DNA from: Deltaproteobacteria bacterium
GTDB taxonomy: Bacteria; Desulfobacterota; Binatia; UBA1149; JAJCZL01
Direction: 5' to 3'
Length of the DNA stretch: 58,841 bases
Assembly: GCA_029262415.1 (NCBI GenBank)
Contig: JAJCZL010000060.1
Coordinates: forward strand, 1-58,841
The translations under genes were made by a program, and so were the position numbers. The notes below the pieces were generated by a model that saw only the letters and a list, made by a program, of their open reading frames with translations, did not search any database and was not told where the DNA came from. Shown here in pieces: positions 1 to 58,841 of this stretch. Within the stretch, counting starts at the first letter, position 1. The number at the start of each line of letters is the position of its first letter.

Positions 1-990
<990 letters not shown>

Positions 991-992
991 GA

Positions 993-1048
993 TTGATGTC
1001 GATGCCCGAAGGCACCCACATTGATGTCAATGCCCGAAGGCATTCACA
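993..1048 (-). repeat. Tandem 28-bp repeat forming two UUCG-tetraloop hairpins in the 16S leader
   Basis: Two adjacent 28-bp units (993-1020 and 1021-1048) match at 25 of 28 positions. In the transcribed direction each contains TGCC-TTCG-GGCA, an exceptionally stable C(UUCG)G tetraloop on a 4-5 bp stem. They sit directly upstream of the mature 16S 5' end, so they fall in the spacer removed during rRNA maturation. A role in processing or leader folding is inferred; no partner sequence can be tested because the 3' end of the gene is outside the window. Confidence 0.8.
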
Positions 1049-1141
1049 TTTTGGATTTGCTCTATCAGAGCCCGCTTCGATCCTAATCGAACGCGTCGAT
1101 CGCGACCGTTCGCTTACGCGACAGTCGAAATCCGCCACCAT

Positions 1142-1157
1142 TCAGTTTTCAAAGACC
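1142..1157 (-). promoter_or_regulatory. boxA-like antitermination site in the rRNA leader
   Basis: The minus strand reads GGTCTTTGAAAACTGA. This matches the boxA form (TCTTTGAAAACT) common in bacterial rRNA leaders, where NusB/S10 bind to make polymerase resistant to termination. It lies about 20 bases downstream of the expected transcription start and about 150 bases before the 16S 5' end, the normal place. nusB itself is in this window at 41540-41965. Confidence 0.7.
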
Positions 1158-1180
1158 GGGAAGGCCTAATCAGCCCGAGA

Positions 1181-1209
1181 GTTATAGGTGTCGCTACGCG
1201 GGGTGTCAA
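1181..1209 (-). promoter_or_regulatory. rRNA operon promoter (sigma-70 type)
   Basis: On the minus strand TTGACA (1204-1209) is followed by exactly 17 bases and then TATAAC (1181-1186), a near-perfect -35/-10 pair. It points at the 16S gene, and the predicted start near 1174 leaves a leader of roughly 180 bases holding the boxA-like site and the UUCG hairpins. Strength and position fit an rRNA promoter. No UP element was assigned. Confidence 0.85.
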
Positions 1210-1244
1210 GGCACCGCCGGGGGGATCAGTAAAAGAAATCAGAA

Positions 1245-1267
1245 AAGCTCCAGGACGGAGCTTTTTT
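1245..1267 (-). terminator. Rho-independent terminator after the sulfatase-like gene
   Basis: AAGCTCC (1245-1251) and GGAGCTT (1257-1263) form a 7-bp stem with a 5-base loop, immediately after the stop codon at 1269. In the minus direction it is followed by T-rich sequence (TTTTCTGATTTCTTTT). The flank on the other side is also a T tract on the plus strand, so the hairpin could work in both directions. It separates the gene from the rRNA promoter. Confidence 0.75.
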
Positions 1268-1268
1268 G

Positions 1269-2744
1269 CTAGTTCAGGTAACCTAGAGCGCGCAGCTGGT
1301 CGAGTGCTTCTTGGCTGGCTTGGACAGCCACCCCGCCGCGAAGCTCATAGCGAAACTCGTCGGCAGCGGTGGTCACGCGCCGCAATTCGCTAGCCAGAGA
1401 CTCAAGCCGAGCGGTCTCGACAGCTGCCAAATTGCGGGTCTCAAGCGGGTCAGCCGCGAGGTCGTAGAGTTCAGGACCGCGCTCGTCCACGACGAGCTTC
1501 CAGTCGCCTAGCCGCAGCGCCCTCTTACCGGCCTTGAGCCAACTGCTTGAGACGAGCCTGGGCGGTCCGGTTCCGCCCTCCAGAAGCGGGACCAATGACA
1601 AACCATCGAATCCCTCAGGAATGGGTAGGCCCAGGAAGTCGAGCAGCGTCGGTGCGACGTCCACCAGCCGCACCAGCGACTTCTCGCGACGCCCTCTGTA
1701 GCGCGCACCCTTGTCCCCGGGGAAAGAAATAATCAACGGGACGTGCAGCAACTCCTCGTAGAGCTGTTCGTGAAGATACTGTCCGTGTTCGAGGAACTCT
1801 TCGCCGTGGTCGGAGACCACCACGACGATCGTGTTCTCCAACAGTCCGCGTGCTCTCAAGTCATCCAAGAGAATGCCAATCTGAGTGTCCGTGTCGCGAA
1901 TCCCCGCGTCGTACAGGTCGACCAAGTGCTTTCGGTCGGAAGCACGATTACGTTCAACACGTGACCAGAAAACGTTATGCTGTTCGGGCCAGTTTTCCCC
2001 CGATACCCGCCTTAGCTGCTCAGCGTCACCAATTACCGCGCCGTCGTAGTCTTCGTCCGCGAATAGCGCCCGGGTCGCAGGCTTGGACAAATAGGGGTCG
2101 TGCGCAGCGTAAGTATGCAGGAAAAAGAAGTACGGTGTGTGTTGATCCGCCGCCAGTTCGACAACCGGGTCGCGGCCAGTTTCACTGAATTGGGGAGGTC
2201 TCCGATCTCGTCAAAAAACGCGAAGCCCTGGTCGAACCCCAGTTCTCTCCGCATGTGCCCCCCCCGCGGTATGGGCAACCGTTCGATAGCCGCTGCGCGC
2301 GAACAGTGTAGCAAGCGTCGGAATGTCCTCGCTCAGGCGTGTCCCGCCATCCTTCGTCCATTGCTCTACACCGTGCGCCTCGGGTACCAGCGACGTGAAC
2401 AGCGACATATGCGAGATCGCGGTCTTGGGAGCGTGCGCGAACGCCTGCTCAAAAACGACCGAACCGGCGGCAAGCGCGTCGAGTGTCGGAGTGGTTGGAC
2501 GTGGATACCCGTATGCGCCGACATGGTCGGCACGTAACGTATCGATCGAGATAATGATCAGATTCGGACGTTGCGAACCCACGACCAGCGAAGGCAACCA
2601 CACAGCAACGCTGAGCATGGCGAACATCGCAATGGCTGGGCGAACCCAGGCGCTTTGAGTAACGCTTTTCAAGGGCAATTGCGGCTGCTCACCGCTTTTT
2701 AGAGCGCGCAGGGCCACCTCGATTCTCGCACGGCACAGCGCCAA
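1269..2744 (-). pseudogene. Sulfatase-family hydrolase, reading frame broken by two homopolymer indels
   Basis: Alkaline-phosphatase-superfamily (sulfatase) protein of about 490 residues with an N-terminal membrane anchor. The N-terminal part has the metal-site motif SIDTLRADHVGAYGY and the nucleophile region (KTAISHMSLFTS, where families with a formylglycine have C/S-x-P-x-R). The C-terminal part has VVSDHGEEFLEHG and the end of the fold. The frame is lost at a run of eight C (2258-2265; seven would keep it) and regained if the run at 2192-2195 had five bases instead of four. Between them a stop appears at about 2211. The two shifts compensate, so the gene may be a true pseudogene or intact with two sequencing errors. 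The C-terminal half alone could start at an internal TTG (2090). Confidence 0.75.
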
Positions 2745-2830
2745 TAGCGGCAGAATCCTCCATCCGGCTGGCCATATTGCGGAGACCGACCCGCATAGCG
2801 CCTGCTAGGATGGGTCGGGTGAAGATCGAG

Positions 2831-4429
2831 ATGAACGCCAGGATGTGTGTCTTCGCCGCATTCGCAACACTCCTCGCTCTGTACGGGGTGGCTCTGAGCG
2901 CCGCTGCCGTGGGCATGTATCACGACGACGGTCTCTACCTCGTCACCGCCGAGGCGCTAGCAAGCGGCGAGGGCTATCGAATCGGCTCCCTCCCCGTCGA
3001 CATTCCTCAAACGAAGTATCCGATCCTGTTTCCCTTCGTTCTTTCGCTTCTCTGGCGACTCGTTCCGAGATTTCCGGAAAACGCTTTACTGCTCAAACTC
3101 GTACCTGCTTTGGCAACACTCGTCTGGGCGCACTTCGCCTACAAAGTCGCGCGCGATGAAATGCCTCCCTACCCCGCACTCGTGGTCGCTTGGTTGACCC
3201 TCGCTTCGCCTTGGGTCTGGTTCTTGTCGACGTCGCTAATGTCGGAAACCATGTTCGCTGCGTTCTGCTGGTGGGGCTTGCTTCTGATACGGCGGATGGA
3301 GGACGACCCGCGAAGAGAAACCATGGTCGCGCTGGTCCTTGCAGGTGTGGTTGCCGGATGTGCGGTCCTGACCAGGTCGATCGGGATTTCCATTATCGCA
3401 GCCGGAACCGGCTCTTTCCTGTTGAGAGCGCGGATCCGTGCAGCAGTCATTTTCTGCGCATCAGCGTCCACGGTCGCAGCACCGTGGTTTCTTTGGGCGC
3501 GAACCGTAGCGAAGCAGATCCCGGCTGAAGCCGGATACTACTCCTACGACAACTATATGGGATGGAATATTCTGTGGAATTTCGAGTGGACGGAAAAAGC
3601 GACGGTATTCTTCGGAAACTCGATCCGCACGGTCTTGGCTCCCGGTCTCGTGATGGGAATGTTTCCGGCGTGGTGGCTACCGATCGCTGCAGTCGTGGGT
3701 CTTGTGGCGACCGTCGGCTTCTTCGTGCGGTTACGCGCAGGGATCAAAGTGCTCGAGGTATTCTACGTCTGCTACGTTGGCCTGGTTGTCATGTGGGCAT
3801 GGCCACCGACGCGTTTCCTTGTTCCGCTCTATCCGCTGACCCTTCTGTTCTGCCGTAGCGGCGCACTTTGGCTCGCCACAAATCTACGCGTGCCCGAAAT
3901 CCCTCGGCATCGGATCGGCATAGCCACAACAGCGATGGCATGCCTGATCAGCTTGCACGCTTCGGCGAACGCGTCGATACAAGCCGCACGCTATGGGCTG
4001 GCCTGGCCGGTGTCCAAGTGTGCCGAAGACTGGAGCGAGTTTGAAACCGTGGTTGCGTGGGTACGCGAGAACACAGCAGAAGATGCCGTGTTGATCGGTA
4101 ACCTAGATCCGCTGCTTTACCTTTATACCGATCGTAAGTCCGACCGCGCATTTGTCACGAAGCCGGTCACATTGTTCTACGACGCGAGACCTGGGCGTGA
4201 ACCTCTCGGTCCTCCCTCGGCATTGGTCGAACGGATTTTGGTCGCAAACGGCGATTACTTGGTGATTACGCCAAGCAGGTGTTTAAGCGAACTTCCGCTC
4301 TTAATGGACCAGGTCTACTCCGTCATCGAGACTTACCCAGGTGCGTTGGAGAAGCTCGTTTTGCCCCACGCCGGTCAAAGCGACATCTACCGAATCAACC
4401 TGGAACTCCTGCGTAGCGCTCGGACCTGA
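2831..4429 (+). CDS. GT-C fold membrane glycosyltransferase (ArnT/PMT-like)
   Basis: Polytopic membrane protein of about 530 residues, resembling family 39 glycosyltransferases, which use polyprenyl-phosphate sugars on the outer side of the inner membrane. The first transmembrane helix is followed at once by MYHDDGLYL, the acidic loop where this family keeps its catalytic Asp. Around ten hydrophobic segments follow, then a soluble periplasmic C-terminal part from about residue 400. I chose ATG 2831 because GGGTGA sits 8 bases upstream; the frame is open from a TTG at 2777. It is divergent from the sulfatase-like gene and convergent with tyrS. The acceptor is unknown. Confidence 0.75.
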   Translation: MNARMCVFAAFATLLALYGVALSAAAVGMYHDDGLYLVTAEALASGEGYRIGSLPVDIPQTKYPILFPFVLSLLWRLVPRFPENALLLKLVPALATLVWAHFAYKVARDEMPPYPALVVAWLTLASPWVWFLSTSLMSETMFAAFCWWGLLLIRRMEDDPRRETMVALVLAGVVAGCAVLTRSIGISIIAAGTGSFLLRARIRAAVIFCASASTVAAPWFLWARTVAKQIPAEAGYYSYDNYMGWNILWNFEWTEKATVFFGNSIRTVLAPGLVMGMFPAWWLPIAAVVGLVATVGFFVRLRAGIKVLEVFYVCYVGLVVMWAWPPTRFLVPLYPLTLLFCRSGALWLATNLRVPEIPRHRIGIATTAMACLISLHASANASIQAARYGLAWPVSKCAEDWSEFETVVAWVRENTAEDAVLIGNLDPLLYLYTDRKSDRAFVTKPVTLFYDARPGREPLGPPSALVERILVANGDYLVITPSRCLSELPLLMDQVYSVIETYPGALEKLVLPHAGQSDIYRINLELLRSART

Positions 4430-4488
4430 AACCAAGCGGGCGCGGTTCACGGCGTGCACATTGTCCACGGCGCGTGATTGGGTCACGG

Positions 4489-5694
4489 TCAGCCGAATAC
4501 GACGCGAACGAGCCGTCGCTTTCCTACTTGTACCAGCACTGCTCCAGTCGCTCGCACACGTGATTCGACATCATCGACTCGGTTTCCGTCGATCTTGACC
4601 CCTCCTTGCGCAACGAGGCGTCGTGCCTCCCCCTTTGACTTGGCTAACACAGCCCCCGCAAGTTCGGTAACCATCAGCAGATCACACACCAAGACATCAT
4701 CACCGCCACCTGTCCATCCAAACTCGGGTATCTCGTCTGGCAATAAATGCTTCTGAAATCGCTTCACGAAATCCGACGCAGCTCCAGCCGCGGCCTCGGC
4801 TCCCGCGAAGCGCGTAGTAATCTCCGCAGCCAGGGCTTTCTTGGCCTCCATCGGATGCATCGCGCCCGATCGAATCTCCTCGAAACGGGCGAAATCGACC
4901 GTGCTCAAAAGTTGGTAATAGCGCATCATCAGATCGTCTGAGATCGACATGATCTTGCCATAGATCTCCGATGCGGGCTCGGTCACTCCCACCGCGTTGC
5001 CGAGCGATTTACTCATCTTGTTGACGCCGTCAAGACCTTCAAGCAGCGGCATCGTGAGGACGACCTGGGGCTCTTGACCGCGCTTGCGCTGCAAATCACG
5101 GCCGACGAGAAGGTTGAACTTCTGATCCGTACCGCCCAGTTCGACATCGGCACGCAACTCTACCGAGTCGTAGCCTTGCAGGAGCGGGTACAACAACTCG
5201 TGAATGCCGATCGGCTGCAGGTGTCTGTAGCGCTTTTCAAAATCGTCGCGTTCGAGCATACGGGCCACAGTGTGCTCGCTTGCCAGCCGCAACAGACCGT
5301 CTGCGCCCAGCGTATTGCACCACGCCCCGTTCCACGCGACTTCGGTCTTGTCGCGGTCCAAGATTTTGAATGCCTGCTCCTGGTAGGTAGCAGCGTTCGT
5401 CCTGATCTCTTCCTCGGTGAGCATCGGACGTATGTCGGAGCGGCCGGTCGGGTCGCCGATACGCGCTGTAAAGTCGCCGATCAGAAAGACGACCTGATGT
5501 CCGAGCTCCTGGAAATGTCGTAGCTTCTCGATCAACACGGTGTGACCCAAATGAAGGTCGGCCGCGGTCGGATCGAACCCGGCTTTTACCCTCAAGGGCT
5601 TGCCGCGTTCGAGTTTTTTTCGAAGCTCCTTTTCGTCGATGACCTCGACTACTCCGCGCCGGATCAAAGCAAGCTGTTCGTCTACGGACGCCAT
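4489..5694 (-). CDS. tyrS: Tyrosyl-tRNA synthetase
   Basis: Class I aminoacyl-tRNA synthetase charging tRNA-Tyr, 401 residues. The HIGH-type motif HLGH is at about 48-51 and KMSKS at about 226-230; a C-terminal S4 RNA-binding domain ends the protein ([16 protein letters not shown]). Length and motifs fit the longer TyrRS-beta (TyrZ-like) branch. ATG 5694 is preferred because GGAG lies just upstream and it clears the end of fthC by 10 bases; the frame is open to 5769, inside fthC. It is last in the minus-strand run zapA-6S-fthC-tyrS. Confidence 0.96.
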
Positions 5695-5704
5695 TCCATC
5701 TCCA

Positions 5705-6292
5705 TCAACGTACCCTGCCGGGTCCCGCAGTGGTCCTGAACCCGCTTTCGGTGACAACAAAGTCGACATCTTGGTCGAATTCCATAACAGGTACCATATC
5801 CATTAGTTGGCAATCGTACGCGACTCCGGCCGTCGGCCCCAACTTCTTCAAATCGACTAATACACGGTCATAGCACCCCATGCCTCTTCCGACGCGGCCG
5901 CCCTCGGCGGTAAATGCACGGCCGGGAACTAAGGTAAGGCTCTGCCCTGCGGCAGGTGGATCGCCGCAAAGCGGCTCAGGAACGCCCTGGAAGCCCTCCC
6001 GTAGTTCTTCACCTAAGCGAACCTCGTGGAACGTAACGGTAGGCTCGCCGGGTGTGACTGCGGGGAGAAACAAGCGCTTACCGTCAGCGTATGCGGCCAG
6101 CCTCACTGCGCTCAGATCGACTTCGTCGGCCAGAGCCGCGTAAGAAAGTATTTGGTGCGCCTTCCGATAGGCTGGCGAGCCGAGGATGTGTACGCAGATC
6201 GCAGCGTCCATCGCCGAACGCACGTCACCTGGCAGCTCGCGGATACGCGCAACTGCCAGTTTTCGTATCTGTTGCTTGCCGGGGACCGGCAT
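5705..6292 (-). CDS. fthC: 5-formyltetrahydrofolate cyclo-ligase
   Basis: Converts 5-formyl-THF to 5,10-methenyl-THF with ATP, salvaging the storage or inhibitory folate. 195 residues, usual for the family; the signature GRGMGCYDR (about 135-143), preceded by LVPGRAF, is the phosphate/folate-binding loop. It starts only a few bases after the predicted 3' end of 6S RNA, the classic zapA-ssrS-ygfA order. Its Shine-Dalgarno-like GGGGG lies inside the closing stem of that RNA, so translation may depend on cleavage of the 6S precursor (inference). purN, purU and glyA elsewhere in the window act in the same one-carbon pool. Confidence 0.93.
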
Positions 6293-6296
6293 CCGC

Positions 6297-6482
6297 GAGT
6301 ACCCCCGCTAGTGCCGTGTGAACGGGATGCTCAAACCTGGTTTACCAGGTGGGTGCTTGGTGTCCGGCCCACCTGAACCGAGAGGCTTTCGCGGATCTCG
6401 GCGCGAGCGGAAGTAAGCTCCCTTTCGTACATCATTAAAGGTTAGAGCAAATGCGTTCATCACGAACACCGCAGGGGACGCC
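6297..6482 (-). ncRNA. ssrS: 6S RNA
   Basis: The zapA-fthC interval folds as 6S RNA. In the minus direction CCCCTGC near the 5' end pairs with GCGGGGG near the 3' end; inside it GAACG pairs with CGTTC and TGCTC with GAGCA. This gives a long interrupted rod around an unpaired central region (TAACCTTTAATGATGTACG). The 3' side of the bubble has a small hairpin, CCTGGT-AA-ACCAGG, as in E. coli, and an apical arm contains CCGAGA/TCTCGG. Length of about 185 and location between zapA and fthC are the conserved ones. 6S binds sigma-70 holoenzyme as an open-promoter mimic. Ends are estimated from the pairing. Confidence 0.85.
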
Positions 6483-6491
6483 AGTGCGGGC

Positions 6492-6773
6492 TCAACTGAC
6501 CTCGCCCTGCAGCGAGGTCTCCAGTTCACCCGTCAGTAAGTCGATTCCTTGTGTCACCTGTTCATGGACGTCACGAAGCTTGCGGTATTCGTCGGCGATG
6601 TTCAAAGCCGCGAGGATCGCAATACTAAGCGTCGTCGTTCCTTTCTGACCACGGGTCAACTCGCCCATGTGTCCGTCAACGTATTCGGCCAGTTCCTTGA
6701 CGTACCTTTCACTCTCGTCGGTGCGGATGGTCAAATTTTGGCCGGCGACGGCGATTTTTACTTCACGCTTCAT
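6492..6773 (-). CDS. zapA: Cell division protein ZapA
   Basis: Small FtsZ-ring-associated protein that bundles FtsZ filaments. 93 residues; the N-terminal globular part holds the family pattern AGQNLTIRTDESERYVKELAEYVD, followed by a helical coiled-coil tail. It follows a small coiled-coil gene at 6796-7023 and is followed within a few bases by 6S RNA. The pairing with a small ZapB-like protein upstream is common in proteobacteria. Confidence 0.92.
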   Translation of the reverse strand: MKREVKIAVAGQNLTIRTDESERYVKELAEYVDGHMGELTRGQKGTTTLSIAILAALNIADEYRKLRDVHEQVTQGIDLLTGELETSLQGEVS

Positions 6774-6795
6774 CGGTTGTCCCCTAAGGAACTCC

Positions 6796-7023
6796 TCATT
6801 TTAGACCCAACTTCTCGAAGCGTTTCAGCAATGTATCAATTTTCTTACGCGTGTCAGTGCGCTCAGACTTGTAACGCAGCAGCTCAGCCCGCAACGACTC
6901 CATCTCCTCTCGGCTCTTGCCGAGCGCCTCGCTTAGTTGTGTCTGCCTCTGCAGGGCGCGCCCGTGCTGTTGTTTAAAACGATGGAGGGCATCTTCTAAA
7001 CGCCGTAAAGCCTGTATTTCCAT
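6796..7023 (-). CDS. Small coiled-coil protein upstream of zapA (ZapB-like)
   Basis: A 75-residue, almost wholly helical, charged protein with heptad-like spacing (LRRLEDALHRF, LRAELLRYKSERTDTRKKIDTLLKRFEKLGL). Its position 22 bases before zapA and its size match the small coiled-coil proteins (ZapB/TIGR02449 type) found upstream of zapA, thought to act at the Z-ring. Identity rests on context and composition, since coiled coils align poorly. ATG 7023 is chosen because the longer open frame to 7089 adds an unrelated-looking stretch. Confidence 0.7.
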   Translation of the reverse strand: MEIQALRRLEDALHRFKQQHGRALQRQTQLSEALGKSREEMESLRAELLRYKSERTDTRKKIDTLLKRFEKLGLK

Positions 7024-7164
7024 ACACTTAGCCTCGCAAAGTTGAGGTCCAACCACGCGTTGCGAGAGTTTAGTGTCCAGCCACCACAAGTGTCAAGCCC
7101 GGAGTCCCCGGTCGTTCCAAGAAAGTGCAAACTCCGCGCCTCCCAAGCGATGCCGTCGAGGGCC

Positions 7165-10100
7165 TCAGATTGCTGCCTCCAGCTGCTGCTGACCGAGGTC
7201 GACCGAGACAATCCGCGAAACACCCGGCTGGCTCATCGTTACGCCATACAGCGTCCGGCACGAGTCCATTGTCCGCTTGTTGTGGGTGATAATCACGAAC
7301 TGTGAGCGGTCACTCATTTCGCTAACCATATTCGTAAACCGCTTCACGTTGGCCTCGTCGAGCGGTGCATCCACCTCGTCAAGTATGCAGAACGGACTCG
7401 GCTTGTGAAGGAACAGCGAGAAGATCAGGCTCACCGCGGTCAAGGCCTTCTCACCGCCGGAAAGCAGGTTTAGGTTGCCGAGTTTCTTTCCTGGCGGCTG
7501 GACATAGATCTCGACGCCGCTGTCCAACAGGTTGGTTTCGTCGGTCAGCGACAAGTGCGCGTCGCCACCGGGGAAGAGCTTGGGGAATGTCTCTTTGAAA
7601 ATTCCGTTGACAGCATCGAAGGTCTCTTTGAAGCGATCGCGCGACATCTTGTTGAGTCGCGCGATCGTGCCACGCAGATCCTCGATCGATTTTTCCAAGT
7701 CGTCCCTCTGTCCAGTCAGCTCGGTCAACCGACTATCAAGTTCCTCGAGTTCCGCAACGGCACCGACGTTGACGGTCCCCAGCTTGCGAATACGATCGCG
7801 CGTGTTATCGAGCCGCTCCCTGGCCTCGGCAACGTCGATCTCCTCATCGGGAACCTCCCCAAGAAGGCCTTCCGCATCCAGGCCTATCCTTTCGTTGATG
7901 CTCTCGTTGAGCGAAGCCCACTCCAATTCCCCTTCTTTAAGTGAGATCTCAAGTTTCGCGCGTCCCTCACGCAACGTCTCAAGCTTGACCGCGACGCTTT
8001 TAAGATCGCGTTCAGCCGCTTCGAGCTGGGCTTTGGCTCCGTGACTATTATCCGCGGCCTGCTTTAACTTCTCGCCACGCTCATCGACGCTCGCTCGAAG
8101 TGTATCCATACACAGCGCGGGGTCCGCAAGTCTCTCTGTAACACCATCGAGGTCGGCCTTGTCACGACCGATTCTCCGGCGCATAGCCTCGATCCGACTT
8201 TCGAGCTCGGCAAGGTCTGTGCGAATCACCGTCAGTCGGTGCACGCAAGCCTCGCGTTTTTGCCGGACTTCAGCCTCGAGTACTTTCAGATCTTCGAGCG
8301 ACTGCACCGCTTCACGGCGGCGCGCCTGCAGCGTAGCGTTTGCGGAATCGGATTCCTTGAGCCGTTCCTCCAGCGCATTTCGCCGGCGTGAGGTTTCAGT
8401 CAACGTAGCCTCGAGTAGCGTCAACCGCGTGCGGTGGCTACCTAGCTCTTCGCGTAACGACGCGCTCTCCAAACCGACAGCCTTGAGCCGTTCGTCGGCG
8501 CGCATCATAGCCTGTTTCTTCAGCTCAACGTCGCCTTCGGCCGAGACACGCTCGACCGTTAGTTCGTGCATACGCGTATCCAGTCCACTCAGCTCATCGC
8601 CGATGCGCTTGGCTAGGACCGTCGCCCCATCCAGCGCAGACTGTTCGCGACGTACACGGACCTCCGCGTCATCGACTGCGTGAGCCAGACGGCCCAGTTC
8701 CGCTTTTCGCGTGAGAATACCTTCGTCAACCGGCTTCCCGCTGCCACCACAAACCGTGCCGCAGGCCTCGACGACCTCACCCTCTCGTGTCACGAAGGTA
8801 AGGTCTGCACCGTTGGCTTTCCAACTTTGCGTCGCTTCCTCAAGTGAGTTCACGACCACTACGTTCTCGAGCAACGTAGACACTAACGTCTCATAGCGGC
8901 CATCGGCCTCTACGTGGCCGACGAGCATCTCGTAGCTGCCGGACGCGGCCACTACGCCGCTGCGTCCGCGCGGGTTCATTGGAATAAAGCCTGCTCGCCC
9001 GATCCCGCGTTCGCGCATGTAAGTCACGCCCGCTGCTCCCGAATCGGAGTCGGGGACAACGACGTGTTGTAGCTGGTCTTGGAGAACTGCTGCGACTGCA
9101 CGTTCGTAGCCGCCTTCAATCTTGATGATATCGGCGAGAACCGCCCGAGCGCCGGTCAATTCACGGCCACCGTTCTGCATAAAAGAACGCACGCTGTCAT
9201 CGAAACCGGCGAAGGACTCCTCCAGTTCTCGCAACGACTCTCGCCTCGAGCGTAGGGTCGACAGCTCGTCGCGCATTTCGGCGAAACAGGCTTCAATTTT
9301 GGCCTTGGCCTGCAATGCCTCGCGCAACTGAGCAGCGGTAGCTTCTTTGCCCTGCTCGGCGTCGCGGAGTTGTGATGTAACACGCCTGACAGTCGCCTGG
9401 CTCTGTTCGAGCTCATGCCTAAGCGTATCTCCACTCGACCGTAGCAGTTCCGCTTCTTCAGCCAGCCTGCTGATGCGGCCCTCAACCTGGCGAATTTGGC
9501 CGGTGAGCGCCTGACGTTCGTTGGCCGCAGCGGCTTCAGCCGCAAGCTTGCCGACGATCTCAGAACGCAGCTGCTCGGTGCCCTCGAGTCCTTCGTGGAT
9601 CTCGCGCTCCAGAGACTCGACAGCCTCACGCCTCTCGGTGCGCTGCCCTGCCATCGCCTCGAGGTCGGTCGAGAATATACCTGCCTCGGTCTCGGCGCGT
9701 CCCTGTTCGCTCTTGCGCTCGCCGATCTTTACTTCAAGACCGGAAAGTTCGTTGCTCGCCTCGGCAACGATCCTGTGCAGTTCTGCCGAACGGTTGGTCA
9801 AGAACTCCTTCTCTTGCTCAAGCCGCGCGAGTTCTCCTTTTGCTTCGTAGTGCGCCTGGCGTGCACGTTCGACAGTGTCGGTATGCCGTCCCAATGCCAC
9901 CCGCAGTTCATCACACTCTTGTTCCTTGGCCGCCGATCCCGTCTTGATCTCGGCCTCTCTCGTCCGCGCCGCATTGAGTTCCAAGGCTACCGTTGCGGTT
10001 CGTTCCTGGATGCCGCGCAGCTTGAATGCGGATATCGCCTTGTCGATCTCGGTCTCCTCGACCTTGAGTTCCTGGAAACGGACGGCCCCTCTGGCCTGAC

Positions 10101-10776
10101 GGCGCAACGAATTCGCTTGCCGCTCCAACTCGTGGACGATGTCGTTGACGCGCAGCAGGTTGTCGCGGGTACGGTCGATTTTGCGTTCAGCCGCAAGTTT
10201 TCGACTGCGGTAGAGCGTGGTGCCCGCGGCCTCCTCAATCAGGAGTCGCAACTCTTCGGGCTTCGCAGCTACTACGTGTCCAACGCGACCTTGCTCAATG
10301 ATGGAATATGCTTTGCTGCCGACCCCGGTCCCGAGAAACAGCTCAGTGATATCTCGCAATCGACAGGTGTTGCCGTTGATCCGGTACTCCGACTCGCCGG
10401 ATCGATACAGGCGACGGGTCAGCTGGATCTCCGGCGCTTCGCGCAGAAGCGACTGAAAGGACGGCGCAAGGCCTTCGTCATCCTGTGTCCCCTCTTCAGG
10501 AATTTCGGGTGGATCCTCGTTGTCGAACGCAACGGTGACCTCGGCCATCCCAAGAGGGCCGAATTTCTCGTTGCCGGAGAAGATCACGTCGCCCATGGCC
10601 TGACCGCGTAAGTGCTTCGCACTCTGCTCGCCCAGAACCCAGCGAATCGCATCGACGATGTTCGATTTGCCGCAACCGTTGGGACCGACGATCCCAGTTA
10701 TGCCCTCGTCGAAATCGAGGACGGTCCTCTCCATACAGGACTTGAATCCGGACAGCTCTAAACGCTTGATCCTCAC
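7165..10776 (-). CDS. smc: Chromosome segregation ATPase SMC
   Basis: Full-length SMC of 1203 residues, the core of condensin. The N-terminal head has Walker A GPNGCGKS at 31-38 and a Q-loop region (RWVLGEQ). Long coiled coils flank a hinge at roughly 540-650 (GYERAVAAVLQDQLQHVVV; glycine-rich RGIGRAGF). The C-terminal head has the ABC signature LLSGGEKAL and Walker B FCILDEVDAPLDEANV. It should pair with ScpA/ScpB kleisin partners, which are not in this window. It is followed 140 bases on by the small zapA operon. Confidence 0.97.
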   Translation of the reverse strand: MRIKRLELSGFKSCMERTVLDFDEGITGIVGPNGCGKSNIVDAIRWVLGEQSAKHLRGQAMGDVIFSGNEKFGPLGMAEVTVAFDNEDPPEIPEEGTQDDEGLAPSFQSLLREAPEIQLTRRLYRSGESEYRINGNTCRLRDITELFLGTGVGSKAYSIIEQGRVGHVVAAKPEELRLLIEEAAGTTLYRSRKLAAERKIDRTRDNLLRVNDIVHELERQANSLRRQARGAVRFQELKVEETEIDKAISAFKLRGIQERTATVALELNAARTREAEIKTGSAAKEQECDELRVALGRHTDTVERARQAHYEAKGELARLEQEKEFLTNRSAELHRIVAEASNELSGLEVKIGERKSEQGRAETEAGIFSTDLEAMAGQRTERREAVESLEREIHEGLEGTEQLRSEIVGKLAAEAAAANERQALTGQIRQVEGRISRLAEEAELLRSSGDTLRHELEQSQATVRRVTSQLRDAEQGKEATAAQLREALQAKAKIEACFAEMRDELSTLRSRRESLRELEESFAGFDDSVRSFMQNGGRELTGARAVLADIIKIEGGYERAVAAVLQDQLQHVVVPDSDSGAAGVTYMRERGIGRAGFIPMNPRGRSGVVAASGSYEMLVGHVEADGRYETLVSTLLENVVVVNSLEEATQSWKANGADLTFVTREGEVVEACGTVCGGSGKPVDEGILTRKAELGRLAHAVDDAEVRVRREQSALDGATVLAKRIGDELSGLDTRMHELTVERVSAEGDVELKKQAMMRADERLKAVGLESASLREELGSHRTRLTLLEATLTETSRRRNALEERLKESDSANATLQARRREAVQSLEDLKVLEAEVRQKREACVHRLTVIRTDLAELESRIEAMRRRIGRDKADLDGVTERLADPALCMDTLRASVDERGEKLKQAADNSHGAKAQLEAAERDLKSVAVKLETLREGRAKLEISLKEGELEWASLNESINERIGLDAEGLLGEVPDEEIDVAEARERLDNTRDRIRKLGTVNVGAVAELEELDSRLTELTGQRDDLEKSIEDLRGTIARLNKMSRDRFKETFDAVNGIFKETFPKLFPGGDAHLSLTDETNLLDSGVEIYVQPPGKKLGNLNLLSGGEKALTAVSLIFSLFLHKPSPFCILDEVDAPLDEANVKRFTNMVSEMSDRSQFVIITHNKRTMDSCRTLYGVTMSQPGVSRIVSVDLGQQQLEAAI

Positions 10777-10940
10777 CGCTCACCCACTCCTTGGCCGCAT
10801 TCGAACCGCCCGGTGCGGTTCCGAAGGTCTAGTATCCACCCCGCCGCCGGAGCGTTCAAGTCTGCGCACCCAAAAGGATCGTGGTTGGGCCGTGCGCGAC
10901 ACACAAGATGTTGCGCTCAGAACCCCTACGAACGTCAAGG

Positions 10941-11561
10941 TCAGAGGAGTTGCGTCTCGGTGTCGGTTTCCCATAAGTCGATGCCACCGAGGAAAGGCCG
11001 CCACTCAATGTAGGGCGGTGAAACCAGGCTCCGGGCGACGAACGGCGTCCAACTCGGACGCGTGGGTTTCTTACGAAGACGCATCCGCGCCTGTTCGGGA
11101 CGGCGCCCGCCTTTGCGACGGTTGCACTCGATGCAGGCGCAAACGACGTTCTCCCACGTCGTCAGGCCACCCTGCGTACGCGGGATGACATGGTCCAGGT
11201 TGAGCAGACTCGGGTGATGCCGCAAACCACAGTACTGGCAGGTGGAACCGTCGCGGACGAAGATATTGTGGCGACTGAATCGGACTTCGCGGCGCGGGAG
11301 CCGATCAAACCCGGTGAGTAGAATAACGCGGGGGACCCGCACATGAGAAGCAACCATGCCAATCGAGGGGTGTCCGTTGCACTCGAGCCGATGCCACTCG
11401 GCGAAGGCGAAAGTGCGGTATTCTTCATCTACCGCCCTAGCCACCCCACGGTACATGAGGGAGAAGGCACGCCTGGCCGAGGTCACATGAATGGGCAGAT
11501 ACGAGCGGTTAAGAACCAGGGCCTTCGCCCCCTGTAGCGTGGAAGTCGTGGCGGCAGTCAT
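10941..11561 (-). CDS. HNH endonuclease family protein
   Basis: 206 residues with a C-terminal HNH domain: CQYC, then LNLDHVIPRTQGG with the metal-binding DH, then TWENVVCACIECNRRKGG. The four cysteines form a zinc knuckle around the nuclease core. Stand-alone proteins of this class (5-methylcytosine-restriction McrA-like fold) are common in ordinary chromosomes and are usually not part of a mobile element. Function is unknown; DNA repair or restriction is possible. It lies between smc and the divergent rng, separated from rng by about 300 bases. Confidence 0.85.
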   Translation of the reverse strand: MTAATTSTLQGAKALVLNRSYLPIHVTSARRAFSLMYRGVARAVDEEYRTFAFAEWHRLECNGHPSIGMVASHVRVPRVILLTGFDRLPRREVRFSRHNIFVRDGSTCQYCGLRHHPSLLNLDHVIPRTQGGLTTWENVVCACIECNRRKGGRRPEQARMRLRKKPTRPSWTPFVARSLVSPPYIEWRPFLGGIDLWETDTETQLL

Positions 11562-11869
11562 AGCTCGTCGTGCCTATCGGAAACCTCGCTCCGCCTCCGC
11601 CGCTCGCTCGCCGGGCGACGGGCACTCTATAAAAGGCTCCCGCAACGCCGCTGTCACTCTCATCCGCGTTCTCTACCAGCTCCGCTCGTTGATAAGCTGC
11701 GCTATTGTGGTAGTTTTCCCGGGCAAATGCGACCCACCCCAAACATCGGAGCCCCCCATCCGGGCGCGCCGGGGCCACACTACCAGCGTCGCGATCAAGC
11801 AAAATTTTCCGAGGGCGGCGTGCAAAGCCTCCACCGCATTAGCCGCGCCCTCGAAGCCGGAGTTCACCA
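11562..11869. other. Intergenic region between HNH nuclease and rng (divergent promoters expected)
   Basis: Non-coding stretch between two divergently transcribed genes, so promoters in both directions must lie here or start within it. I could not assign a convincing -35/-10 pair on either strand. No hairpin with a T tract, tRNA or riboswitch pattern was seen. GGAG at about 11852-11855 is the ribosome-binding site of rng. Confidence 0.5.
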
Positions 11870-13369
11870 TTGCGAAAACAGATCATCATTAATTCGGCCA
11901 AGAGCGAGGTCCGCGTGGCCCTGCTTGAGAACGGCAACCTCGCCGAGGTCCACATTGAACGCAGCGGTGAGGAAGCCGCCGCGGGGAACATTTACCTGGG
12001 CAAAGTGCTACGCGTCTTGCCCGGGATGCAGGCCGCATTCGTCGATATAGGCCTGGAGAAGGCAGCCTTTCTCCACTCCTCCGACATTGTCGACTTCTCG
12101 ACCGATGCAGGTGACAGCGACGAAGAGATTCAGTACGACGAGCCCAAGCGCAAGCGCGACGACTCGTCGATCGAGAAGAAGATCAAGAAAGGGGATGTTC
12201 TGATCGTCCAGATAGCAAAGGAACCGATAGGGACCAAGGGCGCGCGCATAACCTCCCACGTTTCAATCCCCGGACGCTATATAGTCTACATGCCGACCGG
12301 CCACCAGATCGGCGTCTCGAAGCGGATCGCCGACGAGAAAGAACGGCGGCGTCTACGCGAAACCGTCTCCTCCGCACGGACCAAAGAAGGTGGAATCATC
12401 GTCCGCACCGCCTGTCAGGGACTCCCCAAAGGCGACATCAGCGAAGACGTGGTTGGTGTCGAGCAGACCTGGAGTACTGTGCGTGAGAAGGCCGAAAAGG
12501 CCAAAGCTCCTGCCCTGCTTTACAGCGAACTCGACCTTGTCCTCCGAAGCGTACGCGACATGCTGACCGAAGACGTCGATGAAATCGCAGTCGACGAACC
12601 TGGCGATTTCGAACGGATCAAGCGTTATGTTTCCGGTTTCATGCCGCACCTCTCCGAGCGCATCGAGCTCTACGAGGGGATGGTTCCCGTGTTTGACCGC
12701 TACGGGGTCGAAGAACAGATCACGCGGGCAACTGACGCTAAGGTCTGGCTGAAGTCGGGTGGCTACCTGGTCATCGATCAGGGCGAGGCGTTGACAATGA
12801 TCGACGTCAACACCGGACGCTTCGTTGGAAAACGGAGCCAAGAAGAAACAGTGTTCCGAACTAACCTCGAGGCAGCCGATGAGTGCGTCAGCCAACTGAG
12901 GCTTCGCAACATCGGCGGCATAATCATCATCGACTTCATCGACATGGAGGAGCACTCCAACCGTCGAGCGGTAACCGATGCACTCGAAAAAGCGCTCGCT
13001 AACGACAAGGCGCGGACGACGATTCTGCGTATTTCGGAACTCGGGCTCGTACAGATGACGCGAAAGCGTACCAGGGAGAACCTCGAGCGGTTGCTCTCCA
13101 GCCCTTGCCCCTACTGTGACGGTCGCGGACGTATCAAATCGGTCGAGACGGTGGCCAACGAAATTCTCCGACGCATCCAAAAAGAAGCCGCGAGTTCGAA
13201 CCGCAAACAGGGGCGCGTATCGGTGCGTGCGAACCGGGACGTGATCTCGTATCTTTATAACGATGAGGAAGACGCAATTCGCGCGTTGCAAGAGCGCCTA
13301 GGGCGAAGCGTCACGCTCCGGGTGGCCGAGAAGTATCATCAGGAGCAATACGATGTGGTTGCCGCCTGA
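11870..13369 (+). CDS. rng: Ribonuclease G/E family endoribonuclease
   Basis: 499-residue RNase of the Rne/Rng family, which cuts single-stranded AU-rich RNA in rRNA maturation and mRNA decay. An S1 domain occupies about residues 35-125 (GNIYLGKVLRVLPGMQAAFVDIG). The DNase I-like catalytic part has the two metal-binding aspartates in MIDVNTG (D312) and IIIIDF (D355), and the Zn-link CPYC is at 413-416. There is no long C-terminal scaffold, so it is RNase G-like in length. The start is TTG, supported by GGAG with 7-base spacing. Its stop overlaps the start of the next gene (TGATG). Confidence 0.94.
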   Translation: MRKQIIINSAKSEVRVALLENGNLAEVHIERSGEEAAAGNIYLGKVLRVLPGMQAAFVDIGLEKAAFLHSSDIVDFSTDAGDSDEEIQYDEPKRKRDDSSIEKKIKKGDVLIVQIAKEPIGTKGARITSHVSIPGRYIVYMPTGHQIGVSKRIADEKERRRLRETVSSARTKEGGIIVRTACQGLPKGDISEDVVGVEQTWSTVREKAEKAKAPALLYSELDLVLRSVRDMLTEDVDEIAVDEPGDFERIKRYVSGFMPHLSERIELYEGMVPVFDRYGVEEQITRATDAKVWLKSGGYLVIDQGEALTMIDVNTGRFVGKRSQEETVFRTNLEAADECVSQLRLRNIGGIIIIDFIDMEEHSNRRAVTDALEKALANDKARTTILRISELGLVQMTRKRTRENLERLLSSPCPYCDGRGRIKSVETVANEILRRIQKEAASSNRKQGRVSVRANRDVISYLYNDEEDAIRALQERLGRSVTLRVAEKYHQEQYDVVAA

Positions 13370-16300
13370 TGCTCGTGGCACACATTAAAGTCGCGACGGC
13401 GATTGCCGTCGGCCTGCTGGTCTGCATTCCGGTCTCGCAGGTGCATGCGGGCTCGATCACTCTCGAAGTCAAAACCACCGTCGACGTGGCCAGTGGGATT
13501 GCCGCCTACGTCACGGTCACGAATCGCGGCGACGAGGCGGCCTACGGACTGTATCCGACCGCCGCGTTTAAAGATCTCACAGCCAAAGGAGCCGCGATCA
13601 ATAGCCTGGATCCCGGCAAGACCCATAGCTGGCCTGTCCGGCTCACTACCACCCCGCCAAATGTGGGCATCTACAGCCTAATCGTCAAACTCGACTACCA
13701 GGACGCCAACCAGTACCCCTTCGAAGTTCTGACTGCAGCCCCCTTCAACGCCGGAGTTGCGCCCAAGCCACGGATCGCCGGCCATTTCTCTGTATCGCCG
13801 ACCGCACCGGGAGCGACCACCAACGCCAGGCTAAACCTGAGGATGCCAAGGGGGCGGGTGGCCCGCGAACTCGAGGTCGAGATCTACGCCCCGCGCGGTG
13901 TATCTCCGACCTACCTAAAGCGCCGCGTGCAACTCTCCAAAGAGCGCCAAGCCAGTATACCGATCAACCTCAAGGTCGAGTCCTTGCTGCCGGGAAGTGC
14001 GACTCCGCTTTACGCAATCGTCACATCGCTAGACGAGAACATTCAACAAAGCGACACTATTCGCGGGCGTGTCACCGTGGTCGAACCGACCGCTAACCTA
14101 GACACCGACGCGTTCTCTGCGCTTTTGACGGCGCTATTGCTGTTCACCGCCGCTTTGATGGTGGTTACGGGACTTCACGGCGACGAAGACCACCACGACG
14201 GCGCCTGGGCACGATGGCTGGAATACGCCTGCGTCAGCGCCACCACCGGGATCCTGTTGTACCACTATCCATGGGATCACCTGCTGGCCGCTACCACGAC
14301 AGCAGGCGGCGACATGGCGTCCTTGTACTATCCGACAAAGGTCATGGCGGAAGACCTGCTGCCGACCTGGCGTTGGACCGGCTGGACGATGGGCAACTAT
14401 GCAGGCTTCCCCATCTTTCACTTCTACTCCACCTTCCCTTTCGCTTTGATCGCCTGGCTCGGTCACGTGATGCCGATGGAGGTGGCGTTCAAGCTGGTAA
14501 CCCTGCTCGGACCCACGATCCTTCCGGGCTGCGCGGCCTACCTCATGCGCTCGCTAGGATACGGCCGCGGAGCCGGAGCGATAGCCGCAGCTTCAACGCT
14601 CCCCTTCTTGTTCCAGCAGGGCAACTCGATGTGGGGCGGTAACATCCCGTCGGTCCTCGCAGGTGAGTTCAACCACGCCATCGGCATCTCGTTGTCGCTA
14701 GTGTTCATCGGAATGCTCTACCGGGCGCACGATGGACGCATGTCCTGGGTTTGGCCGGGGATACTCCTGGCCGTAATCGGTCTGTGCCACACCTTCGCCT
14801 TCGCTGCTGCGGTTTGGTACTCGCTGTTTTTCCTATGGCCACGTAGCAACCCCCAGCCGCTATGGCGCATCCTCCTCCCCGCCTACATCCTCGCGTTCCT
14901 GCTGCTGTGTTTTTGGGGCCTGCCGGTCCCTGCCCGGCTCAAATTCACCACCGAGTTCAGTGTCATCTGGAACATCAAGAGCTGGATGGAAGTGGTTCCG
15001 AAACCGCTCTGGCCGGCAGCGGTTCTCGCGCTTGTCGACATGGCGCTGATGCTGATGCACTTCGTCGGTCGCGCCTGCGGGCGACTTGGGGTCGGCGGCA
15101 TCCTCGGTGCGGTCGGACGGGCCATGGCCGGCATGAAGCCGTTTGTTCTTGAACGCGACGGCTTCATGCTCTTTGTGCTGGCTGGGATGGTGCTCTTTTA
15201 CTTCGTCACACCGGCAATCGGCTTTCCCGATATCCGTTTCATTCCGATCGGTCAGATCTTCATCGGACTTATGGCGGCGGACGTCATCTATTGGGCTGCC
15301 GGAAAGATCGGGCAGCGCCCGATGATCGCAATTGCCTGCGTATTGGCAGGACTGGCCTGGACGGAGGCACACATCGGATACGTACCTTCATGGCTGGCAT
15401 GGAACTACTCGGGCTATGAGCGCAAGCCGACCTGGGATCTGTTCAAGTCGATCAACGACCACATCCGCGGAGACCGTAACGACCCGCGCGTAGTGTTCGA
15501 GCACTCTGAAGCCCACAACCGATTCGGGGGATCACGCGCTTTCGAAAACCTGCCGTTGTTTGCAGGACGTTCAACCCTGGAGGGGGTCTTCCACCAAGCC
15601 TCGCCGAACTCCCCTTTTATTTTCTACCTGCAGTCTGAGGCCTCGGAGAAAGCGTCGGGGCCTTTCCGCCAGTACACCTACACGCGGCTCAACCCCGGGC
15701 TCGCACTACCGCACTTCCGACTCTTCAACGTCAGTGACGTCGTCGTGGTCTCCGATGCGGCGAAAAAGGCATATGGCGAGCATCCGGACTACGAGCTGAC
15801 GTTCAGCGAAGGGGCCTACGAGGTCTATGCCGTCAAGGGAGGCGATACCGGCTACGTCGTAGCCGCCGAGAACGAACCGGTGCTGTACGAGGGCCCGAAG
15901 TGGAAGCTCGCGTTCATACGCTGGTACAAGCATCCCGAGCTGCTCGATACGCCGTTGGTGCCTGCGGATCTGCTCAGCGAAGATGAGCGTCGCAAATTCG
16001 TACAGCGAACCGACTCCGTCACACGTATCCCCGAGAAACCCTACGACCATGCGTGCAAAGTGACCAGCGAGCTCGAGCAACACCGCATACATTTCACGAC
16101 CGACTGCCCGGGCCGTCCCCACATTGTCAAAGTCTCGTACTTCCCTCAGTGGAAGACCCGCGACGGCTCAGCTGTCCAGCTGGTGAGCCCGGGCTTCATG
16201 CTGGTGACACCGAGCGGAAAAGAGTTTGAGCTGTATTTCGGACGGGAGATGGTCGACTGGATCGGAGTCATCCTCACCCTGACCGGGATCCTTCTGGCGA

Positions 16301-16839
16301 TCGTCTGCCTGATTCGTCCTCGCACCGCCGCTGCAGTCGCCGATGCGACCCTGCGTCCTTTCTCAGGGTTGCTTCCCGCCTACGAGCGCTATCGGTTCCC
16401 AATCGCGGTCGTGTTCGTTGCTGTTGGTACTCTCGCCAGTTGGTCGATCCGGACCTCACTACGTGCGCCCGACCTCGGCTACTCTGAAGCGCAAACTGCC
16501 TACCGCGATCGTAACTTCGACGAAGCCGTCGGGCGACTCGAAGACCTCACGGCCGAGGATAAGGATACCTTCCGACAGGCCACCGGGCTGTTTCAGCTTG
16601 GCGTCAGCCACAGCGAGATCGGCAATTTTGCCACCGCGGTTTCAGTACTGGAACGGCTACTGTTCGAATTCCCGAACATAAACTACGGAGTCAGTTCGCG
16701 ATTCCATCTCGCCCGCAGCTACGCCAATCTCGGTATGCGTGACAAAGCCCTCGAGCACGCACGCGCAGTAAAAGAACTCGCCCCAAACACTGGCTGGACA
16801 CAGAGGTTGGAAAAAGAGTTCCCCGATCTCGCGGGGTAG
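13369..16839 (+). CDS. Giant GT-C-like membrane protein with N-terminal Ig-like and C-terminal TPR domains
   Basis: 1156 residues. A signal peptide (about 1-27, ending VHA) leads into an extracytoplasmic beta-sandwich region to about 240 (VTNRGDEAAYG, KVESLLPGSATPL; CARDB/Ig-like). From about 250 to 670 come many transmembrane helices. The segment from about 314 (GGDMASLYYP, then GNYAGFPIFHFYSTFP) resembles the PTPS-related/GT-C membrane family that uses lipid-linked sugars. A periplasmic region and two more helices follow, then tetratricopeptide-like repeats from about 1040 to the end. The start codon overlaps the rng stop, suggesting translational coupling. Assembly or transfer of surface glycan is plausible but unproven. 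Confidence 0.7.
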   Translation: MLVAHIKVATAIAVGLLVCIPVSQVHAGSITLEVKTTVDVASGIAAYVTVTNRGDEAAYGLYPTAAFKDLTAKGAAINSLDPGKTHSWPVRLTTTPPNVGIYSLIVKLDYQDANQYPFEVLTAAPFNAGVAPKPRIAGHFSVSPTAPGATTNARLNLRMPRGRVARELEVEIYAPRGVSPTYLKRRVQLSKERQASIPINLKVESLLPGSATPLYAIVTSLDENIQQSDTIRGRVTVVEPTANLDTDAFSALLTALLLFTAALMVVTGLHGDEDHHDGAWARWLEYACVSATTGILLYHYPWDHLLAATTTAGGDMASLYYPTKVMAEDLLPTWRWTGWTMGNYAGFPIFHFYSTFPFALIAWLGHVMPMEVAFKLVTLLGPTILPGCAAYLMRSLGYGRGAGAIAAASTLPFLFQQGNSMWGGNIPSVLAGEFNHAIGISLSLVFIGMLYRAHDGRMSWVWPGILLAVIGLCHTFAFAAAVWYSLFFLWPRSNPQPLWRILLPAYILAFLLLCFWGLPVPARLKFTTEFSVIWNIKSWMEVVPKPLWPAAVLALVDMALMLMHFVGRACGRLGVGGILGAVGRAMAGMKPFVLERDGFMLFVLAGMVLFYFVTPAIGFPDIRFIPIGQIFIGLMAADVIYWAAGKIGQRPMIAIACVLAGLAWTEAHIGYVPSWLAWNYSGYERKPTWDLFKSINDHIRGDRNDPRVVFEHSEAHNRFGGSRAFENLPLFAGRSTLEGVFHQASPNSPFIFYLQSEASEKASGPFRQYTYTRLNPGLALPHFRLFNVSDVVVVSDAAKKAYGEHPDYELTFSEGAYEVYAVKGGDTGYVVAAENEPVLYEGPKWKLAFIRWYKHPELLDTPLVPADLLSEDERRKFVQRTDSVTRIPEKPYDHACKVTSELEQHRIHFTTDCPGRPHIVKVSYFPQWKTRDGSAVQLVSPGFMLVTPSGKEFELYFGREMVDWIGVILTLTGILLAIVCLIRPRTAAAVADATLRPFSGLLPAYERYRFPIAVVFVAVGTLASWSIRTSLRAPDLGYSEAQTAYRDRNFDEAVGRLEDLTAEDKDTFRQATGLFQLGVSHSEIGNFATAVSVLERLLFEFPNINYGVSSRFHLARSYANLGMRDKALEHARAVKELAPNTGWTQRLEKEFPDLAG

Positions 16840-16851
16840 CCCAAGGTCGAG

Positions 16852-18231
16852 TTATTCGTGATCAGCGGATTCGGCCGCGACGAGCGCATCGACTGATTCG
16901 CCAACGACGTTAAGAATTGCACGAGCGGTAAGTTCGACCGCGTCTTGATCGCGGCCGGCTGCCGACGTGCCGGCGACAGCGACAGCAGATGGACGGCCCG
17001 GCAAATGGACGCCCGCGATCACCGCGCCGGTGGCACGCGCGGGAGAATCGATTCCCAGCAGGAACGCAAGCGTCGGCGCCACGTCGGTCGCATCAGCTCG
17101 TGCATGCCCGCGCAGCGAGCGCCCGCAATGGAGCGCCATCTGCGCGAGCGGAGCGGTGCCACTGCCGGCAACACCTTCGGCCTCAGCGGGCGCCTCGGCC
17201 ACTTCAAGATCGACAATCACAGCCACGCAGGCATCAGGCCCGGCCGCCTCAATGAGCGCGCCAACACGTGCGTCAAAAGCCCGATGAGCGCGGGCGACCG
17301 CTTCTTCGTTCCACCTGATCTGCGTATCGGTCGCATCGTCGAATTCAGGAGAGTGCCGATAGCCGCGCTCACCGCGTGCGACGAGGCCGGGGACTGGATC
17401 GAAGTAGAACATCACGTCCCATTTCTCTCGGGCCAGTCGACTCGCAAGCGCATATAGCCGCTGGGACGTCTCTACGGTCAGATCGTAGAGAAACCCGGGC
17501 GCTTCGCCAGATACCGTAAAGAACGGTGTGCCGTAAAACAGCGCATCGTTGGGAGCGGTCCCGCCATCCTCGGCTTTGCCGACCTTGTAAACCGGAGAGA
17601 GAAAGTAGCGCGATCTTGAGGTTCGGAAAACCTTGAAAGTACCAAAGGCGTCACCGACCGAAACGGGGATCCAGGCTGACCACTCCCGACGCTCCAGTGA
17701 GCGAACAGCCGCACCGATTCTCTCCAACGCATCGGGATACGGCCATAGCACACTCCCGGAGGCTATCCTGGCTTCATCGAGCAGGGTGCCGTAGTTGCCG
17801 CCGATGAAATGCTCAGCCGATGGCATTCCGACGACTGTAAGGGTAGCACTCGACTCCGCAGCCACTCCGGGGACCCCGACGGCGACAGAGCGTAGCCCGG
17901 CCAAAGAGGACGTGCGCCAGAGGCCGGTACCGCCGGCACTTGCCGAAGGATCGGCCTCGTAGGTAAACACCTCGCGCCCTTCGAAGATACTCCGCCAGAA
18001 ACCCTCGGAAGTGGCGCTCCGCCAGCCCTGCAAGTCGACCTGGAGCCCCTCGGAAAAAAGCCAACGGGTGGTTGGACCCCAGTCGAGCGGCAAACCCGTG
18101 CCCGCGCTTGCCGCCCCGAATGCGGCTTCAAAGGCAATTACCAGCAAACGCGGGTGGTGTGCACCGCCACGCGGAAAAAGCGCGGCCGCGACGAGAAGGA
18201 CCGCAGCAGATCGAAGGATGTAGTTTAGCAC
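16852..18231 (-). CDS. Exported alkaline-phosphatase-superfamily-like protein with a degenerate metal site
   Basis: 459 residues with a signal peptide (LLVAAALFPRGGAHH). The fold resembles nucleotide-pyrophosphatase/phosphodiesterases: an N-terminal strand RLLVIAFEA, a middle region with YFDPVPG, and the C-terminal DVAPTLAFLLGIDSP typical of the superfamily. Key ligands look lost: the usual IGLDG is IAFEA, and the usual SDHG is VDLE. It may be a non-catalytic binding protein. It is convergent with the giant membrane protein and divergent from the GtrB-like gene, so envelope function is likely by context. Confidence 0.55.
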   Translation of the reverse strand: MLNYILRSAAVLLVAAALFPRGGAHHPRLLVIAFEAAFGAASAGTGLPLDWGPTTRWLFSEGLQVDLQGWRSATSEGFWRSIFEGREVFTYEADPSASAGGTGLWRTSSLAGLRSVAVGVPGVAAESSATLTVVGMPSAEHFIGGNYGTLLDEARIASGSVLWPYPDALERIGAAVRSLERREWSAWIPVSVGDAFGTFKVFRTSRSRYFLSPVYKVGKAEDGGTAPNDALFYGTPFFTVSGEAPGFLYDLTVETSQRLYALASRLAREKWDVMFYFDPVPGLVARGERGYRHSPEFDDATDTQIRWNEEAVARAHRAFDARVGALIEAAGPDACVAVIVDLEVAEAPAEAEGVAGSGTAPLAQMALHCGRSLRGHARADATDVAPTLAFLLGIDSPARATGAVIAGVHLPGRPSAVAVAGTSAAGRDQDAVELTARAILNVVGESVDALVAAESADHE

Positions 18232-18387
18232 CTAAAGGCTCCCAGCCAGGCCCAACCCATCACAATACACCGCAAGCGATGATCGCGGCGACAACTCTAC
18301 CAACAACCGCGGCTAGACATGCTGACATCCCGACTTTAGACTAGCCGAGCCTCCAGTGCACGGGCGCACTTTTCGAATTCGCGGCTA

Positions 18388-19347
18388 ATGGCCACACCTG
18401 AATACTCTCTTGTCGTCCCCGTTTTTAACGAGGAGACCTGCATCGCGCAGATGGTCGCCCGTGCCGGCGCTGTGATGGCCGCGGTCGAGGCTAATTACGA
18501 GCTTATTTTCGTAAACGACGGAAGCCGTGACGGCACCCTTGCCGAGATTCAGCGTGCCGCATCCGAAGACGACCGTATTCACTACATCAGCTTTTCTCGA
18601 AACTTTGGCCACCAAATGGCGCTTTCGGCGGGTCTTGAACACGCCCGCGGCAACGCCGTCATCTCACTTGACGGTGACATGCAGCACCCCCCAGAGTTGA
18701 TCCCAGAGCTGATCCGGCACTGGAAGCAAGGTCACGAAGTCGTCTACACAGTGCGGGTATCCAACCGCGGACATCGGGCCAAAGAGTTCGTCTCGCGAGC
18801 ATTTTATTGGCTGCTGCGAAAGCTGACCGGCGTTGAGGTCCCGACCGGCGGAGCCGATTTTCGCCTGCTCGACCGCAAAGTCGTCAATGCTTTCAACGAC
18901 TGCGAAGAACGCTTCGTATTCGTGCGCGGACTGATCCCGTGGCTCGGCTTCCGCCGCAAGGCCGTCCCTTACGAGGCCGAGGAACGCTTCGGCGGCGAAA
19001 CCAAATACGTCGCGAGTAGGATGCTGAGTTTCGCCCTGGACGGAATCTTCTCGTTCTCGACAGTGCCACTGCGCCTGATCACCCTTTTGGGAATCTTCAC
19101 GATGTCGCTCGGTGCCATCTACGGAATCTACACGGCGGTCGTATGGCTATTCTCTCGCACGGTTTCGGGTTGGGCTTCACTGGTATTCATCGTCTTGATC
19201 TTCAGCGGCACGCAGCTGTTGAGCCTCGGGATCTTGAGCGAGTACGTCGGCCGTATCTACGAAGAGGTCAAACACCGACCACGCTACGTCGTGGCCGGGA
19301 TCAGTCCCGCACTCCGTCGTGAAGAGAGCGCGCCCGGGTCGTCATGA
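18388..19347 (+). CDS. GtrB/DPM1-like polyprenyl-phosphate glycosyltransferase (GT2)
   Basis: 319-residue family 2 glycosyltransferase. GT-A core: VPVFNEE, FVNDGSRDGT, and the DxD motif SLDGDMQHPPE at about 95-97, then a C-terminal pair of transmembrane helices (about 230-290). This is the layout of bactoprenol glucosyltransferases that charge undecaprenyl phosphate with a sugar at the cytoplasmic face. Such donors feed GT-C enzymes like the proteins at 2831 and 13369. Its last 4 bases overlap the next gene (ATGA), so the two are co-translated. Confidence 0.88.
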   Translation: MATPEYSLVVPVFNEETCIAQMVARAGAVMAAVEANYELIFVNDGSRDGTLAEIQRAASEDDRIHYISFSRNFGHQMALSAGLEHARGNAVISLDGDMQHPPELIPELIRHWKQGHEVVYTVRVSNRGHRAKEFVSRAFYWLLRKLTGVEVPTGGADFRLLDRKVVNAFNDCEERFVFVRGLIPWLGFRRKAVPYEAEERFGGETKYVASRMLSFALDGIFSFSTVPLRLITLLGIFTMSLGAIYGIYTAVVWLFSRTVSGWASLVFIVLIFSGTQLLSLGILSEYVGRIYEEVKHRPRYVVAGISPALRREESAPGSS

Positions 19348-19961
19348 GAACACTGCTGTGCACAGCGCTGGCCGGATTGATCGCTGCGACCGTTCTCGGC
19401 TGCGACGGCGACACGCTGACATTCGGCGGCGGTCGCCTGAATGAGGAGAACGACGACGTCAACGTGAACGGTGACGTCGATGACACGCGCCTACAGACAG
19501 CCAGTGGAACGATTACCGCAACTCCGGTCGGCCGCGACCTGATTGTGTTGGTCTATACCGATCTGCGCTGCTGCAACGCCAACTTCAGCCCGGCCACCAA
19601 CACTCCATTCCGATTGATCAACTTCACCGTTCCGCCTTTCGACTCGGTTGAACTCGCTGACTTGAAATTCGTCGACGTGGAGACGCTTATCATCGCCGGC
19701 GACACAGGGTCGTTCCAGGTCGGCGATATCACCGATGGAGATATAACGGTTCTCTTCTTGCTCGATGAGACTGACCCCGACGGGACCGCCGACCCAGGTG
19801 ACCCCGTTGCCGTCGTTGATGATCCCGACCAACGGCTCGTCGATGTCCGGCCAGGGCGTACACTTACCCTCGACACGGTCGACATTACTTTCGCCACGAA
19901 CTTTCCCGGCGGCAAAGCCGAAGCCAGAGAAATCCGTATCACCTCGCCTACGGCGAACTGA
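19344..19961 (+). CDS. Putative lipoprotein
   Basis: 205 residues beginning MRTLLCTALAGLIAATVLGC, a lipoprotein signal with lipobox VLGC (Cys20). The mature part is acidic, rich in Asp and Gly, and predicted to be mostly beta strand; a CC pair is present at about residues 77-78. I recognise no family. It overlaps the GtrB-like gene by 4 bases, so it is probably made with it and may act at the membrane in the same glycan pathway (inference). Confidence 0.75.
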   Translation: MRTLLCTALAGLIAATVLGCDGDTLTFGGGRLNEENDDVNVNGDVDDTRLQTASGTITATPVGRDLIVLVYTDLRCCNANFSPATNTPFRLINFTVPPFDSVELADLKFVDVETLIIAGDTGSFQVGDITDGDITVLFLLDETDPDGTADPGDPVAVVDDPDQRLVDVRPGRTLTLDTVDITFATNFPGGKAEAREIRITSPTAN

Positions 19962-19969
19962 CTCGCCCT

Positions 19970-20803
19970 CTACATATAAGAACCGCCGGTGACCAACACT
20001 ACGTTGCCGGTCACGTAGTCGGCCAGTGGCGAGGACAGGAAAAGGACCGGCCCCGCGGCATCGCGTGGGGTACCCGGGCGACCGATAGGAATCATTTTGA
20101 TCGCCATCTCACGCATCTGATCGGGGATGCCGAGTTGGACCTGTTTGCCGTCGACTTCGGACTTCTGGCCCGGCTCTTTCGAAGCGGTTAGCCGCGTTTC
20201 GATGAACCCATACGCAACCGCGTTGACGTTTACCGCCAGTCGGCCCCACTCCTTCGCCAGAGATTTGGTGACACCGACGATCCCCATCTTTCCAGCCGCG
20301 TAGTTCACCTGCCCGGCGTTTCCCGCAACACCGCTGGTCGATGAAACATTAACCACTTTACGGTGACTCACGCTGCCGCTCTCAGCCTCCGATTTAGCAA
20401 GATCGCGCCAAACCTTAGACGCCTCGCGCAAGATCCGGAACGGGGCGGTCAGATGGCAATCAAGCATCGCCTCCCACTGCTCGTCCGACATCTTGTGAAT
20501 GACACCGTCCCAGGTATAGCCGGCGTTGTTGACAATGATGTCGAAACCGCCGTATGCATCCATCGCCGTTGAGATAAGAGTGCGCGGGAACTTGGGGTCG
20601 GTAACCGAACCAACCGCCGCTTCGGCCTTGCCCCCGCTCTTTCGGATCGCAGTAACTGCGTCTCCGGCCACCTCGGCTTCAAGATCGTTGACCACCACGT
20701 TGGCGCCGTGCTCGGACATCAGCTCCGCAACTGCCCTGCCTATTCCGCGTCCGGAACCCGTAATAATTGCCGTTTTGCCTTCAAGTAGTCCCATGCTTGC
20801 CAT
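19970..20803 (-). CDS. SDR-family oxidoreductase (FabG-like)
   Basis: Short-chain dehydrogenase of 277 residues. Cofactor motif TGSGRGIG at about 15-22, structural NNAG, catalytic Ser in VSSTSG, and Y168-x3-K172 (NYAAGK). The C-terminal VTGG pattern is also present. FabG-like enzymes reduce 3-oxoacyl thioesters, but the family is broad and the substrate cannot be read from sequence. I chose ATG 20803, with GGGAG close upstream; the frame extends to 20830. It follows the NSS transporter by a few bases and is probably co-transcribed with it. Confidence 0.88.
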   Translation of the reverse strand: MASMGLLEGKTAIITGSGRGIGRAVAELMSEHGANVVVNDLEAEVAGDAVTAIRKSGGKAEAAVGSVTDPKFPRTLISTAMDAYGGFDIIVNNAGYTWDGVIHKMSDEQWEAMLDCHLTAPFRILREASKVWRDLAKSEAESGSVSHRKVVNVSSTSGVAGNAGQVNYAAGKMGIVGVTKSLAKEWGRLAVNVNAVAYGFIETRLTASKEPGQKSEVDGKQVQLGIPDQMREMAIKMIPIGRPGTPRDAAGPVLFLSSPLADYVTGNVVLVTGGSYM

Positions 20804-20836
20804 CGTCTCCCGGTGCTTAGTTAGACCCACTCAGCT

Positions 20837-22147
20837 TCAACCAAACAGTCCGATCTTCTGAAGTAAGATGACAACTACGGCAACCGGTGCGACAAACCGC
20901 ACGCACAGCCGCCAGAGCGTAAAGCCGCCGCTTCCACCCGCCCCGCTGTAACCGGCCAACGCGCGCTCGACCGGCAACTTCCAACCGACGAATAGTGCGA
21001 TCAACAATCCGCCGACCGGCAACATGACTTCGCTCGCGAGCCTGTCCGCCCAGCCAAGAAAGTCACCAGACATCGCAGACGGAATCCCTAACGCGAAGAT
21101 CAACCCGCCGGCACCCCAGGCGGCACTCGACCTGGACCAGCCGAATTCATCGATCAAGAACGCGACCACAACCTCGAGAAGTGAGATCGCCGAAGTAAGC
21201 GCTGCAAACAAGAGGAGCGCAAAGAACAGCGTCGAAAGCATCGCCGAGGCCGGCATTCGCAAAAGCGCCTCGGGAACCACGACGAAGACGAGGCCGGGGC
21301 CATACACGGTCGAGTCGAGCCCGAAGCTGAACACCAGCGGGAAGATCACCAACCCGGAGAGCACTGCGATAAGGGTATCCATCGAAGCGATCAGGCACCC
21401 CGACCTTAGGACGCTGTACTCGTTGTCGAGATAACTGCCGTAGGTAATCATCGCGCCCATTCCGAGACTCAAGGAGAAGAAGGCCTGCCCCAATGCAGCC
21501 AGCACACCATCCCATCCAAGATCGGTAAAACGCGGGGTCAGAAAGAACGAAAGGCCTTCAGCGGCCTTTTCCGAGGTAAGCGCGTAGCCGAGCAAGACCA
21601 GGAGGAAAGCCACCAACAGCGGCATCAGAACTTTGCTCGCGCGTTCGATACCGGCCTCGACCCCGCGCGCAACTACCGCGACCGTAGCTAGCATAAAGAC
21701 GGCTTGCCAGCAGATCTGGCGCAGCGGACTCCCAGTCAGACTTTCGAAAACAGACTGCATCGACGCGCCGGACTGCAACGTTCCGGTGAGCGACATGAAC
21801 AGATAGTCAAAAGTCCAGCCGGCAACTACGCCGTAGTAGGACAGGATAACAAACCCCGCCACTACGCCGAGCATGCCGACAAGCGGCCACCCCCCTCCGG
21901 GTGCCAACGCCCGCAGTGCACCAACCGGGTTGCGCTGCGTCGAACGCCCCAGCAATACCTCGGCAACCATGATCGGCACGCCGACCGCAAGCACCGCTGC
22001 AATGTAGACCAGAACAAAAGCTCCGCCGCCATTCTGACTCGTCGAATAAGGGAAACGCCAGACGTTGCCCAGCCCTACCGCCGAGCCGGCTGCGGCCAAT
22101 ATAAAGCCTGCGTGTCCACTCCAACTGCCTCGCGAACCACCACTCAT
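20837..22147 (-). CDS. Sodium:neurotransmitter symporter family (NSS) transporter
   Basis: 436 residues, about 11-12 transmembrane helices, LeuT fold. The first helix carries the sodium/substrate signature AAAGSAVGLGNVWRFPY at about 18-34, followed by NGGGAFVLVY. Bacterial members import amino acids such as leucine, tryptophan or methionine with Na+. Upstream lies a 44-residue single-helix peptide (22340-22474), reminiscent of small NSS subunits. The SDR gene follows directly. Confidence 0.93.
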   Translation of the reverse strand: MSGGSRGSWSGHAGFILAAAGSAVGLGNVWRFPYSTSQNGGGAFVLVYIAAVLAVGVPIMVAEVLLGRSTQRNPVGALRALAPGGGWPLVGMLGVVAGFVILSYYGVVAGWTFDYLFMSLTGTLQSGASMQSVFESLTGSPLRQICWQAVFMLATVAVVARGVEAGIERASKVLMPLLVAFLLVLLGYALTSEKAAEGLSFFLTPRFTDLGWDGVLAALGQAFFSLSLGMGAMITYGSYLDNEYSVLRSGCLIASMDTLIAVLSGLVIFPLVFSFGLDSTVYGPGLVFVVVPEALLRMPASAMLSTLFFALLLFAALTSAISLLEVVVAFLIDEFGWSRSSAAWGAGGLIFALGIPSAMSGDFLGWADRLASEVMLPVGGLLIALFVGWKLPVERALAGYSGAGGSGGFTLWRLCVRFVAPVAVVVILLQKIGLFG

Positions 22148-22339
22148 GGAAACCCTCCGCGCGGATACTATACAGGTAGAAGCGTATCGGCAGAATGCCT
22201 CAGCGGTTGATCACAGCGGTTGTCGAGGCTGCTTTCTTGAGGGCGAAACGGCGGCGGGAGGCGGCCGCAAACAAGGCAATGCCGAGCAGAACCGGCCGAT
22301 GCGCGCGCACGGGGAGGTGGCGCGGCGCAGAAACGACGA

Positions 22340-22474
22340 TCAGCTGATACGCGGAGAATTCAGAGCCAGAAACGCGACTCCCAGAACAACGCCTACAATC
22401 CAACCGACCCATACGACAGCGGGGACTCTGTCGACGATTCTCACGGCGTAACTAGCTAGCTTTGGGTAACTCAT
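22340..22474 (-). CDS. 44-residue single-pass membrane peptide upstream of the NSS transporter
   Basis: Short frame starting MSYPKLASYAVRIVDRV, then a hydrophobic helix (PAVVWVGWIVGVVLGVAFLA) and a short tail ending in stop. GGGAG lies 8 bases before the ATG. Small one-helix proteins (MetS-like) partner with NSS transporters in other bacteria, though usually encoded downstream. Here the gene is about 190 bases upstream on the same strand. Composition and ribosome-binding site support it; no homology was tested. The rest of 22148-22636 shows no other clear gene. Confidence 0.5.
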   Translation of the reverse strand: MSYPKLASYAVRIVDRVPAVVWVGWIVGVVLGVAFLALNSPRIS

Positions 22475-22636
22475 CCTCTTTGCTCCCTCGGCGTCCCCCC
22501 CGCTCCCCGCGGCGAAACTCCATTCATTAGCGCGAGAGTAAGCTCGATATAAGTCCTACGTCAATAGTCGCGTGGGTCGATTTTCCCAATCTTTTCGTAT
22601 GATCGTAAGCGCAACTGCTTTATGTTCGGTGAGGTG

Positions 22637-23443
22637 ATGAAAACCAGGACAAAAGACGCCGTATTGTGTGCTCAGGCCGCAGGAGACGCCGGATCGGTGG
22701 TCGTCGCACTACACGGCCTCGGCGATACAGCGCAGGTCTGGAGTGGCGCAACTGAGGGGCTCCAGTCCGCGCACCGCGTCATCGCGCCGGATCTACGGGG
22801 ATGTGGGGAGTCTGAACGCGGTACGGCCGACTACAGTCTCGCGCAACTTGCGGACGACACCATCGCTCTGCTGGATGTCGCGGGGGTCGATAACTGCCAC
22901 CTAGTCGGCCACTCGCTTGGCGGCGTGATCGCACAGGAACTACTCACGCGCTTCCCGCAAAGATTCCTCTCCGCCGTCCTTATTTCGTCCTCCAATAAGG
23001 TCGGTGAGAAAGCCACGCGGAGCTGGCTGCGCCTTGCCGAAGTGGTCGAGGCACGTGGAGAGGTCCACAACTCACCAGAAACTGCAGAACGCGGCTTCTC
23101 AACGGCGTTCGCCGCTGCGCACCCAGATGTCATTGCCGCCAAGGCCGAGGCGGCATCGCGCTCCGACGCGGCCGTGTACGCGGCGCAGGCGCGCGCTGCG
23201 AGTTCATACGACTACACGGCGGCATTGGCTGCCTACCACGAGCCCGTTCTCATACTGCAAGGCAAGGCAGACCGGATCACCCCGATCGGTGGTTCGGTCC
23301 TCTTATCGCGTGCGTTTCCGAATGCGACACTTGAACTGCTTGAGGACACCGGTCACAACGTGCCAACCGAGATGGGTCCGCGTTTGGGCGAGCGAATAAC
23401 TCGCTTCATCGCGGACATCGGATCCGCGCGCGGACAGGCATAG
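22637..23443 (+). CDS. Alpha/beta-fold hydrolase
   Basis: 268 residues. Oxyanion motif HGLGD, conserved PDLRGCGES, nucleophile elbow GHSLGG (Ser about 93), the acid in GKADRITP and the catalytic His in DTGHNVP: a complete Ser-Asp-His triad. Similar to esterases/lactonases of the MhpC/3-oxoadipate enol-lactonase type; the substrate is unknown. An ATG at 22622 is also in frame; 22637 is preferred because GGTGAG lies just upstream of it. The gene stands alone between the NSS block and the convergent cytochrome operon. Confidence 0.88.
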   Translation: MKTRTKDAVLCAQAAGDAGSVVVALHGLGDTAQVWSGATEGLQSAHRVIAPDLRGCGESERGTADYSLAQLADDTIALLDVAGVDNCHLVGHSLGGVIAQELLTRFPQRFLSAVLISSSNKVGEKATRSWLRLAEVVEARGEVHNSPETAERGFSTAFAAAHPDVIAAKAEAASRSDAAVYAAQARAASSYDYTAALAAYHEPVLILQGKADRITPIGGSVLLSRAFPNATLELLEDTGHNVPTEMGPRLGERITRFIADIGSARGQA

Positions 23444-23451
23444 CTGCGCCT

Positions 23452-26034
23452 TCAAGGACCGCCGACACCGGTACCGAGGAATTCACGCAGCTCATCCGCC
23501 CGGGAGTGGTCACCTCCAGTTCCGGGCAGTTTAATGTCGAGATGCTGCGCAAGCCATGAGGCCTTGGCCTCGTCGGTCAGACCGACCCGGCTTAGCCAGT
23601 ACTTGTCCTCGGGCACCCTACCCGGCCCTTCCATGTGGCAGGCACCGCACTCGAAGTAGCCTTCGGGCACCTGCTGGGGCTCCGCTCCCGAAGCCGGCGC
23701 GTCTGCCTCGCCGGGCCCCTGCACGACAACTCCGCCGAGATTGTAGCCCTCGACGGCCTCGAAGTAACCGACGATCTTGCTGGCCTCCTCGTCGGAGAGG
23801 CCGAAGGTCGGCATGCGCACCTTCAGCCACGGACGCATCCGGACGGGCGCCTTGAGGAACTCAACAAACCAGTCGGATTGGACCTTCAGGCCCTCACCGC
23901 GCAGCACCGGAGGGGCGTTCACGATGTCCTCGTCCTTGTAGTACTTGCGAATCGCCCCTTCGAGACCATCCAAGCTGTGGCAACCCTGGCAGTTGTAGCG
24001 TGTGATCGACTCGCGTCCGGCAAGTGCCGCTATCGCTCCCGGAGCGTTGTGAGCGGTGTAGTGCTCGCCGAGCTTTGACTCGACCTTGCTCGCCAAGAAC
24101 ACGGTCAACGCGCGCGCGTCGCTCTCGCTGAAGCGGAACATCGGCATGGCAGACACGAGGCGCTCGGTCGCATATGTGCGCGGCGTCAGGATCTTGTTGA
24201 ACGTCCACGCGTCCCACGTCTTTTCGAGATCGTCGCGGTTGCCGAAGGCGAGTTCGTCGGGGTGTTTGCCGCCGAAGGTCGAGAGCTCAACACTGACGCG
24301 TGATTCGCCTTGCATACCGTTGACGACGTGGCAGCCGCCGCAGCCGTACCTGCGCACCAGCTGCTCGCCGCGCGCAATCGTTTCTTCCTCGGCCAACCGC
24401 TTACGCAACGCCGGGTCGGGCGCAGCCGGGTTCTCTTTCTTGAGCGTCATCAAGTAGGAGGTTATCGCGCTCGCCTCCTCGTCGCTCACGCGCAGGCTCG
24501 GCATACGCGCAACCTCTGAGTAAGCGCGCGGGTTTTGCAGCCAGTGGAACGTCCAGCGCGCGTCCGTCTTCTCGGCTATGCGCGCCAGGTTAGGCCCGGT
24601 GTCCTTACTCTCGGCAACCTGGCTCGCAAACTGGTCTTCCTCGAACCCGTGGCACCCCAAGCACCCGAGACTCTGGGTCAGCTCCTTGCCGCTGGCGACC
24701 TGCGCCGCCTTGCCGGGGTTGACGCCGGTGGGTTCTTCGTGGGTCTCAAGCCAGGCAAGACCGTCCTCCAGAGAGGACGCGAGAAGATAGGCCGCAACGT
24801 CGATGGCCTGCTCCCGGTCGAACAGGAAGTCGGGCATACGTGTACGCGGCCTGAAGGTGTGCGGCTCGTTGACCCACTCGACCAGCCATTCCGGTTTCGC
24901 CTTGGCGGCGATTCGCTTGAGCGAAGGCCCAGCACTGTCTAAGTGCTCGAAGCCCTCGAGCAAATGGCACCCGTGGCATCCCATCTCGCGAAACAGCGAT
25001 TCGCCCCGCGCCGCGACGTCGGCGCCCTTCATGCCCAGCGCCGAGGGATGGCAGGTCAGGCATTTTGCCTGAATCTTGTCAGCCTTGGGAAGAAGAGGGT
25101 CTTCCCAGTGCGCAACCTCGCCGTGCGCCTGCTCGACCGAGTTGATCGAGGGCCCCTGCCCCCCGTGGCAAGGCGTACAACCCATCTTCTCGTGGTTGCC
25201 GAGATAGTAGGCGCGGTCGGGGTGAGTCTTGATCGGGTTCTCTTCTTCTTCGAATCCGGCGGTGTCAATGGGGACATGGCAGTTCTGACACCGGTCGACG
25301 CGGTCGACCCACTGCTCGAAATTGTTGCGCTCGAAACCGGGAAGAACGACCTGGTCGATCACCGGGACCTTAGGGACCCTGTAGCCGAAGACACTCAGCG
25401 AAACCGCGTCGAGTTTTAGCGCCAGAAGCTCGCGAGTCTTGTGGTAGGGTCGTAGTTTCTCGGTGATCTCCAGCTTGCGCTCGTCTGCCTGAGCAAGCTC
25501 GGCAACGATCGCGTCGCGTTCTCCTACGGTATGATCGTAGGTCTTTTCGGTTTCGATCTTCTTCTCGAGCAGACTGTCGAGCCGCGCTTTCTCTTTGTGG
25601 CCGTCTTTACCTTCGTGCCTGGCTTTCTCGTAGTAGTACCAGGCCTCCTCGATCTCGCCCTTGACGAAGCGGAAGTTGAGATCGTCCTCAAATACGCTGA
25701 TCTCCGCGGCGGTCAGTTTCTTTTGCAGTTCGCGTACACGAGCGGCAGTCTCGTTCGTCGCCGCGCCCCCTGCTTCGATCTCCCCGAGTTCCTTCGTAAG
25801 CGCGACGTAAGTCTCGTCGGCTTCCAGCTTTTGCCGGTCCTTGACCAACTCCGCTTCGTACTTGCCGATCGCAAATCGATAGAAATCGGTTTTGTACTTC
25901 TTCCAGAGGTGTCGGGAGAAAGTGTCCTGCCAAAGCGCCCAGAGCATGCAGCCGATCAACAGGGCGATGAGAAGCAGGAACAATGCGCCGTAGGAACGTT
26001 TCTCCTCGGCCTCTACGGTGCCGCGACCAATCAC
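23452..26034 (-). CDS. Membrane-anchored octahaem cytochrome c of a Rieske/cytochrome b complex
   Basis: 860 residues. One transmembrane helix (about 15-35), a helical coiled-coil stalk (about 50-200), then eight CxxCH haem sites: 249, 286, 325, 353, 458, 565, 682 and 796. Haems 4-7 each sit in a class I cytochrome c domain followed by a Met-Pro axial-ligand candidate (RTRMPD, ARMPS, SAMPM, VRMPT). The first three form a compact cluster and the eighth is alone near the C-terminus. Start GTG with GGAG 7 bases upstream. Last gene of the operon with both cytochrome b halves and Rieske protein, so it should accept electrons from the quinol oxidase core and pass them to periplasmic carriers. Confidence 0.9.
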   Translation of the reverse strand: MIGRGTVEAEEKRSYGALFLLLIALLIGCMLWALWQDTFSRHLWKKYKTDFYRFAIGKYEAELVKDRQKLEADETYVALTKELGEIEAGGAATNETAARVRELQKKLTAAEISVFEDDLNFRFVKGEIEEAWYYYEKARHEGKDGHKEKARLDSLLEKKIETEKTYDHTVGERDAIVAELAQADERKLEITEKLRPYHKTRELLALKLDAVSLSVFGYRVPKVPVIDQVVLPGFERNNFEQWVDRVDRCQNCHVPIDTAGFEEEENPIKTHPDRAYYLGNHEKMGCTPCHGGQGPSINSVEQAHGEVAHWEDPLLPKADKIQAKCLTCHPSALGMKGADVAARGESLFREMGCHGCHLLEGFEHLDSAGPSLKRIAAKAKPEWLVEWVNEPHTFRPRTRMPDFLFDREQAIDVAAYLLASSLEDGLAWLETHEEPTGVNPGKAAQVASGKELTQSLGCLGCHGFEEDQFASQVAESKDTGPNLARIAEKTDARWTFHWLQNPRAYSEVARMPSLRVSDEEASAITSYLMTLKKENPAAPDPALRKRLAEEETIARGEQLVRRYGCGGCHVVNGMQGESRVSVELSTFGGKHPDELAFGNRDDLEKTWDAWTFNKILTPRTYATERLVSAMPMFRFSESDARALTVFLASKVESKLGEHYTAHNAPGAIAALAGRESITRYNCQGCHSLDGLEGAIRKYYKDEDIVNAPPVLRGEGLKVQSDWFVEFLKAPVRMRPWLKVRMPTFGLSDEEASKIVGYFEAVEGYNLGGVVVQGPGEADAPASGAEPQQVPEGYFECGACHMEGPGRVPEDKYWLSRVGLTDEAKASWLAQHLDIKLPGTGGDHSRADELREFLGTGVGGP

Positions 26035-26056
26035 CCTTCGACTCCTTCCATTGCAA

Positions 26057-26221
26057 TCATGACGGCTCGAGTATCCTTCCGCCGTAAAACAGCGCCATCC
26101 CCGAAACTGCCATCGCGAGTTCTCGCGTCAACGAGGCCTGCGATGTCAGTCCCGCGAAAAGCGCGAAACCCACCCCCAGCAATCCGGCCACCTGTAGGCC
26201 CTTGGCTATATAGAAAAGCAA
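26057..26221 (-). CDS. 54-residue two-helix membrane protein in the cytochrome operon
   Basis: Short frame starting at TTG (MLFYIAKGLQ) with two hydrophobic segments (VAGLLGVGFALFAGL and LAMAVSGMALFYGGRIL) and a stop. It fills the gap between the cytochrome b C-terminal half and the octahaem cytochrome on the same strand. Small hydrophobic subunits are a regular feature of b6f-type complexes, so a structural subunit is possible. The start is not ATG and the ribosome-binding site (AGG, about 9 bases upstream) is weak. I rely on hydrophobic pattern and position. Confidence 0.5.
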   Translation of the reverse strand: MLFYIAKGLQVAGLLGVGFALFAGLTSQASLTRELAMAVSGMALFYGGRILEPS

Positions 26222-26231
26222 CGTCCACGAC

Positions 26232-27074
26232 CTAAATGTTAATCCATGGTGTCACCATGATGTACTGCACGTTGAAGCCCAGGCGCAGCACCATCTTCAG
26301 GACGACTGCAATCATGTTCAGATAGAGGAAACTCACAAGACCGAAGCGGGCCATGCCCCAGCGCGCCATGAATTCCTTACCCTTCTTACGTACGACCCAC
26401 ACGTACAAGAGGATAGTGCCGAGGACGAAGTACGCGCTGGTCAGAACCAACCCGAAGGCAGCAGACACCCAGTAATCCCGCAGCCCGAACACGTAGGGCA
26501 AATCGACACTGGTGAGCGCCACTACCTTGTGCGAATCCCACGGGTCCCACGGCCAGAACCAGTTCCAACCAGGACCCCGTAAAAATGTTCCGACGATAAT
26601 CAGCGAAATCCACAGAACGTGGAACCCGATGAAGAAAGTCTGAATCTCGTACTTCCGCTCTTTGTAAGTGTAGTAACCATTCCCCTTAGGGTTGATGTCG
26701 ATATAGGGCAACACCATCAGGCCGATGATGATGAACGAAGGCAACACGACACCGGCGTGCCAAGGATCGAAATAGACCAGGATCTCCTGGAGACCCAGGA
26801 AGTACCACGGTGCCTTTGACGGATTCGGAGTTCGCGTGGGAGCAGCCGGTTCTTCCAGCGGCGCATCGACCAGCAGCGACCAGATAATCATTCCCGCCAG
26901 TACCAAGAGCAGACACAGGAACTCTACTCGGACCAGATGCGGCCAGGTATGAATCTTGTCATCGCCCGGCCCACGGGCCTTGCGCAGGGTGTTCTCGACG
27001 CGCACGGCCTTATCGAGCTGTGCCGGCGCCGTGCCCACCGTGGCAAGTACTTTCGGTTCGTTGGGTGCTGCCAT
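26232..27074 (-). CDS. Cytochrome b C-terminal subunit (subunit IV-like)
   Basis: 280 residues. A long charged N-terminal segment precedes the first helix at about residue 52. The quinol-oxidation loop reads SKAPWYFLGLQEILVY, where b6f subunit IV has PEWYFLP, so the Glu position is Pro and the preceding residue Ala. More helices follow than in chloroplast subunit IV: about five to six, ending VTPWINI. It docks on the cytochrome b N-terminal half encoded immediately upstream to complete the Qo site. Confidence 0.9.
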   Translation of the reverse strand: MAAPNEPKVLATVGTAPAQLDKAVRVENTLRKARGPGDDKIHTWPHLVRVEFLCLLLVLAGMIIWSLLVDAPLEEPAAPTRTPNPSKAPWYFLGLQEILVYFDPWHAGVVLPSFIIIGLMVLPYIDINPKGNGYYTYKERKYEIQTFFIGFHVLWISLIIVGTFLRGPGWNWFWPWDPWDSHKVVALTSVDLPYVFGLRDYWVSAAFGLVLTSAYFVLGTILLYVWVVRKKGKEFMARWGMARFGLVSFLYLNMIAVVLKMVLRLGFNVQYIMVTPWINI

Positions 27075-27103
27075 TTCCTAGCGTGCCTCCTCTTCCACCA
27101 CGA

Positions 27104-27874
27104 CTACAGGGGCGGCCCTGACAACCCGTCACGCCGAATACGCCAAAAATGGACGATCAGGAATACGGTTGTAACCAACGGAATGAACACGCAGTGCAAG
27201 ATGTAGAATCGCAGCAGCGTATGCGGTCCAATCTCGCCACCACCGAAGAGCAGCGCGCGTGCGTCGTAGACGTCGTTGACACCCACGAACTCGCGGAACG
27301 GCCCTTCGTGGCCGAGCAAAGGCGTCGCGCGCGCCATGTTCGAGCCGACCGTCACGGCCCAGATCGAAAGCTGGTCCCACGGAAGAAGGTAACCGGTGAA
27401 GCTGAGCAGCAACGTCAACACGAGCAGAATCACACCGACTACCCAGTTGAACTCGCGCGGCGGCTTGTAAGAGCCGGTCATGAACACCCGGAACATGTGT
27501 AGCCAAACCGCGATCACCATGGCGTGCGCAGCCCAGCGATGCATATTGCGCATGACCATCCCGAACGGCATGTCGAATTCGAGGTACTTCATGTCCGCGT
27601 ACGCGTACTCGGCAACCGGCCGATAGTAGAACATGAGGTACACGCCGGTCACGATGGTAATGAGGAACATCAAGAAGGTTATACCGCCCATGCACCAGGT
27701 GAACTTTAGACGCACACCGTGACGCCGCACCTTGGAGGGGTGCAGGTGCAGCCACACGTTACCCGAAACCATCAGGACGCGGTTACGTGGAGTGTCGTCG
27801 TATCCATGACGGAACATCGACTGCCATACCGGACTGTTGACAATCTGTTCCTTAAACTGTTCCCACTTACTCAT
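27104..27874 (-). CDS. Cytochrome b N-terminal subunit (b6-like) with haem c-i cysteine
   Basis: 256 residues, four transmembrane helices. The four haem ligands are in place: HRW...WLH in helix B with 13 residues between, and LHC...VHF in helix D with 14 between, the b6 spacing. WCMGGIT places Cys61 where b6 Cys35 binds the extra covalent haem (haem c-i/c-n) by one thioether. It oxidises quinol with the Rieske protein and returns one electron through the low-potential haems. Gene order Rieske, b N-half, b C-half is typical of split b-type complexes. Confidence 0.93.
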
Positions 27875-27928
27875 CGCAAAATCTCGCCCTTTCGCACCGT
27901 CAGCTCGTGAACTGTCGCGGCAGGTTAC

Positions 27929-28528
27929 TTATACACGCAAGAATGCGCCAGCCTTTTCCCATTCACCGTTTTCTTGCCGGTACCTAACACCGACATCGAT
28001 CAAGAGTTGGCCGTCCTCAGCCATTGCGACCCGCACGCGTTCCAGCGGACGCGGTGCCGGCCCCTCGAAGTTGATCCCGGTCTGGTAGAATCCGCTTCCG
28101 TGGCACGGACACTTGAACTTGCTTTCTGTACTGAGCCAGCGCGGCGTGCAACCCAGGTGCGTGCACTTAGCGTACAACGCATACATCCCAGTCTCGTTGC
28201 GTACGATCCAAACGCGAAAGTCTTTCTTGAACTTCTCGCTGACCTCGCCGATCGGAAAGTCGTCGGGACGGCCGGCCTTGAATGTGGTATCGGGCTTGAA
28301 GAGCACGCGTGGAAACGCCGAGCGCATGCCGGCCATCACGGTTGTGAGCGCGAACAAACCAAAACCGGCCCAGCCGAGCCTTCCGAAGAAGTCGCGACGC
28401 GACCAAACCCCCGGCATCTGCACCTTGTCGCGAGCACGACGGCTCACCTCCGAACTTTGCTCCTCGCGGCGTCGTGCGTGAAGAGCGTCCGCTTCTTCCT
28501 TGGTAAAGGTTTTCTCTACCTTGGCCAT
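27929..28528 (-). CDS. Rieske iron-sulfur protein
   Basis: 199 residues. After about 40 charged cytoplasmic residues comes a twin-arginine motif SRRDFFG (43-49) and one membrane helix, so export is probably by Tat as an uncleaved anchor. The 2Fe-2S ligands are in CTHLGC (122-127) and CPCHGSGF (140-147). It takes the first electron from quinol at the Qo site and delivers it to the haem c subunit, here presumably the octahaem protein at 23452. Confidence 0.95.
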   Translation of the reverse strand: MAKVEKTFTKEEADALHARRREEQSSEVSRRARDKVQMPGVWSRRDFFGRLGWAGFGLFALTTVMAGMRSAFPRVLFKPDTTFKAGRPDDFPIGEVSEKFKKDFRVWIVRNETGMYALYAKCTHLGCTPRWLSTESKFKCPCHGSGFYQTGINFEGPAPRPLERVRVAMAEDGQLLIDVGVRYRQENGEWEKAGAFLRV

Positions 28529-28568
28529 TTGTCCTCCGAGCGATCATCGGCGTATCCGGCTCTGTCGC

Positions 28569-29027
28569 TCATGCGTCCGACCCTGATGCGTCGCTTTCGC
28601 CTCTCACTTTACCGACCATCGCAGCAATTAAACCCCAGCAAACCATCAGTGTGCCGGCAACCATCAAAAGAAGACCGACCGGCGGAAATATCCACGCCAA
28701 GAGAAAGCCGACCGGTATCAACAGGAAACCGAGACCGACCGAGTGAACCCCGCTCCCGCCTTCGGCCGCCTTCGCACCCGTACCCGATGCGTTCGCTGCA
28801 CCAACCGTTCGCGCGTGGTCTGCCGCTACAGGCAGCCTCTCCCTGACAAGGCTCACGGCGTAGTCGTGCAGCGATTCTTGATCAGCCGGATCACCGGTCT
28901 CGATGACCCCAGCCATATCTTCGGCCAGGTCCTCGAGTCGTTGTTCCAGAGAAGCTACTTTTTCACTCGTATCCGGTGTCGAATCAGGTTCTTCCGTACG
29001 CGCTCCCTCTTCTCGGATCCGTGCCAA
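28569..29027 (-). CDS. Small membrane protein heading the cytochrome operon
   Basis: 152 residues. The N-terminal half is acidic and helical (SLEQRLEDLAEDMAGV); the C-terminal part has two hydrophobic helices (about 98-113 and 116-138) split by IFPPVG. No family recognised. It is 40 bases upstream of the Rieske gene on the same strand, so it is likely the first gene of the operon, as an accessory or assembly factor. The 120-base gap above it (29028-29146), shared with divergent comF, should hold the operon promoter, but I could not place one. Confidence 0.7.
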   Translation of the reverse strand: MARIREEGARTEEPDSTPDTSEKVASLEQRLEDLAEDMAGVIETGDPADQESLHDYAVSLVRERLPVAADHARTVGAANASGTGAKAAEGGSGVHSVGLGFLLIPVGFLLAWIFPPVGLLLMVAGTLMVCWGLIAAMVGKVRGESDASGSDA

Positions 29028-29146
29028 TCCGCTACCGGCTATTACAAACCGAAAACACCGTCAACCAGGCCCACACCTATAAGGGGGGGATCTCATGATG
29101 AATAAGTTATTGACGGCACCCTAATACATGGGACAAAACCAACTCG

Positions 29147-29860
29147 ATGCGTCCCGCGCTTCCGCTTCTGATCACCATCGCTGCGGCCCCGCTGGGCTCC
29201 ATCGGTGGAGCCTGCGCCGCTTGCGGTCGGACCACGCCGATTTGGCTTTGCGGCAGGTGCCGCCGATTGGCCGAAGCCTCGTGGACGGTACGGCGCGAAG
29301 CTCCATCCGTCAGCCCGAGCGAGCCGGAATTTTTCGCTTTGGCGCCCTACACCCCCACCCACGCCCGCAAGGGTGCGGAGAACCCGTTGAGGGATGCGCT
29401 GATCAGATTCAAGTATGGCGGCGACCGCATGACCGGCCACCGCTTGGCGGCACTCATGGGGACGACGTCTGCGACGCTGCGCGGACGATTCGACGCAGTC
29501 ACCGCCGTTCCGCTGCACCCGGCGCGCCTGCGCATGCGCGGATTCAACCAAGCCGGTTGGTTCGCCCGTGCAGTCGCTTCGCACATCGGCGTCCCCACCG
29601 CGCCGCGGCTGCTGATTCGTACCGGCGCGAGCGTCGCTCAAACCGTACGCGGTGGCCGCAGCGCAAGACTTGCCCTAGTCAATCCGTTCGCTCTCGGCCG
29701 CGACGGTCGGCGCAGCCGGATCCCTCGGCGCGTGCTACTCGTAGATGACGTGCGCACCACCGGGGCCACGCTCGACGCATGCACTCAAGTGCTCTGCCGC
29801 AGGGGGGTCTCGATCTCCGTACTGGTCATGCTCAGCGCCCATCTTCGCCCCGACAATTGA
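29147..29860 (+). CDS. comF: ComF-family phosphoribosyltransferase-like protein
   Basis: 237 residues. The N-terminal zinc-ribbon-like part has paired cysteines (CAACGR, CGRC); the C-terminal type I phosphoribosyltransferase domain has the PRPP loop VLLVDDVRTTGAT and the upstream PLHPARLRMRGFNQA pattern. In naturally competent bacteria ComF works in DNA uptake with ComFA; elsewhere its role is unclear. It is divergent from the cytochrome operon and precedes purM by 64 bases, which may be coincidence or a shared PRPP theme. Confidence 0.9.
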   Translation: MRPALPLLITIAAAPLGSIGGACAACGRTTPIWLCGRCRRLAEASWTVRREAPSVSPSEPEFFALAPYTPTHARKGAENPLRDALIRFKYGGDRMTGHRLAALMGTTSATLRGRFDAVTAVPLHPARLRMRGFNQAGWFARAVASHIGVPTAPRLLIRTGASVAQTVRGGRSARLALVNPFALGRDGRRSRIPRRVLLVDDVRTTGATLDACTQVLCRRGVSISVLVMLSAHLRPDN

Positions 29861-29924
29861 CGTGTGCGATGCGTTCAACCGATGGCTGCTTTGACATCCC
29901 ATCGTCTCTTGGTTACTCGCAAGC

Positions 29925-30962
29925 GTGGCCCGAGGCCTCACCTATCGTCAGGCCGGCGTCGACATTGACGCCGCCGACCGCTTCGTTGGCCGCATCAAAC
30001 GGCTTGCAAAGACGACCCACCGCAGCGAGGTACTGAGTGGGGTCGGACTGTTTGCGGCCGCTGCTAAGATCCCTAAAGGCTATAAGAATCCGATTCTTCT
30101 GACATCCGCTGACGGAGTCGGGACCAAACTACTGGTCGCCCAACTCGCCGGTCGCCACGACACTGTCGGTATCGACCTCGTGGCCATGAACGCTAACGAC
30201 CTGCTGACCTGCGGAGCCGAGCCCTTCCTGTTTCTCGACTACCTGTCGGCCGGCAAGCTCGCATCTATCGACGCTGACGCCATCGTTAGCGGTATCGCCG
30301 AGGGCTGTAAACGAGCCGGAATGAGCCTGGTCGGTGGCGAGACTGCCGAGATGCCGGGTCTGTACCCGGACGGGGACTACGACCTGGCGGGATTCGCCGT
30401 CGGCATTAGCGAACACAAACGGCTGATCGACGGCTCGCGGGTTCGCGCGGGCGACGTGATCGTCGGACTGGAGTCCACCGGCCTGCATAGCAACGGCTTC
30501 AGTCTGGCCCGACGCGCGCTCGGAATCGGCAAGGCTGGGTCCCGCGGTGGTCGACTCACGACTGCGCAACGTGAACGGCTAGAGATTCTCATGGAGCCCA
30601 CCAGGATCTACGTAAAACCTGTTCTCGCGGCACTCAAAGAGAAACTCACGATCAAAGCCATGGCGCACATTACCGGCGGCGGGATCTCCGGGAACCTTCC
30701 GCGGGTGCTACCTAAAGGGGCAGTAGCAGTGATCGACCGAAGCGCCATGCCCCTGCCGGAACTGTTTCGCGAGATCCGTGACGCCGGCAAAATCTCGGAG
30801 ACTGAAATGGAACGAACATTTAACTGCGGGATCGGTTATACGATCGTCACCACACCGCGCGACGCCGACCGACTGTGCCGCTTCATGGGACTCCGACGAA
30901 CACCCACGCGTATCATTGGAACGATAGCGAACGGACGCCGAGGCGTCCGTTACGCGCGATAA
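29925..30962 (+). CDS. purM: Phosphoribosylformylglycinamidine cyclo-ligase
   Basis: Fifth step of purine synthesis: closes FGAM to AIR with ATP. 345 residues, normal length. Motifs include YRQAGVDIDAAD, SADGVGTKLLVA, DLVAMNANDLL and the conserved GGETAEMPG. Start is GTG. purN follows after 10 bases, the usual purMN pair, so they are probably one transcript. Confidence 0.97.
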   Translation: MARGLTYRQAGVDIDAADRFVGRIKRLAKTTHRSEVLSGVGLFAAAAKIPKGYKNPILLTSADGVGTKLLVAQLAGRHDTVGIDLVAMNANDLLTCGAEPFLFLDYLSAGKLASIDADAIVSGIAEGCKRAGMSLVGGETAEMPGLYPDGDYDLAGFAVGISEHKRLIDGSRVRAGDVIVGLESTGLHSNGFSLARRALGIGKAGSRGGRLTTAQRERLEILMEPTRIYVKPVLAALKEKLTIKAMAHITGGGISGNLPRVLPKGAVAVIDRSAMPLPELFREIRDAGKISETEMERTFNCGIGYTIVTTPRDADRLCRFMGLRRTPTRIIGTIANGRRGVRYAR

Positions 30963-30972
30963 GGCTGAGGGC

Positions 30973-31662
30973 GTGTCCGGTTATCCGATCGGCGTCTTGG
31001 CATCGGGAAGCGGCTCGAACTTCGAGGCCGTCCACGACGCAATCATCGGCGGTTCTCTGGCGGCCGAGATCAAAGTCCTAATCTGCAACCGCCCTGCTGC
31101 CGCCGTCATCGATAAAGCGCAAGGACGACACGTACCCACCCGAATCATCGAGCACGGGACCTTTGCCAATCGCATGTCATTTGACTCCGCGGTTGCCGCT
31201 ACGCTCGCGGACAACGGCGTCGAACTCGTCGTGTTGGCAGGCTTCGACCGGCTCGTAACCGAGACACTTCTTTCGCGATTCCCCAACCGCGTGCTCAACA
31301 TCCACCCGGCGTTACTGCCCGCGTTCACGGGTACCAATGCGCAAACACAAGCCGCTGACTACGGCGTCAGGATCGCGGGTGCGACCGTCCATCTGGTCGA
31401 CGACAAGGTCGACCACGGCCCGATTGTGGCACAGGTCGCCGTACCGGCTTTTCCGGGCGAGCCGGCCGAACGGCTGCAGCGGCGCATCCTCACCCAAGAA
31501 CACGTGTTGTACCCGCTCGCGATCGGACTCTTCGCCGCGGGACGCGTGCGGGTTTCCGGACGTATCGTCGAAATCTCCGGGGAAGCCGAAGCAACCAACC
31601 CCCTCAGCGACCGGACGCTCTTTAGCCCGTCGATCGTGGGACGCATCGCCGACGACGATTAG
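30973..31662 (+). CDS. purN: Phosphoribosylglycinamide formyltransferase
   Basis: Transfers formyl from 10-formyl-THF to GAR in purine synthesis. 229 residues; ATP-independent formyltransferase fold with LASGSGSNFEA near the start and the catalytic stretch VLNIHPALLPAF (Asn-His), then the Asp in DDKVDHGPI. It starts with GTG directly after purM and ends 3 bases from a convergent glycosyltransferase gene. It shares its fold with PurU at 33003. Confidence 0.96.
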   Translation: MSGYPIGVLASGSGSNFEAVHDAIIGGSLAAEIKVLICNRPAAAVIDKAQGRHVPTRIIEHGTFANRMSFDSAVAATLADNGVELVVLAGFDRLVTETLLSRFPNRVLNIHPALLPAFTGTNAQTQAADYGVRIAGATVHLVDDKVDHGPIVAQVAVPAFPGEPAERLQRRILTQEHVLYPLAIGLFAAGRVRVSGRIVEISGEAEATNPLSDRTLFSPSIVGRIADDD

Positions 31663-31664
31663 CG

Positions 31665-32414
31665 TTACCTCACATTGCGGTAAAACGCCGCCAAGCGCTC
31701 GGGCGAAACGCCCAACAGGTACAGGCCCTTCAGGGTCCACATTCGAAGCGAGGTGCGGATCGCACCGCCGGCTTGCCAACGACGCGCCGAGGTCACAACC
31801 GGGTGCGAGGGGATCCCCATCGGTGCAACGCGCTTAAGCCGCCGGCAAATCTCGACGTCTTCGAACAACGGCAGATCCCCATAGCCACCTAGATCTTCAA
31901 ACAGATCCCGCCGTACGAAAATAGCTTGGTCGCCCGTCGCTCCGCGAGATATTCGCGAACGAGTCGAGATCAGCCAAGCGATGCGGTCAAGCAGAAAACC
32001 TCTACGATCGAAGCGAACGTCAAAACGTCCCCAGCCATGTCCCCCGTCGCCGAGCAAGGCGCGAACCTCGTCTGCGAAGCCCGATGGCAGAAGCGTGTCG
32101 GCGTGAACAAACACAAGAACCTCGCCGCAAGCCGCCGCGGCGCCCGCATTCATCTGTCGAGCGCGCCCACACGGAGCTTCGATCACGCGTGCACCTGCTT
32201 GGCGGGCTGCGACCACAGTGCCGTCGCAGCTGCCCCCGTCGGCCACGACGATCTCGTCGGCCTCGGATGCTGCCGCAAGTACATGGGCAATCGACTGCTC
32301 TTCGTTGAGGGTTGGCACAACGACCGAAACGCGCAGCGGTTCTCCACCGGCCCCAGTCGCAACGCCGGTGCGATCTTTAAAAATTTTCGCGGCCACGGCT
32401 CGCCACCCTAGCAT
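31665..32414 (-). CDS. TIGR04283-like family 2 glycosyltransferase
   Basis: 249 residues. GT2 core: VVPTLNEEQSIAHVL, ADGGSCDGT, and the HAD variant of the DxD motif in LVFVHADTLLP. It has no clear membrane helix. The pattern matches the TIGR04283 group of cytoplasmic or peripheral glycosyltransferases of unknown acceptor. It is convergent with purN and divergent from the ACT-domain gene, so it has no operon partner. Confidence 0.85.
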   Translation of the reverse strand: MLGWRAVAAKIFKDRTGVATGAGGEPLRVSVVVPTLNEEQSIAHVLAAASEADEIVVADGGSCDGTVVAARQAGARVIEAPCGRARQMNAGAAAACGEVLVFVHADTLLPSGFADEVRALLGDGGHGWGRFDVRFDRRGFLLDRIAWLISTRSRISRGATGDQAIFVRRDLFEDLGGYGDLPLFEDVEICRRLKRVAPMGIPSHPVVTSARRWQAGGAIRTSLRMWTLKGLYLLGVSPERLAAFYRNVR

Positions 32415-32442
32415 GACCGCTAGACTCGGCTAGGATACATCC

Positions 32443-32994
32443 ATGTCGACGAGAACATGGTTCGCCGTGATCGCCCTCGGGCGTGACAGGCCGGGTATAG
32501 TAGCAGACCTGAGTGGCTGCATTTTCGAATGCGGCTACAACCTCGAGAACGCGAGCATGAGCCAGCTCGGACACGAGTTCGCAGTGCTCATGCTCGCCAG
32601 TGGTCACGACAGCGGCGACGACCACCGCGGGCTGGCCGAGGCCACCAAACGCCTGGAGTGGGAGAAGAACCTGACCGTCTTCCTGCGCAGGCTCGACGGA
32701 GAACCGAGCACGGGCACGGCGAAGGGAGCGCGACCTATCGAGGTCAGGGCCGTCGGCGTCGACCGCGCAGGTATCGTCGCCCGGGTCTCGCGCTGCCTCG
32801 CCGACCACGCGGTCGACATCGAAGATTTGCGCGGTAGTGTGTCCGAGGCTGCGCAGAGCGGAACTCCGGTCTACACGCTGATGATCCGCGCCGCGGCGGA
32901 ACGAGCGGTCGATCTTGACGCCCTACAACGCGACCTTGAGGTTGCCGCCGAACAGCTAGATGTGGAGATCAGTCTCAGCCCTCAACAGAGCTGA
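32443..32994 (+). CDS. Double ACT-domain protein, GcvR-like
   Basis: 183 residues in two ACT domains: about 5-85 (ALGRDRPGIVADLSGCIFECGYNLENASMS) and about 98-180 (VGVDRAGIVARVSRCLADHAVDIEDL). This is the layout of GcvR, the glycine-responsive partner that controls the glycine cleavage system in gamma-proteobacteria. A GcvA activator is not in the window, so regulation by direct analogy is uncertain. It converges on purU and neighbours the purine genes, consistent with a link to glycine and one-carbon balance. CTCAGC/GCTGAG at 32974-32995 may form a weak hairpin at the end. Confidence 0.85.
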   Translation: MSTRTWFAVIALGRDRPGIVADLSGCIFECGYNLENASMSQLGHEFAVLMLASGHDSGDDHRGLAEATKRLEWEKNLTVFLRRLDGEPSTGTAKGARPIEVRAVGVDRAGIVARVSRCLADHAVDIEDLRGSVSEAAQSGTPVYTLMIRAAAERAVDLDALQRDLEVAAEQLDVEISLSPQQS

Positions 32995-33002
32995 GTTGAA
33001 GA

Positions 33003-33881
33003 TCAGGCCGGCCGTTCAAGCCGTCCGGGTCGGAACAACACCTTACCATCGGCTACAACAACCTGTTCGCTGGCGACGAGTTGCACGGCACGGGCGAGCA
33101 CCTCGGCTTCCAGTTTCCTTCCCTGCTTCTTGATGTCATCGAGCGTGTCGTCACCGACGTGGATGTGAAACACGTCCTGAAGAATGATCGGCCCCTGATC
33201 CAAATCCTCGGTGACAAAGTGCGCGGTGCATCCGCATACCCGTATGCCCGCATCGTAGGCCTGCTTGTAAGCGTTTGCACCGGGATAATAGGGCAACAAC
33301 GAGGGATGAATGTTGACGACCTTGAACGTAAACGCGTCCACAACCTCCGAGGTCAAAACCTGCATATAACGAGCGAGCACCACGAAATCGGGCTTCACTT
33401 CGGCGAGTTCGCGCAGGAGGAACTCCGTGTGCGCTTTCTTGTCGGTCGATGGAAAGTAGCGGAACGGAAGAGAATACTTCTCCGCAAGCGGTGCCAGGTC
33501 CTGGTGGTTAGAAAGTACGACTGCGATATCAGCGTCGAGATTCCCCTCGCGGTGATCGCGCGCGAGCCGCTCCAGGCAGTGCGCCTCCTTTGAGACCAGC
33601 ACCGCGATCTTGCGTCGCGTCTTCTCACCGTGAAGACGCACGCGGGTTTCCATCTTGAGCTCTTCACCAAGAGCCTTGAGCTCCAACACCAACGCATCGA
33701 GGCCGATCGATATGTCGCTCAAGTCGACCAGCATTGTCATGATGAAGAGACCTTCCATCACCTTCTGATCAATATGTTCTATATTGATTTGCTGCTCGGC
33801 GAGGTAAGTCGAAACCCGAGCCACAACACCTTTTTGGTCGTGACCGATGACGGTAATAACCGCCGGACTAGCGCTGCTCAT
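33003..33881 (-). CDS. purU: Formyltetrahydrofolate deformylase
   Basis: Hydrolyses 10-formyl-THF to formate and THF, balancing the one-carbon pool. 292 residues: an N-terminal ACT domain (about 5-75, VIGHDQKGVVARVSTYL) and a formyltransferase-fold catalytic domain with VVNIHPSLLPYYPGANAY and the Asp in EDLDQGPI. ATG 33881 is chosen; a GTG 7 codons upstream is also in frame and neither has a clear ribosome-binding site. The convergent GcvR-like gene, fthC and glyA touch the same pool. Confidence 0.95.
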   Translation of the reverse strand: MSSASPAVITVIGHDQKGVVARVSTYLAEQQINIEHIDQKVMEGLFIMTMLVDLSDISIGLDALVLELKALGEELKMETRVRLHGEKTRRKIAVLVSKEAHCLERLARDHREGNLDADIAVVLSNHQDLAPLAEKYSLPFRYFPSTDKKAHTEFLLRELAEVKPDFVVLARYMQVLTSEVVDAFTFKVVNIHPSLLPYYPGANAYKQAYDAGIRVCGCTAHFVTEDLDQGPIILQDVFHIHVGDDTLDDIKKQGRKLEAEVLARAVQLVASEQVVVADGKVLFRPGRLERPA

Positions 33882-34033
33882 GGGGAGGGAGGGTAACCGC
33901 ACGCGCCGACTCGGGCAAGCGGGTTCGGAGCCGGCCGCTACGATTCGACGCGAATAGCCGCGCCAAAGACGAAACCGACGAACCGCCTTGTTGCGATCAG
34001 CCGGTTAGGCCGTGGGGATGAGAATCTGGAGGG

Positions 34034-34414
34034 CTACTTGATCTGGCCGCGCCAGCCGCGACGCGCGTAGATCCGCTCGCGCCGCAGACACCCCTTCGGG
34101 ATATGCGGCTCAGATCTAAGGTAGGCCTTCTCTTTCATTTTGTGGAGGCCGGAACGAATGTAGTTTGGGTCGATCATCAAGCACGAACAGATGTTCTCGA
34201 AGGAGAACGGCCAATCAGTATCAGCGCTCCCGACCCAATGATCGACTTCGTAGAACTGGCGGCGGCGCTCCGCTTTATCGGAGTTGAGCCCACGCTGGAA
34301 TGTGACCAGAGCCTCTTCGAGTATCGCCAACATGAGCCTGTTATGAGGGCTCGAAGATAGGTCTTTCCTTTCCACCGCCGACGATAAGTCCTGAATTGCG
34401 AGGGTCTGTGACAT
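34034..34414 (-). CDS. Hypothetical protein, predicted small soluble factor
   Basis: 126 residues starting MSQTLAIQDL; GGGGAG lies 6 bases upstream, which fixes this start over the longer frame to 34459. It is helical, with RLMLAILEEALVTFQRGLNSDKAERRRQF followed by WPFSFENICSCLMIDPNYIRSGL, a segment that looks like a small helix-turn-helix or regulator-like fold, and a very basic C-terminus (RRERIYARRGWRGQIK). No confident family match. It stands alone, read opposite to the TPR gene. Confidence 0.7.
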   Translation of the reverse strand: MSQTLAIQDLSSAVERKDLSSSPHNRLMLAILEEALVTFQRGLNSDKAERRRQFYEVDHWVGSADTDWPFSFENICSCLMIDPNYIRSGLHKMKEKAYLRSEPHIPKGCLRRERIYARRGWRGQIK

Positions 34415-34802
34415 GTCGCTCTCCCCTTCCGAACCAGAAGTCCGGGGCCGACTGCGCAAGTAGTGAAATACCTAGCCGACTACACTTAGAGGATAAGTTC
34501 ACAGCTGTCGGTGGGTCAACGAATCGGCGTGCGCAAACCCGCCTTTTTAGCGGGTTTGCGGAGCCCTAATCGACTCACTGAAAGACCCATAGGGTTTGTC
34601 AAGTGACTCGTGACTCGGTGTAGCGAAGCTCGTCGATTTTGAAGCTGCACCTGACTAGTAGTTCGCGGCTATCCCTGTTGACCCAGGACTCCGTAGATTG
34701 AATTTTACTCAGGGCTTGCCCGCTAGGGTTTACTGCTGGTACAACAGTAGTCCGGTCTGAAGACCGCCGACTGTAACGCAACGCACACGGCAACCATCAA
34801 AT
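34415..34802. other. Intergenic region with one strong hairpin
   Basis: About 390 bases between two divergent genes. The only clear structure is the hairpin at 34532-34560. A short direct repeat (GTGACTCGTGACTCG) lies near 34601-34617. No gene, tRNA or confident promoter was seen. Confidence 0.5.
34532..34560. terminator. Perfect 10-bp hairpin, possible terminator
   Basis: CGCAAACCCG (34532-34541) and CGGGTTTGCG (34551-34560) pair perfectly around a 9-base loop containing five T. There is no T tract outside the stem, so it is not a textbook Rho-independent terminator. It sits upstream of both flanking genes, so it could belong to a 5' leader instead. Confidence 0.4.
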
Positions 34803-35612
34803 ATGATCCAGCATGACCACTCCGACCTTAGGCCTACCCCGAAGAAGCTTATCCTTAGCGCGGGCATGCTATCACTCAGCTGTTTGGCGTTGCTTTGGAG
34901 CATGCCGTCCTGCGTCAACGCGCGCGTGGAAATTACCGGAGATGACCCGGCGTCAGAATCGATCCCTTTGCTTAGCAGCGCGCCGGAGCCGACAGCGGGC
35001 GGGGCTATTGCAGGTGCCGATGGTGTAGCGGACATCGCGTTAAACGCTGAAGAAACCCACCCCGAGTTGGCTAAGGCTTGGCGGCTGCTTCGCACTGCCG
35101 AACGCTACGAGACATCGCCGGAGCAACTCGCGATTTACGCGCAGATCGAAACTATCGCTGAGTCCATCATAGAGAGCGACCCGCAAACCGCGGATGCGCA
35201 CTTTCTTCTGTTTGCCTCAAGGGGACGCCGCATCCAGGCGGACAACCCGCTCAAGAGCCTCACCAAGCTCGGTGGCCTCAATGATCACCTGAGTACCGCG
35301 ATAGAGCTCGACCCCGAACTCGCCGACGCACTTGCGGCCAAAGGCGGACTCCTCGCCGGACTACCCACCCTGCTCGGCGGAAGCACTGCGAAAGCACGCG
35401 ACTACCTTGAGCGTGCGATCGTACTGAATCCGGATGGTCCCGGTACGCGGATCCAGTACGCGCTACTACTCGCCGAAACCGACCAGGTCGAAGAGGCTAG
35501 GCACCAAGCCCGCATTGCCGGACACCTCGGCTGCCGTAACGGCCGCGGCGCGGTGGTGAGACAAGCCGAAGAAATTCTCGCCGAGCTTGAGAACCGGCGC
35601 ACCCAGAAATAG
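34803..35612 (+). CDS. Exported TPR-containing protein
   Basis: 269 residues. A hydrophobic segment (about 16-35, LILSAGMLSLSCLALLWSM) acts as a signal or anchor; a Cys follows at about 37 (MPSCVN), so lipidation is possible but the lipobox is poor. From about 85 the protein is made of helix pairs of the tetratricopeptide type (AHFLLFASRGR, ELADALAAKGG, ARDYLERAIVLNPDGPGTRIQYALLLAETDQ). It resembles TatT-like periplasmic TPR proteins. It is followed 11 bases on by mazG. Confidence 0.75.
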   Translation: MIQHDHSDLRPTPKKLILSAGMLSLSCLALLWSMPSCVNARVEITGDDPASESIPLLSSAPEPTAGGAIAGADGVADIALNAEETHPELAKAWRLLRTAERYETSPEQLAIYAQIETIAESIIESDPQTADAHFLLFASRGRRIQADNPLKSLTKLGGLNDHLSTAIELDPELADALAAKGGLLAGLPTLLGGSTAKARDYLERAIVLNPDGPGTRIQYALLLAETDQVEEARHQARIAGHLGCRNGRGAVVRQAEEILAELENRRTQK

Positions 35613-35623
35613 CATTACCGGCG

Positions 35624-36445
35624 ATGTCCGATCGCCAGCACACCTACACCGACCTTCTCGCCATCATGCATCGCTTGAGGTCTCCGGGCGGTTGCCCATG
35701 GGACGCTGAGCAAAGCCATACTTCGCTGCGCCCATACATGATCGAAGAAGCCTGCGAGGCTATCGATGCGATCCAACGCGGCGATGACCACGAGCTTTGC
35801 GACGAGCTCGGCGACGTCCTCCTGCAAGTTATCTTCCACGCAGAAATGGCAGCGGAGCGCGGGGCCTTCACTATGAAAGACGTCGTCGAAGGCTTGGCGC
35901 GCAAGCTGGTTCGGCGCCACCCCCATGTGTTCGCCGACGCCACCGCCAAGACACCCGAACAAGTCGTTGCGAACTGGTCGGAGATCAAAGCCCAAGAGAA
36001 GGTGGAACGGGCGCGCGCCCAGGGGATCGACGATAAAGACACCGCACCGTCTTCAGCGTTGGACGGCATCCCCCGTAGCTTGCCGGCGCTCGCGCTAGCC
36101 GATCGGATCGGCCGCAGGGCTGCGAGCGCCGGCTTTGATTGGAGCCGCGCCGAGGGCGCCCGAGATAAGATTCACGAAGAACTTGAAGAAATTGCTGAAG
36201 CCGTGACTGCCGACAACGAGCCGGAGATTGCTCGAGAGATCGGCGACATGCTGCTGGCCGCATCGAGCTACGCCCGCTTACTCAACGTCAACGGAGAGAT
36301 CGCGTTGCGCGACGCTGTTGATCGTTTCGAGAAACGGTTCCGCCATGTAGAGTGCGATCTGCGCGAGCGCAACATCGACGGACAAAGCGCCGACGACCAG
36401 ATCCTCGCCGAAGCGTGGCAACGCGCGAAGGACGCCGAGTCCTAG
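35624..36445 (+). CDS. mazG: Nucleoside triphosphate pyrophosphohydrolase MazG
   Basis: Cleaves NTPs to NMP and pyrophosphate, a housekeeping role. 273 residues, like E. coli MazG, with two tandem MazG domains. The first has the metal-binding pattern EEACEAIDAI...ELCDELGDVLLQV; the second has EELEEIAEAV...EIAREIGDMLLAA. The motif SPGGCPWDAEQSH at the start is typical. It probably shares a transcript with the TPR gene and converges on murJ. Confidence 0.95.
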   Translation: MSDRQHTYTDLLAIMHRLRSPGGCPWDAEQSHTSLRPYMIEEACEAIDAIQRGDDHELCDELGDVLLQVIFHAEMAAERGAFTMKDVVEGLARKLVRRHPHVFADATAKTPEQVVANWSEIKAQEKVERARAQGIDDKDTAPSSALDGIPRSLPALALADRIGRRAASAGFDWSRAEGARDKIHEELEEIAEAVTADNEPEIAREIGDMLLAASSYARLLNVNGEIALRDAVDRFEKRFRHVECDLRERNIDGQSADDQILAEAWQRAKDAES

Positions 36446-36450
36446 TAGGC

Positions 36451-38148
36451 CTAGCCGCGCCGCCTAGGTCTTAGAGCCGTCACTAGAGCACGGATCTCGG
36501 CGCTTCCCAGGGCAAACGCGACAGCCGCGTAAACCGCACCTCCGACTGGCACGGCAAGCAATACCTGGCAGACGGCCTGCCCCGCGCCACCCCAGTGTCG
36601 CGTTGTCGCAATCACCAGTTGAACCGCCACCGCCATCGCGACTGCCGCCGCGACGTGACGCAGCGCTGAAGGTAAAGTCGCCGCCAAAGAGAACTCCGCG
36701 ACCTTGGTACGAAGTGTGACGACCAAGATTACCGCATTGGCCATTGCGGCGAGCCCCGCGCCAAGCGCAAGCCCTGCGTGGCGGAGATCGGTAACCCCCA
36801 CTACGGCTTGGGCCGAGGCGATCCATCCTGCCCCCCACCACCCGGTCTGAGCATGCGGCGGTCCCATCAAGGCAAGATCCGCAACCGCGTTGACGACCAG
36901 CGCGACACAGGCGGCAACAACTGGAACCCGTGGCAACTGCATCGCATAGAACGCCGAGACCAGCACCCGTGTGGATGCCACCGCGATCATAGCCACAACG
37001 TAGGCGCGCAATGCCCAGGCGGTCATAGCGGTATCTTCCGGAGTGAACGCGCCACGTTCGAATAAGACGCCAACTATCTGTGGTGCCAGCATAAATAAGC
37101 CGACCGTCGCCGGAATGGCCAACGCCCAAACCAGTCGAAGCGAGTACTCCACGGTATCGGCGAGTTCATCCAAGCGCCCCGAGCGGGCCTGGCCGCTCAT
37201 ACTCGGCAGCGCGGCGGTACCAACCGCCACGGCAACTATACCGAGGGGGAACTCGAATACCCGATCGGCATACCACAAGTAAGACACGCTGCGCGCCGGG
37301 AGGAGCGACGCAAACACTGTAGCCACCAGCACGTTGATTTGGTACACGGCACCACCGAGAAGGGCCGGCAGCAAGAGCCTGCCGACCTTGCGGACTGCCG
37401 CGTGGCCGGGAGCAATAAGCATCGAGGGGCGCACGCCGAGCCGGGCGAGCGTCGGAATCTGCACGGCGAACTGAAAACAGCCCCCGATTAACACCCCCGC
37501 AACCAGAGCGTAGACCGGCTCCTCGATAGTCCCCGAGAACATCAGCGCACAGGTCACGATCGAGATGTTAAGAAGGATGGGACCAAGCGCCGGCACCGTG
37601 AAACGGCGGAAAGTATGCAACGCACCCATCGCCCACGCCGCAAGACCGACAGCGAGCAGATAAGGGAAAACCGCGCGCGTGAGGCGAACCGCTAGGTCGA
37701 AGTCGCCGGTGCCGGCCTTAAAGCCTGGTGCGAAGACCGTGACGATCTCCTTGGCGAACACCATTCCGAAGACGACGATCGCGACCAATACCAGAAAAGC
37801 CACGCCGCCCACGGCGGCGGCAGCTCGGAGGGCCCCGGCGTCCCCTTTGAACTCACGCTCTTCGCTGAAAACCGGCACGAAGGCCGCACTGGTGGCCCCT
37901 TCGGCCACCACGCGCCGGAACAGGTTAGGAATGCGGAAAGCGATAAAGAACGCGTCAGCGGCCGATGAAGCGCCAAAAAGGGCACCTATAACAACGTCGC
38001 GAACCAGTCCGCTCACCCGGCTGACCAGCGTCAACCCACCCACCAAACCCGCGGCCCGTGTGATCGCGGCCTGCTCGTCGCGGCCGGCTTGGCCTATCCG
38101 GGTCGACTCGCCGGGTTGACCGGTGTTTGAGGGCTTGCTAGGTTCCAC
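36451..38148 (-). CDS. murJ: Lipid II flippase MurJ
   Basis: 565 residues, about 14 transmembrane helices (MOP superfamily), moving lipid II across the inner membrane for peptidoglycan synthesis. The N-terminal pattern LTLVSRVSGLVRDVVIGALFGASSAADAFFIAFRIPN is diagnostic, followed by RRVVAEGATSAAFVPVFSE. Start is GTG at 38148, 25 bases from divergent rpsT; murJ next to rpsT is a common arrangement. Confidence 0.96.
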   Translation of the reverse strand: MEPSKPSNTGQPGESTRIGQAGRDEQAAITRAAGLVGGLTLVSRVSGLVRDVVIGALFGASSAADAFFIAFRIPNLFRRVVAEGATSAAFVPVFSEEREFKGDAGALRAAAAVGGVAFLVLVAIVVFGMVFAKEIVTVFAPGFKAGTGDFDLAVRLTRAVFPYLLAVGLAAWAMGALHTFRRFTVPALGPILLNISIVTCALMFSGTIEEPVYALVAGVLIGGCFQFAVQIPTLARLGVRPSMLIAPGHAAVRKVGRLLLPALLGGAVYQINVLVATVFASLLPARSVSYLWYADRVFEFPLGIVAVAVGTAALPSMSGQARSGRLDELADTVEYSLRLVWALAIPATVGLFMLAPQIVGVLFERGAFTPEDTAMTAWALRAYVVAMIAVASTRVLVSAFYAMQLPRVPVVAACVALVVNAVADLALMGPPHAQTGWWGAGWIASAQAVVGVTDLRHAGLALGAGLAAMANAVILVVTLRTKVAEFSLAATLPSALRHVAAAVAMAVAVQLVIATTRHWGGAGQAVCQVLLAVPVGGAVYAAVAFALGSAEIRALVTALRPRRRG

Positions 38149-38173
38149 GATTCAGGGTTTTCCGGGAGGGTCC

Positions 38174-38440
38174 GTGGCTAATCACCCATCGGCGCGCAAG
38201 CGCAACAGACAGTCGCAGAAGCGCAAAGTAGCAAACCACTCCCAACGTGCGGAGATCCGCACGTTGGTGCGCAGGTGCCGAGAGGCAGTGGCAGGTGGTG
38301 AAGCGGAGACCGCACGCACGACGTTGCGGTGCGCATCCGTCGCTTTGGCCAAGGCCGCTTCCAAAGGCATCCTCCATCCCTCCAACGCCGCCCGTCGTAC
38401 GAGCCGGCTCGCCAAGCAAGTCTCAGCCCTTCAGGGCTGA
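38174..38440 (+). CDS. rpsT: 30S ribosomal protein S20
   Basis: 88 residues, very basic. It starts at GTG (VANHPSARKRNRQSQKRK); GGGAGG lies just upstream, and this start matches the usual S20 N-terminus, whereas the open frame extends to 38123. The C-terminal part (SNAARRTSRLAKQVSALQG) is typical. S20 binds 16S rRNA early in 30S assembly. A perfect hairpin overlaps its stop codon. Confidence 0.95.
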   Translation: MANHPSARKRNRQSQKRKVANHSQRAEIRTLVRRCREAVAGGEAETARTTLRCASVALAKAASKGILHPSNAARRTSRLAKQVSALQG

Positions 38441-38442
38441 GA
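38421..38442. terminator. Hairpin over the rpsT stop codon, between convergent genes
   Basis: TCTCAGCCC (38421-38429) and GGGCTGAGA (38434-38442) form a perfect 9-bp stem with a TTCA loop between rpsT and lptE. Neither side has a strong T tract. The symmetry and position suggest a bidirectional terminator or mRNA 3' end, but this is not certain. Confidence 0.45.
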
Positions 38443-38444
38443 AC

Positions 38445-39050
38445 TCAGAAGTCCTCGGTCATCGAAACGTAGATCTCGCGTGCCAGCCCCTGGGTCAGCC
38501 GCGTGCGCGCAACTGCGCGCCGATTCTCGCCTACCTGCACGCCGTCAAACTCCGCGAGATCGCTCGGGTCCAGTCGTTCATTCGCCTGGAACGAAGAACT
38601 GCTGGTAACCACCGTTTCGGCGACGGCCGCGTGGTTACGCATAAGTCCGATCTTTTCACGACTCCATAGCGTGTGTCCGTCAGCGTCCTCGAGGCGCGCA
38701 TTGGCGATAAAGAATGTGTCGTATGAAAGCGCTTCATCGAACTCATCGAAGCCTGTTGACGTGACCCTATCCTGGACGAGCGTCACAGAGAGTACCGCAT
38801 CGGCTCCGGCACGCGACTTGACCGGACGGAAGCGTCCGTTGCGTCGTAACTCCTCGCGCAGATTGCGTGCGACATCGTCACCCGTCCTGATGTCTCCGTC
38901 GCCGACATCTACACGCTCAACATAGACGGTGCGAACATGCGAAGGGATGTTACTACCGTGACCGACCAGACTGTACCCACACGACGCCGCGGTGAGCGCA
39001 GCAGCCGCACAGACTAGAGACGCTTGGTATCGCTGGCTCAGGGCGTTCAT
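38445..39050 (-). CDS. lptE: LPS-assembly lipoprotein LptE
   Basis: 201 residues with a lipoprotein signal, lipobox AASC, and then the conserved start of mature LptE, CGYSLVG. LptE plugs the LptD barrel that inserts lipopolysaccharide in the outer membrane. The gene directly follows leuS (4-base overlap), the conserved leuS-lptE order. With lpxD at 48078 it shows that the organism makes LPS. Confidence 0.9.
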
Positions 39051-41539
39051 ACGACGAAGTTCACCAGGCGTCCGGGAACCACTACGGTTTTCTTCGGTAG
39101 ACGCCCGGCTAACTGCGCTGCCACTTTGGCATCGGCGGCGGCAAGCACAGCGAGGTCTTCACGACTGGTATCGGCCGCGACCGATATCCGCCCACGCAGT
39201 TTTCCGTTAATCTGCACTGCGATCTCAACTGTGTCCTTGACCAGTGCAGCCTCGTCGTAGACAGGCCATTTACGAGCGTACAACTTGGAATCCCCAGTCA
39301 AGACCTCCCACAACTCACTCGTCACATGAGGTGTGAACGGATAGAGCAGGCGCAAAACGACCGCGACCGCCGCGCGAGCGACGGGATCGTCAACTCCGGG
39401 TGCCTGCACCCGATACTCATAGATGGCGTTGACCAGTTCCATGATAGCGGCGACGGCGGTGTTGAAATGCATGCGCTCGCCGATGTCGCGCCCAACCCGA
39501 CGGACAGTCTCGTGCATCGTGCCGCGCAAAGCACGCGCCGGATCCGAGAGACCCTCGGCGCCTGGATCTTTCCATTTCTTCGTGTCGCCCTTGCCACCCT
39601 CGGGTTCAAACGCAAGCGCAAGCCTCCATACACGAGTGATGAACCGGTACGCACCTTCAATGCCACGATCGCTCCAATCGAGGTCTTTCTCCGGCGGCGC
39701 GGCGAACATCGAGAACAACCGAGCCGTGTCTGCACCGTAGCGTTGAATGATCGCATCAGGGTCAACCACGTTGCCCTTCGATTTACTCATCTTGGCACCG
39801 TCTTTGATGACCATGCCCTGGGTAAGCAAGTTTTTAAACGGCTCGCTCAGGTCGACAAACCCGAGGTCGCGAAGCACTCGGGTAAAAAAACGTGAGTACA
39901 ACAGGTGCAGAACCGCGTGCTCGACCCCACCGATATACTGAGCGACAGGCATCCAACGCGCGAGCGCCTCGGGCTGGAAGGGGACCGCGTCGGAATCAGG
40001 CGATACGTAGCGTAGGAAATACCAGGACGACTCTACGAAGGTGTCCATCGTGTCAGTCTCGCGACGCGCCGGTGTCCGACAAGTCGGGCAATCGACCGAA
40101 ACGAATTCCTCGAGATTCGGCAGCGGCGATCCGCCTCCTTCAAGAAGCTCAACCTCGAGCGGAAGCTCAACCGGCAACTCACTTTCGGGAACCGGAACCA
40201 CACCGCAGGCGTCACAGTAGATGACCGGTATCGGGGTGCCCCAGTAGCGTTGTCGCGAGATTCCCCAATCGCGCAGCCGATAGTGAACCACCGCCGTTGC
40301 GGTCCCGGCCGCAGCCAAGCCCTCGGTGATCTTGTCGCGCCCTTCAGCGCTCGGCATACCGTCGAAGTCTCCGCTGTCCGCGAGTACACCGGGTCCTGTA
40401 TACGCCTCGGTCATGGTCGCCGGATCGAGCAAACCGCCTTCGGGCTGCACAACCACACGAATCGGGATCCCCTGCTCTCTCGCGAAGTCGAAGTCACGCT
40501 GATCGTGCGCCGGCACGGCCATCACTGCGCCGGTCCCGTACTCCATCAGCACAAAGTTGGCCAGGTATATCGGCAACCTCGCGCCATTCACCGGGTTGAT
40601 CGCGAACGCGCCGGTTGCAACCCCTTCTTTCCCTTGCGCGCGGTCGATCTGGTCTTGGTCGCGAACGCGCTCGATAAACTCGATCACCTCGCTGGTATGG
40701 TCGTCACCGATATCTGCAAGCTGTAAGGCCAACGGATGCTCAGGGGCGATACTGACGAAGGTCGCACCGAAGAGCGTGTCGGCACGTGTAGTAAACACCC
40801 TCAGGGAGTCGTCGATACCTTCGACTGCGAAGTCGATTTCGGTGCCGTGACTACGGCCGATCCAGTTACGCTGCATCGTGCGAACTTTCTCAGGCCAGCC
40901 GTCGAGTTCGTCGAGCGAGTCGATCAGATCATCGGCGTAGTCAGTAATGCGCAAGAACCACTGCGCGAGTTCAGTCTGGCGCACCGGTTTGTGCCCACGC
41001 CAGCACTCGTCGCCTTCGACCTGCTCGTTGGCCAACACAGTTCCACAGGCATCACACCAATTAACCTTGGCCTTTTTCCGATAGACCAGCCCACGTTCGA
41101 GCATTTGCAGAAAGAAGAGCTGTTCCCAGCGGTAGTACTCCGGGTCGCAGGTCGCGATCTCGCGGTCCCAGTCGTAGCTGAAGCCCATGCGCTGCAGCTG
41201 GCCGCGCATCGTATCGATGTTTTCCCGCGTCCATTTCGCAGGCGCGGTCCCGTGCTTGATCGCGGCGGTCTCAGCCGGCAACCCGAACGCGTCCCACCCC
41301 ATTGGATGTAACACGCTGTGACCGGTAGCACGCTTGTAGCGCGCAAGGACGTCACCAATGGTGTAGTTGCGCACGTGCCCCATGTGAATGCGCCCGGACG
41401 GATACGGAAACATCTCGAGCAGGTAAAATGGCTTGCCCTTCGAAGTAGGGGCACCCGCCTTAGCTTCGAGCCACGCCTGCTGGTGTCTGACCTCGATCTC
41501 GCCGGGGTCATAGTGCCGCATTTCAGCGCTTTCGCTCAT
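39047..41539 (-). CDS. leuS: Leucyl-tRNA synthetase
   Basis: 830 residues, class I synthetase. HIGH-type HMGH at 52-55 ([10 protein letters not shown]), KMSKS at about 581-585, and a CP1 editing insertion (about 220-420, containing the [11 protein letters not shown] threonine-rich editing site). It is preceded directly by nusB and overlaps lptE by 4 bases, so these genes are likely one transcript. Confidence 0.97.
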
Positions 41540-41965
41540 CTACTCAGTATTCTCCGTGCCACGAGCCTGCCTCGCGATCGCATCTAACACACCGTTAATG
41601 AACGACGCAGATTGCTCGCCCGAAAAGCGTTTAGCGATCTCAACAGCTTCGTTCACCACTACATTCACCGGCACGTCGTCGAATCGCAACAACTCGCCGA
41701 CCGCCATACGTAGAATACTCAAATCGACACGCGAGATCCGTCCGATCTGCCAATTGTCCGCTGCAGCTTGGATCCGCGCGTCGATACCGTCGAGATCTTC
41801 AAGCGAGGCCCGCACCAAGGCTTCTGCGAATTCTCGGTTGGCTTCGGTGCCGAGATCGAGTGACTCCCATGCACGCGCCAAGCCCTCGTCGGTTCGATCG
41901 CCTTCCAGCTCCACTTTGTAGAGAAGCTGTAACGCTGCCTCACGCGATTTTCGTCGTTCCCCCAT
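41540..41965 (-). CDS. nusB: Transcription antitermination protein NusB
   Basis: 141 residues, all helical; starts MGERRKSREAALQLLYKVE and ends with the family pattern VVNEAVEIAKRFSGEQSASFINGVLDAI. With S10 it binds boxA in rRNA leaders to prevent termination; a boxA-like site is at 1142-1157. The ribH-nusB order is widely conserved. It abuts leuS with no gap. Confidence 0.97.
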   Translation of the reverse strand: MGERRKSREAALQLLYKVELEGDRTDEGLARAWESLDLGTEANREFAEALVRASLEDLDGIDARIQAAADNWQIGRISRVDLSILRMAVGELLRFDDVPVNVVVNEAVEIAKRFSGEQSASFINGVLDAIARQARGTENTE

Positions 41966-41980
41966 GATTGCAGGCCCCCC

Positions 41981-42427
41981 TCAGGGGCTCGGAATACGCT
42001 CGAGCTCAGCGAGCGTTTCGAGAACCGTGACTACCGCCTGGTACCCCTTATTGCCGACGTCGCCACCCGCGCGTGCGAGCGCTTGTTCGGCGGTGTCGGT
42101 GGTAAGTACCCCGAATGCGAGCGGTATCCCGGTATCCAGAGCAACTCGCTGAATGCCGGCTGCGACCTCGTGGCAGATGTAGTCAAAGTGAGGTGTCTCT
42201 CCCCGGATGACGGCGCCGAGGCAGACCACTCCGTCGTAACGGCCCGAACGGGCCATGCGCGACGCCACGACCGGAAGCTCGAAGGCTCCAGGTACCGAAA
42301 ATACATCTGTGTCAGTGCAGGTCGCACCGTGTTCTTTGACAGCGGCGCGTGCGCCCTCGACAAGACTACCCGTGACCGAGCGGTTAAAGCGGCTGACCAC
42401 GATACCAAGACGATACGATGCGCTCAC
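41981..42427 (-). CDS. ribH: 6,7-dimethyl-8-ribityllumazine synthase
   Basis: 148 residues. It condenses 5-amino-6-ribitylamino-uracil with 3,4-dihydroxy-2-butanone 4-phosphate in riboflavin synthesis. Motifs: [38 protein letters not shown] and GNKGYQA. Its start overlaps the end of ribBA by 4 bases (ATGA), implying coupling. One of its two substrates is normally supplied by the RibB domain, which looks inactive here. Confidence 0.96.
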
Positions 42428-43677
42428 GCGTCCCCCTTCTCGGTGCCGGAAAGGCCCTCGCCTTCGAGCAGGTGCCCCAGTTTACGACGTTTGGTCCGAA
42501 GGTATCCAATGTTGCCTTCGTGGGGCTGAGCCTCTATGGCGACGCGCTCAGCGACCTCGATTCCGTATCGCGTCAGCCCTGTGACTTTCTGCGGGTTGTT
42601 CGTAAGCAAACGGACCTTGGTCAAACCGAGGTCACGCAAGATCTGCGCCGTGATCGCGTAGTCGCGCAGGTCTTCTTCGAAGCCCAGTTCGAGATTGGCC
42701 TCGACCGTGTCCCGGCCCTGATCCTGGAGCGCATAGGCCCTGATCTTGTTGCCGAGCCCGATGCCGCGCCCCTCTTGGTGCATGTAAACGAGAACGCCGC
42801 GCCCTACCGCCGAGATCCGTGCCAGCGCCAGCTCGAGTTGCTCACCACAATCACAGCGCGCGGAACCAAAAACGTCGCCGGTGAGGCACTGCGAATGCAC
42901 ACGAACCAAAGGCGGTTCGCCGTCGGTTATGTTGCCGGCACTGAGCGCGATGTGCTCGTGCGCGTCGAGCGCACTGCGGTACACGGTCGCCGTAAACTCG
43001 CCTCCATAGGCGCTCGCGACCTCGCGTTGCGCGACACGCTCGACAGCACGTTCGGCACCCAGCCGGTGGGCCACTACCGAGCGCACGTCGATAAGCTGCA
43101 GTCCGCAGCGCTCAGCCAGTTTGCGAAGCGTCTCGAGCCCGGCGAGTTCGCCGTCATCGTCGAGCACAGCGCAAACCGCCGAGCACGGGTCGTCTCCGGC
43201 CAAGCGCACCAGATCGACAGAGGCTTCGGGGATGTCGGGCTTAGCGAGTACGCCCTGGCTGCGAACTTGGATAGGGAACACGTGTCCCGGCATCACAACG
43301 TCGTCAGGTCCAACACCGGGAGCCGTTACCACGGCAATAGTTCGCGCGCGGTCGGCGGCCGATATTCCGGTGGTTACCCCTTCACGGGCTTCGATCGACG
43401 CTCCGAAGGCGAGCCGCCTCGTAAACGGAGAATTCGGCACCACTACGGGAATGCCGATCGTCTGCATGCGCTGTTCGGTCATGCCGACACAAATCAGCCC
43501 GCGACCTTCGGTGGCCATGAAGTTGGTCTCGGCCGGGGTGACGCGCGAGGCGCTTGCGCAGAGATAGCCACCGTCTTCGGGATGCGCACCGTCGTGTATC
43601 ACCACGATCGCGCCCTTTCTCAACGCGTCGAGCGCGGCCTTGATATCGGTTGGTGCTTCACTCATCGGATGCTTCAC
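42424..43677 (-). CDS. ribBA: Bifunctional-type RibBA: intact GTP cyclohydrolase II, degenerate DHBP synthase
   Basis: 417 residues. The C-terminal GTP cyclohydrolase II domain is complete: zinc cysteines in [15 protein letters not shown], catalytic [14 protein letters not shown], and LLTNNPQK. The N-terminal domain has the RibB fold ([34 protein letters not shown]), but the usual RENEGD loop is HPEDGG (about 32-37) and the usual GHTEA is DIPEA (148-152). By alignment the metal ligands Glu38 and His153 of E. coli RibB become Pro and Ile. The domain is therefore probably not a DHBP synthase. Start may be the GTG at 43677 or ATG at 43665. Between ribD and ribH in the operon. Confidence 0.88.
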
Positions 43678-44778
43678 TTACCGTTTCGCCGGTCGGCCGC
43701 GCCATACGAGGTCGTCGCCACTATGCTCGACCGAGACAGTCTCCAGGCGCAGGGCCTGCTTCGGCGTGCGCACGCCAAGCGGCCCCACAAGGGGAATCCC
43801 GTCGCCGCCGATCAGCCGTGGATTATAAAAGATGGTCATGGAATTGACCATTTGCGCCCTCAGAAGGCTCGCCGCTACGGCCGCCCCGCCCTCAACCAAG
43901 ACCTCGTGCATCCCCTTTTCACCCAAAACCTGCGCCAGCTGCGGCCAGCTGGCGTATCTGGGCCTTCCAGCCGCGATCACTTCGGCACCGGCTGCTTCCA
44001 GCCGCCGGCGTTTGGCAGCTGGGGCGGTACTGCCACAAACAATAACAAGACGGCCTGCTCCGGTTAACACGCGGGCGTCGGTGGGGGTGCGTAGGCGCGG
44101 ATCGAGCACGATACGGCAAGGGTTTTGCCCTCCGCGCACGCGACAGGTCAGCCGGGGGTCATCGGCCAGCACGGTTCCGATACCGACAAGCACGGCATCG
44201 GCGCAGTTGCGCATCTCCTGGACAATGCGGCGTGAGGCCACCGAGCTGATCCACTTCGATGCTCCGCTATGAGATGCTATGCGGCCGTCAAGACTTGCTG
44301 CCAGTTTGAGGTGAAACATCGGCGCGCCGGTTTTCACCCAGTGCGCGAATCCCGCAAGGAGTTCGGCGCCTTCGTCGGCACAAATACCGCGCACTACTTC
44401 GATGTCGGCACTGCGCAGCAAGCGAAAGCCGCCGCCGCGTGTACGCGGATCAGGGTCGCCGACCGAAACGAAAACCCGACGCACCCCTGCTTCGATCAGC
44501 GCGCGAGTGCACGGAGGCGTGCGCCCGGTGTGCCTACAGGGTTCAAGTGTGATGTACGCATCAGCGCCGCGTGCCGCGCCTCTCGCATCGGCAAGCGCTG
44601 CGACTTCTGCGTGCTCTTTGCCCGCCATACGGTGCCAGCCACGACCAACAATGCGGCCGCGCCTGACGATCACGCAGCCGACGGGCGGATTCGGCGCGGT
44701 ACGACCCAGGCCTTTGCGCGCAAGGGCCAGGGCTTCTTTCATGAAACCCTCGCGGGTTCGCACCTCGCCACCCGCCAC
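43678..44778 (-). CDS. ribD: Bifunctional diaminohydroxyphosphoribosylaminopyrimidine deaminase/reductase
   Basis: 366 residues; second and third steps of riboflavin synthesis. The deaminase part has the zinc motif HAEV (H56) with C81 and C90 (PCRHTGRTPPC). The reductase part from about 150 begins with KLAASLDGRIAS and contains VLVEGGAAVAASLL. It is packed between nrdR and ribBA with no gap. No FMN riboswitch is possible directly upstream, since nrdR ends there. Confidence 0.96.
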   Translation of the reverse strand: MAGGEVRTREGFMKEALALARKGLGRTAPNPPVGCVIVRRGRIVGRGWHRMAGKEHAEVAALADARGAARGADAYITLEPCRHTGRTPPCTRALIEAGVRRVFVSVGDPDPRTRGGGFRLLRSADIEVVRGICADEGAELLAGFAHWVKTGAPMFHLKLAASLDGRIASHSGASKWISSVASRRIVQEMRNCADAVLVGIGTVLADDPRLTCRVRGGQNPCRIVLDPRLRTPTDARVLTGAGRLVIVCGSTAPAAKRRRLEAAGAEVIAAGRPRYASWPQLAQVLGEKGMHEVLVEGGAAVAASLLRAQMVNSMTIFYNPRLIGGDGIPLVGPLGVRTPKQALRLETVSVEHSGDDLVWRGRPAKR

Positions 44779-45252
44779 TTACTTGCCCCCCTTGCCGGTC
44801 CGTTCCTTCACCAGCGTTTGCAGCTCAGCCATAAACTCATCGACGTCGCGAAACGACTTGTATACGGACGCAAAGCGTACGTAGGCAACATCATCGAGAT
44901 CGCGTAACTTGGCGACGATCGCCTCGCCGACGACCGAACTCAGCACCTCGCGGGAACCTAGGTCTTGCACCTGTTTCTCGATTGCGTTGGCCACCGCTTC
45001 AATCTCATCGGCCGGCACCGGACGTTTCTCGCACGCCTTGAACAGACCGCTAAGAATCTTGCCCCTGTCCCACGGCTCGCGACTGCCGTCCTTTTTTACG
45101 AGCATCGGCATCGCCGCGTCTAGGCGTTCGTAAGTGGTAAAACGTTTGCCGCACTCGAGACACTCGCGCCGCCGCCTGATCGCATCGCCGTCTTGTGACT
45201 CTCGAGAATCGACAACCTTGCTGTCGGGGTGCTGGCAGATCGGGCACTTCAT
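44779..45252 (-). CDS. nrdR: Transcriptional repressor NrdR
   Basis: 157 residues: an N-terminal zinc ribbon with C3, C6, C31 and C34 (MKCPIC, CLECGKRFTTYE) and an ATP-cone domain (about 48-140). It represses ribonucleotide reductase genes according to ATP/dATP level by binding paired NrdR boxes; no nrd genes lie in this window. The order glyA-nrdR-ribD-rib-nusB is common in proteobacteria. Confidence 0.97.
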   Translation of the reverse strand: MKCPICQHPDSKVVDSRESQDGDAIRRRRECLECGKRFTTYERLDAAMPMLVKKDGSREPWDRGKILSGLFKACEKRPVPADEIEAVANAIEKQVQDLGSREVLSSVVGEAIVAKLRDLDDVAYVRFASVYKSFRDVDEFMAELQTLVKERTGKGGK

Positions 45253-45322
45253 AGGACAACGAGATGAAAACCGACAACCTGTGCGTTCGCGCGCCGGGCC
45301 ACAACGACCGCGGCCCTACAGG

Positions 45323-46573
45323 TCAGGCCTTCCCTTTATTCGGGTAGATAGGAAAGCGTCGACAAAGCATCGTCACTTCTTCCGCGATCTCCGCCAGCAG
45401 GCCCTCGTTGTCGGGGGCGGCGAGCGCCCGGCCGATGAATCCGCCGATCGCGTCCATTTCGACCTCTCCCATCCCGCGAGACGTCACCGCTGGGGTGCCG
45501 AGCCTCAAACCTGAGGTAACGAACGGCGAGCGCTTATCGAAAGGTACCGTGTTGCAGTTGGTCGTAATGCGCGCGGCATCGAGAACCTGTTGTGATTTAC
45601 GTCCCGTTAATTCACCTGCACGCAAATCAACCAACATCAGGTGGTTGTCGGTACCGCCCGAGATCAGCGAGAGCCCGTTTTCCTGCAACGCCCCGGCAAG
45701 TCGTGACGCATTCTTTACGATCTGTTGTTGGTAAGCCTTGAAGTCGTCGCCCAAGGCTTCGCGGAACGCCACCGCCTTTGCCGCGATGATGTGCATCAAA
45801 GGGCCGCCCTGGTTACCGGGGAAGATAGAGGAATCGACCTTCTTCTTGTGCTCTTCCTTGCACATGATCAGGCCGCCACGCGGCCCCCGCAGGGTCTTGT
45901 GGGTGGTAGTGGTAACGTAGTCGCAGTGCGGAATCGGACTCGGGTGCTCGCCCGCGACGACCAGACCGGCAATGTGCGCGATGTCGGCCATGAGCAAGGC
46001 GCCCACTTCGTCGGCGATCTCTTTGAACACCGTGAAATTGATAGAGCGTGGGTATGCGCTGTGGCCGCACACGATCATCTTCGGGTCATTCTTGCGGGCA
46101 AGGTCGCGAACCTGATCAAAGTCGATCCGATAGTCGCGCTCGCTTACACCGTAGGGAATCACTTCGAAGAACTTTCCGGAAAAATTGACCGGGCTACCGT
46201 GAGTCAAATGACCGCCGTGGCTAAGGTTCATCGCAAGGATTCTGTCGCCTGGGGCCAGCGCCGAAAAGTAAACCGCCATGTTGGCCTGCGAGCCGGAGTG
46301 AGGCTGCACGTTGACATGCTCGGCACCGAATAACTTTTTGGCACGTTCGATCGCAAGAGATTCTGCGACATCAACGAATTCGCAACCCCCGTAGTAGCGG
46401 CGGCCGGGATAGCCCTCTGCATACTTGTTGGTCAGCACCGAACCGGCGGCCTCAAGGACCGCTTCGCTGACGACATTCTCAGAGGCAATCAACTCGAGTC
46501 CGAGTTCTTGACGGCGCCATTCGTTTTGAATCGCCTCGAAAATCTCAGGATCGTTTTCTTCAACAAAGCTCAC
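45323..46573 (-). CDS. glyA: Serine hydroxymethyltransferase
   Basis: 416 residues, PLP enzyme interconverting serine and glycine while charging THF, the main entry of one-carbon units. The cofactor lysine lies in [14 protein letters not shown] (Lys about 227). Other motifs are [11 protein letters not shown] and [11 protein letters not shown]. It overlaps the end of rpiB by 4 bases. Its products feed purN, and purU and fthC work on the same cofactor. Confidence 0.97.
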
Positions 46574-47034
46574 TTGCTGCCGCCTTCTGGTTTGTCCAGT
46601 GCGTTGATCTTATCGACCCTGCGCTGGTGACGACCGCCTTCGAAAGGCGTCTGCACCCATGCCTCGATAATGTCGACAATCGCACGCTCACCAAGTAGCC
46701 CACCGCCGAGAACCAACACGTTTGCATCGTTGTGTGCACGCGCCATGCGCGCCGTCGTAACGTCGTGGGCTAGTGCCGCACGGACGCCCGGGAACTTGTT
46801 CGCCGCGATAGACATACCAATGCCGGTGCCACACAGCAGAACACCAGTAGCCGCCTCACCACGCGAAACCGCACCGGCAACTTTCGCCGCGTAGTCGGGG
46901 TAGTCGACAGATTCGCTGCCGTCGGCACCGAGATCCTCGACCTGCACGCCCAAGTCGGCGAATGCGTCGATCACGACTTTCTTGTTTCCGACCGCAGCGT
47001 GGTCGCATGCCACGACGGTGCGTCCGCCCGACAC
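46570..47034 (-). CDS. rpiB: Ribose-5-phosphate isomerase B
   Basis: 154 residues. RpiB/LacAB fold with [10 protein letters not shown] at the phosphate site, the catalytic cysteine in [13 protein letters not shown], and RAALAHD. It converts ribulose-5-phosphate and ribose-5-phosphate; ribulose-5-phosphate is also the RibB substrate. It overlaps glyA by 4 bases, a conserved pair, and starts 4 bases after acpP. Confidence 0.95.
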
Positions 47035-47038
47035 TGTC

Positions 47039-47278
47039 TCAGCTTTTGTGACTATCGATGTACTCGATGATTTCTTTGACGGTGCGGATTTTCTCGGCGT
47101 CCTCGTCGGAAATCTCCAATTGGTACTCTTCTTCGAGCGCCATGATCAATTGGACGATGTCGAGCGAGTCGGCACCGAGATCTTCGAGGAACGAAGCTTC
47201 GTTGGTCACCTGCGACAATTCCAGTGTTAGTTGGTCGCAGATAATCTCTACAACCCGATCCTCAACTGACGACGACAT
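47039..47278 (-). CDS. acpP: Acyl carrier protein
   Basis: 79 residues, strongly acidic. The phosphopantetheine site is Ser38 in LGADSLD. It carries acyl chains for fatty acid and lipid A synthesis (LpxD in the same block uses acyl-ACP). GGAGG sits 7 bases before the ATG. It follows rpmF directly; the plsX-fabH-fabD-fabG genes that usually lie between are absent. Confidence 0.97.
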
Positions 47279-47374
47279 CGCCTACCTCCGTACTACGAAA
47301 TTTAGGAGCCCGGTGTTTTTGACTAGCCGGATCGGTTCGCGTTGCGGCGGCGGCGCGTTCGCGACCGGAGACCA

Positions 47375-47560
47375 TCAGGCGTCGTCTTTGGGTGCCATCA
47401 CTCTGCGGCCCTTGTAGTGGCCACAGGCCCCACAGGCACGGTGGGGGAGCACCCGCTCCCCACAGTTAGAGCACTCGCCCCATTGCGGCGCCGTAAGGGC
47501 GTCATGGGAACGGCGTTTATCGCGTTTTGCGCTGGAAGTCCGTCGCTTAGGTACTGGCAT
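47375..47560 (-). CDS. rpmF: 50S ribosomal protein L32
   Basis: 61 residues: MPVPKRRTSSAKRDKRR, then a zinc ribbon with C30, C33, C43 and C46 (CSNC, CGAC). L32 is a late-assembly large-subunit protein. It directly follows yceD, the universal yceD-rpmF pair. Confidence 0.96.
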   Translation of the reverse strand: MPVPKRRTSSAKRDKRRSHDALTAPQWGECSNCGERVLPHRACGACGHYKGRRVMAPKDDA

Positions 47561-47600
47561 GATTCAATCCTGGATCTTGATACCACCATCGCGGGCGAAT

Positions 47601-48065
47601 TCAACAGCGGCAGGGCTCGCTATTGAGGCTTGCGCCGCATCCCGAGCATAGGCCTTTGCAGTCTTCCGAACACAGGCTTTTGGGTTCCAAGGCCAGCAGA
47701 GCCTGTTCCCGTGCCAAAGCCCCAAGATCGATCTCCTCGCCTTGGTAGCGGTCGAGCCCAGCGTCTGGCTCCAATTCCGGTTCTTTGTCGGACTTTACCA
47801 GCAGAAACTTAAAGTCACGTGTGACAGGTCGGTAGAACTCATCTAGGCAGCGCACGCAGGTGCAAGCCAGATCGCCGGTCAGTCTGCCGGTGACGTGGAC
47901 ATCGGTCCCATAACGGTAGAACTCGGCCGTTACGCTGACGGTGTCACGGAAATACTGCTCGCCGAAGCGCGGCGACTGGTCGATGAGTTCGTTCAGCGCA
48001 TCGGCTGGCTCGCGATAATCGACGAGCTTTACCTGTTCGGAGAGTTCGGTGGTCCGTAGCTTCAT
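47601..48065 (-). CDS. yceD: YceD/DUF177 family 23S rRNA accumulation protein
   Basis: 154 residues. The central CVRCLDEF and the C-terminal cysteine-rich end (CSEDCKGLCSGCGASL) are the DUF177 hallmark. In E. coli YceD is needed for normal 23S rRNA levels, and the gene is almost always next to rpmF, as here. ATG 48065 is preferred over a TTG two codons upstream. It follows lpxD by 12 bases. Confidence 0.92.
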   Translation of the reverse strand: MKLRTTELSEQVKLVDYREPADALNELIDQSPRFGEQYFRDTVSVTAEFYRYGTDVHVTGRLTGDLACTCVRCLDEFYRPVTRDFKFLLVKSDKEPELEPDAGLDRYQGEEIDLGALAREQALLALEPKSLCSEDCKGLCSGCGASLNSEPCRC

Positions 48066-48077
48066 CTGCAAGGTGCC

Positions 48078-49094
48078 TCAGCCTTTGCCCTCTTCCAGCT
48101 CTTTCTCAAGCCGGGCTACTCGGCGGAAGAGTTCGGGAAGACGGCTCAGTTGCACGGCGTAGCGGCGCCACACACCCATATCGGTGGCTGGATAGCCGGC
48201 TACCGCCTTGCCGCTCTCGACAGACTGCAACACCTTAGAGCCGGCCGCGATCTTAACGTCATCGCCAACTTCTAGATGGCCGTTCAGACCAGTCTGGCCG
48301 CCGGTCATCAGGCGCTTGCCGACCCGCGTACTGCCGGCAATACCGCTTTGCGCCGCCAGCAAGGACCCCGCTCCCAGCTTGGCTCCATGGGCCAACATGA
48401 CGAGGTTGTCAAGCTTGCACCCTTCGCCGACTACAGTCACCCCGACCGCTGCGCGATCGACCGTCGCGTTAGATCCGATCTCGACCTTGTCCGCTAGATG
48501 TACCGTGCCTATCTGCGGGATCGGGCGCGGCGGTTTCTCGCCGAGCGGGATGTAGCCGAAACCGTCGCCACCGATCACCGCTCCGGCCTGCAAAACAACG
48601 TCGTCACCGAGCACGACGCTCTCGCGAACTACGGAGGAGGCGTGCGCTGTGAAGCGGTCACCAATAGTTGCGCCGTCGTAGATAGTGACATTCGGGTGAA
48701 TGCAGGCGTCGATACCGATGCGGACGTGCGCCCCAACGACCGCGCAGGCCCCGAGGTAGGCACCCTCGCCTATCTCGGCGGTTGGGTCTATGACGCAAGA
48801 CGGATGGATCCCCGGGCGCGGCTTGGGCCTTGAATCGAAGATCTCGGCCGCATCCACAAAGCTTAGGTAGGGAACATCGGCGCGTAGCACCGTACGGCCG
48901 CCTACCACCTCATCTCGCGAAACGATGACAGCTCCGGCCTTGCTCGTAGCGAGCATCGGCCGATATTTGGGGTTAGCTAAAAAGGTCACATCAGTCGGGC
49001 CCGCCTCATCGATAGGCGCCAACCCGGTGACCTCGAGGTCACCGTCTCCCTCCACCTCGACGTGCAGCTTGGCCGCCAGCTCGGTCAGACGCAT
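48078..49094 (-). CDS. lpxD: UDP-3-O-(3-hydroxyacyl)glucosamine N-acyltransferase
   Basis: 338 residues. Adds the N-linked hydroxyacyl chain from ACP in the third step of lipid A synthesis. An N-terminal uridine-binding domain (about 1-100, DVTFLANPKY) is followed by a left-handed beta-helix of hexapeptide repeats (IGEGAYLGACAVVGAHVRIG and onward); the catalytic His is likely in MLAHGAKLG. The first gene of the long minus-strand block ending at lptE. Other lpx genes and fabZ are not nearby. Confidence 0.95.
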   Translation of the reverse strand: MRLTELAAKLHVEVEGDGDLEVTGLAPIDEAGPTDVTFLANPKYRPMLATSKAGAVIVSRDEVVGGRTVLRADVPYLSFVDAAEIFDSRPKPRPGIHPSCVIDPTAEIGEGAYLGACAVVGAHVRIGIDACIHPNVTIYDGATIGDRFTAHASSVVRESVVLGDDVVLQAGAVIGGDGFGYIPLGEKPPRPIPQIGTVHLADKVEIGSNATVDRAAVGVTVVGEGCKLDNLVMLAHGAKLGAGSLLAAQSGIAGSTRVGKRLMTGGQTGLNGHLEVGDDVKIAAGSKVLQSVESGKAVAGYPATDMGVWRRYAVQLSRLPELFRRVARLEKELEEGKG

Positions 49095-49251
49095 ATATGC
49101 GGTGTAACCCAGGGCATGGAACAGGACAAGGACCCCCGCCGTAGTGGGTCGGCGCCGGGCATTGCGTTTCAGCGGCTACTCCGTAAAAATCGCGCGATTC
49201 GCTGCCCGCTCTCGTGTGGGTAAAGCGTCCGAACCCGGAGACCGCACCGCC

Positions 49252-50124
49252 ATGAAGCCGCTAAAACTCGGCCTGCCCAAAGGCAGCCTCGAACAGACAA
49301 CCATTGAACTCATGCGCAACTCGGGCTGGCGGATCAACACCAGTGGGCGCAGCTACTTTCCTAGTATCGACGACGACGAGATCACCTGCTCCCTGGTACG
49401 TGCCCAGGAGATGTCGCGCCACATAGAGTTCGGCGCACTCGACTGCGGCATCACCGGCAAAGACTGGACGCTGGAAAACGGCTCGGACGTCGAGATCATC
49501 TGTGACCTGGTTTACTCAAAGGCTTCCTTCCGGCCCACGCGCTGGGTGCTGTGTGTGCCCGTCGACTCACCCGCCAAGAGCCCCAAAGACCTCGAAGGCA
49601 AACGAATCTCGACCGAGCTGGTTGGCTTCACCAAACGGTTCTTCGAAGAACGAAAGGTTGAGGTTTCGGTTGAGTTCTCGTGGGGTGCCACCGAGGCCAA
49701 AGTCGCTGCTGGTCTGTGCGATGCAATCGTTGAGGTCACCGAATCCGGCAGCACGATCAAAGCCAACGGCCTCAAGATCATAGAAGAACTGATGCAATCC
49801 AACCCGCAGCTCATCGCCAACAAAAAGGCGATGAAGATCGCATCCAAGCGCGCCAAGATCGAACAGATCGCGACCTTGATGCAGGCCGCACTGCGCGCCG
49901 AAGGTCAGGTCGGACTCAAGATGAACGTAAAGAAATCGGCGGTAGATAAACTAGTGAAGCTGATCCCCAGCATCACCGCGCCGACTATTGCCGACCTGTA
50001 CGGCACCGACTGGGTCTCGATCGAAAGTGTCGTCCCTGAAAAGATCGTTCGCGACATCATCCCCGAGCTGCTTGCTGCAGGCGCTGAAGGCATCGTCGAG
50101 TACCCGCTGAACAAGGTCATCTAA
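49252..50124 (+). CDS. hisG: ATP phosphoribosyltransferase (long form)
   Basis: 290 residues; the first, feedback-controlled step of histidine synthesis. Motifs: [25 protein letters not shown], and the PRPP-binding [17 protein letters not shown]-terminal regulatory domain (about 215-290) marks the long form, which needs no HisZ. ATG 49252 has GGAG 7 bases upstream; the frame is open from 49144. No other his gene is next to it. Confidence 0.95.
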
Positions 50125-50290
50125 AGACCGCAGCACTGCCGCCCCCGCCCGCCAAAACCTGCGGCACACTCGCGCATAACGAGTGGCCACTAATACAACA
50201 TCTGTCGTTGCGCACGCGGCCGCGGCCGTGGGATGACCTTCCGAAAGCGCGCGCCTCCTTGGATGAGGCCGTGCAGGGAGGATCGACACG

Positions 50291-51499
50291 ATGATAAGAT
50301 GGACAGTCGTCGCGGCATCAGCCGCATTCATTACCGTGATGGGAACTGGTGTGGGGTTGGCCAACGCGGTTCCCTCGGCGGACATTCAATGCGCACGTTC
50401 AGTTTCGCTGGCGACACAAGCATTGCTGCGCGCCGACGCGCGCTTTCTCAACCGTTGCCTGTTGGCCACCCAAGACGACCGTAGGGCTTTCCCCGCCGAT
50501 ACGCTCTGCGCCGCATTGCGCACCAAGGGCAAAGGCATCGACCAACGCGAACGGAAGACGCGGCGCATTATCCAAACGCGATGCCGACGTGAGCTACCCG
50601 CATGGTTGCCGGTGGCTTGCAACGCGCCCGGCAGTTGGCTGGGTCGCAGCGTCAATAGCGCCGCCGATCTGGCCGAATGCGCCGTACGCTCAACCCACTG
50701 TGCGGCGCTCACGTCCGTCGGCTCGACCTTCGACAACGTCTCGAACCTGCTCGGCGCGCAGAACAGCGCCAACCTTACGTTCGAGTACAGCGAGTCACCG
50801 GGAAACACTCTCGCTGGGTGTTTTGCCGCGGGGCCGGTCCCGACAACGACCACGTCAACGCTACCCTCACCAGGCACGACCGTGCCGATGGTGACGACAA
50901 CGATGCCTGCAGCAACCACAACCACGCTCGGACAGTCAACCACAACGACGGTTGGACCGACGACGACAACAGTCGGCCAGGCAACAACGACGACGACGAT
51001 CATCACACCGGCGACCCCGACCTTGGTGATTACCGAGTTCATGAGCAATCCGGCCGCACAGTCCGACTCTGCGGGCGAGTACTTCGAAGTTTTCAACGCC
51101 GGTGCTGCCGGCGCACAGCTTGAAGGACTTACCGTTGCCGACCTCGGCTCCGATTCGTTCACGATAGATCTGCCGCTAACGCTTCCAGCCGGCGGCTACG
51201 CGGTGTTCGCGAAAAGCGCAACGGCTGCAGACGGTCTCGGCGTTTTCGTTTACGCGAGCCGTATGAGTCTGACCAACAGCGCCGACGCGATCGTGCTCAG
51301 CATGAACGGCGTTGAGATCGACCGAGTCGTCTACGACAGCACGTTTCCGCTCACGGCGGGAGCCGCGACGGAACTCGACCGAGACTCGACAGACACGGCC
51401 ATGAATGACAATCCGACGGCTTGGTGTGACGCTCAGGCCCCAATGGCCGACGGCGACTCGGGAACACCCGGATCAGCGAACAGGAGCTGCGCACCGTAG
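50291..51499 (+). CDS. Exported protein with threonine-rich linker and lamin-tail domain
   Basis: 402 residues. Signal peptide (about 1-26); a Cys-containing helical domain (about 30-175, CARSVSLATQALLRADARF, RRIIQTRCRREL); a threonine-rich linker of about 60 residues (VPTTTTSTLP, MPAATTTTLGQ); and a C-terminal lamin-tail domain (LVITEFMSNP, EYFEVFNAGAAGAQLEGL, then ADAIVLSMNGVEIDRVVY). Lamin-tail domains occur in secreted nucleases and surface proteins. Linker and Cys pattern resemble exported proteins of unclassified deltaproteobacterial genomes. Function unknown; it converges on the propeller-like gene. Confidence 0.7.
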   Translation: MIRWTVVAASAAFITVMGTGVGLANAVPSADIQCARSVSLATQALLRADARFLNRCLLATQDDRRAFPADTLCAALRTKGKGIDQRERKTRRIIQTRCRRELPAWLPVACNAPGSWLGRSVNSAADLAECAVRSTHCAALTSVGSTFDNVSNLLGAQNSANLTFEYSESPGNTLAGCFAAGPVPTTTTSTLPSPGTTVPMVTTTMPAATTTTLGQSTTTTVGPTTTTVGQATTTTTIITPATPTLVITEFMSNPAAQSDSAGEYFEVFNAGAAGAQLEGLTVADLGSDSFTIDLPLTLPAGGYAVFAKSATAADGLGVFVYASRMSLTNSADAIVLSMNGVEIDRVVYDSTFPLTAGAATELDRDSTDTAMNDNPTAWCDAQAPMADGDSGTPGSANRSCAP

Positions 51500-51566
51500 C
51501 ACCGGCCTGGTTTTTACTGCCGACCAAATCCGGCCGTAAAACCGGGGTCTACACCGAAAGAGTGCG

Positions 51567-51625
51567 AGGCACGGCGACGAAAGTGGCCCGCAAGGCCGGT
51601 CGTCGCGCCTTGCGGGCGCGTGCCT
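51567..51625. other. Long imperfect palindrome between convergent genes
   Basis: AGGCACG (51567-51573) pairs with CGTGCCT (51619-51625); inside, CCCGCAAGG (51587-51595) pairs with CCTTGCGGG (51608-51616). An alternative inner stem GCGACGA (51574-51580)/TCGTCGC (51600-51606) excludes the second. It lies in the 230-base gap between two convergent genes and lacks a T tract. It may end both transcripts or be a structured 3' end. Confidence 0.45.
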
Positions 51626-51732
51626 AGAAAATCTACTTCGGAGACGCCGACTACGACAGACAGCGCTTTGCCGAACTCTCAGGGTTTTGGTGAGAGCTTT
51701 AGTCGCCCCCTGTGAAGACGAAGCTTACGACT

Positions 51733-53193
51733 CTATCTCTTGCTCTTGCGCGGGGGGCGCACCGCTTTTCCCAAGATAGGCTGATAACAGCCGTTGGCGG
51801 GATTGCAGCAACCCTGTTCCGGCATACAAACTGACGCCGAGTCTCGAGGATCGTGGCGTTTCAACTCGGTGTAAATGAAGACTTGGGTCAGTCCATTGAG
51901 ATTGTGGCCTGGAATTAGGTCGCAGGTTGAAATAAAGGCCACGCCTCGGCCATTACCGGTGATGGTGGGAAACTGGTTGTCGCAATTTTGTGTCCGGGTT
52001 ATCTGGCGCACGCGCCGCGTGCCGTCGAGGCGAAAGATCTCCCTATTGCCGTCGGTGTTAAATGGCGGGGGTCCACCTAGTTTCGCCCGCTTGTCGGGAT
52101 TTATCAGTTCGGATATCGATTCAAGGGCGATTTTTGCGCCACCGTCGCTGACTACCGGACTCGTAACGGATGCTCCTTCGACCGCTGTGAACTGGCGTAG
52201 AACCGGATGGAGAACCCTATACTTGTATACCTGGAAGCCGCTGACGCCGACGCCGAACAAGTCCGCGTCGCTTACAAATACCGCCGAAGGGCCTCCGGCA
52301 CTCAGGCCGGTCCCCGACATGCTCGGCTGAACGCTGAAGGTGCCGGGACTATTTGAAACCGACACCTGAGTGGTCAGCGCTGCACCACGTTTGAACTGGT
52401 AGACGTTTGTGCCGCTAGCGCCGTTGCTGAGCTGATCGTGGTCGGATTCGTAGGTGATCGACTCGCACTGATTGGGAAAGAAGAACCCTCCCACACTCGG
52501 TGAACGGCTGGTGGTGCCGATAGGTCCGGAACTGACCTGGGTGAACTGGAAATCTTGGTAGGTCTTATCGGCAAAGTCGACATAGTACACTTCGGGACTA
52601 CCGTCTGTGTTGCTCAGCCCTGTCGGTGGTGTGAGCGGTCGCGAGCCATCGTTGTCGTCGATGTCTCCGGTAGATTGGAACACGATACAGCGGCCGGTGT
52701 CGCTCGGTGCCGGTACGGTGTTGACTACCGGCGCCAAGGTGTTGGTCAACTGACGAATTGCGCCACTATCTTGGATCCATATGAACAGTTCCGGATTGCC
52801 GTCGGCGTTGCCTACCGACGGCTCCAGGTCCCCGGTAGAAATGAAAGCGATAATCGAAGGCCATTTCGTGCGCCAGTCGTCGGTAAGTCGAGAGGCGCTA
52901 TAGCTTTCACCTCCCGTCGTAGAGGTTATCCTCTGGGTGCTCTTCGTTAGAGCATTGTAGAGGTAGACCTCGCGGTGTCCGAGTTGAGACGTGCCCGGTC
53001 CGAGCACGTCGCCGTCGGACGTGAAAACCAGCTCCTCTCCTCGTATCTGACGAATACGTGGTTCCCAAATATTACCTTCGGTTATCGACGTCGCTTGGAC
53101 AAGTATGTGGCGGTCGGCGCTCTTGGCACTTACCGCGGATGGCACGAGCATAGCCACCACGAGTAGGAAGAATTTTGGGAACATATGAACCAT
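51733..53193 (-). CDS. Secreted beta-propeller-like (TolB/WD40-type) protein, paralogue A
   Basis: 486 residues with a signal peptide (MVHMFPKFFLLVVAMLVPSAVSA). Repeats of the TolB-like type: FTSDGDVLGPG, AFISTGDLEPSVGNADGNPE, CIVFQSTGDIDDNDG, ITYESDHDQLSNG, IALESISELINPD and FISTCDLIPGHNLNG, as in six- to seven-bladed propellers. A C-terminal cysteine cluster (GCCNPANGCY) precedes a basic tail. A full paralogue, cut by the window edge, is at 57543. No catalytic residues recognised. A candidate promoter is at 53288-53317. Confidence 0.75.
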   Translation of the reverse strand: MVHMFPKFFLLVVAMLVPSAVSAKSADRHILVQATSITEGNIWEPRIRQIRGEELVFTSDGDVLGPGTSQLGHREVYLYNALTKSTQRITSTTGGESYSASRLTDDWRTKWPSIIAFISTGDLEPSVGNADGNPELFIWIQDSGAIRQLTNTLAPVVNTVPAPSDTGRCIVFQSTGDIDDNDGSRPLTPPTGLSNTDGSPEVYYVDFADKTYQDFQFTQVSSGPIGTTSRSPSVGGFFFPNQCESITYESDHDQLSNGASGTNVYQFKRGAALTTQVSVSNSPGTFSVQPSMSGTGLSAGGPSAVFVSDADLFGVGVSGFQVYKYRVLHPVLRQFTAVEGASVTSPVVSDGGAKIALESISELINPDKRAKLGGPPPFNTDGNREIFRLDGTRRVRQITRTQNCDNQFPTITGNGRGVAFISTCDLIPGHNLNGLTQVFIYTELKRHDPRDSASVCMPEQGCCNPANGCYQPILGKAVRPPRKSKR

Positions 53194-53287
53194 CGCCTAT
53201 AAACCAGGGTAAAAACGAAATACAGATCGTAACAGACTCGCAGCCTTAAGCTACGGCCGGTCAAAGTCTCTACCTGCAGCCGTGGTC

Positions 53288-53317
53288 ATGATAACGTCCC
53301 TTACCGTTTATCGTCAA
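53288..53317 (-). promoter_or_regulatory. Candidate promoter for propeller protein A
   Basis: On the minus strand TTGACG (53312-53317) is followed after 18 bases by TATCAT (53288-53293). This is a good sigma-70 match, with an expected start near 53281 and a leader of about 90 bases to the ATG at 53193. The rest of 53194-53442 shows no gene. Confidence 0.45.
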
Positions 53318-53442
53318 GTACAAATCACGCCGGGTTCACCCCCATGTGGGTAGTGTCCATGGAACTCGCTACCAGTTATCTGACGGACCGGGACGACGAA
53401 ACCGGGCCGTTTAATCCGAACGCTTCGCTGCTCGTAGCGCCC

Positions 53443-55107
53443 CTACTTCAGCTGCGCCTTGTACTGCGAATCGGTGTCCTTCTTGATCTCGTTCATCGTT
53501 GCCCCAATGCAGAGCCCATCGCTCGTGAGCATCTGGATCGTCGGCGCGATGTTGCCCGTAAGTAACGCGACGACTCCAGTTGGCAGCGCGGTCTGGAACT
53601 TGGCCGCACTGTTCTTGCCTTTGGCGTCGGCCTTGCCCTTTCCGGGATCGCCCGACACATAGCCTATCTTCGCAATGCCGTCGGTCGAGTTGTCCTTGTC
53701 CTTGTATCCGTAGCCCTTCGTGCCCTTGGCCTTCCAGCAAGGTTTGCTCGCGCACGTCTGACCTGCGCGAGCCACGCTGAAGCCCTGGACGAGGCCGCCG
53801 AGGTCGTCGTAGATGCATAGAGCGACGCTAGTGCTATCACCAACCGGGTCGCCGAACGCGCCCTGAGTGGTTGTCGTGGCAACCTTCTTCCACTGAAGCT
53901 TCATCTTCTCCTTCCCGACGCGCTCCTCGTTGTAGTCGAGCTTGGCCCGGACCGCGGCGGTACAAACGGGCTGCGGCGAACTGCTACAGGCCGCGCCCGC
54001 TGGCAGCGTCGTCGTAGTGCTGCTCGTCGTCGTGCTGGTTGTCGTCGAGGTGGTCGTGGTCGTCGTGATTGTGCTAGTCGTAGTGATCGTCGTCGTCGGG
54101 GGTAGCGCAGTGAACAGGTAGCCGATATCAGCGAGGGTCTCGATCTCGAAGGCACGGTAGACTCGCTTCTTCGCTCCCGGGGCGATTGAGGGTGTCATAA
54201 TCGCCGTTGATCCGACGCCGAAGTCGAAGTGGGCCATGCTGCTGCCATTGTTCCACGTCGACGGCGAGTAGATTGGAGGCGAGCTGCCAAAGGCGGTGGT
54301 TGCAAGCGGCCCGGTGAATACGACGTCGTTGCTCGTCAGGTCGGCCGCGTTGGCGTTGATCACGCCTCCGGCCAGGTAGAGGTCCTTCCCCCCAACGTCT
54401 GTCTCCAAAAAGCTGTCAAATGCGGCAAAGACTCCACTTACGCCCGGGTTGTTGTTGGCGATGAGGCTGGTGCCATCCGATGCTGCGAACGACAAGATGC
54501 CGAGACCATGGGTGACCTCGTGCAGGATTACCGAGAATAGGTCGAACTCGCCAAAAGCTGGGTTGCCGGTGCCAGAGTTCCACGAGTAGCCGAAATCAAC
54601 GGTCGTAACTACGTCGGGAACCGCTCCACTCGGGTCTATACCCGTGGTTAGGTGGTCAAAGGCGAAGCCGCCTGCAAAACCGTCGGGCGCGCCGAATACG
54701 AACGGTCCGGCAGCGGCCAGGAAGCCCGATCCGTCAAGCTGCGAGACCTGAAATTCGATGTCGAGCGTACCCAGCTCGTTTAAGACCGCATCAACGTAAC
54801 TAAGTACGGCGGCCACGGTCGCTCTGCGCGTAGCACCCTCGACCGGATCATCGAAGCCTATGCCGGTAGCCGTTGTCACGTCCAGGTAGGTCACATTATA
54901 GGTCCCCACCGCTGCTGCGCGCTCGACAACGGCTTCTGGCTGCTGCGGCCAGTCGGATTCATAGATGAGTTGCCAGTTGCCATCGCCGTCGCGGTAGCCG
55001 ACTTGACGATCTTCGGCGGCCAGCCCGGGCCCGACAAGCACTGCGCAACTCAACGCTGCGACGGTCAACGTGAAAGCTACCGCAGATAAACGGACCAAAA
55101 GTCTCAT
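53443..55107 (-). CDS. Exported zinc metalloprotease-like protein with threonine linker
   Basis: 554 residues. Signal peptide (about 1-30); a protease domain with HEVTHGLG (His196, Glu197, His200) after DLFSVILHE; a pure Thr/Ser linker (about 335-370); and a C-terminal region with CIYDDLGGL, SKPCWKAKGTKGYGYKDK and GKGKADAKGKN. Downstream of HEVTHGLGILS the position of the third metzincin ligand is Ser, not His; a later residue may serve. Homologous linkers and lysine-rich tails occur in exported proteins of deltaproteobacteria-like genomes. GGGGGG sits 7 bases upstream of the ATG. Confidence 0.75.
   Translation of the reverse strand: MRLLVRLSAVAFTLTVAALSCAVLVGPGLAAEDRQVGYRDGDGNWQLIYESDWPQQPEAVVERAAAVGTYNVTYLDVTTATGIGFDDPVEGATRRATVAAVLSYVDAVLNELGTLDIEFQVSQLDGSGFLAAAGPFVFGAPDGFAGGFAFDHLTTGIDPSGAVPDVVTTVDFGYSWNSGTGNPAFGEFDLFSVILHEVTHGLGILSFAASDGTSLIANNNPGVSGVFAAFDSFLETDVGGKDLYLAGGVINANAADLTSNDVVFTGPLATTAFGSSPPIYSPSTWNNGSSMAHFDFGVGSTAIMTPSIAPGAKKRVYRAFEIETLADIGYLFTALPPTTTITTTSTITTTTTTSTTTSTTTSSTTTTLPAGAACSSSPQPVCTAAVRAKLDYNEERVGKEKMKLQWKKVATTTTQGAFGDPVGDSTSVALCIYDDLGGLVQGFSVARAGQTCASKPCWKAKGTKGYGYKDKDNSTDGIAKIGYVSGDPGKGKADAKGKNSAAKFQTALPTGVVALLTGNIAPTIQMLTSDGLCIGATMNEIKKDTDSQYKAQLK
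54002..54107 (-). repeat. Low-complexity ACN codon run encoding the threonine linker
   Basis: About 106 bases of near-repetitive GTC/GTG/GTA triplets on the plus strand, that is ACN threonine codons on the coding strand with a few Ser and Ile. Codon choice is mixed, so it is not a single-unit microsatellite. Mucin-like, probably extended and possibly O-glycosylated. A similar run is in the lamin-tail gene at 50836-51015. Confidence 0.75.
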
Positions 55108-55801
55108 GGCAAGCCCCCCTTATCATCTAACTCCGACCGCGGGGGCCGGACGGGATGTTGGTGCGCCAGTAGCCCCACGCGGACTGCGGTAGTCTACTCA
55201 AGTGGACACGCTGCTGCCAAGGGTTTTCCCGTAGATCAAATGCAATATTTTCATCGTGCGATTGACCGCCACCCGTTACAGTCAGCCCGCGACCAACTGG
55301 CCCGCCCCATACACCCCGCCGAGCAACAAAACCCCCGGGCTACGTGCCGGTTTCCGCGCGGAACTCGCCGGGGTTTATGGGATTGCACAAGCCTTGCGTC
55401 GCCAGCGCCACGGGCGCACCTTGAGCCATTATTATGTAGGGAGGCCGGGTAGGTTCGGCTGAGTTTTGGCACCGTACGGCGTGTCGAGTTCGGGCTCCCT
55501 CCTGGTGGCGCCGGTGTCGAACCCGTTCGATGCCGACCCGGGGAATGATAAGGATCCAGAGACGCACACGTTAGTGGTCACGATCACCAATCCACGGAAC
55601 ATCTGTCTTTTCGCGTCCGATGTGAAGGACTCCGGTCCTCCTTGGGGGACGCATGATCGTGGCCAACTACGGCGGTCGGAGCCGGTTCGGCGAGCGTGCC
55701 ACCGCGATCCCGATCTACGTCGAGGAATAGAAGCGGCACTGACCTACTAGGCCTGAAATAAGCGCTAAGCCAATCGGCAAAGCGCGCAAGGTCTGTGACC
55801 T
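55108..55801. other. Long intergenic stretch without a resolved gene
   Basis: About 690 bases. Short open frames exist on both strands, for example plus 55466-55750 (with VVTITNPRNICLFASDVKDSG), but none has a clear ribosome-binding site, family motif or convincing codon pattern. They may be decayed genes. The promoter of the metalloprotease should lie near 55130-55250. No hairpin with a T tract, tRNA or repeat was seen. Confidence 0.4.
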
Positions 55802-56839
55802 CTACGGGGCCAACAGCGACTGTCCCGGCAGAGACGGGTCGAGAAGGCTGAGATCGACGCCCATCGCTGCGAGGATCGTCGGCGTGACGTCGAGGATCGT
55901 CGGGTTAACCGCCGCCGGATTCAAGCCGATACCGCTTGCCGAAATCGGGATATCTGTGATTTCGGCGCCATCGCGGAGCTGATGTTGGGCGCCCGTAGGA
56001 TTAAAACCGTGGTCCGCACTCGTGAATACTAGGGTATTCTCTGCCAAGCCGGCTGCCGATAGCGCATCGAGTGTTTTCCCAACATGCTCCCACCCTAATA
56101 CGATCGCCTCGTCATAAGCCACGTTCCCGCCTCCCGTCTTATGTGCTGCCCAGTCGGCGTTCTTCATATGGATGACGAAGAAGAACGGTTTCTCATCGAC
56201 CTTGAACTTGTCGATTAGAGCAACGGCCGCCGCCAAACTGTTGTTCCCACTATATAGTGGACGGCGGTCGTTCTTACGTCTCAGCATGTCCTCACGATCG
56301 AGTACTCCATCGCGCCTATCTTGTTTGAGCGGACGGAGCAGAAACCGTGAACTGCCGGAGATTGCGAGATTGATTTCGTCACCGAACGCCGCACGCAGCT
56401 GGGCGAAAATGCTCATGCCGGAGGGGATACGACCCCCGCCGCCGTTGTTCCTGATGACACCGGTTACCTCGGGGGGTTGGCCTGTTAGCATTTGCGCGGT
56501 CTGTGGTTTTGTCATGGTTTTGCCCGGGCCGACCGTCGCGTTCAGCGATTCGAAATGAGTGCAGCGAGTAGGCAGGCACGTCCACGTCGACAGTGTCGGA
56601 CACCATTCGGGCATCCTTGCCGGCGACTTGGAACTCGGACAAGGAGTGGCATCGCCTCCCGCCCAGTAAAGAAGCTCGTTGGTCTTCGAGATCCTATGTC
56701 CATCCATCTGGAACAGTATGACGTTAGGGGTGACGCCGGGTAACACCCTTGATGCGGTTCCTCCCGAAGACACCAGTAGCCCGAGTACGGCCGCGTAGGT
56801 CAGACAGGTCGCCGCAACGAGCTTAGCAAGTGCTTTCAT
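55802..56839 (-). CDS. Exported alkaline-phosphatase-superfamily protein (phosphodiesterase/sulfatase-like)
   Basis: 345 residues with a signal peptide (about 1-30). Superfamily motifs: ILFQMDGHRISKT (metal-site Asp46), a candidate nucleophile region TMTKPQTAQMLTG, VIHMKNADWAAHKTGG (metal-binding Asp and His), VFTSADHGFNP, and the C-terminal DVTPTILAAMG. The metal ligands look intact, unlike 16852-18231, so it is probably catalytic on a phosphate or sulfate ester. ATG 56839 has GGAGGG about 7 bases upstream. Residues 14-61 are encoded by a segment also present as a second copy at 57161-57304. Confidence 0.8.
   Translation of the reverse strand: MKALAKLVAATCLTYAAVLGLLVSSGGTASRVLPGVTPNVILFQMDGHRISKTNELLYWAGGDATPCPSSKSPARMPEWCPTLSTWTCLPTRCTHFESLNATVGPGKTMTKPQTAQMLTGQPPEVTGVIRNNGGGGRIPSGMSIFAQLRAAFGDEINLAISGSSRFLLRPLKQDRRDGVLDREDMLRRKNDRRPLYSGNNSLAAAVALIDKFKVDEKPFFFVIHMKNADWAAHKTGGGNVAYDEAIVLGWEHVGKTLDALSAAGLAENTLVFTSADHGFNPTGAQHQLRDGAEITDIPISASGIGLNPAAVNPTILDVTPTILAAMGVDLSLLDPSLPGQSLLAP
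56656..56799 (-). repeat. 144-bp duplicated segment, copy A (inside the phosphatase-like gene)
   Basis: Identical to 57161-57304 at 138 of 144 positions by direct reading, in the same orientation, 505 bases apart. It encodes residues about 14-61 of the phosphatase-like protein. Confidence 0.9.
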
Positions 56840-57070
56840 GGTGAGGGCCCTCCGTAGTCCTGTGCATGCAATGGCTGAATGCAGAAGAGGCGTCATTGAT
56901 ACCATGTCTGAACATTCACTGTCGAGGGGGCTGCCCGAATCACACCCGATCGGGGGGCAGCAAGTGCGCTATAGCGTGTCTAAGCGGCCCAAGCGAGCGT
57001 GACGAAGGATCGGCCCAGTGACGGCGCGCATCGGGGGGTCGTCAGGCTCGCCCGCGGGCCGCAGAGAATT

Positions 57071-57320
57071 CTATCTGGCGGCGGCGGCGCGCTGCTCGGT
57101 CGCTGTTTTGAACTCGTAGCGACCCACAACATCGCTTACATCGCCCTCGACCAGTTTCCACTCCCGCCCAGTAAAGGAGCTCGCTGGTCTTCGAGATCCT
57201 ATGTCCATCCATCTGGAACAGCATGACGTTAGGGGTGACGCCGGGTAACACCCTTGATGCGGTTCCTCCCGGAGACGCCAGTACCCCGAGTACGGCCGCG
57301 TAGGAGACGGCGAGGTCCAT
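57071..57320 (-). pseudogene. Truncated duplicate of the phosphatase-like gene 5' end
   Basis: From an ATG at 57320 the frame reads MDLAVSYAAVLGVLASPGGTASRVLPGVTPNVMLFQMDGHRIS, matching the intact neighbour through YWAG. Homology then stops and the frame runs through unrelated sequence (VETGRGRCKRCC) to a stop near 57042. Another frame of the non-homologous tail reads WKLVEGDVSDVVGRYEFKT to a stop at 57071. It lacks all catalytic motifs after the first. A partial duplication or leftover of a deleted paralogue is likely. The rest of 56840-57542 shows no gene. Confidence 0.65.
57161..57304 (-). repeat. 144-bp duplicated segment, copy B
   Basis: Second copy of the segment at 56656-56799, with six substitutions and no indels. 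Four of the substitutions change an amino acid or are near-synonymous (for example N to S, I to M, S to A), so the copies diverged after duplication. Confidence 0.9.
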
Positions 57321-57542
57321 ACGCGAGCTAACAGAATCGTCGGGGAAACATTCGTGCTGGGCTCCCCCACCGGGGGTCTGGCCCACATGCACACGCGTCT
57401 TGATCTTCGACGAACACGAGCCCTTTTTGCCGGCAAAGCCGGGGGGACTCCCAGTTTTTTCTAGCGTCTTGATGCACGCGGCCTGTGGGAAGGGCGATAC
57501 TTACCGAAGGTCCTGCAGTGCTGGGTCCTGGCTTACCGATCA

Positions 57543-58841
57543 TCAACACCCGCGCTTTTTATTCAGGCAGTTCTTCCGCGGCAGAGACTTGCCGCGACCG
57601 TCGATGGACCGATAGCAACCGTTCGCCTCGCTACAGCAGCCCTCGCTGACCAAGCATCCCCCTGGTTCCAGCAGTGGATCGGCCTTGACGACCTGCTCAT
57701 ACAGAAAGATCTGAGGAAGGCCGTTGGGATTGTTGCCCGGAATCAAATCGCAGGTCGAACGGAACGCGATGCTGGTTCCGTCGTCTTGAATGCTACTCAT
57801 GCCATTCTCACAACCGGCCGGGCTGTCAGTGACCTGACGCAGGGCCCGCCGTCCTTTGCTTCGGAAGATTTCCTGATTGTGATCGTCGTTGAAGGGAGGC
57901 AACTCGCCGTTGCGTACCTTGCGGACTGGGTCCATCAACTCGGCATTCGATTCAAAGGCAATCCGCTTACCGGCGTCGGAGGTTACCGGACGACGCGCGT
58001 AGTACGGCGACTCGGCGCTGGAGACCTGAGAGGTGCGGGGATGTCGGATGTGATACTTGAAAACGTTGACGCCCGAGTTGCCGCTGTTGAGAACATCGAC
58101 GGCGGTATCGTACACAACGTAGGGCCCAGTGGCAAAGATACTGGCACTCGACATGGTCGGGTTGTCGTAGAATACCGGCGTGCCAGGGGCACCAATGGGC
58201 AGACCGGTCGGGTTCTCCCGAACTCTTACCGAAAACTGGTCGACGACTCCGGAGTTGCGTCTAAAGCGATAGATATTGACGCCGGTGGCACCGTCCCCAA
58301 GTTGATCATGGTTCGATAGATAGAACGTTTGCTGGCACTGGCGGGGGAAGTAGTAGTCACCGACCACAGGGTTCCAACTTGAGGTTCCCACCGGGCCGGT
58401 ACTTACCTGTGTAACACTCTCGACCAGTATGTGATTGTCTTGATCGAGTCTTGCCAGAAACACCTCTTGGCTACCATCTGCATTGTCCCATCCGGTTGCG
58501 GAGTGAGTGATGTCACCACCGGTGTTGTCGTCGAGATCGCCGGTCGAGGCGAACACGATGCACCGACCAGAATCGCTGGCATACGGCGTCCTATTCTCGA
58601 CGGGAGCACGCGTGTCGGTGAGCTGTTTGGTCTGCCCGGACAATAGCTCCCACAAGAAAACCTCGGGGTTGCCATCGGCATTGCCCACACTAGGATCGAG
58701 ATCACCGGTTGAAATAAACGCCACGAACTCGGCATGAGATGTCGCCGTGTTGTCGGTCGCGCGGGCCTGGTCGTAACTTTCCCCCGAACCACTGTTCGTC
58801 ACCTGGGACATCACACGAGTCCGTGTGTCCCATATGTAGAG
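57543..58841 (-). CDS. Secreted beta-propeller-like protein, paralogue B (N-terminus beyond the window)
   Basis: At least 432 residues; the frame continues past the right edge (first visible codons LYIWDTRTRVMSQ), so start and signal peptide are not seen. It aligns throughout with 51733-53193: AFISTGDLDPSVGNADGNPE, CIVFASTGDLDDNTG, YLSNHDQLGDG, IAFESNAELMDP, FRSTCDLIPGNNPNGLPQIFLYE, and the C-terminal cysteine cluster GCCSEANGCYRSI followed by a basic tail. No catalytic motif was seen; a binding, adhesive or scaffold role is possible. Confidence 0.75.
   Translation of the reverse strand, partial: LYIWDTRTRVMSQVTNSGSGESYDQARATDNTATSHAEFVAFISTGDLDPSVGNADGNPEVFLWELLSGQTKQLTDTRAPVENRTPYASDSGRCIVFASTGDLDDNTGGDITHSATGWDNADGSQEVFLARLDQDNHILVESVTQVSTGPVGTSSWNPVVGDYYFPRQCQQTFYLSNHDQLGDGATGVNIYRFRRNSGVVDQFSVRVRENPTGLPIGAPGTPVFYDNPTMSSASIFATGPYVVYDTAVDVLNSGNSGVNVFKYHIRHPRTSQVSSAESPYYARRPVTSDAGKRIAFESNAELMDPVRKVRNGELPPFNDDHNQEIFRSKGRRALRQVTDSPAGCENGMSSIQDDGTSIAFRSTCDLIPGNNPNGLPQIFLYEQVVKADPLLEPGGCLVSEGCCSEANGCYRSIDGRGKSLPRKNCLNKKRGC

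Follow-up and report, generated by a model that had tools for sequence, protein, structure and literature searches.

What might be the role of two related, apparently secreted proteins that flank a metalloprotease-like gene and a phosphodiesterase/sulfatase-superfamily gene, and does the cysteine-rich end that they share act as an address label? The question is raised by the window, i.e. the whole stretch of DNA analysed here (58,841 nt, the entire contig C60), in which the following features were located:

51733..53193, minus strand: P1, propeller paralogue 1, 486 aa (open reading frame, alignments, model, seven repeats)
51736..51828, minus strand: probable C-terminal cysteine clasp and tail of P1, residues 456-486 (C456, C462, C463, C469; the four cysteines invariant in 16/16 members)
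53443..55107, minus strand: metalloprotease-like protein with HExxH, carrying a recurrent C-terminal module (open reading frame, weak NF038122 match)
53446..53961, minus strand: recurrent C-terminal module, 172 aa (16 strong copies in its own genome, this one included)
53989..54096, minus strand: Thr-rich linker preceding the module (counted on the sequence)
55802..56905, minus strand: type I phosphodiesterase/sulfatase-superfamily protein, 367 aa (PF01663 at 37.2 bits and PF00884 at 32.3 bits, both above cut-off)
57543..58841, minus strand: P2, propeller paralogue 2, C-terminal 432 aa (open reading frame, alignment, contig overlap)
57546..57656, minus strand: probable C-terminal cysteine clasp and tail of P2, with an extra Cys pair (alignment, tail profile)

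Much of what the first-pass annotation had proposed for the pair was borne out. Paralogy along their length is evident from 44-46% identity between P1 and P2 across the common length (separate alignments), and from a BLASTP score of 356 bits, compared to at most 31.2 bits for 200 shuffled versions of P2. The motifs STGDL, D-x-D-G loops (described earlier as DADG-rich), CDLIPG and GCC-x3-NGCY are common to both proteins in the alignment, and the two genes enclosed by the pair match profiles of the kinds expected, with the metalloprotease frame reaching 30.2 bits against NCBIfam NF038122, under the cut-off of 80. A signal peptide seen by eye, at approximately residues 1-23 of P1, is the sole basis for regarding the pair as secreted. 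The contig ends inside P2, the beginning of which (the first ~75 residues, signal peptide included) lies on contig C42, within L053:8132-8629, the end of C42 being identical to that of C60 over 141 nt.

A search of 98 genomes yielded 16 members of this family at E <= 2e-98 (15 full-length proteins and the truncated P2), distributed over 9 of the 13 genomes of the order. The next match is the P2 start on C42 (8e-20), followed by partial matches from 9e-13. In the family tree P1 and P2 fall in different clades (support 100/100), and are anciently separated members of two old clades of one family. The family is apparently undescribed, in the sense of being absent from the searched literature, Pfam and NCBIfam, and all members seen in this analysis belong to a single order of Binatia. 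In the literature on Binatota/Binatia, of which few subscription journals and preprints were covered, no report of a beta-propeller or secreted C-terminal domain was found, and words such as secretion, propeller or C-terminal are absent from the mBio Binatota paper (PMC8262859); with the same coverage, the literature on C-terminal sorting domains yielded nothing on Binatia or Binatota.

The propeller-like character of the two proteins is supported by two approaches that agree. In P1, the motif F/Y/L-x-S-x-x-D/E-L/V/I/Q occurs seven times (positions 57, 117, 172, 248, 306, 357 and 420), and an AlphaFold2 model built on 10 sequences (pLDDT 82, pTM 0.84) begins its first propeller strand at residue 28, right after the signal peptide. 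Together, the repeats and the model indicate a seven-bladed beta-propeller. Eight cysteines are invariant in all 16 members, four in the blades (C169, C243, C404 and C424) and four at the C-terminal end (C456, C462, C463 and C469); a further Cys near the C-terminus is found in 7 of the 15 members that have a residue at that position. This conservation suggests disulphides among the eight invariant cysteines, and the C-terminal cluster is probably a structural disulphide clasp. An exported propeller family, clasped by cysteines and with a structural end, is the explanation that we favour for the pair as a whole, with moderate confidence. P1 and P2 would leave the cytoplasm by the Sec route, as suggested by the signal peptide alone, and would fold in the envelope or outside, where disulphides may close the propeller and the C-terminal cluster may pin the chain end onto the ring, in a structural role rather than that of an address label. 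One face of the propeller would most likely bind a polymer or peptide, either of the envelope or outside the cell.

No functional partner of the propellers emerges from the member neighbourhoods. The idea that propeller, metalloprotease and phosphodiesterase form a stable cluster was considered and rejected, as neither neighbour recurs at the 14 other member loci, for which the choice of open reading frames was crude: frames on the wrong strand were taken in a few loci, and weak repeats were possibly missed. A single kind of neighbour was recognised more than once, namely an SGNH-type gene located beside two members and one gene remnant.

The cysteine-rich end had been proposed, with a basic tail, as an anchor or export signal. 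The cysteine cluster is indeed conserved and terminal, with its four cysteines present throughout the family, but the tail is not uniformly basic: behind the cluster, the number of Lys/Arg varies from 2 to 8 and that of Asp/Glu from 0 to 3 in the 14 of 16 members examined. A profile built from 17 tails gave 18 strong matches (E <= 4.3e-14) in the 13 genomes of the order and the same 18 in 148 genomes of the class, the best class match beyond these being at E 0.002. Sixteen of them are C-termini of the propeller family and the other two are gene remnants, which argues against a general sorting tag. One copy in the own genome does lie behind an SGNH-hydrolase-like reading frame, on contig C42, and was considered as a second tag carrier. 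This frame is best explained as the remnant of a deletion, because in genome G001, where the gene order is unchanged, this SGNH gene is followed by an intact propeller. According to PMC11980579, MYXO-, PEP- and GlyGly-CTERM tags pair a signature motif with a hydrophobic helix and a basic end. In contrast, the propeller tail is not found on many unrelated proteins and has no hydrophobic helix (maximum hydropathy over 15 residues of 1.15); it is also folded in the model, with residues 451-480 at pLDDT 87-88. An export or anchoring signal thus appears improbable. A structural tail could still serve as a recognition site for one family.

The best VIA-align match of the model is CylK (Z 29.1, rmsd 2.9, 360 residues), entries of which occupy ranks 1-5, followed by an S9 peptidase at Z 25.6, whereas the top Foldseek match is an oligogalacturonate lyase. 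The propellers could accordingly be CylK-type alkylating enzymes or another propeller lyase, which we consider very unlikely. Oligogalacturonate lyase uses metal-binding histidines, whereas no invariant or near-invariant His was found among the 16 aligned members of the propeller family. No PDB chain is related in sequence at E <= 1, and relaxing the threshold to E <= 10 adds just two thioredoxin chains (E 1.6 and 1.9). The likeness to the CylK/BrtB propeller domain (7fh6, 7ron) lies in its seven blades and in the extent of the structural alignment, but P1 and P2 have a signal peptide and eight invariant cysteines, and lack the N-terminal calcium-binding domain of CylK. This domain supplies Arg105, and PMC8916777 reports that substitution of either Arg105 or Tyr473, the latter in the propeller, abolishes activity. 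No catalytic site was recognised in the propellers. The same source describes calcium at each blade junction of CylK and long internal loops. Similar long loops may be present in P1 and P2, and N-x-D-x-N/S-x-E loops resembling calcium sites occur in three blades; by analogy with CylK, calcium binding by the propellers is likely.

Identity with TolB or another Tol-Pal component, a characterised family the finding of which would have counted against the first-pass interpretation, deserves almost no credence: TolB chains are among the top Foldseek matches, but the NCBIfam TolB scores (TIGR02800, 33.3 bits for P1 and 12.7 bits for P2) are far under the cut-off of 343, the genome has its own TolB on contig C38 (346.5 bits), and the TolB propeller has six blades where seven repeats are found here. 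TolB also has an N-terminal TolB_N domain, and no Pfam family was detected in P1 at E <= 1, hence no TolB_N. Across the 16 members, the only Pfam family at E <= 0.01 is PD40 (PF07676), in 4 of them; in P2 it scores 23.1 bits over the whole protein against a gathering threshold of 20.9, with no single stretch passing, and in P1 it is not found.

A better candidate than the cysteine-rich propeller end for a sorting or anchoring tag of this region is the module formed by the last 172 residues of the metalloprotease. All 16 strong copies in the own genome end 0-2 residues before the stop codon, as do the 30 top class loci, the window copy included, within 0-7 residues. Its carriers comprise peptidases, cytochrome c, beta-helix, FG-GAP and BNR proteins. 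The module occurs in 53 of 148 genomes of the class. In a sample of the phylum, for which only 9 candidates were scored per genome, it was found in 8 of 395 genomes, all of this same class, and in a set of 10 genomes from beyond the class, which had no positive control, it was not found. A viral or plasmid origin was also considered, and two viral scans and a tblastn search of plasmids were negative. With no match in Pfam, NCBIfam or the PDB, the module is apparently undescribed; its AlphaFold2 model, from 2 sequences, reached pLDDT 31. A rough signal-peptide heuristic was positive for 14 of the 15 own-genome carriers whose 5' end is complete, as well as for 6 of 8 class carriers, but also for 11 of 23 open reading frames of the window and 58 of 108 of the neighbourhoods, so that it supports signal peptides in the carriers weakly.

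Such recurrence on many unrelated proteins is more suggestive of a tag that delivers or anchors its carriers. In its terminal position and its many unrelated carriers per genome, the module resembles MYXO-, PEP- and GlyGly-CTERM tags, although it has no hydrophobic transmembrane helix of their kind (maximum hydropathy of 1.64). The C-terminal domain of type IX secretion (T9SS CTD) likewise has the size of a domain and stands at the end of diverse proteins that are probably exported, yet the module, at 172 residues, is larger than the 73-residue construct described in PMC4804311. By analogy, it may be a sorting or surface-attachment domain of Binatia, through which a dedicated route would take many unrelated exported proteins per genome to the surface or the medium, much as the T9SS of Bacteroidota recognises its CTD, but with a different domain from the T9SS CTD and possibly a different machine; we put forward this reading tentatively, at somewhat less than an even chance.

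A competing interpretation, plausible although again short of an even chance, is that the module binds a substrate or the wall and is not a translocation or sorting signal. Many secreted enzymes have C-terminal binding domains behind Thr-rich linkers, and the module is larger than the T9SS CTD. Moreover, no machine reading it was found. The SprA profile (TIGR04189) matched 0 of 145 class genomes, but its control matched 0 of 14 genomes, such that this result says nothing either way. Two copies of the type II secretin GspD score above cut-off in the own genome, and the profile matches 143 of 145 class genomes at E <= 1e-5, with 107 of these above cut-off; being near-universal, GspD does not discriminate carriers of the module from non-carriers. 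GspD copy number as a correlate of the module was judged by eye only and is confounded by family, and was dropped. Against a binding domain, the partners of the module extend beyond peptidases to the cytochrome c, FG-GAP, BNR and beta-helix proteins, and every copy examined sits at a C-terminus, as tags do more usually than binding domains.

With the propeller pair, a little-studied lineage gains a family of CylK-like propellers with a probable cysteine clasp. Of wider significance, the only C-terminal module to recur in this region is carried by the protease between the propellers. If it is a sorting domain, the question becomes which outer-membrane machine reads it, and the module would define, in one step, the secretome of a large part of Binatia.

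This contig (C60) is 58,841 bases long and belongs to a 3.9 Mb genome assembled in 83 contigs. The DNA at its end includes genes for two propeller-like proteins on either side of a metalloprotease gene:

51733-53193, minus strand: P1, propeller-like protein of 486 residues
53443-55107: metalloprotease with a Thr-rich linker, then a 172-residue C-terminal end
57543-58841, minus strand: P2, propeller-like protein, interrupted by the contig end

The first-pass annotation was correct in describing P1 and P2 as a related pair with shared ends: they are 46% identical across their common part, with a score of 356 bits for P2 compared to a maximum of 31.2 bits for 200 shuffled versions of it. Contig C42 of the same genome ends in 141 bases (L053:8489-8629) that also begin the reverse complement of the present contig (58701-58841). 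This exact overlap of the assembly type connects both contigs via the P2 gene, whose start and signal peptide are encoded on C42. A 144 nt direct repeat of 96% identity (56656-56799 and 57161-57304) was also noted, with the upstream copy, corresponding to the 5' end of a phosphodiesterase-like gene, within a truncated ORF (57042-57392).

No Pfam match was found in P1, P2 matches PD40 weakly, and PD40 reaches E <= 0.01 in 4 of the 16 members of the family described below. Seven copies of the motif F/Y/L-x-S-x-x-D/E-L/I/V/Q are present in P1, and in its AlphaFold2 model (10 sequences; pLDDT 82, pTM 0.84) the predicted strands, as we read the DSSP list, form seven blades, the last closed by N-terminal strands. 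Sequence search found no related PDB chain. Oligogalacturonate lyase, TolB and S9 peptidases rank highest with Foldseek; re-examination of Foldseek's candidates by VIA-align placed CylK entries at ranks 1-5 (best Z 29.1, rmsd 2.9, 360 residues), followed by an S9 peptidase (Z 25.6). The propeller of CylK has seven blades, unusually long internal loops and calcium sites bridging blades (PMC8916777). In CylK, Arg105 comes from an N-terminal domain, and because the present propellers lack this domain, we conclude that the family is CylK-like in fold but is not a CylK-type enzyme.

A search of 98 genomes yielded 16 members at E <= 2e-98 (counting the incomplete P2), all within 9 of the 13 genomes of one order, and a tail profile added no further members in 148 genomes of the class. 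When the family alignment was used for a pattern scan of the species collection, which was not exhaustive since known members of three genomes (G003, G009, G010) are not among its hits, it gave 24 loci: 8 full-length members, with record titles of Candidatus Binatota or Binatia (4), Deltaproteobacteria (3) and "bacterium" (1), and 16 weaker, mostly partial loci, many in Acidobacteria and Chloroflexi records. The titles of the full-length members suggest that the group is Binatia. In the midpoint-rooted tree, a clade of 6 members including P1 is separated from a clade of 10 including P2 (support 100/100), so that the pair is not the product of a recent tandem duplication. A protein with weak partial propeller matches on another contig of this genome (L055:7717-9123, on C58) carries at least two dockerin-like repeats (DANGSGTLTSSDALLVLQAAVGQ).

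Eight cysteines (169, 243, 404, 424, 456, 462, 463 and 469 of P1) are invariant in all 16 members. A loop within the C-terminal cysteine cluster is three residues longer in two members, and the part of the tail that follows the cluster differs among members in its length, charge and sequence. Strong tail-profile matches were found at 18 places, i.e. the 16 family C-termini and two ORFs. One of these, a 48-residue ORF (L045:12136-12282, genome G010), copies the C-terminal end of a propeller gene about 2 kb upstream. The other, at C42:5853 in the present genome, is joined to a frameshifted SGNH-hydrolase-like reading frame (L054:5078-5990); genome G001 (L049) keeps an intact propeller in the same gene order (two acyl-CoA dehydrogenases, SGNH, propeller, two sulfatase genes). 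On the simplest reading, the C42 ORF probably arose when a deletion joined the SGNH remnant to the end of a third propeller, now lost, and this arrangement was rejected as a separate tag carrier by comparison with the intact order. Both extra matches are read as remnants of propeller genes, so that the profile reveals no independent carrier of the Cys-rich tail in the 148 class genomes, and the proposal that this end serves as an anchor or export signal finds no support. What the data show for the propellers is conservation and a predicted fold; in the mechanism proposed, they would be exported by Sec, closed by disulphides and held by a clasp at the cysteine end, and would bind a ligand on one face.

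The 172-residue end of the metalloprotease behaves differently as a recurrent module. It has no Pfam or NCBIfam match, the 16 copies in this genome giving only single chance-level matches (E 0.03-0.06), and no PDB match (one chain at E 0.4). These 16 copies, the present one included, were found by single-sequence search; the profile search gave 16 strong matches (E <= 6e-37) and a weak one with an internal stop (E 3e-4). In all 16 strong copies, one starting at a contig end and another forming a short ORF of 187 residues, the stop codon follows 0 to 2 residues after the module. Among 10 of the 15 other carriers scanned with Pfam, some 5'-shortened by locus limits, domains above cut-off were astacin plus MAM, M64 peptidase, cytochrome c, beta-helix, FG-GAP and BNR; a second, multihaem-like carrier fell below cut-off, and the remainder showed Cys-rich repeats alone or no match. 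The N-terminal parts of 43 carriers form 17 clusters, the largest (20) probably united by common Cys-rich repeats. A second kind of domain behind a Thr-rich linker, a Lamin Tail Domain near the C-terminus, occurs in the protein encoded at 50291-51499.

The module is present at E <= 1e-4 in at least 53 of 148 class genomes (best 24 candidates scored per genome, a number reached by 14 genomes). In a phylum sample, at least 8 of 395 genomes match (best 9 candidates per genome), all 8 of the same class. In all of the top 30 class loci, taken one per genome and including the window's own copy, the stop codon follows 0 to 7 residues after the module. Tags of the MYXO-CTERM type have a hydrophobic helix (PMC11980579), which the module lacks. 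This genome, like almost all of the class, has type II secretion, which cannot be singled out as the module's route. A search for the T9SS, whose control likewise gave no match, speaks neither for nor against that system. The module may be a binding domain rather than a sorting domain. Nevertheless, it resembles sorting domains in standing at the C-terminus, having diverse partners and occurring in many copies, and the tag idea, which finds no support for the propeller ends, fits, with due caution, the module of the adjoining metalloprotease.
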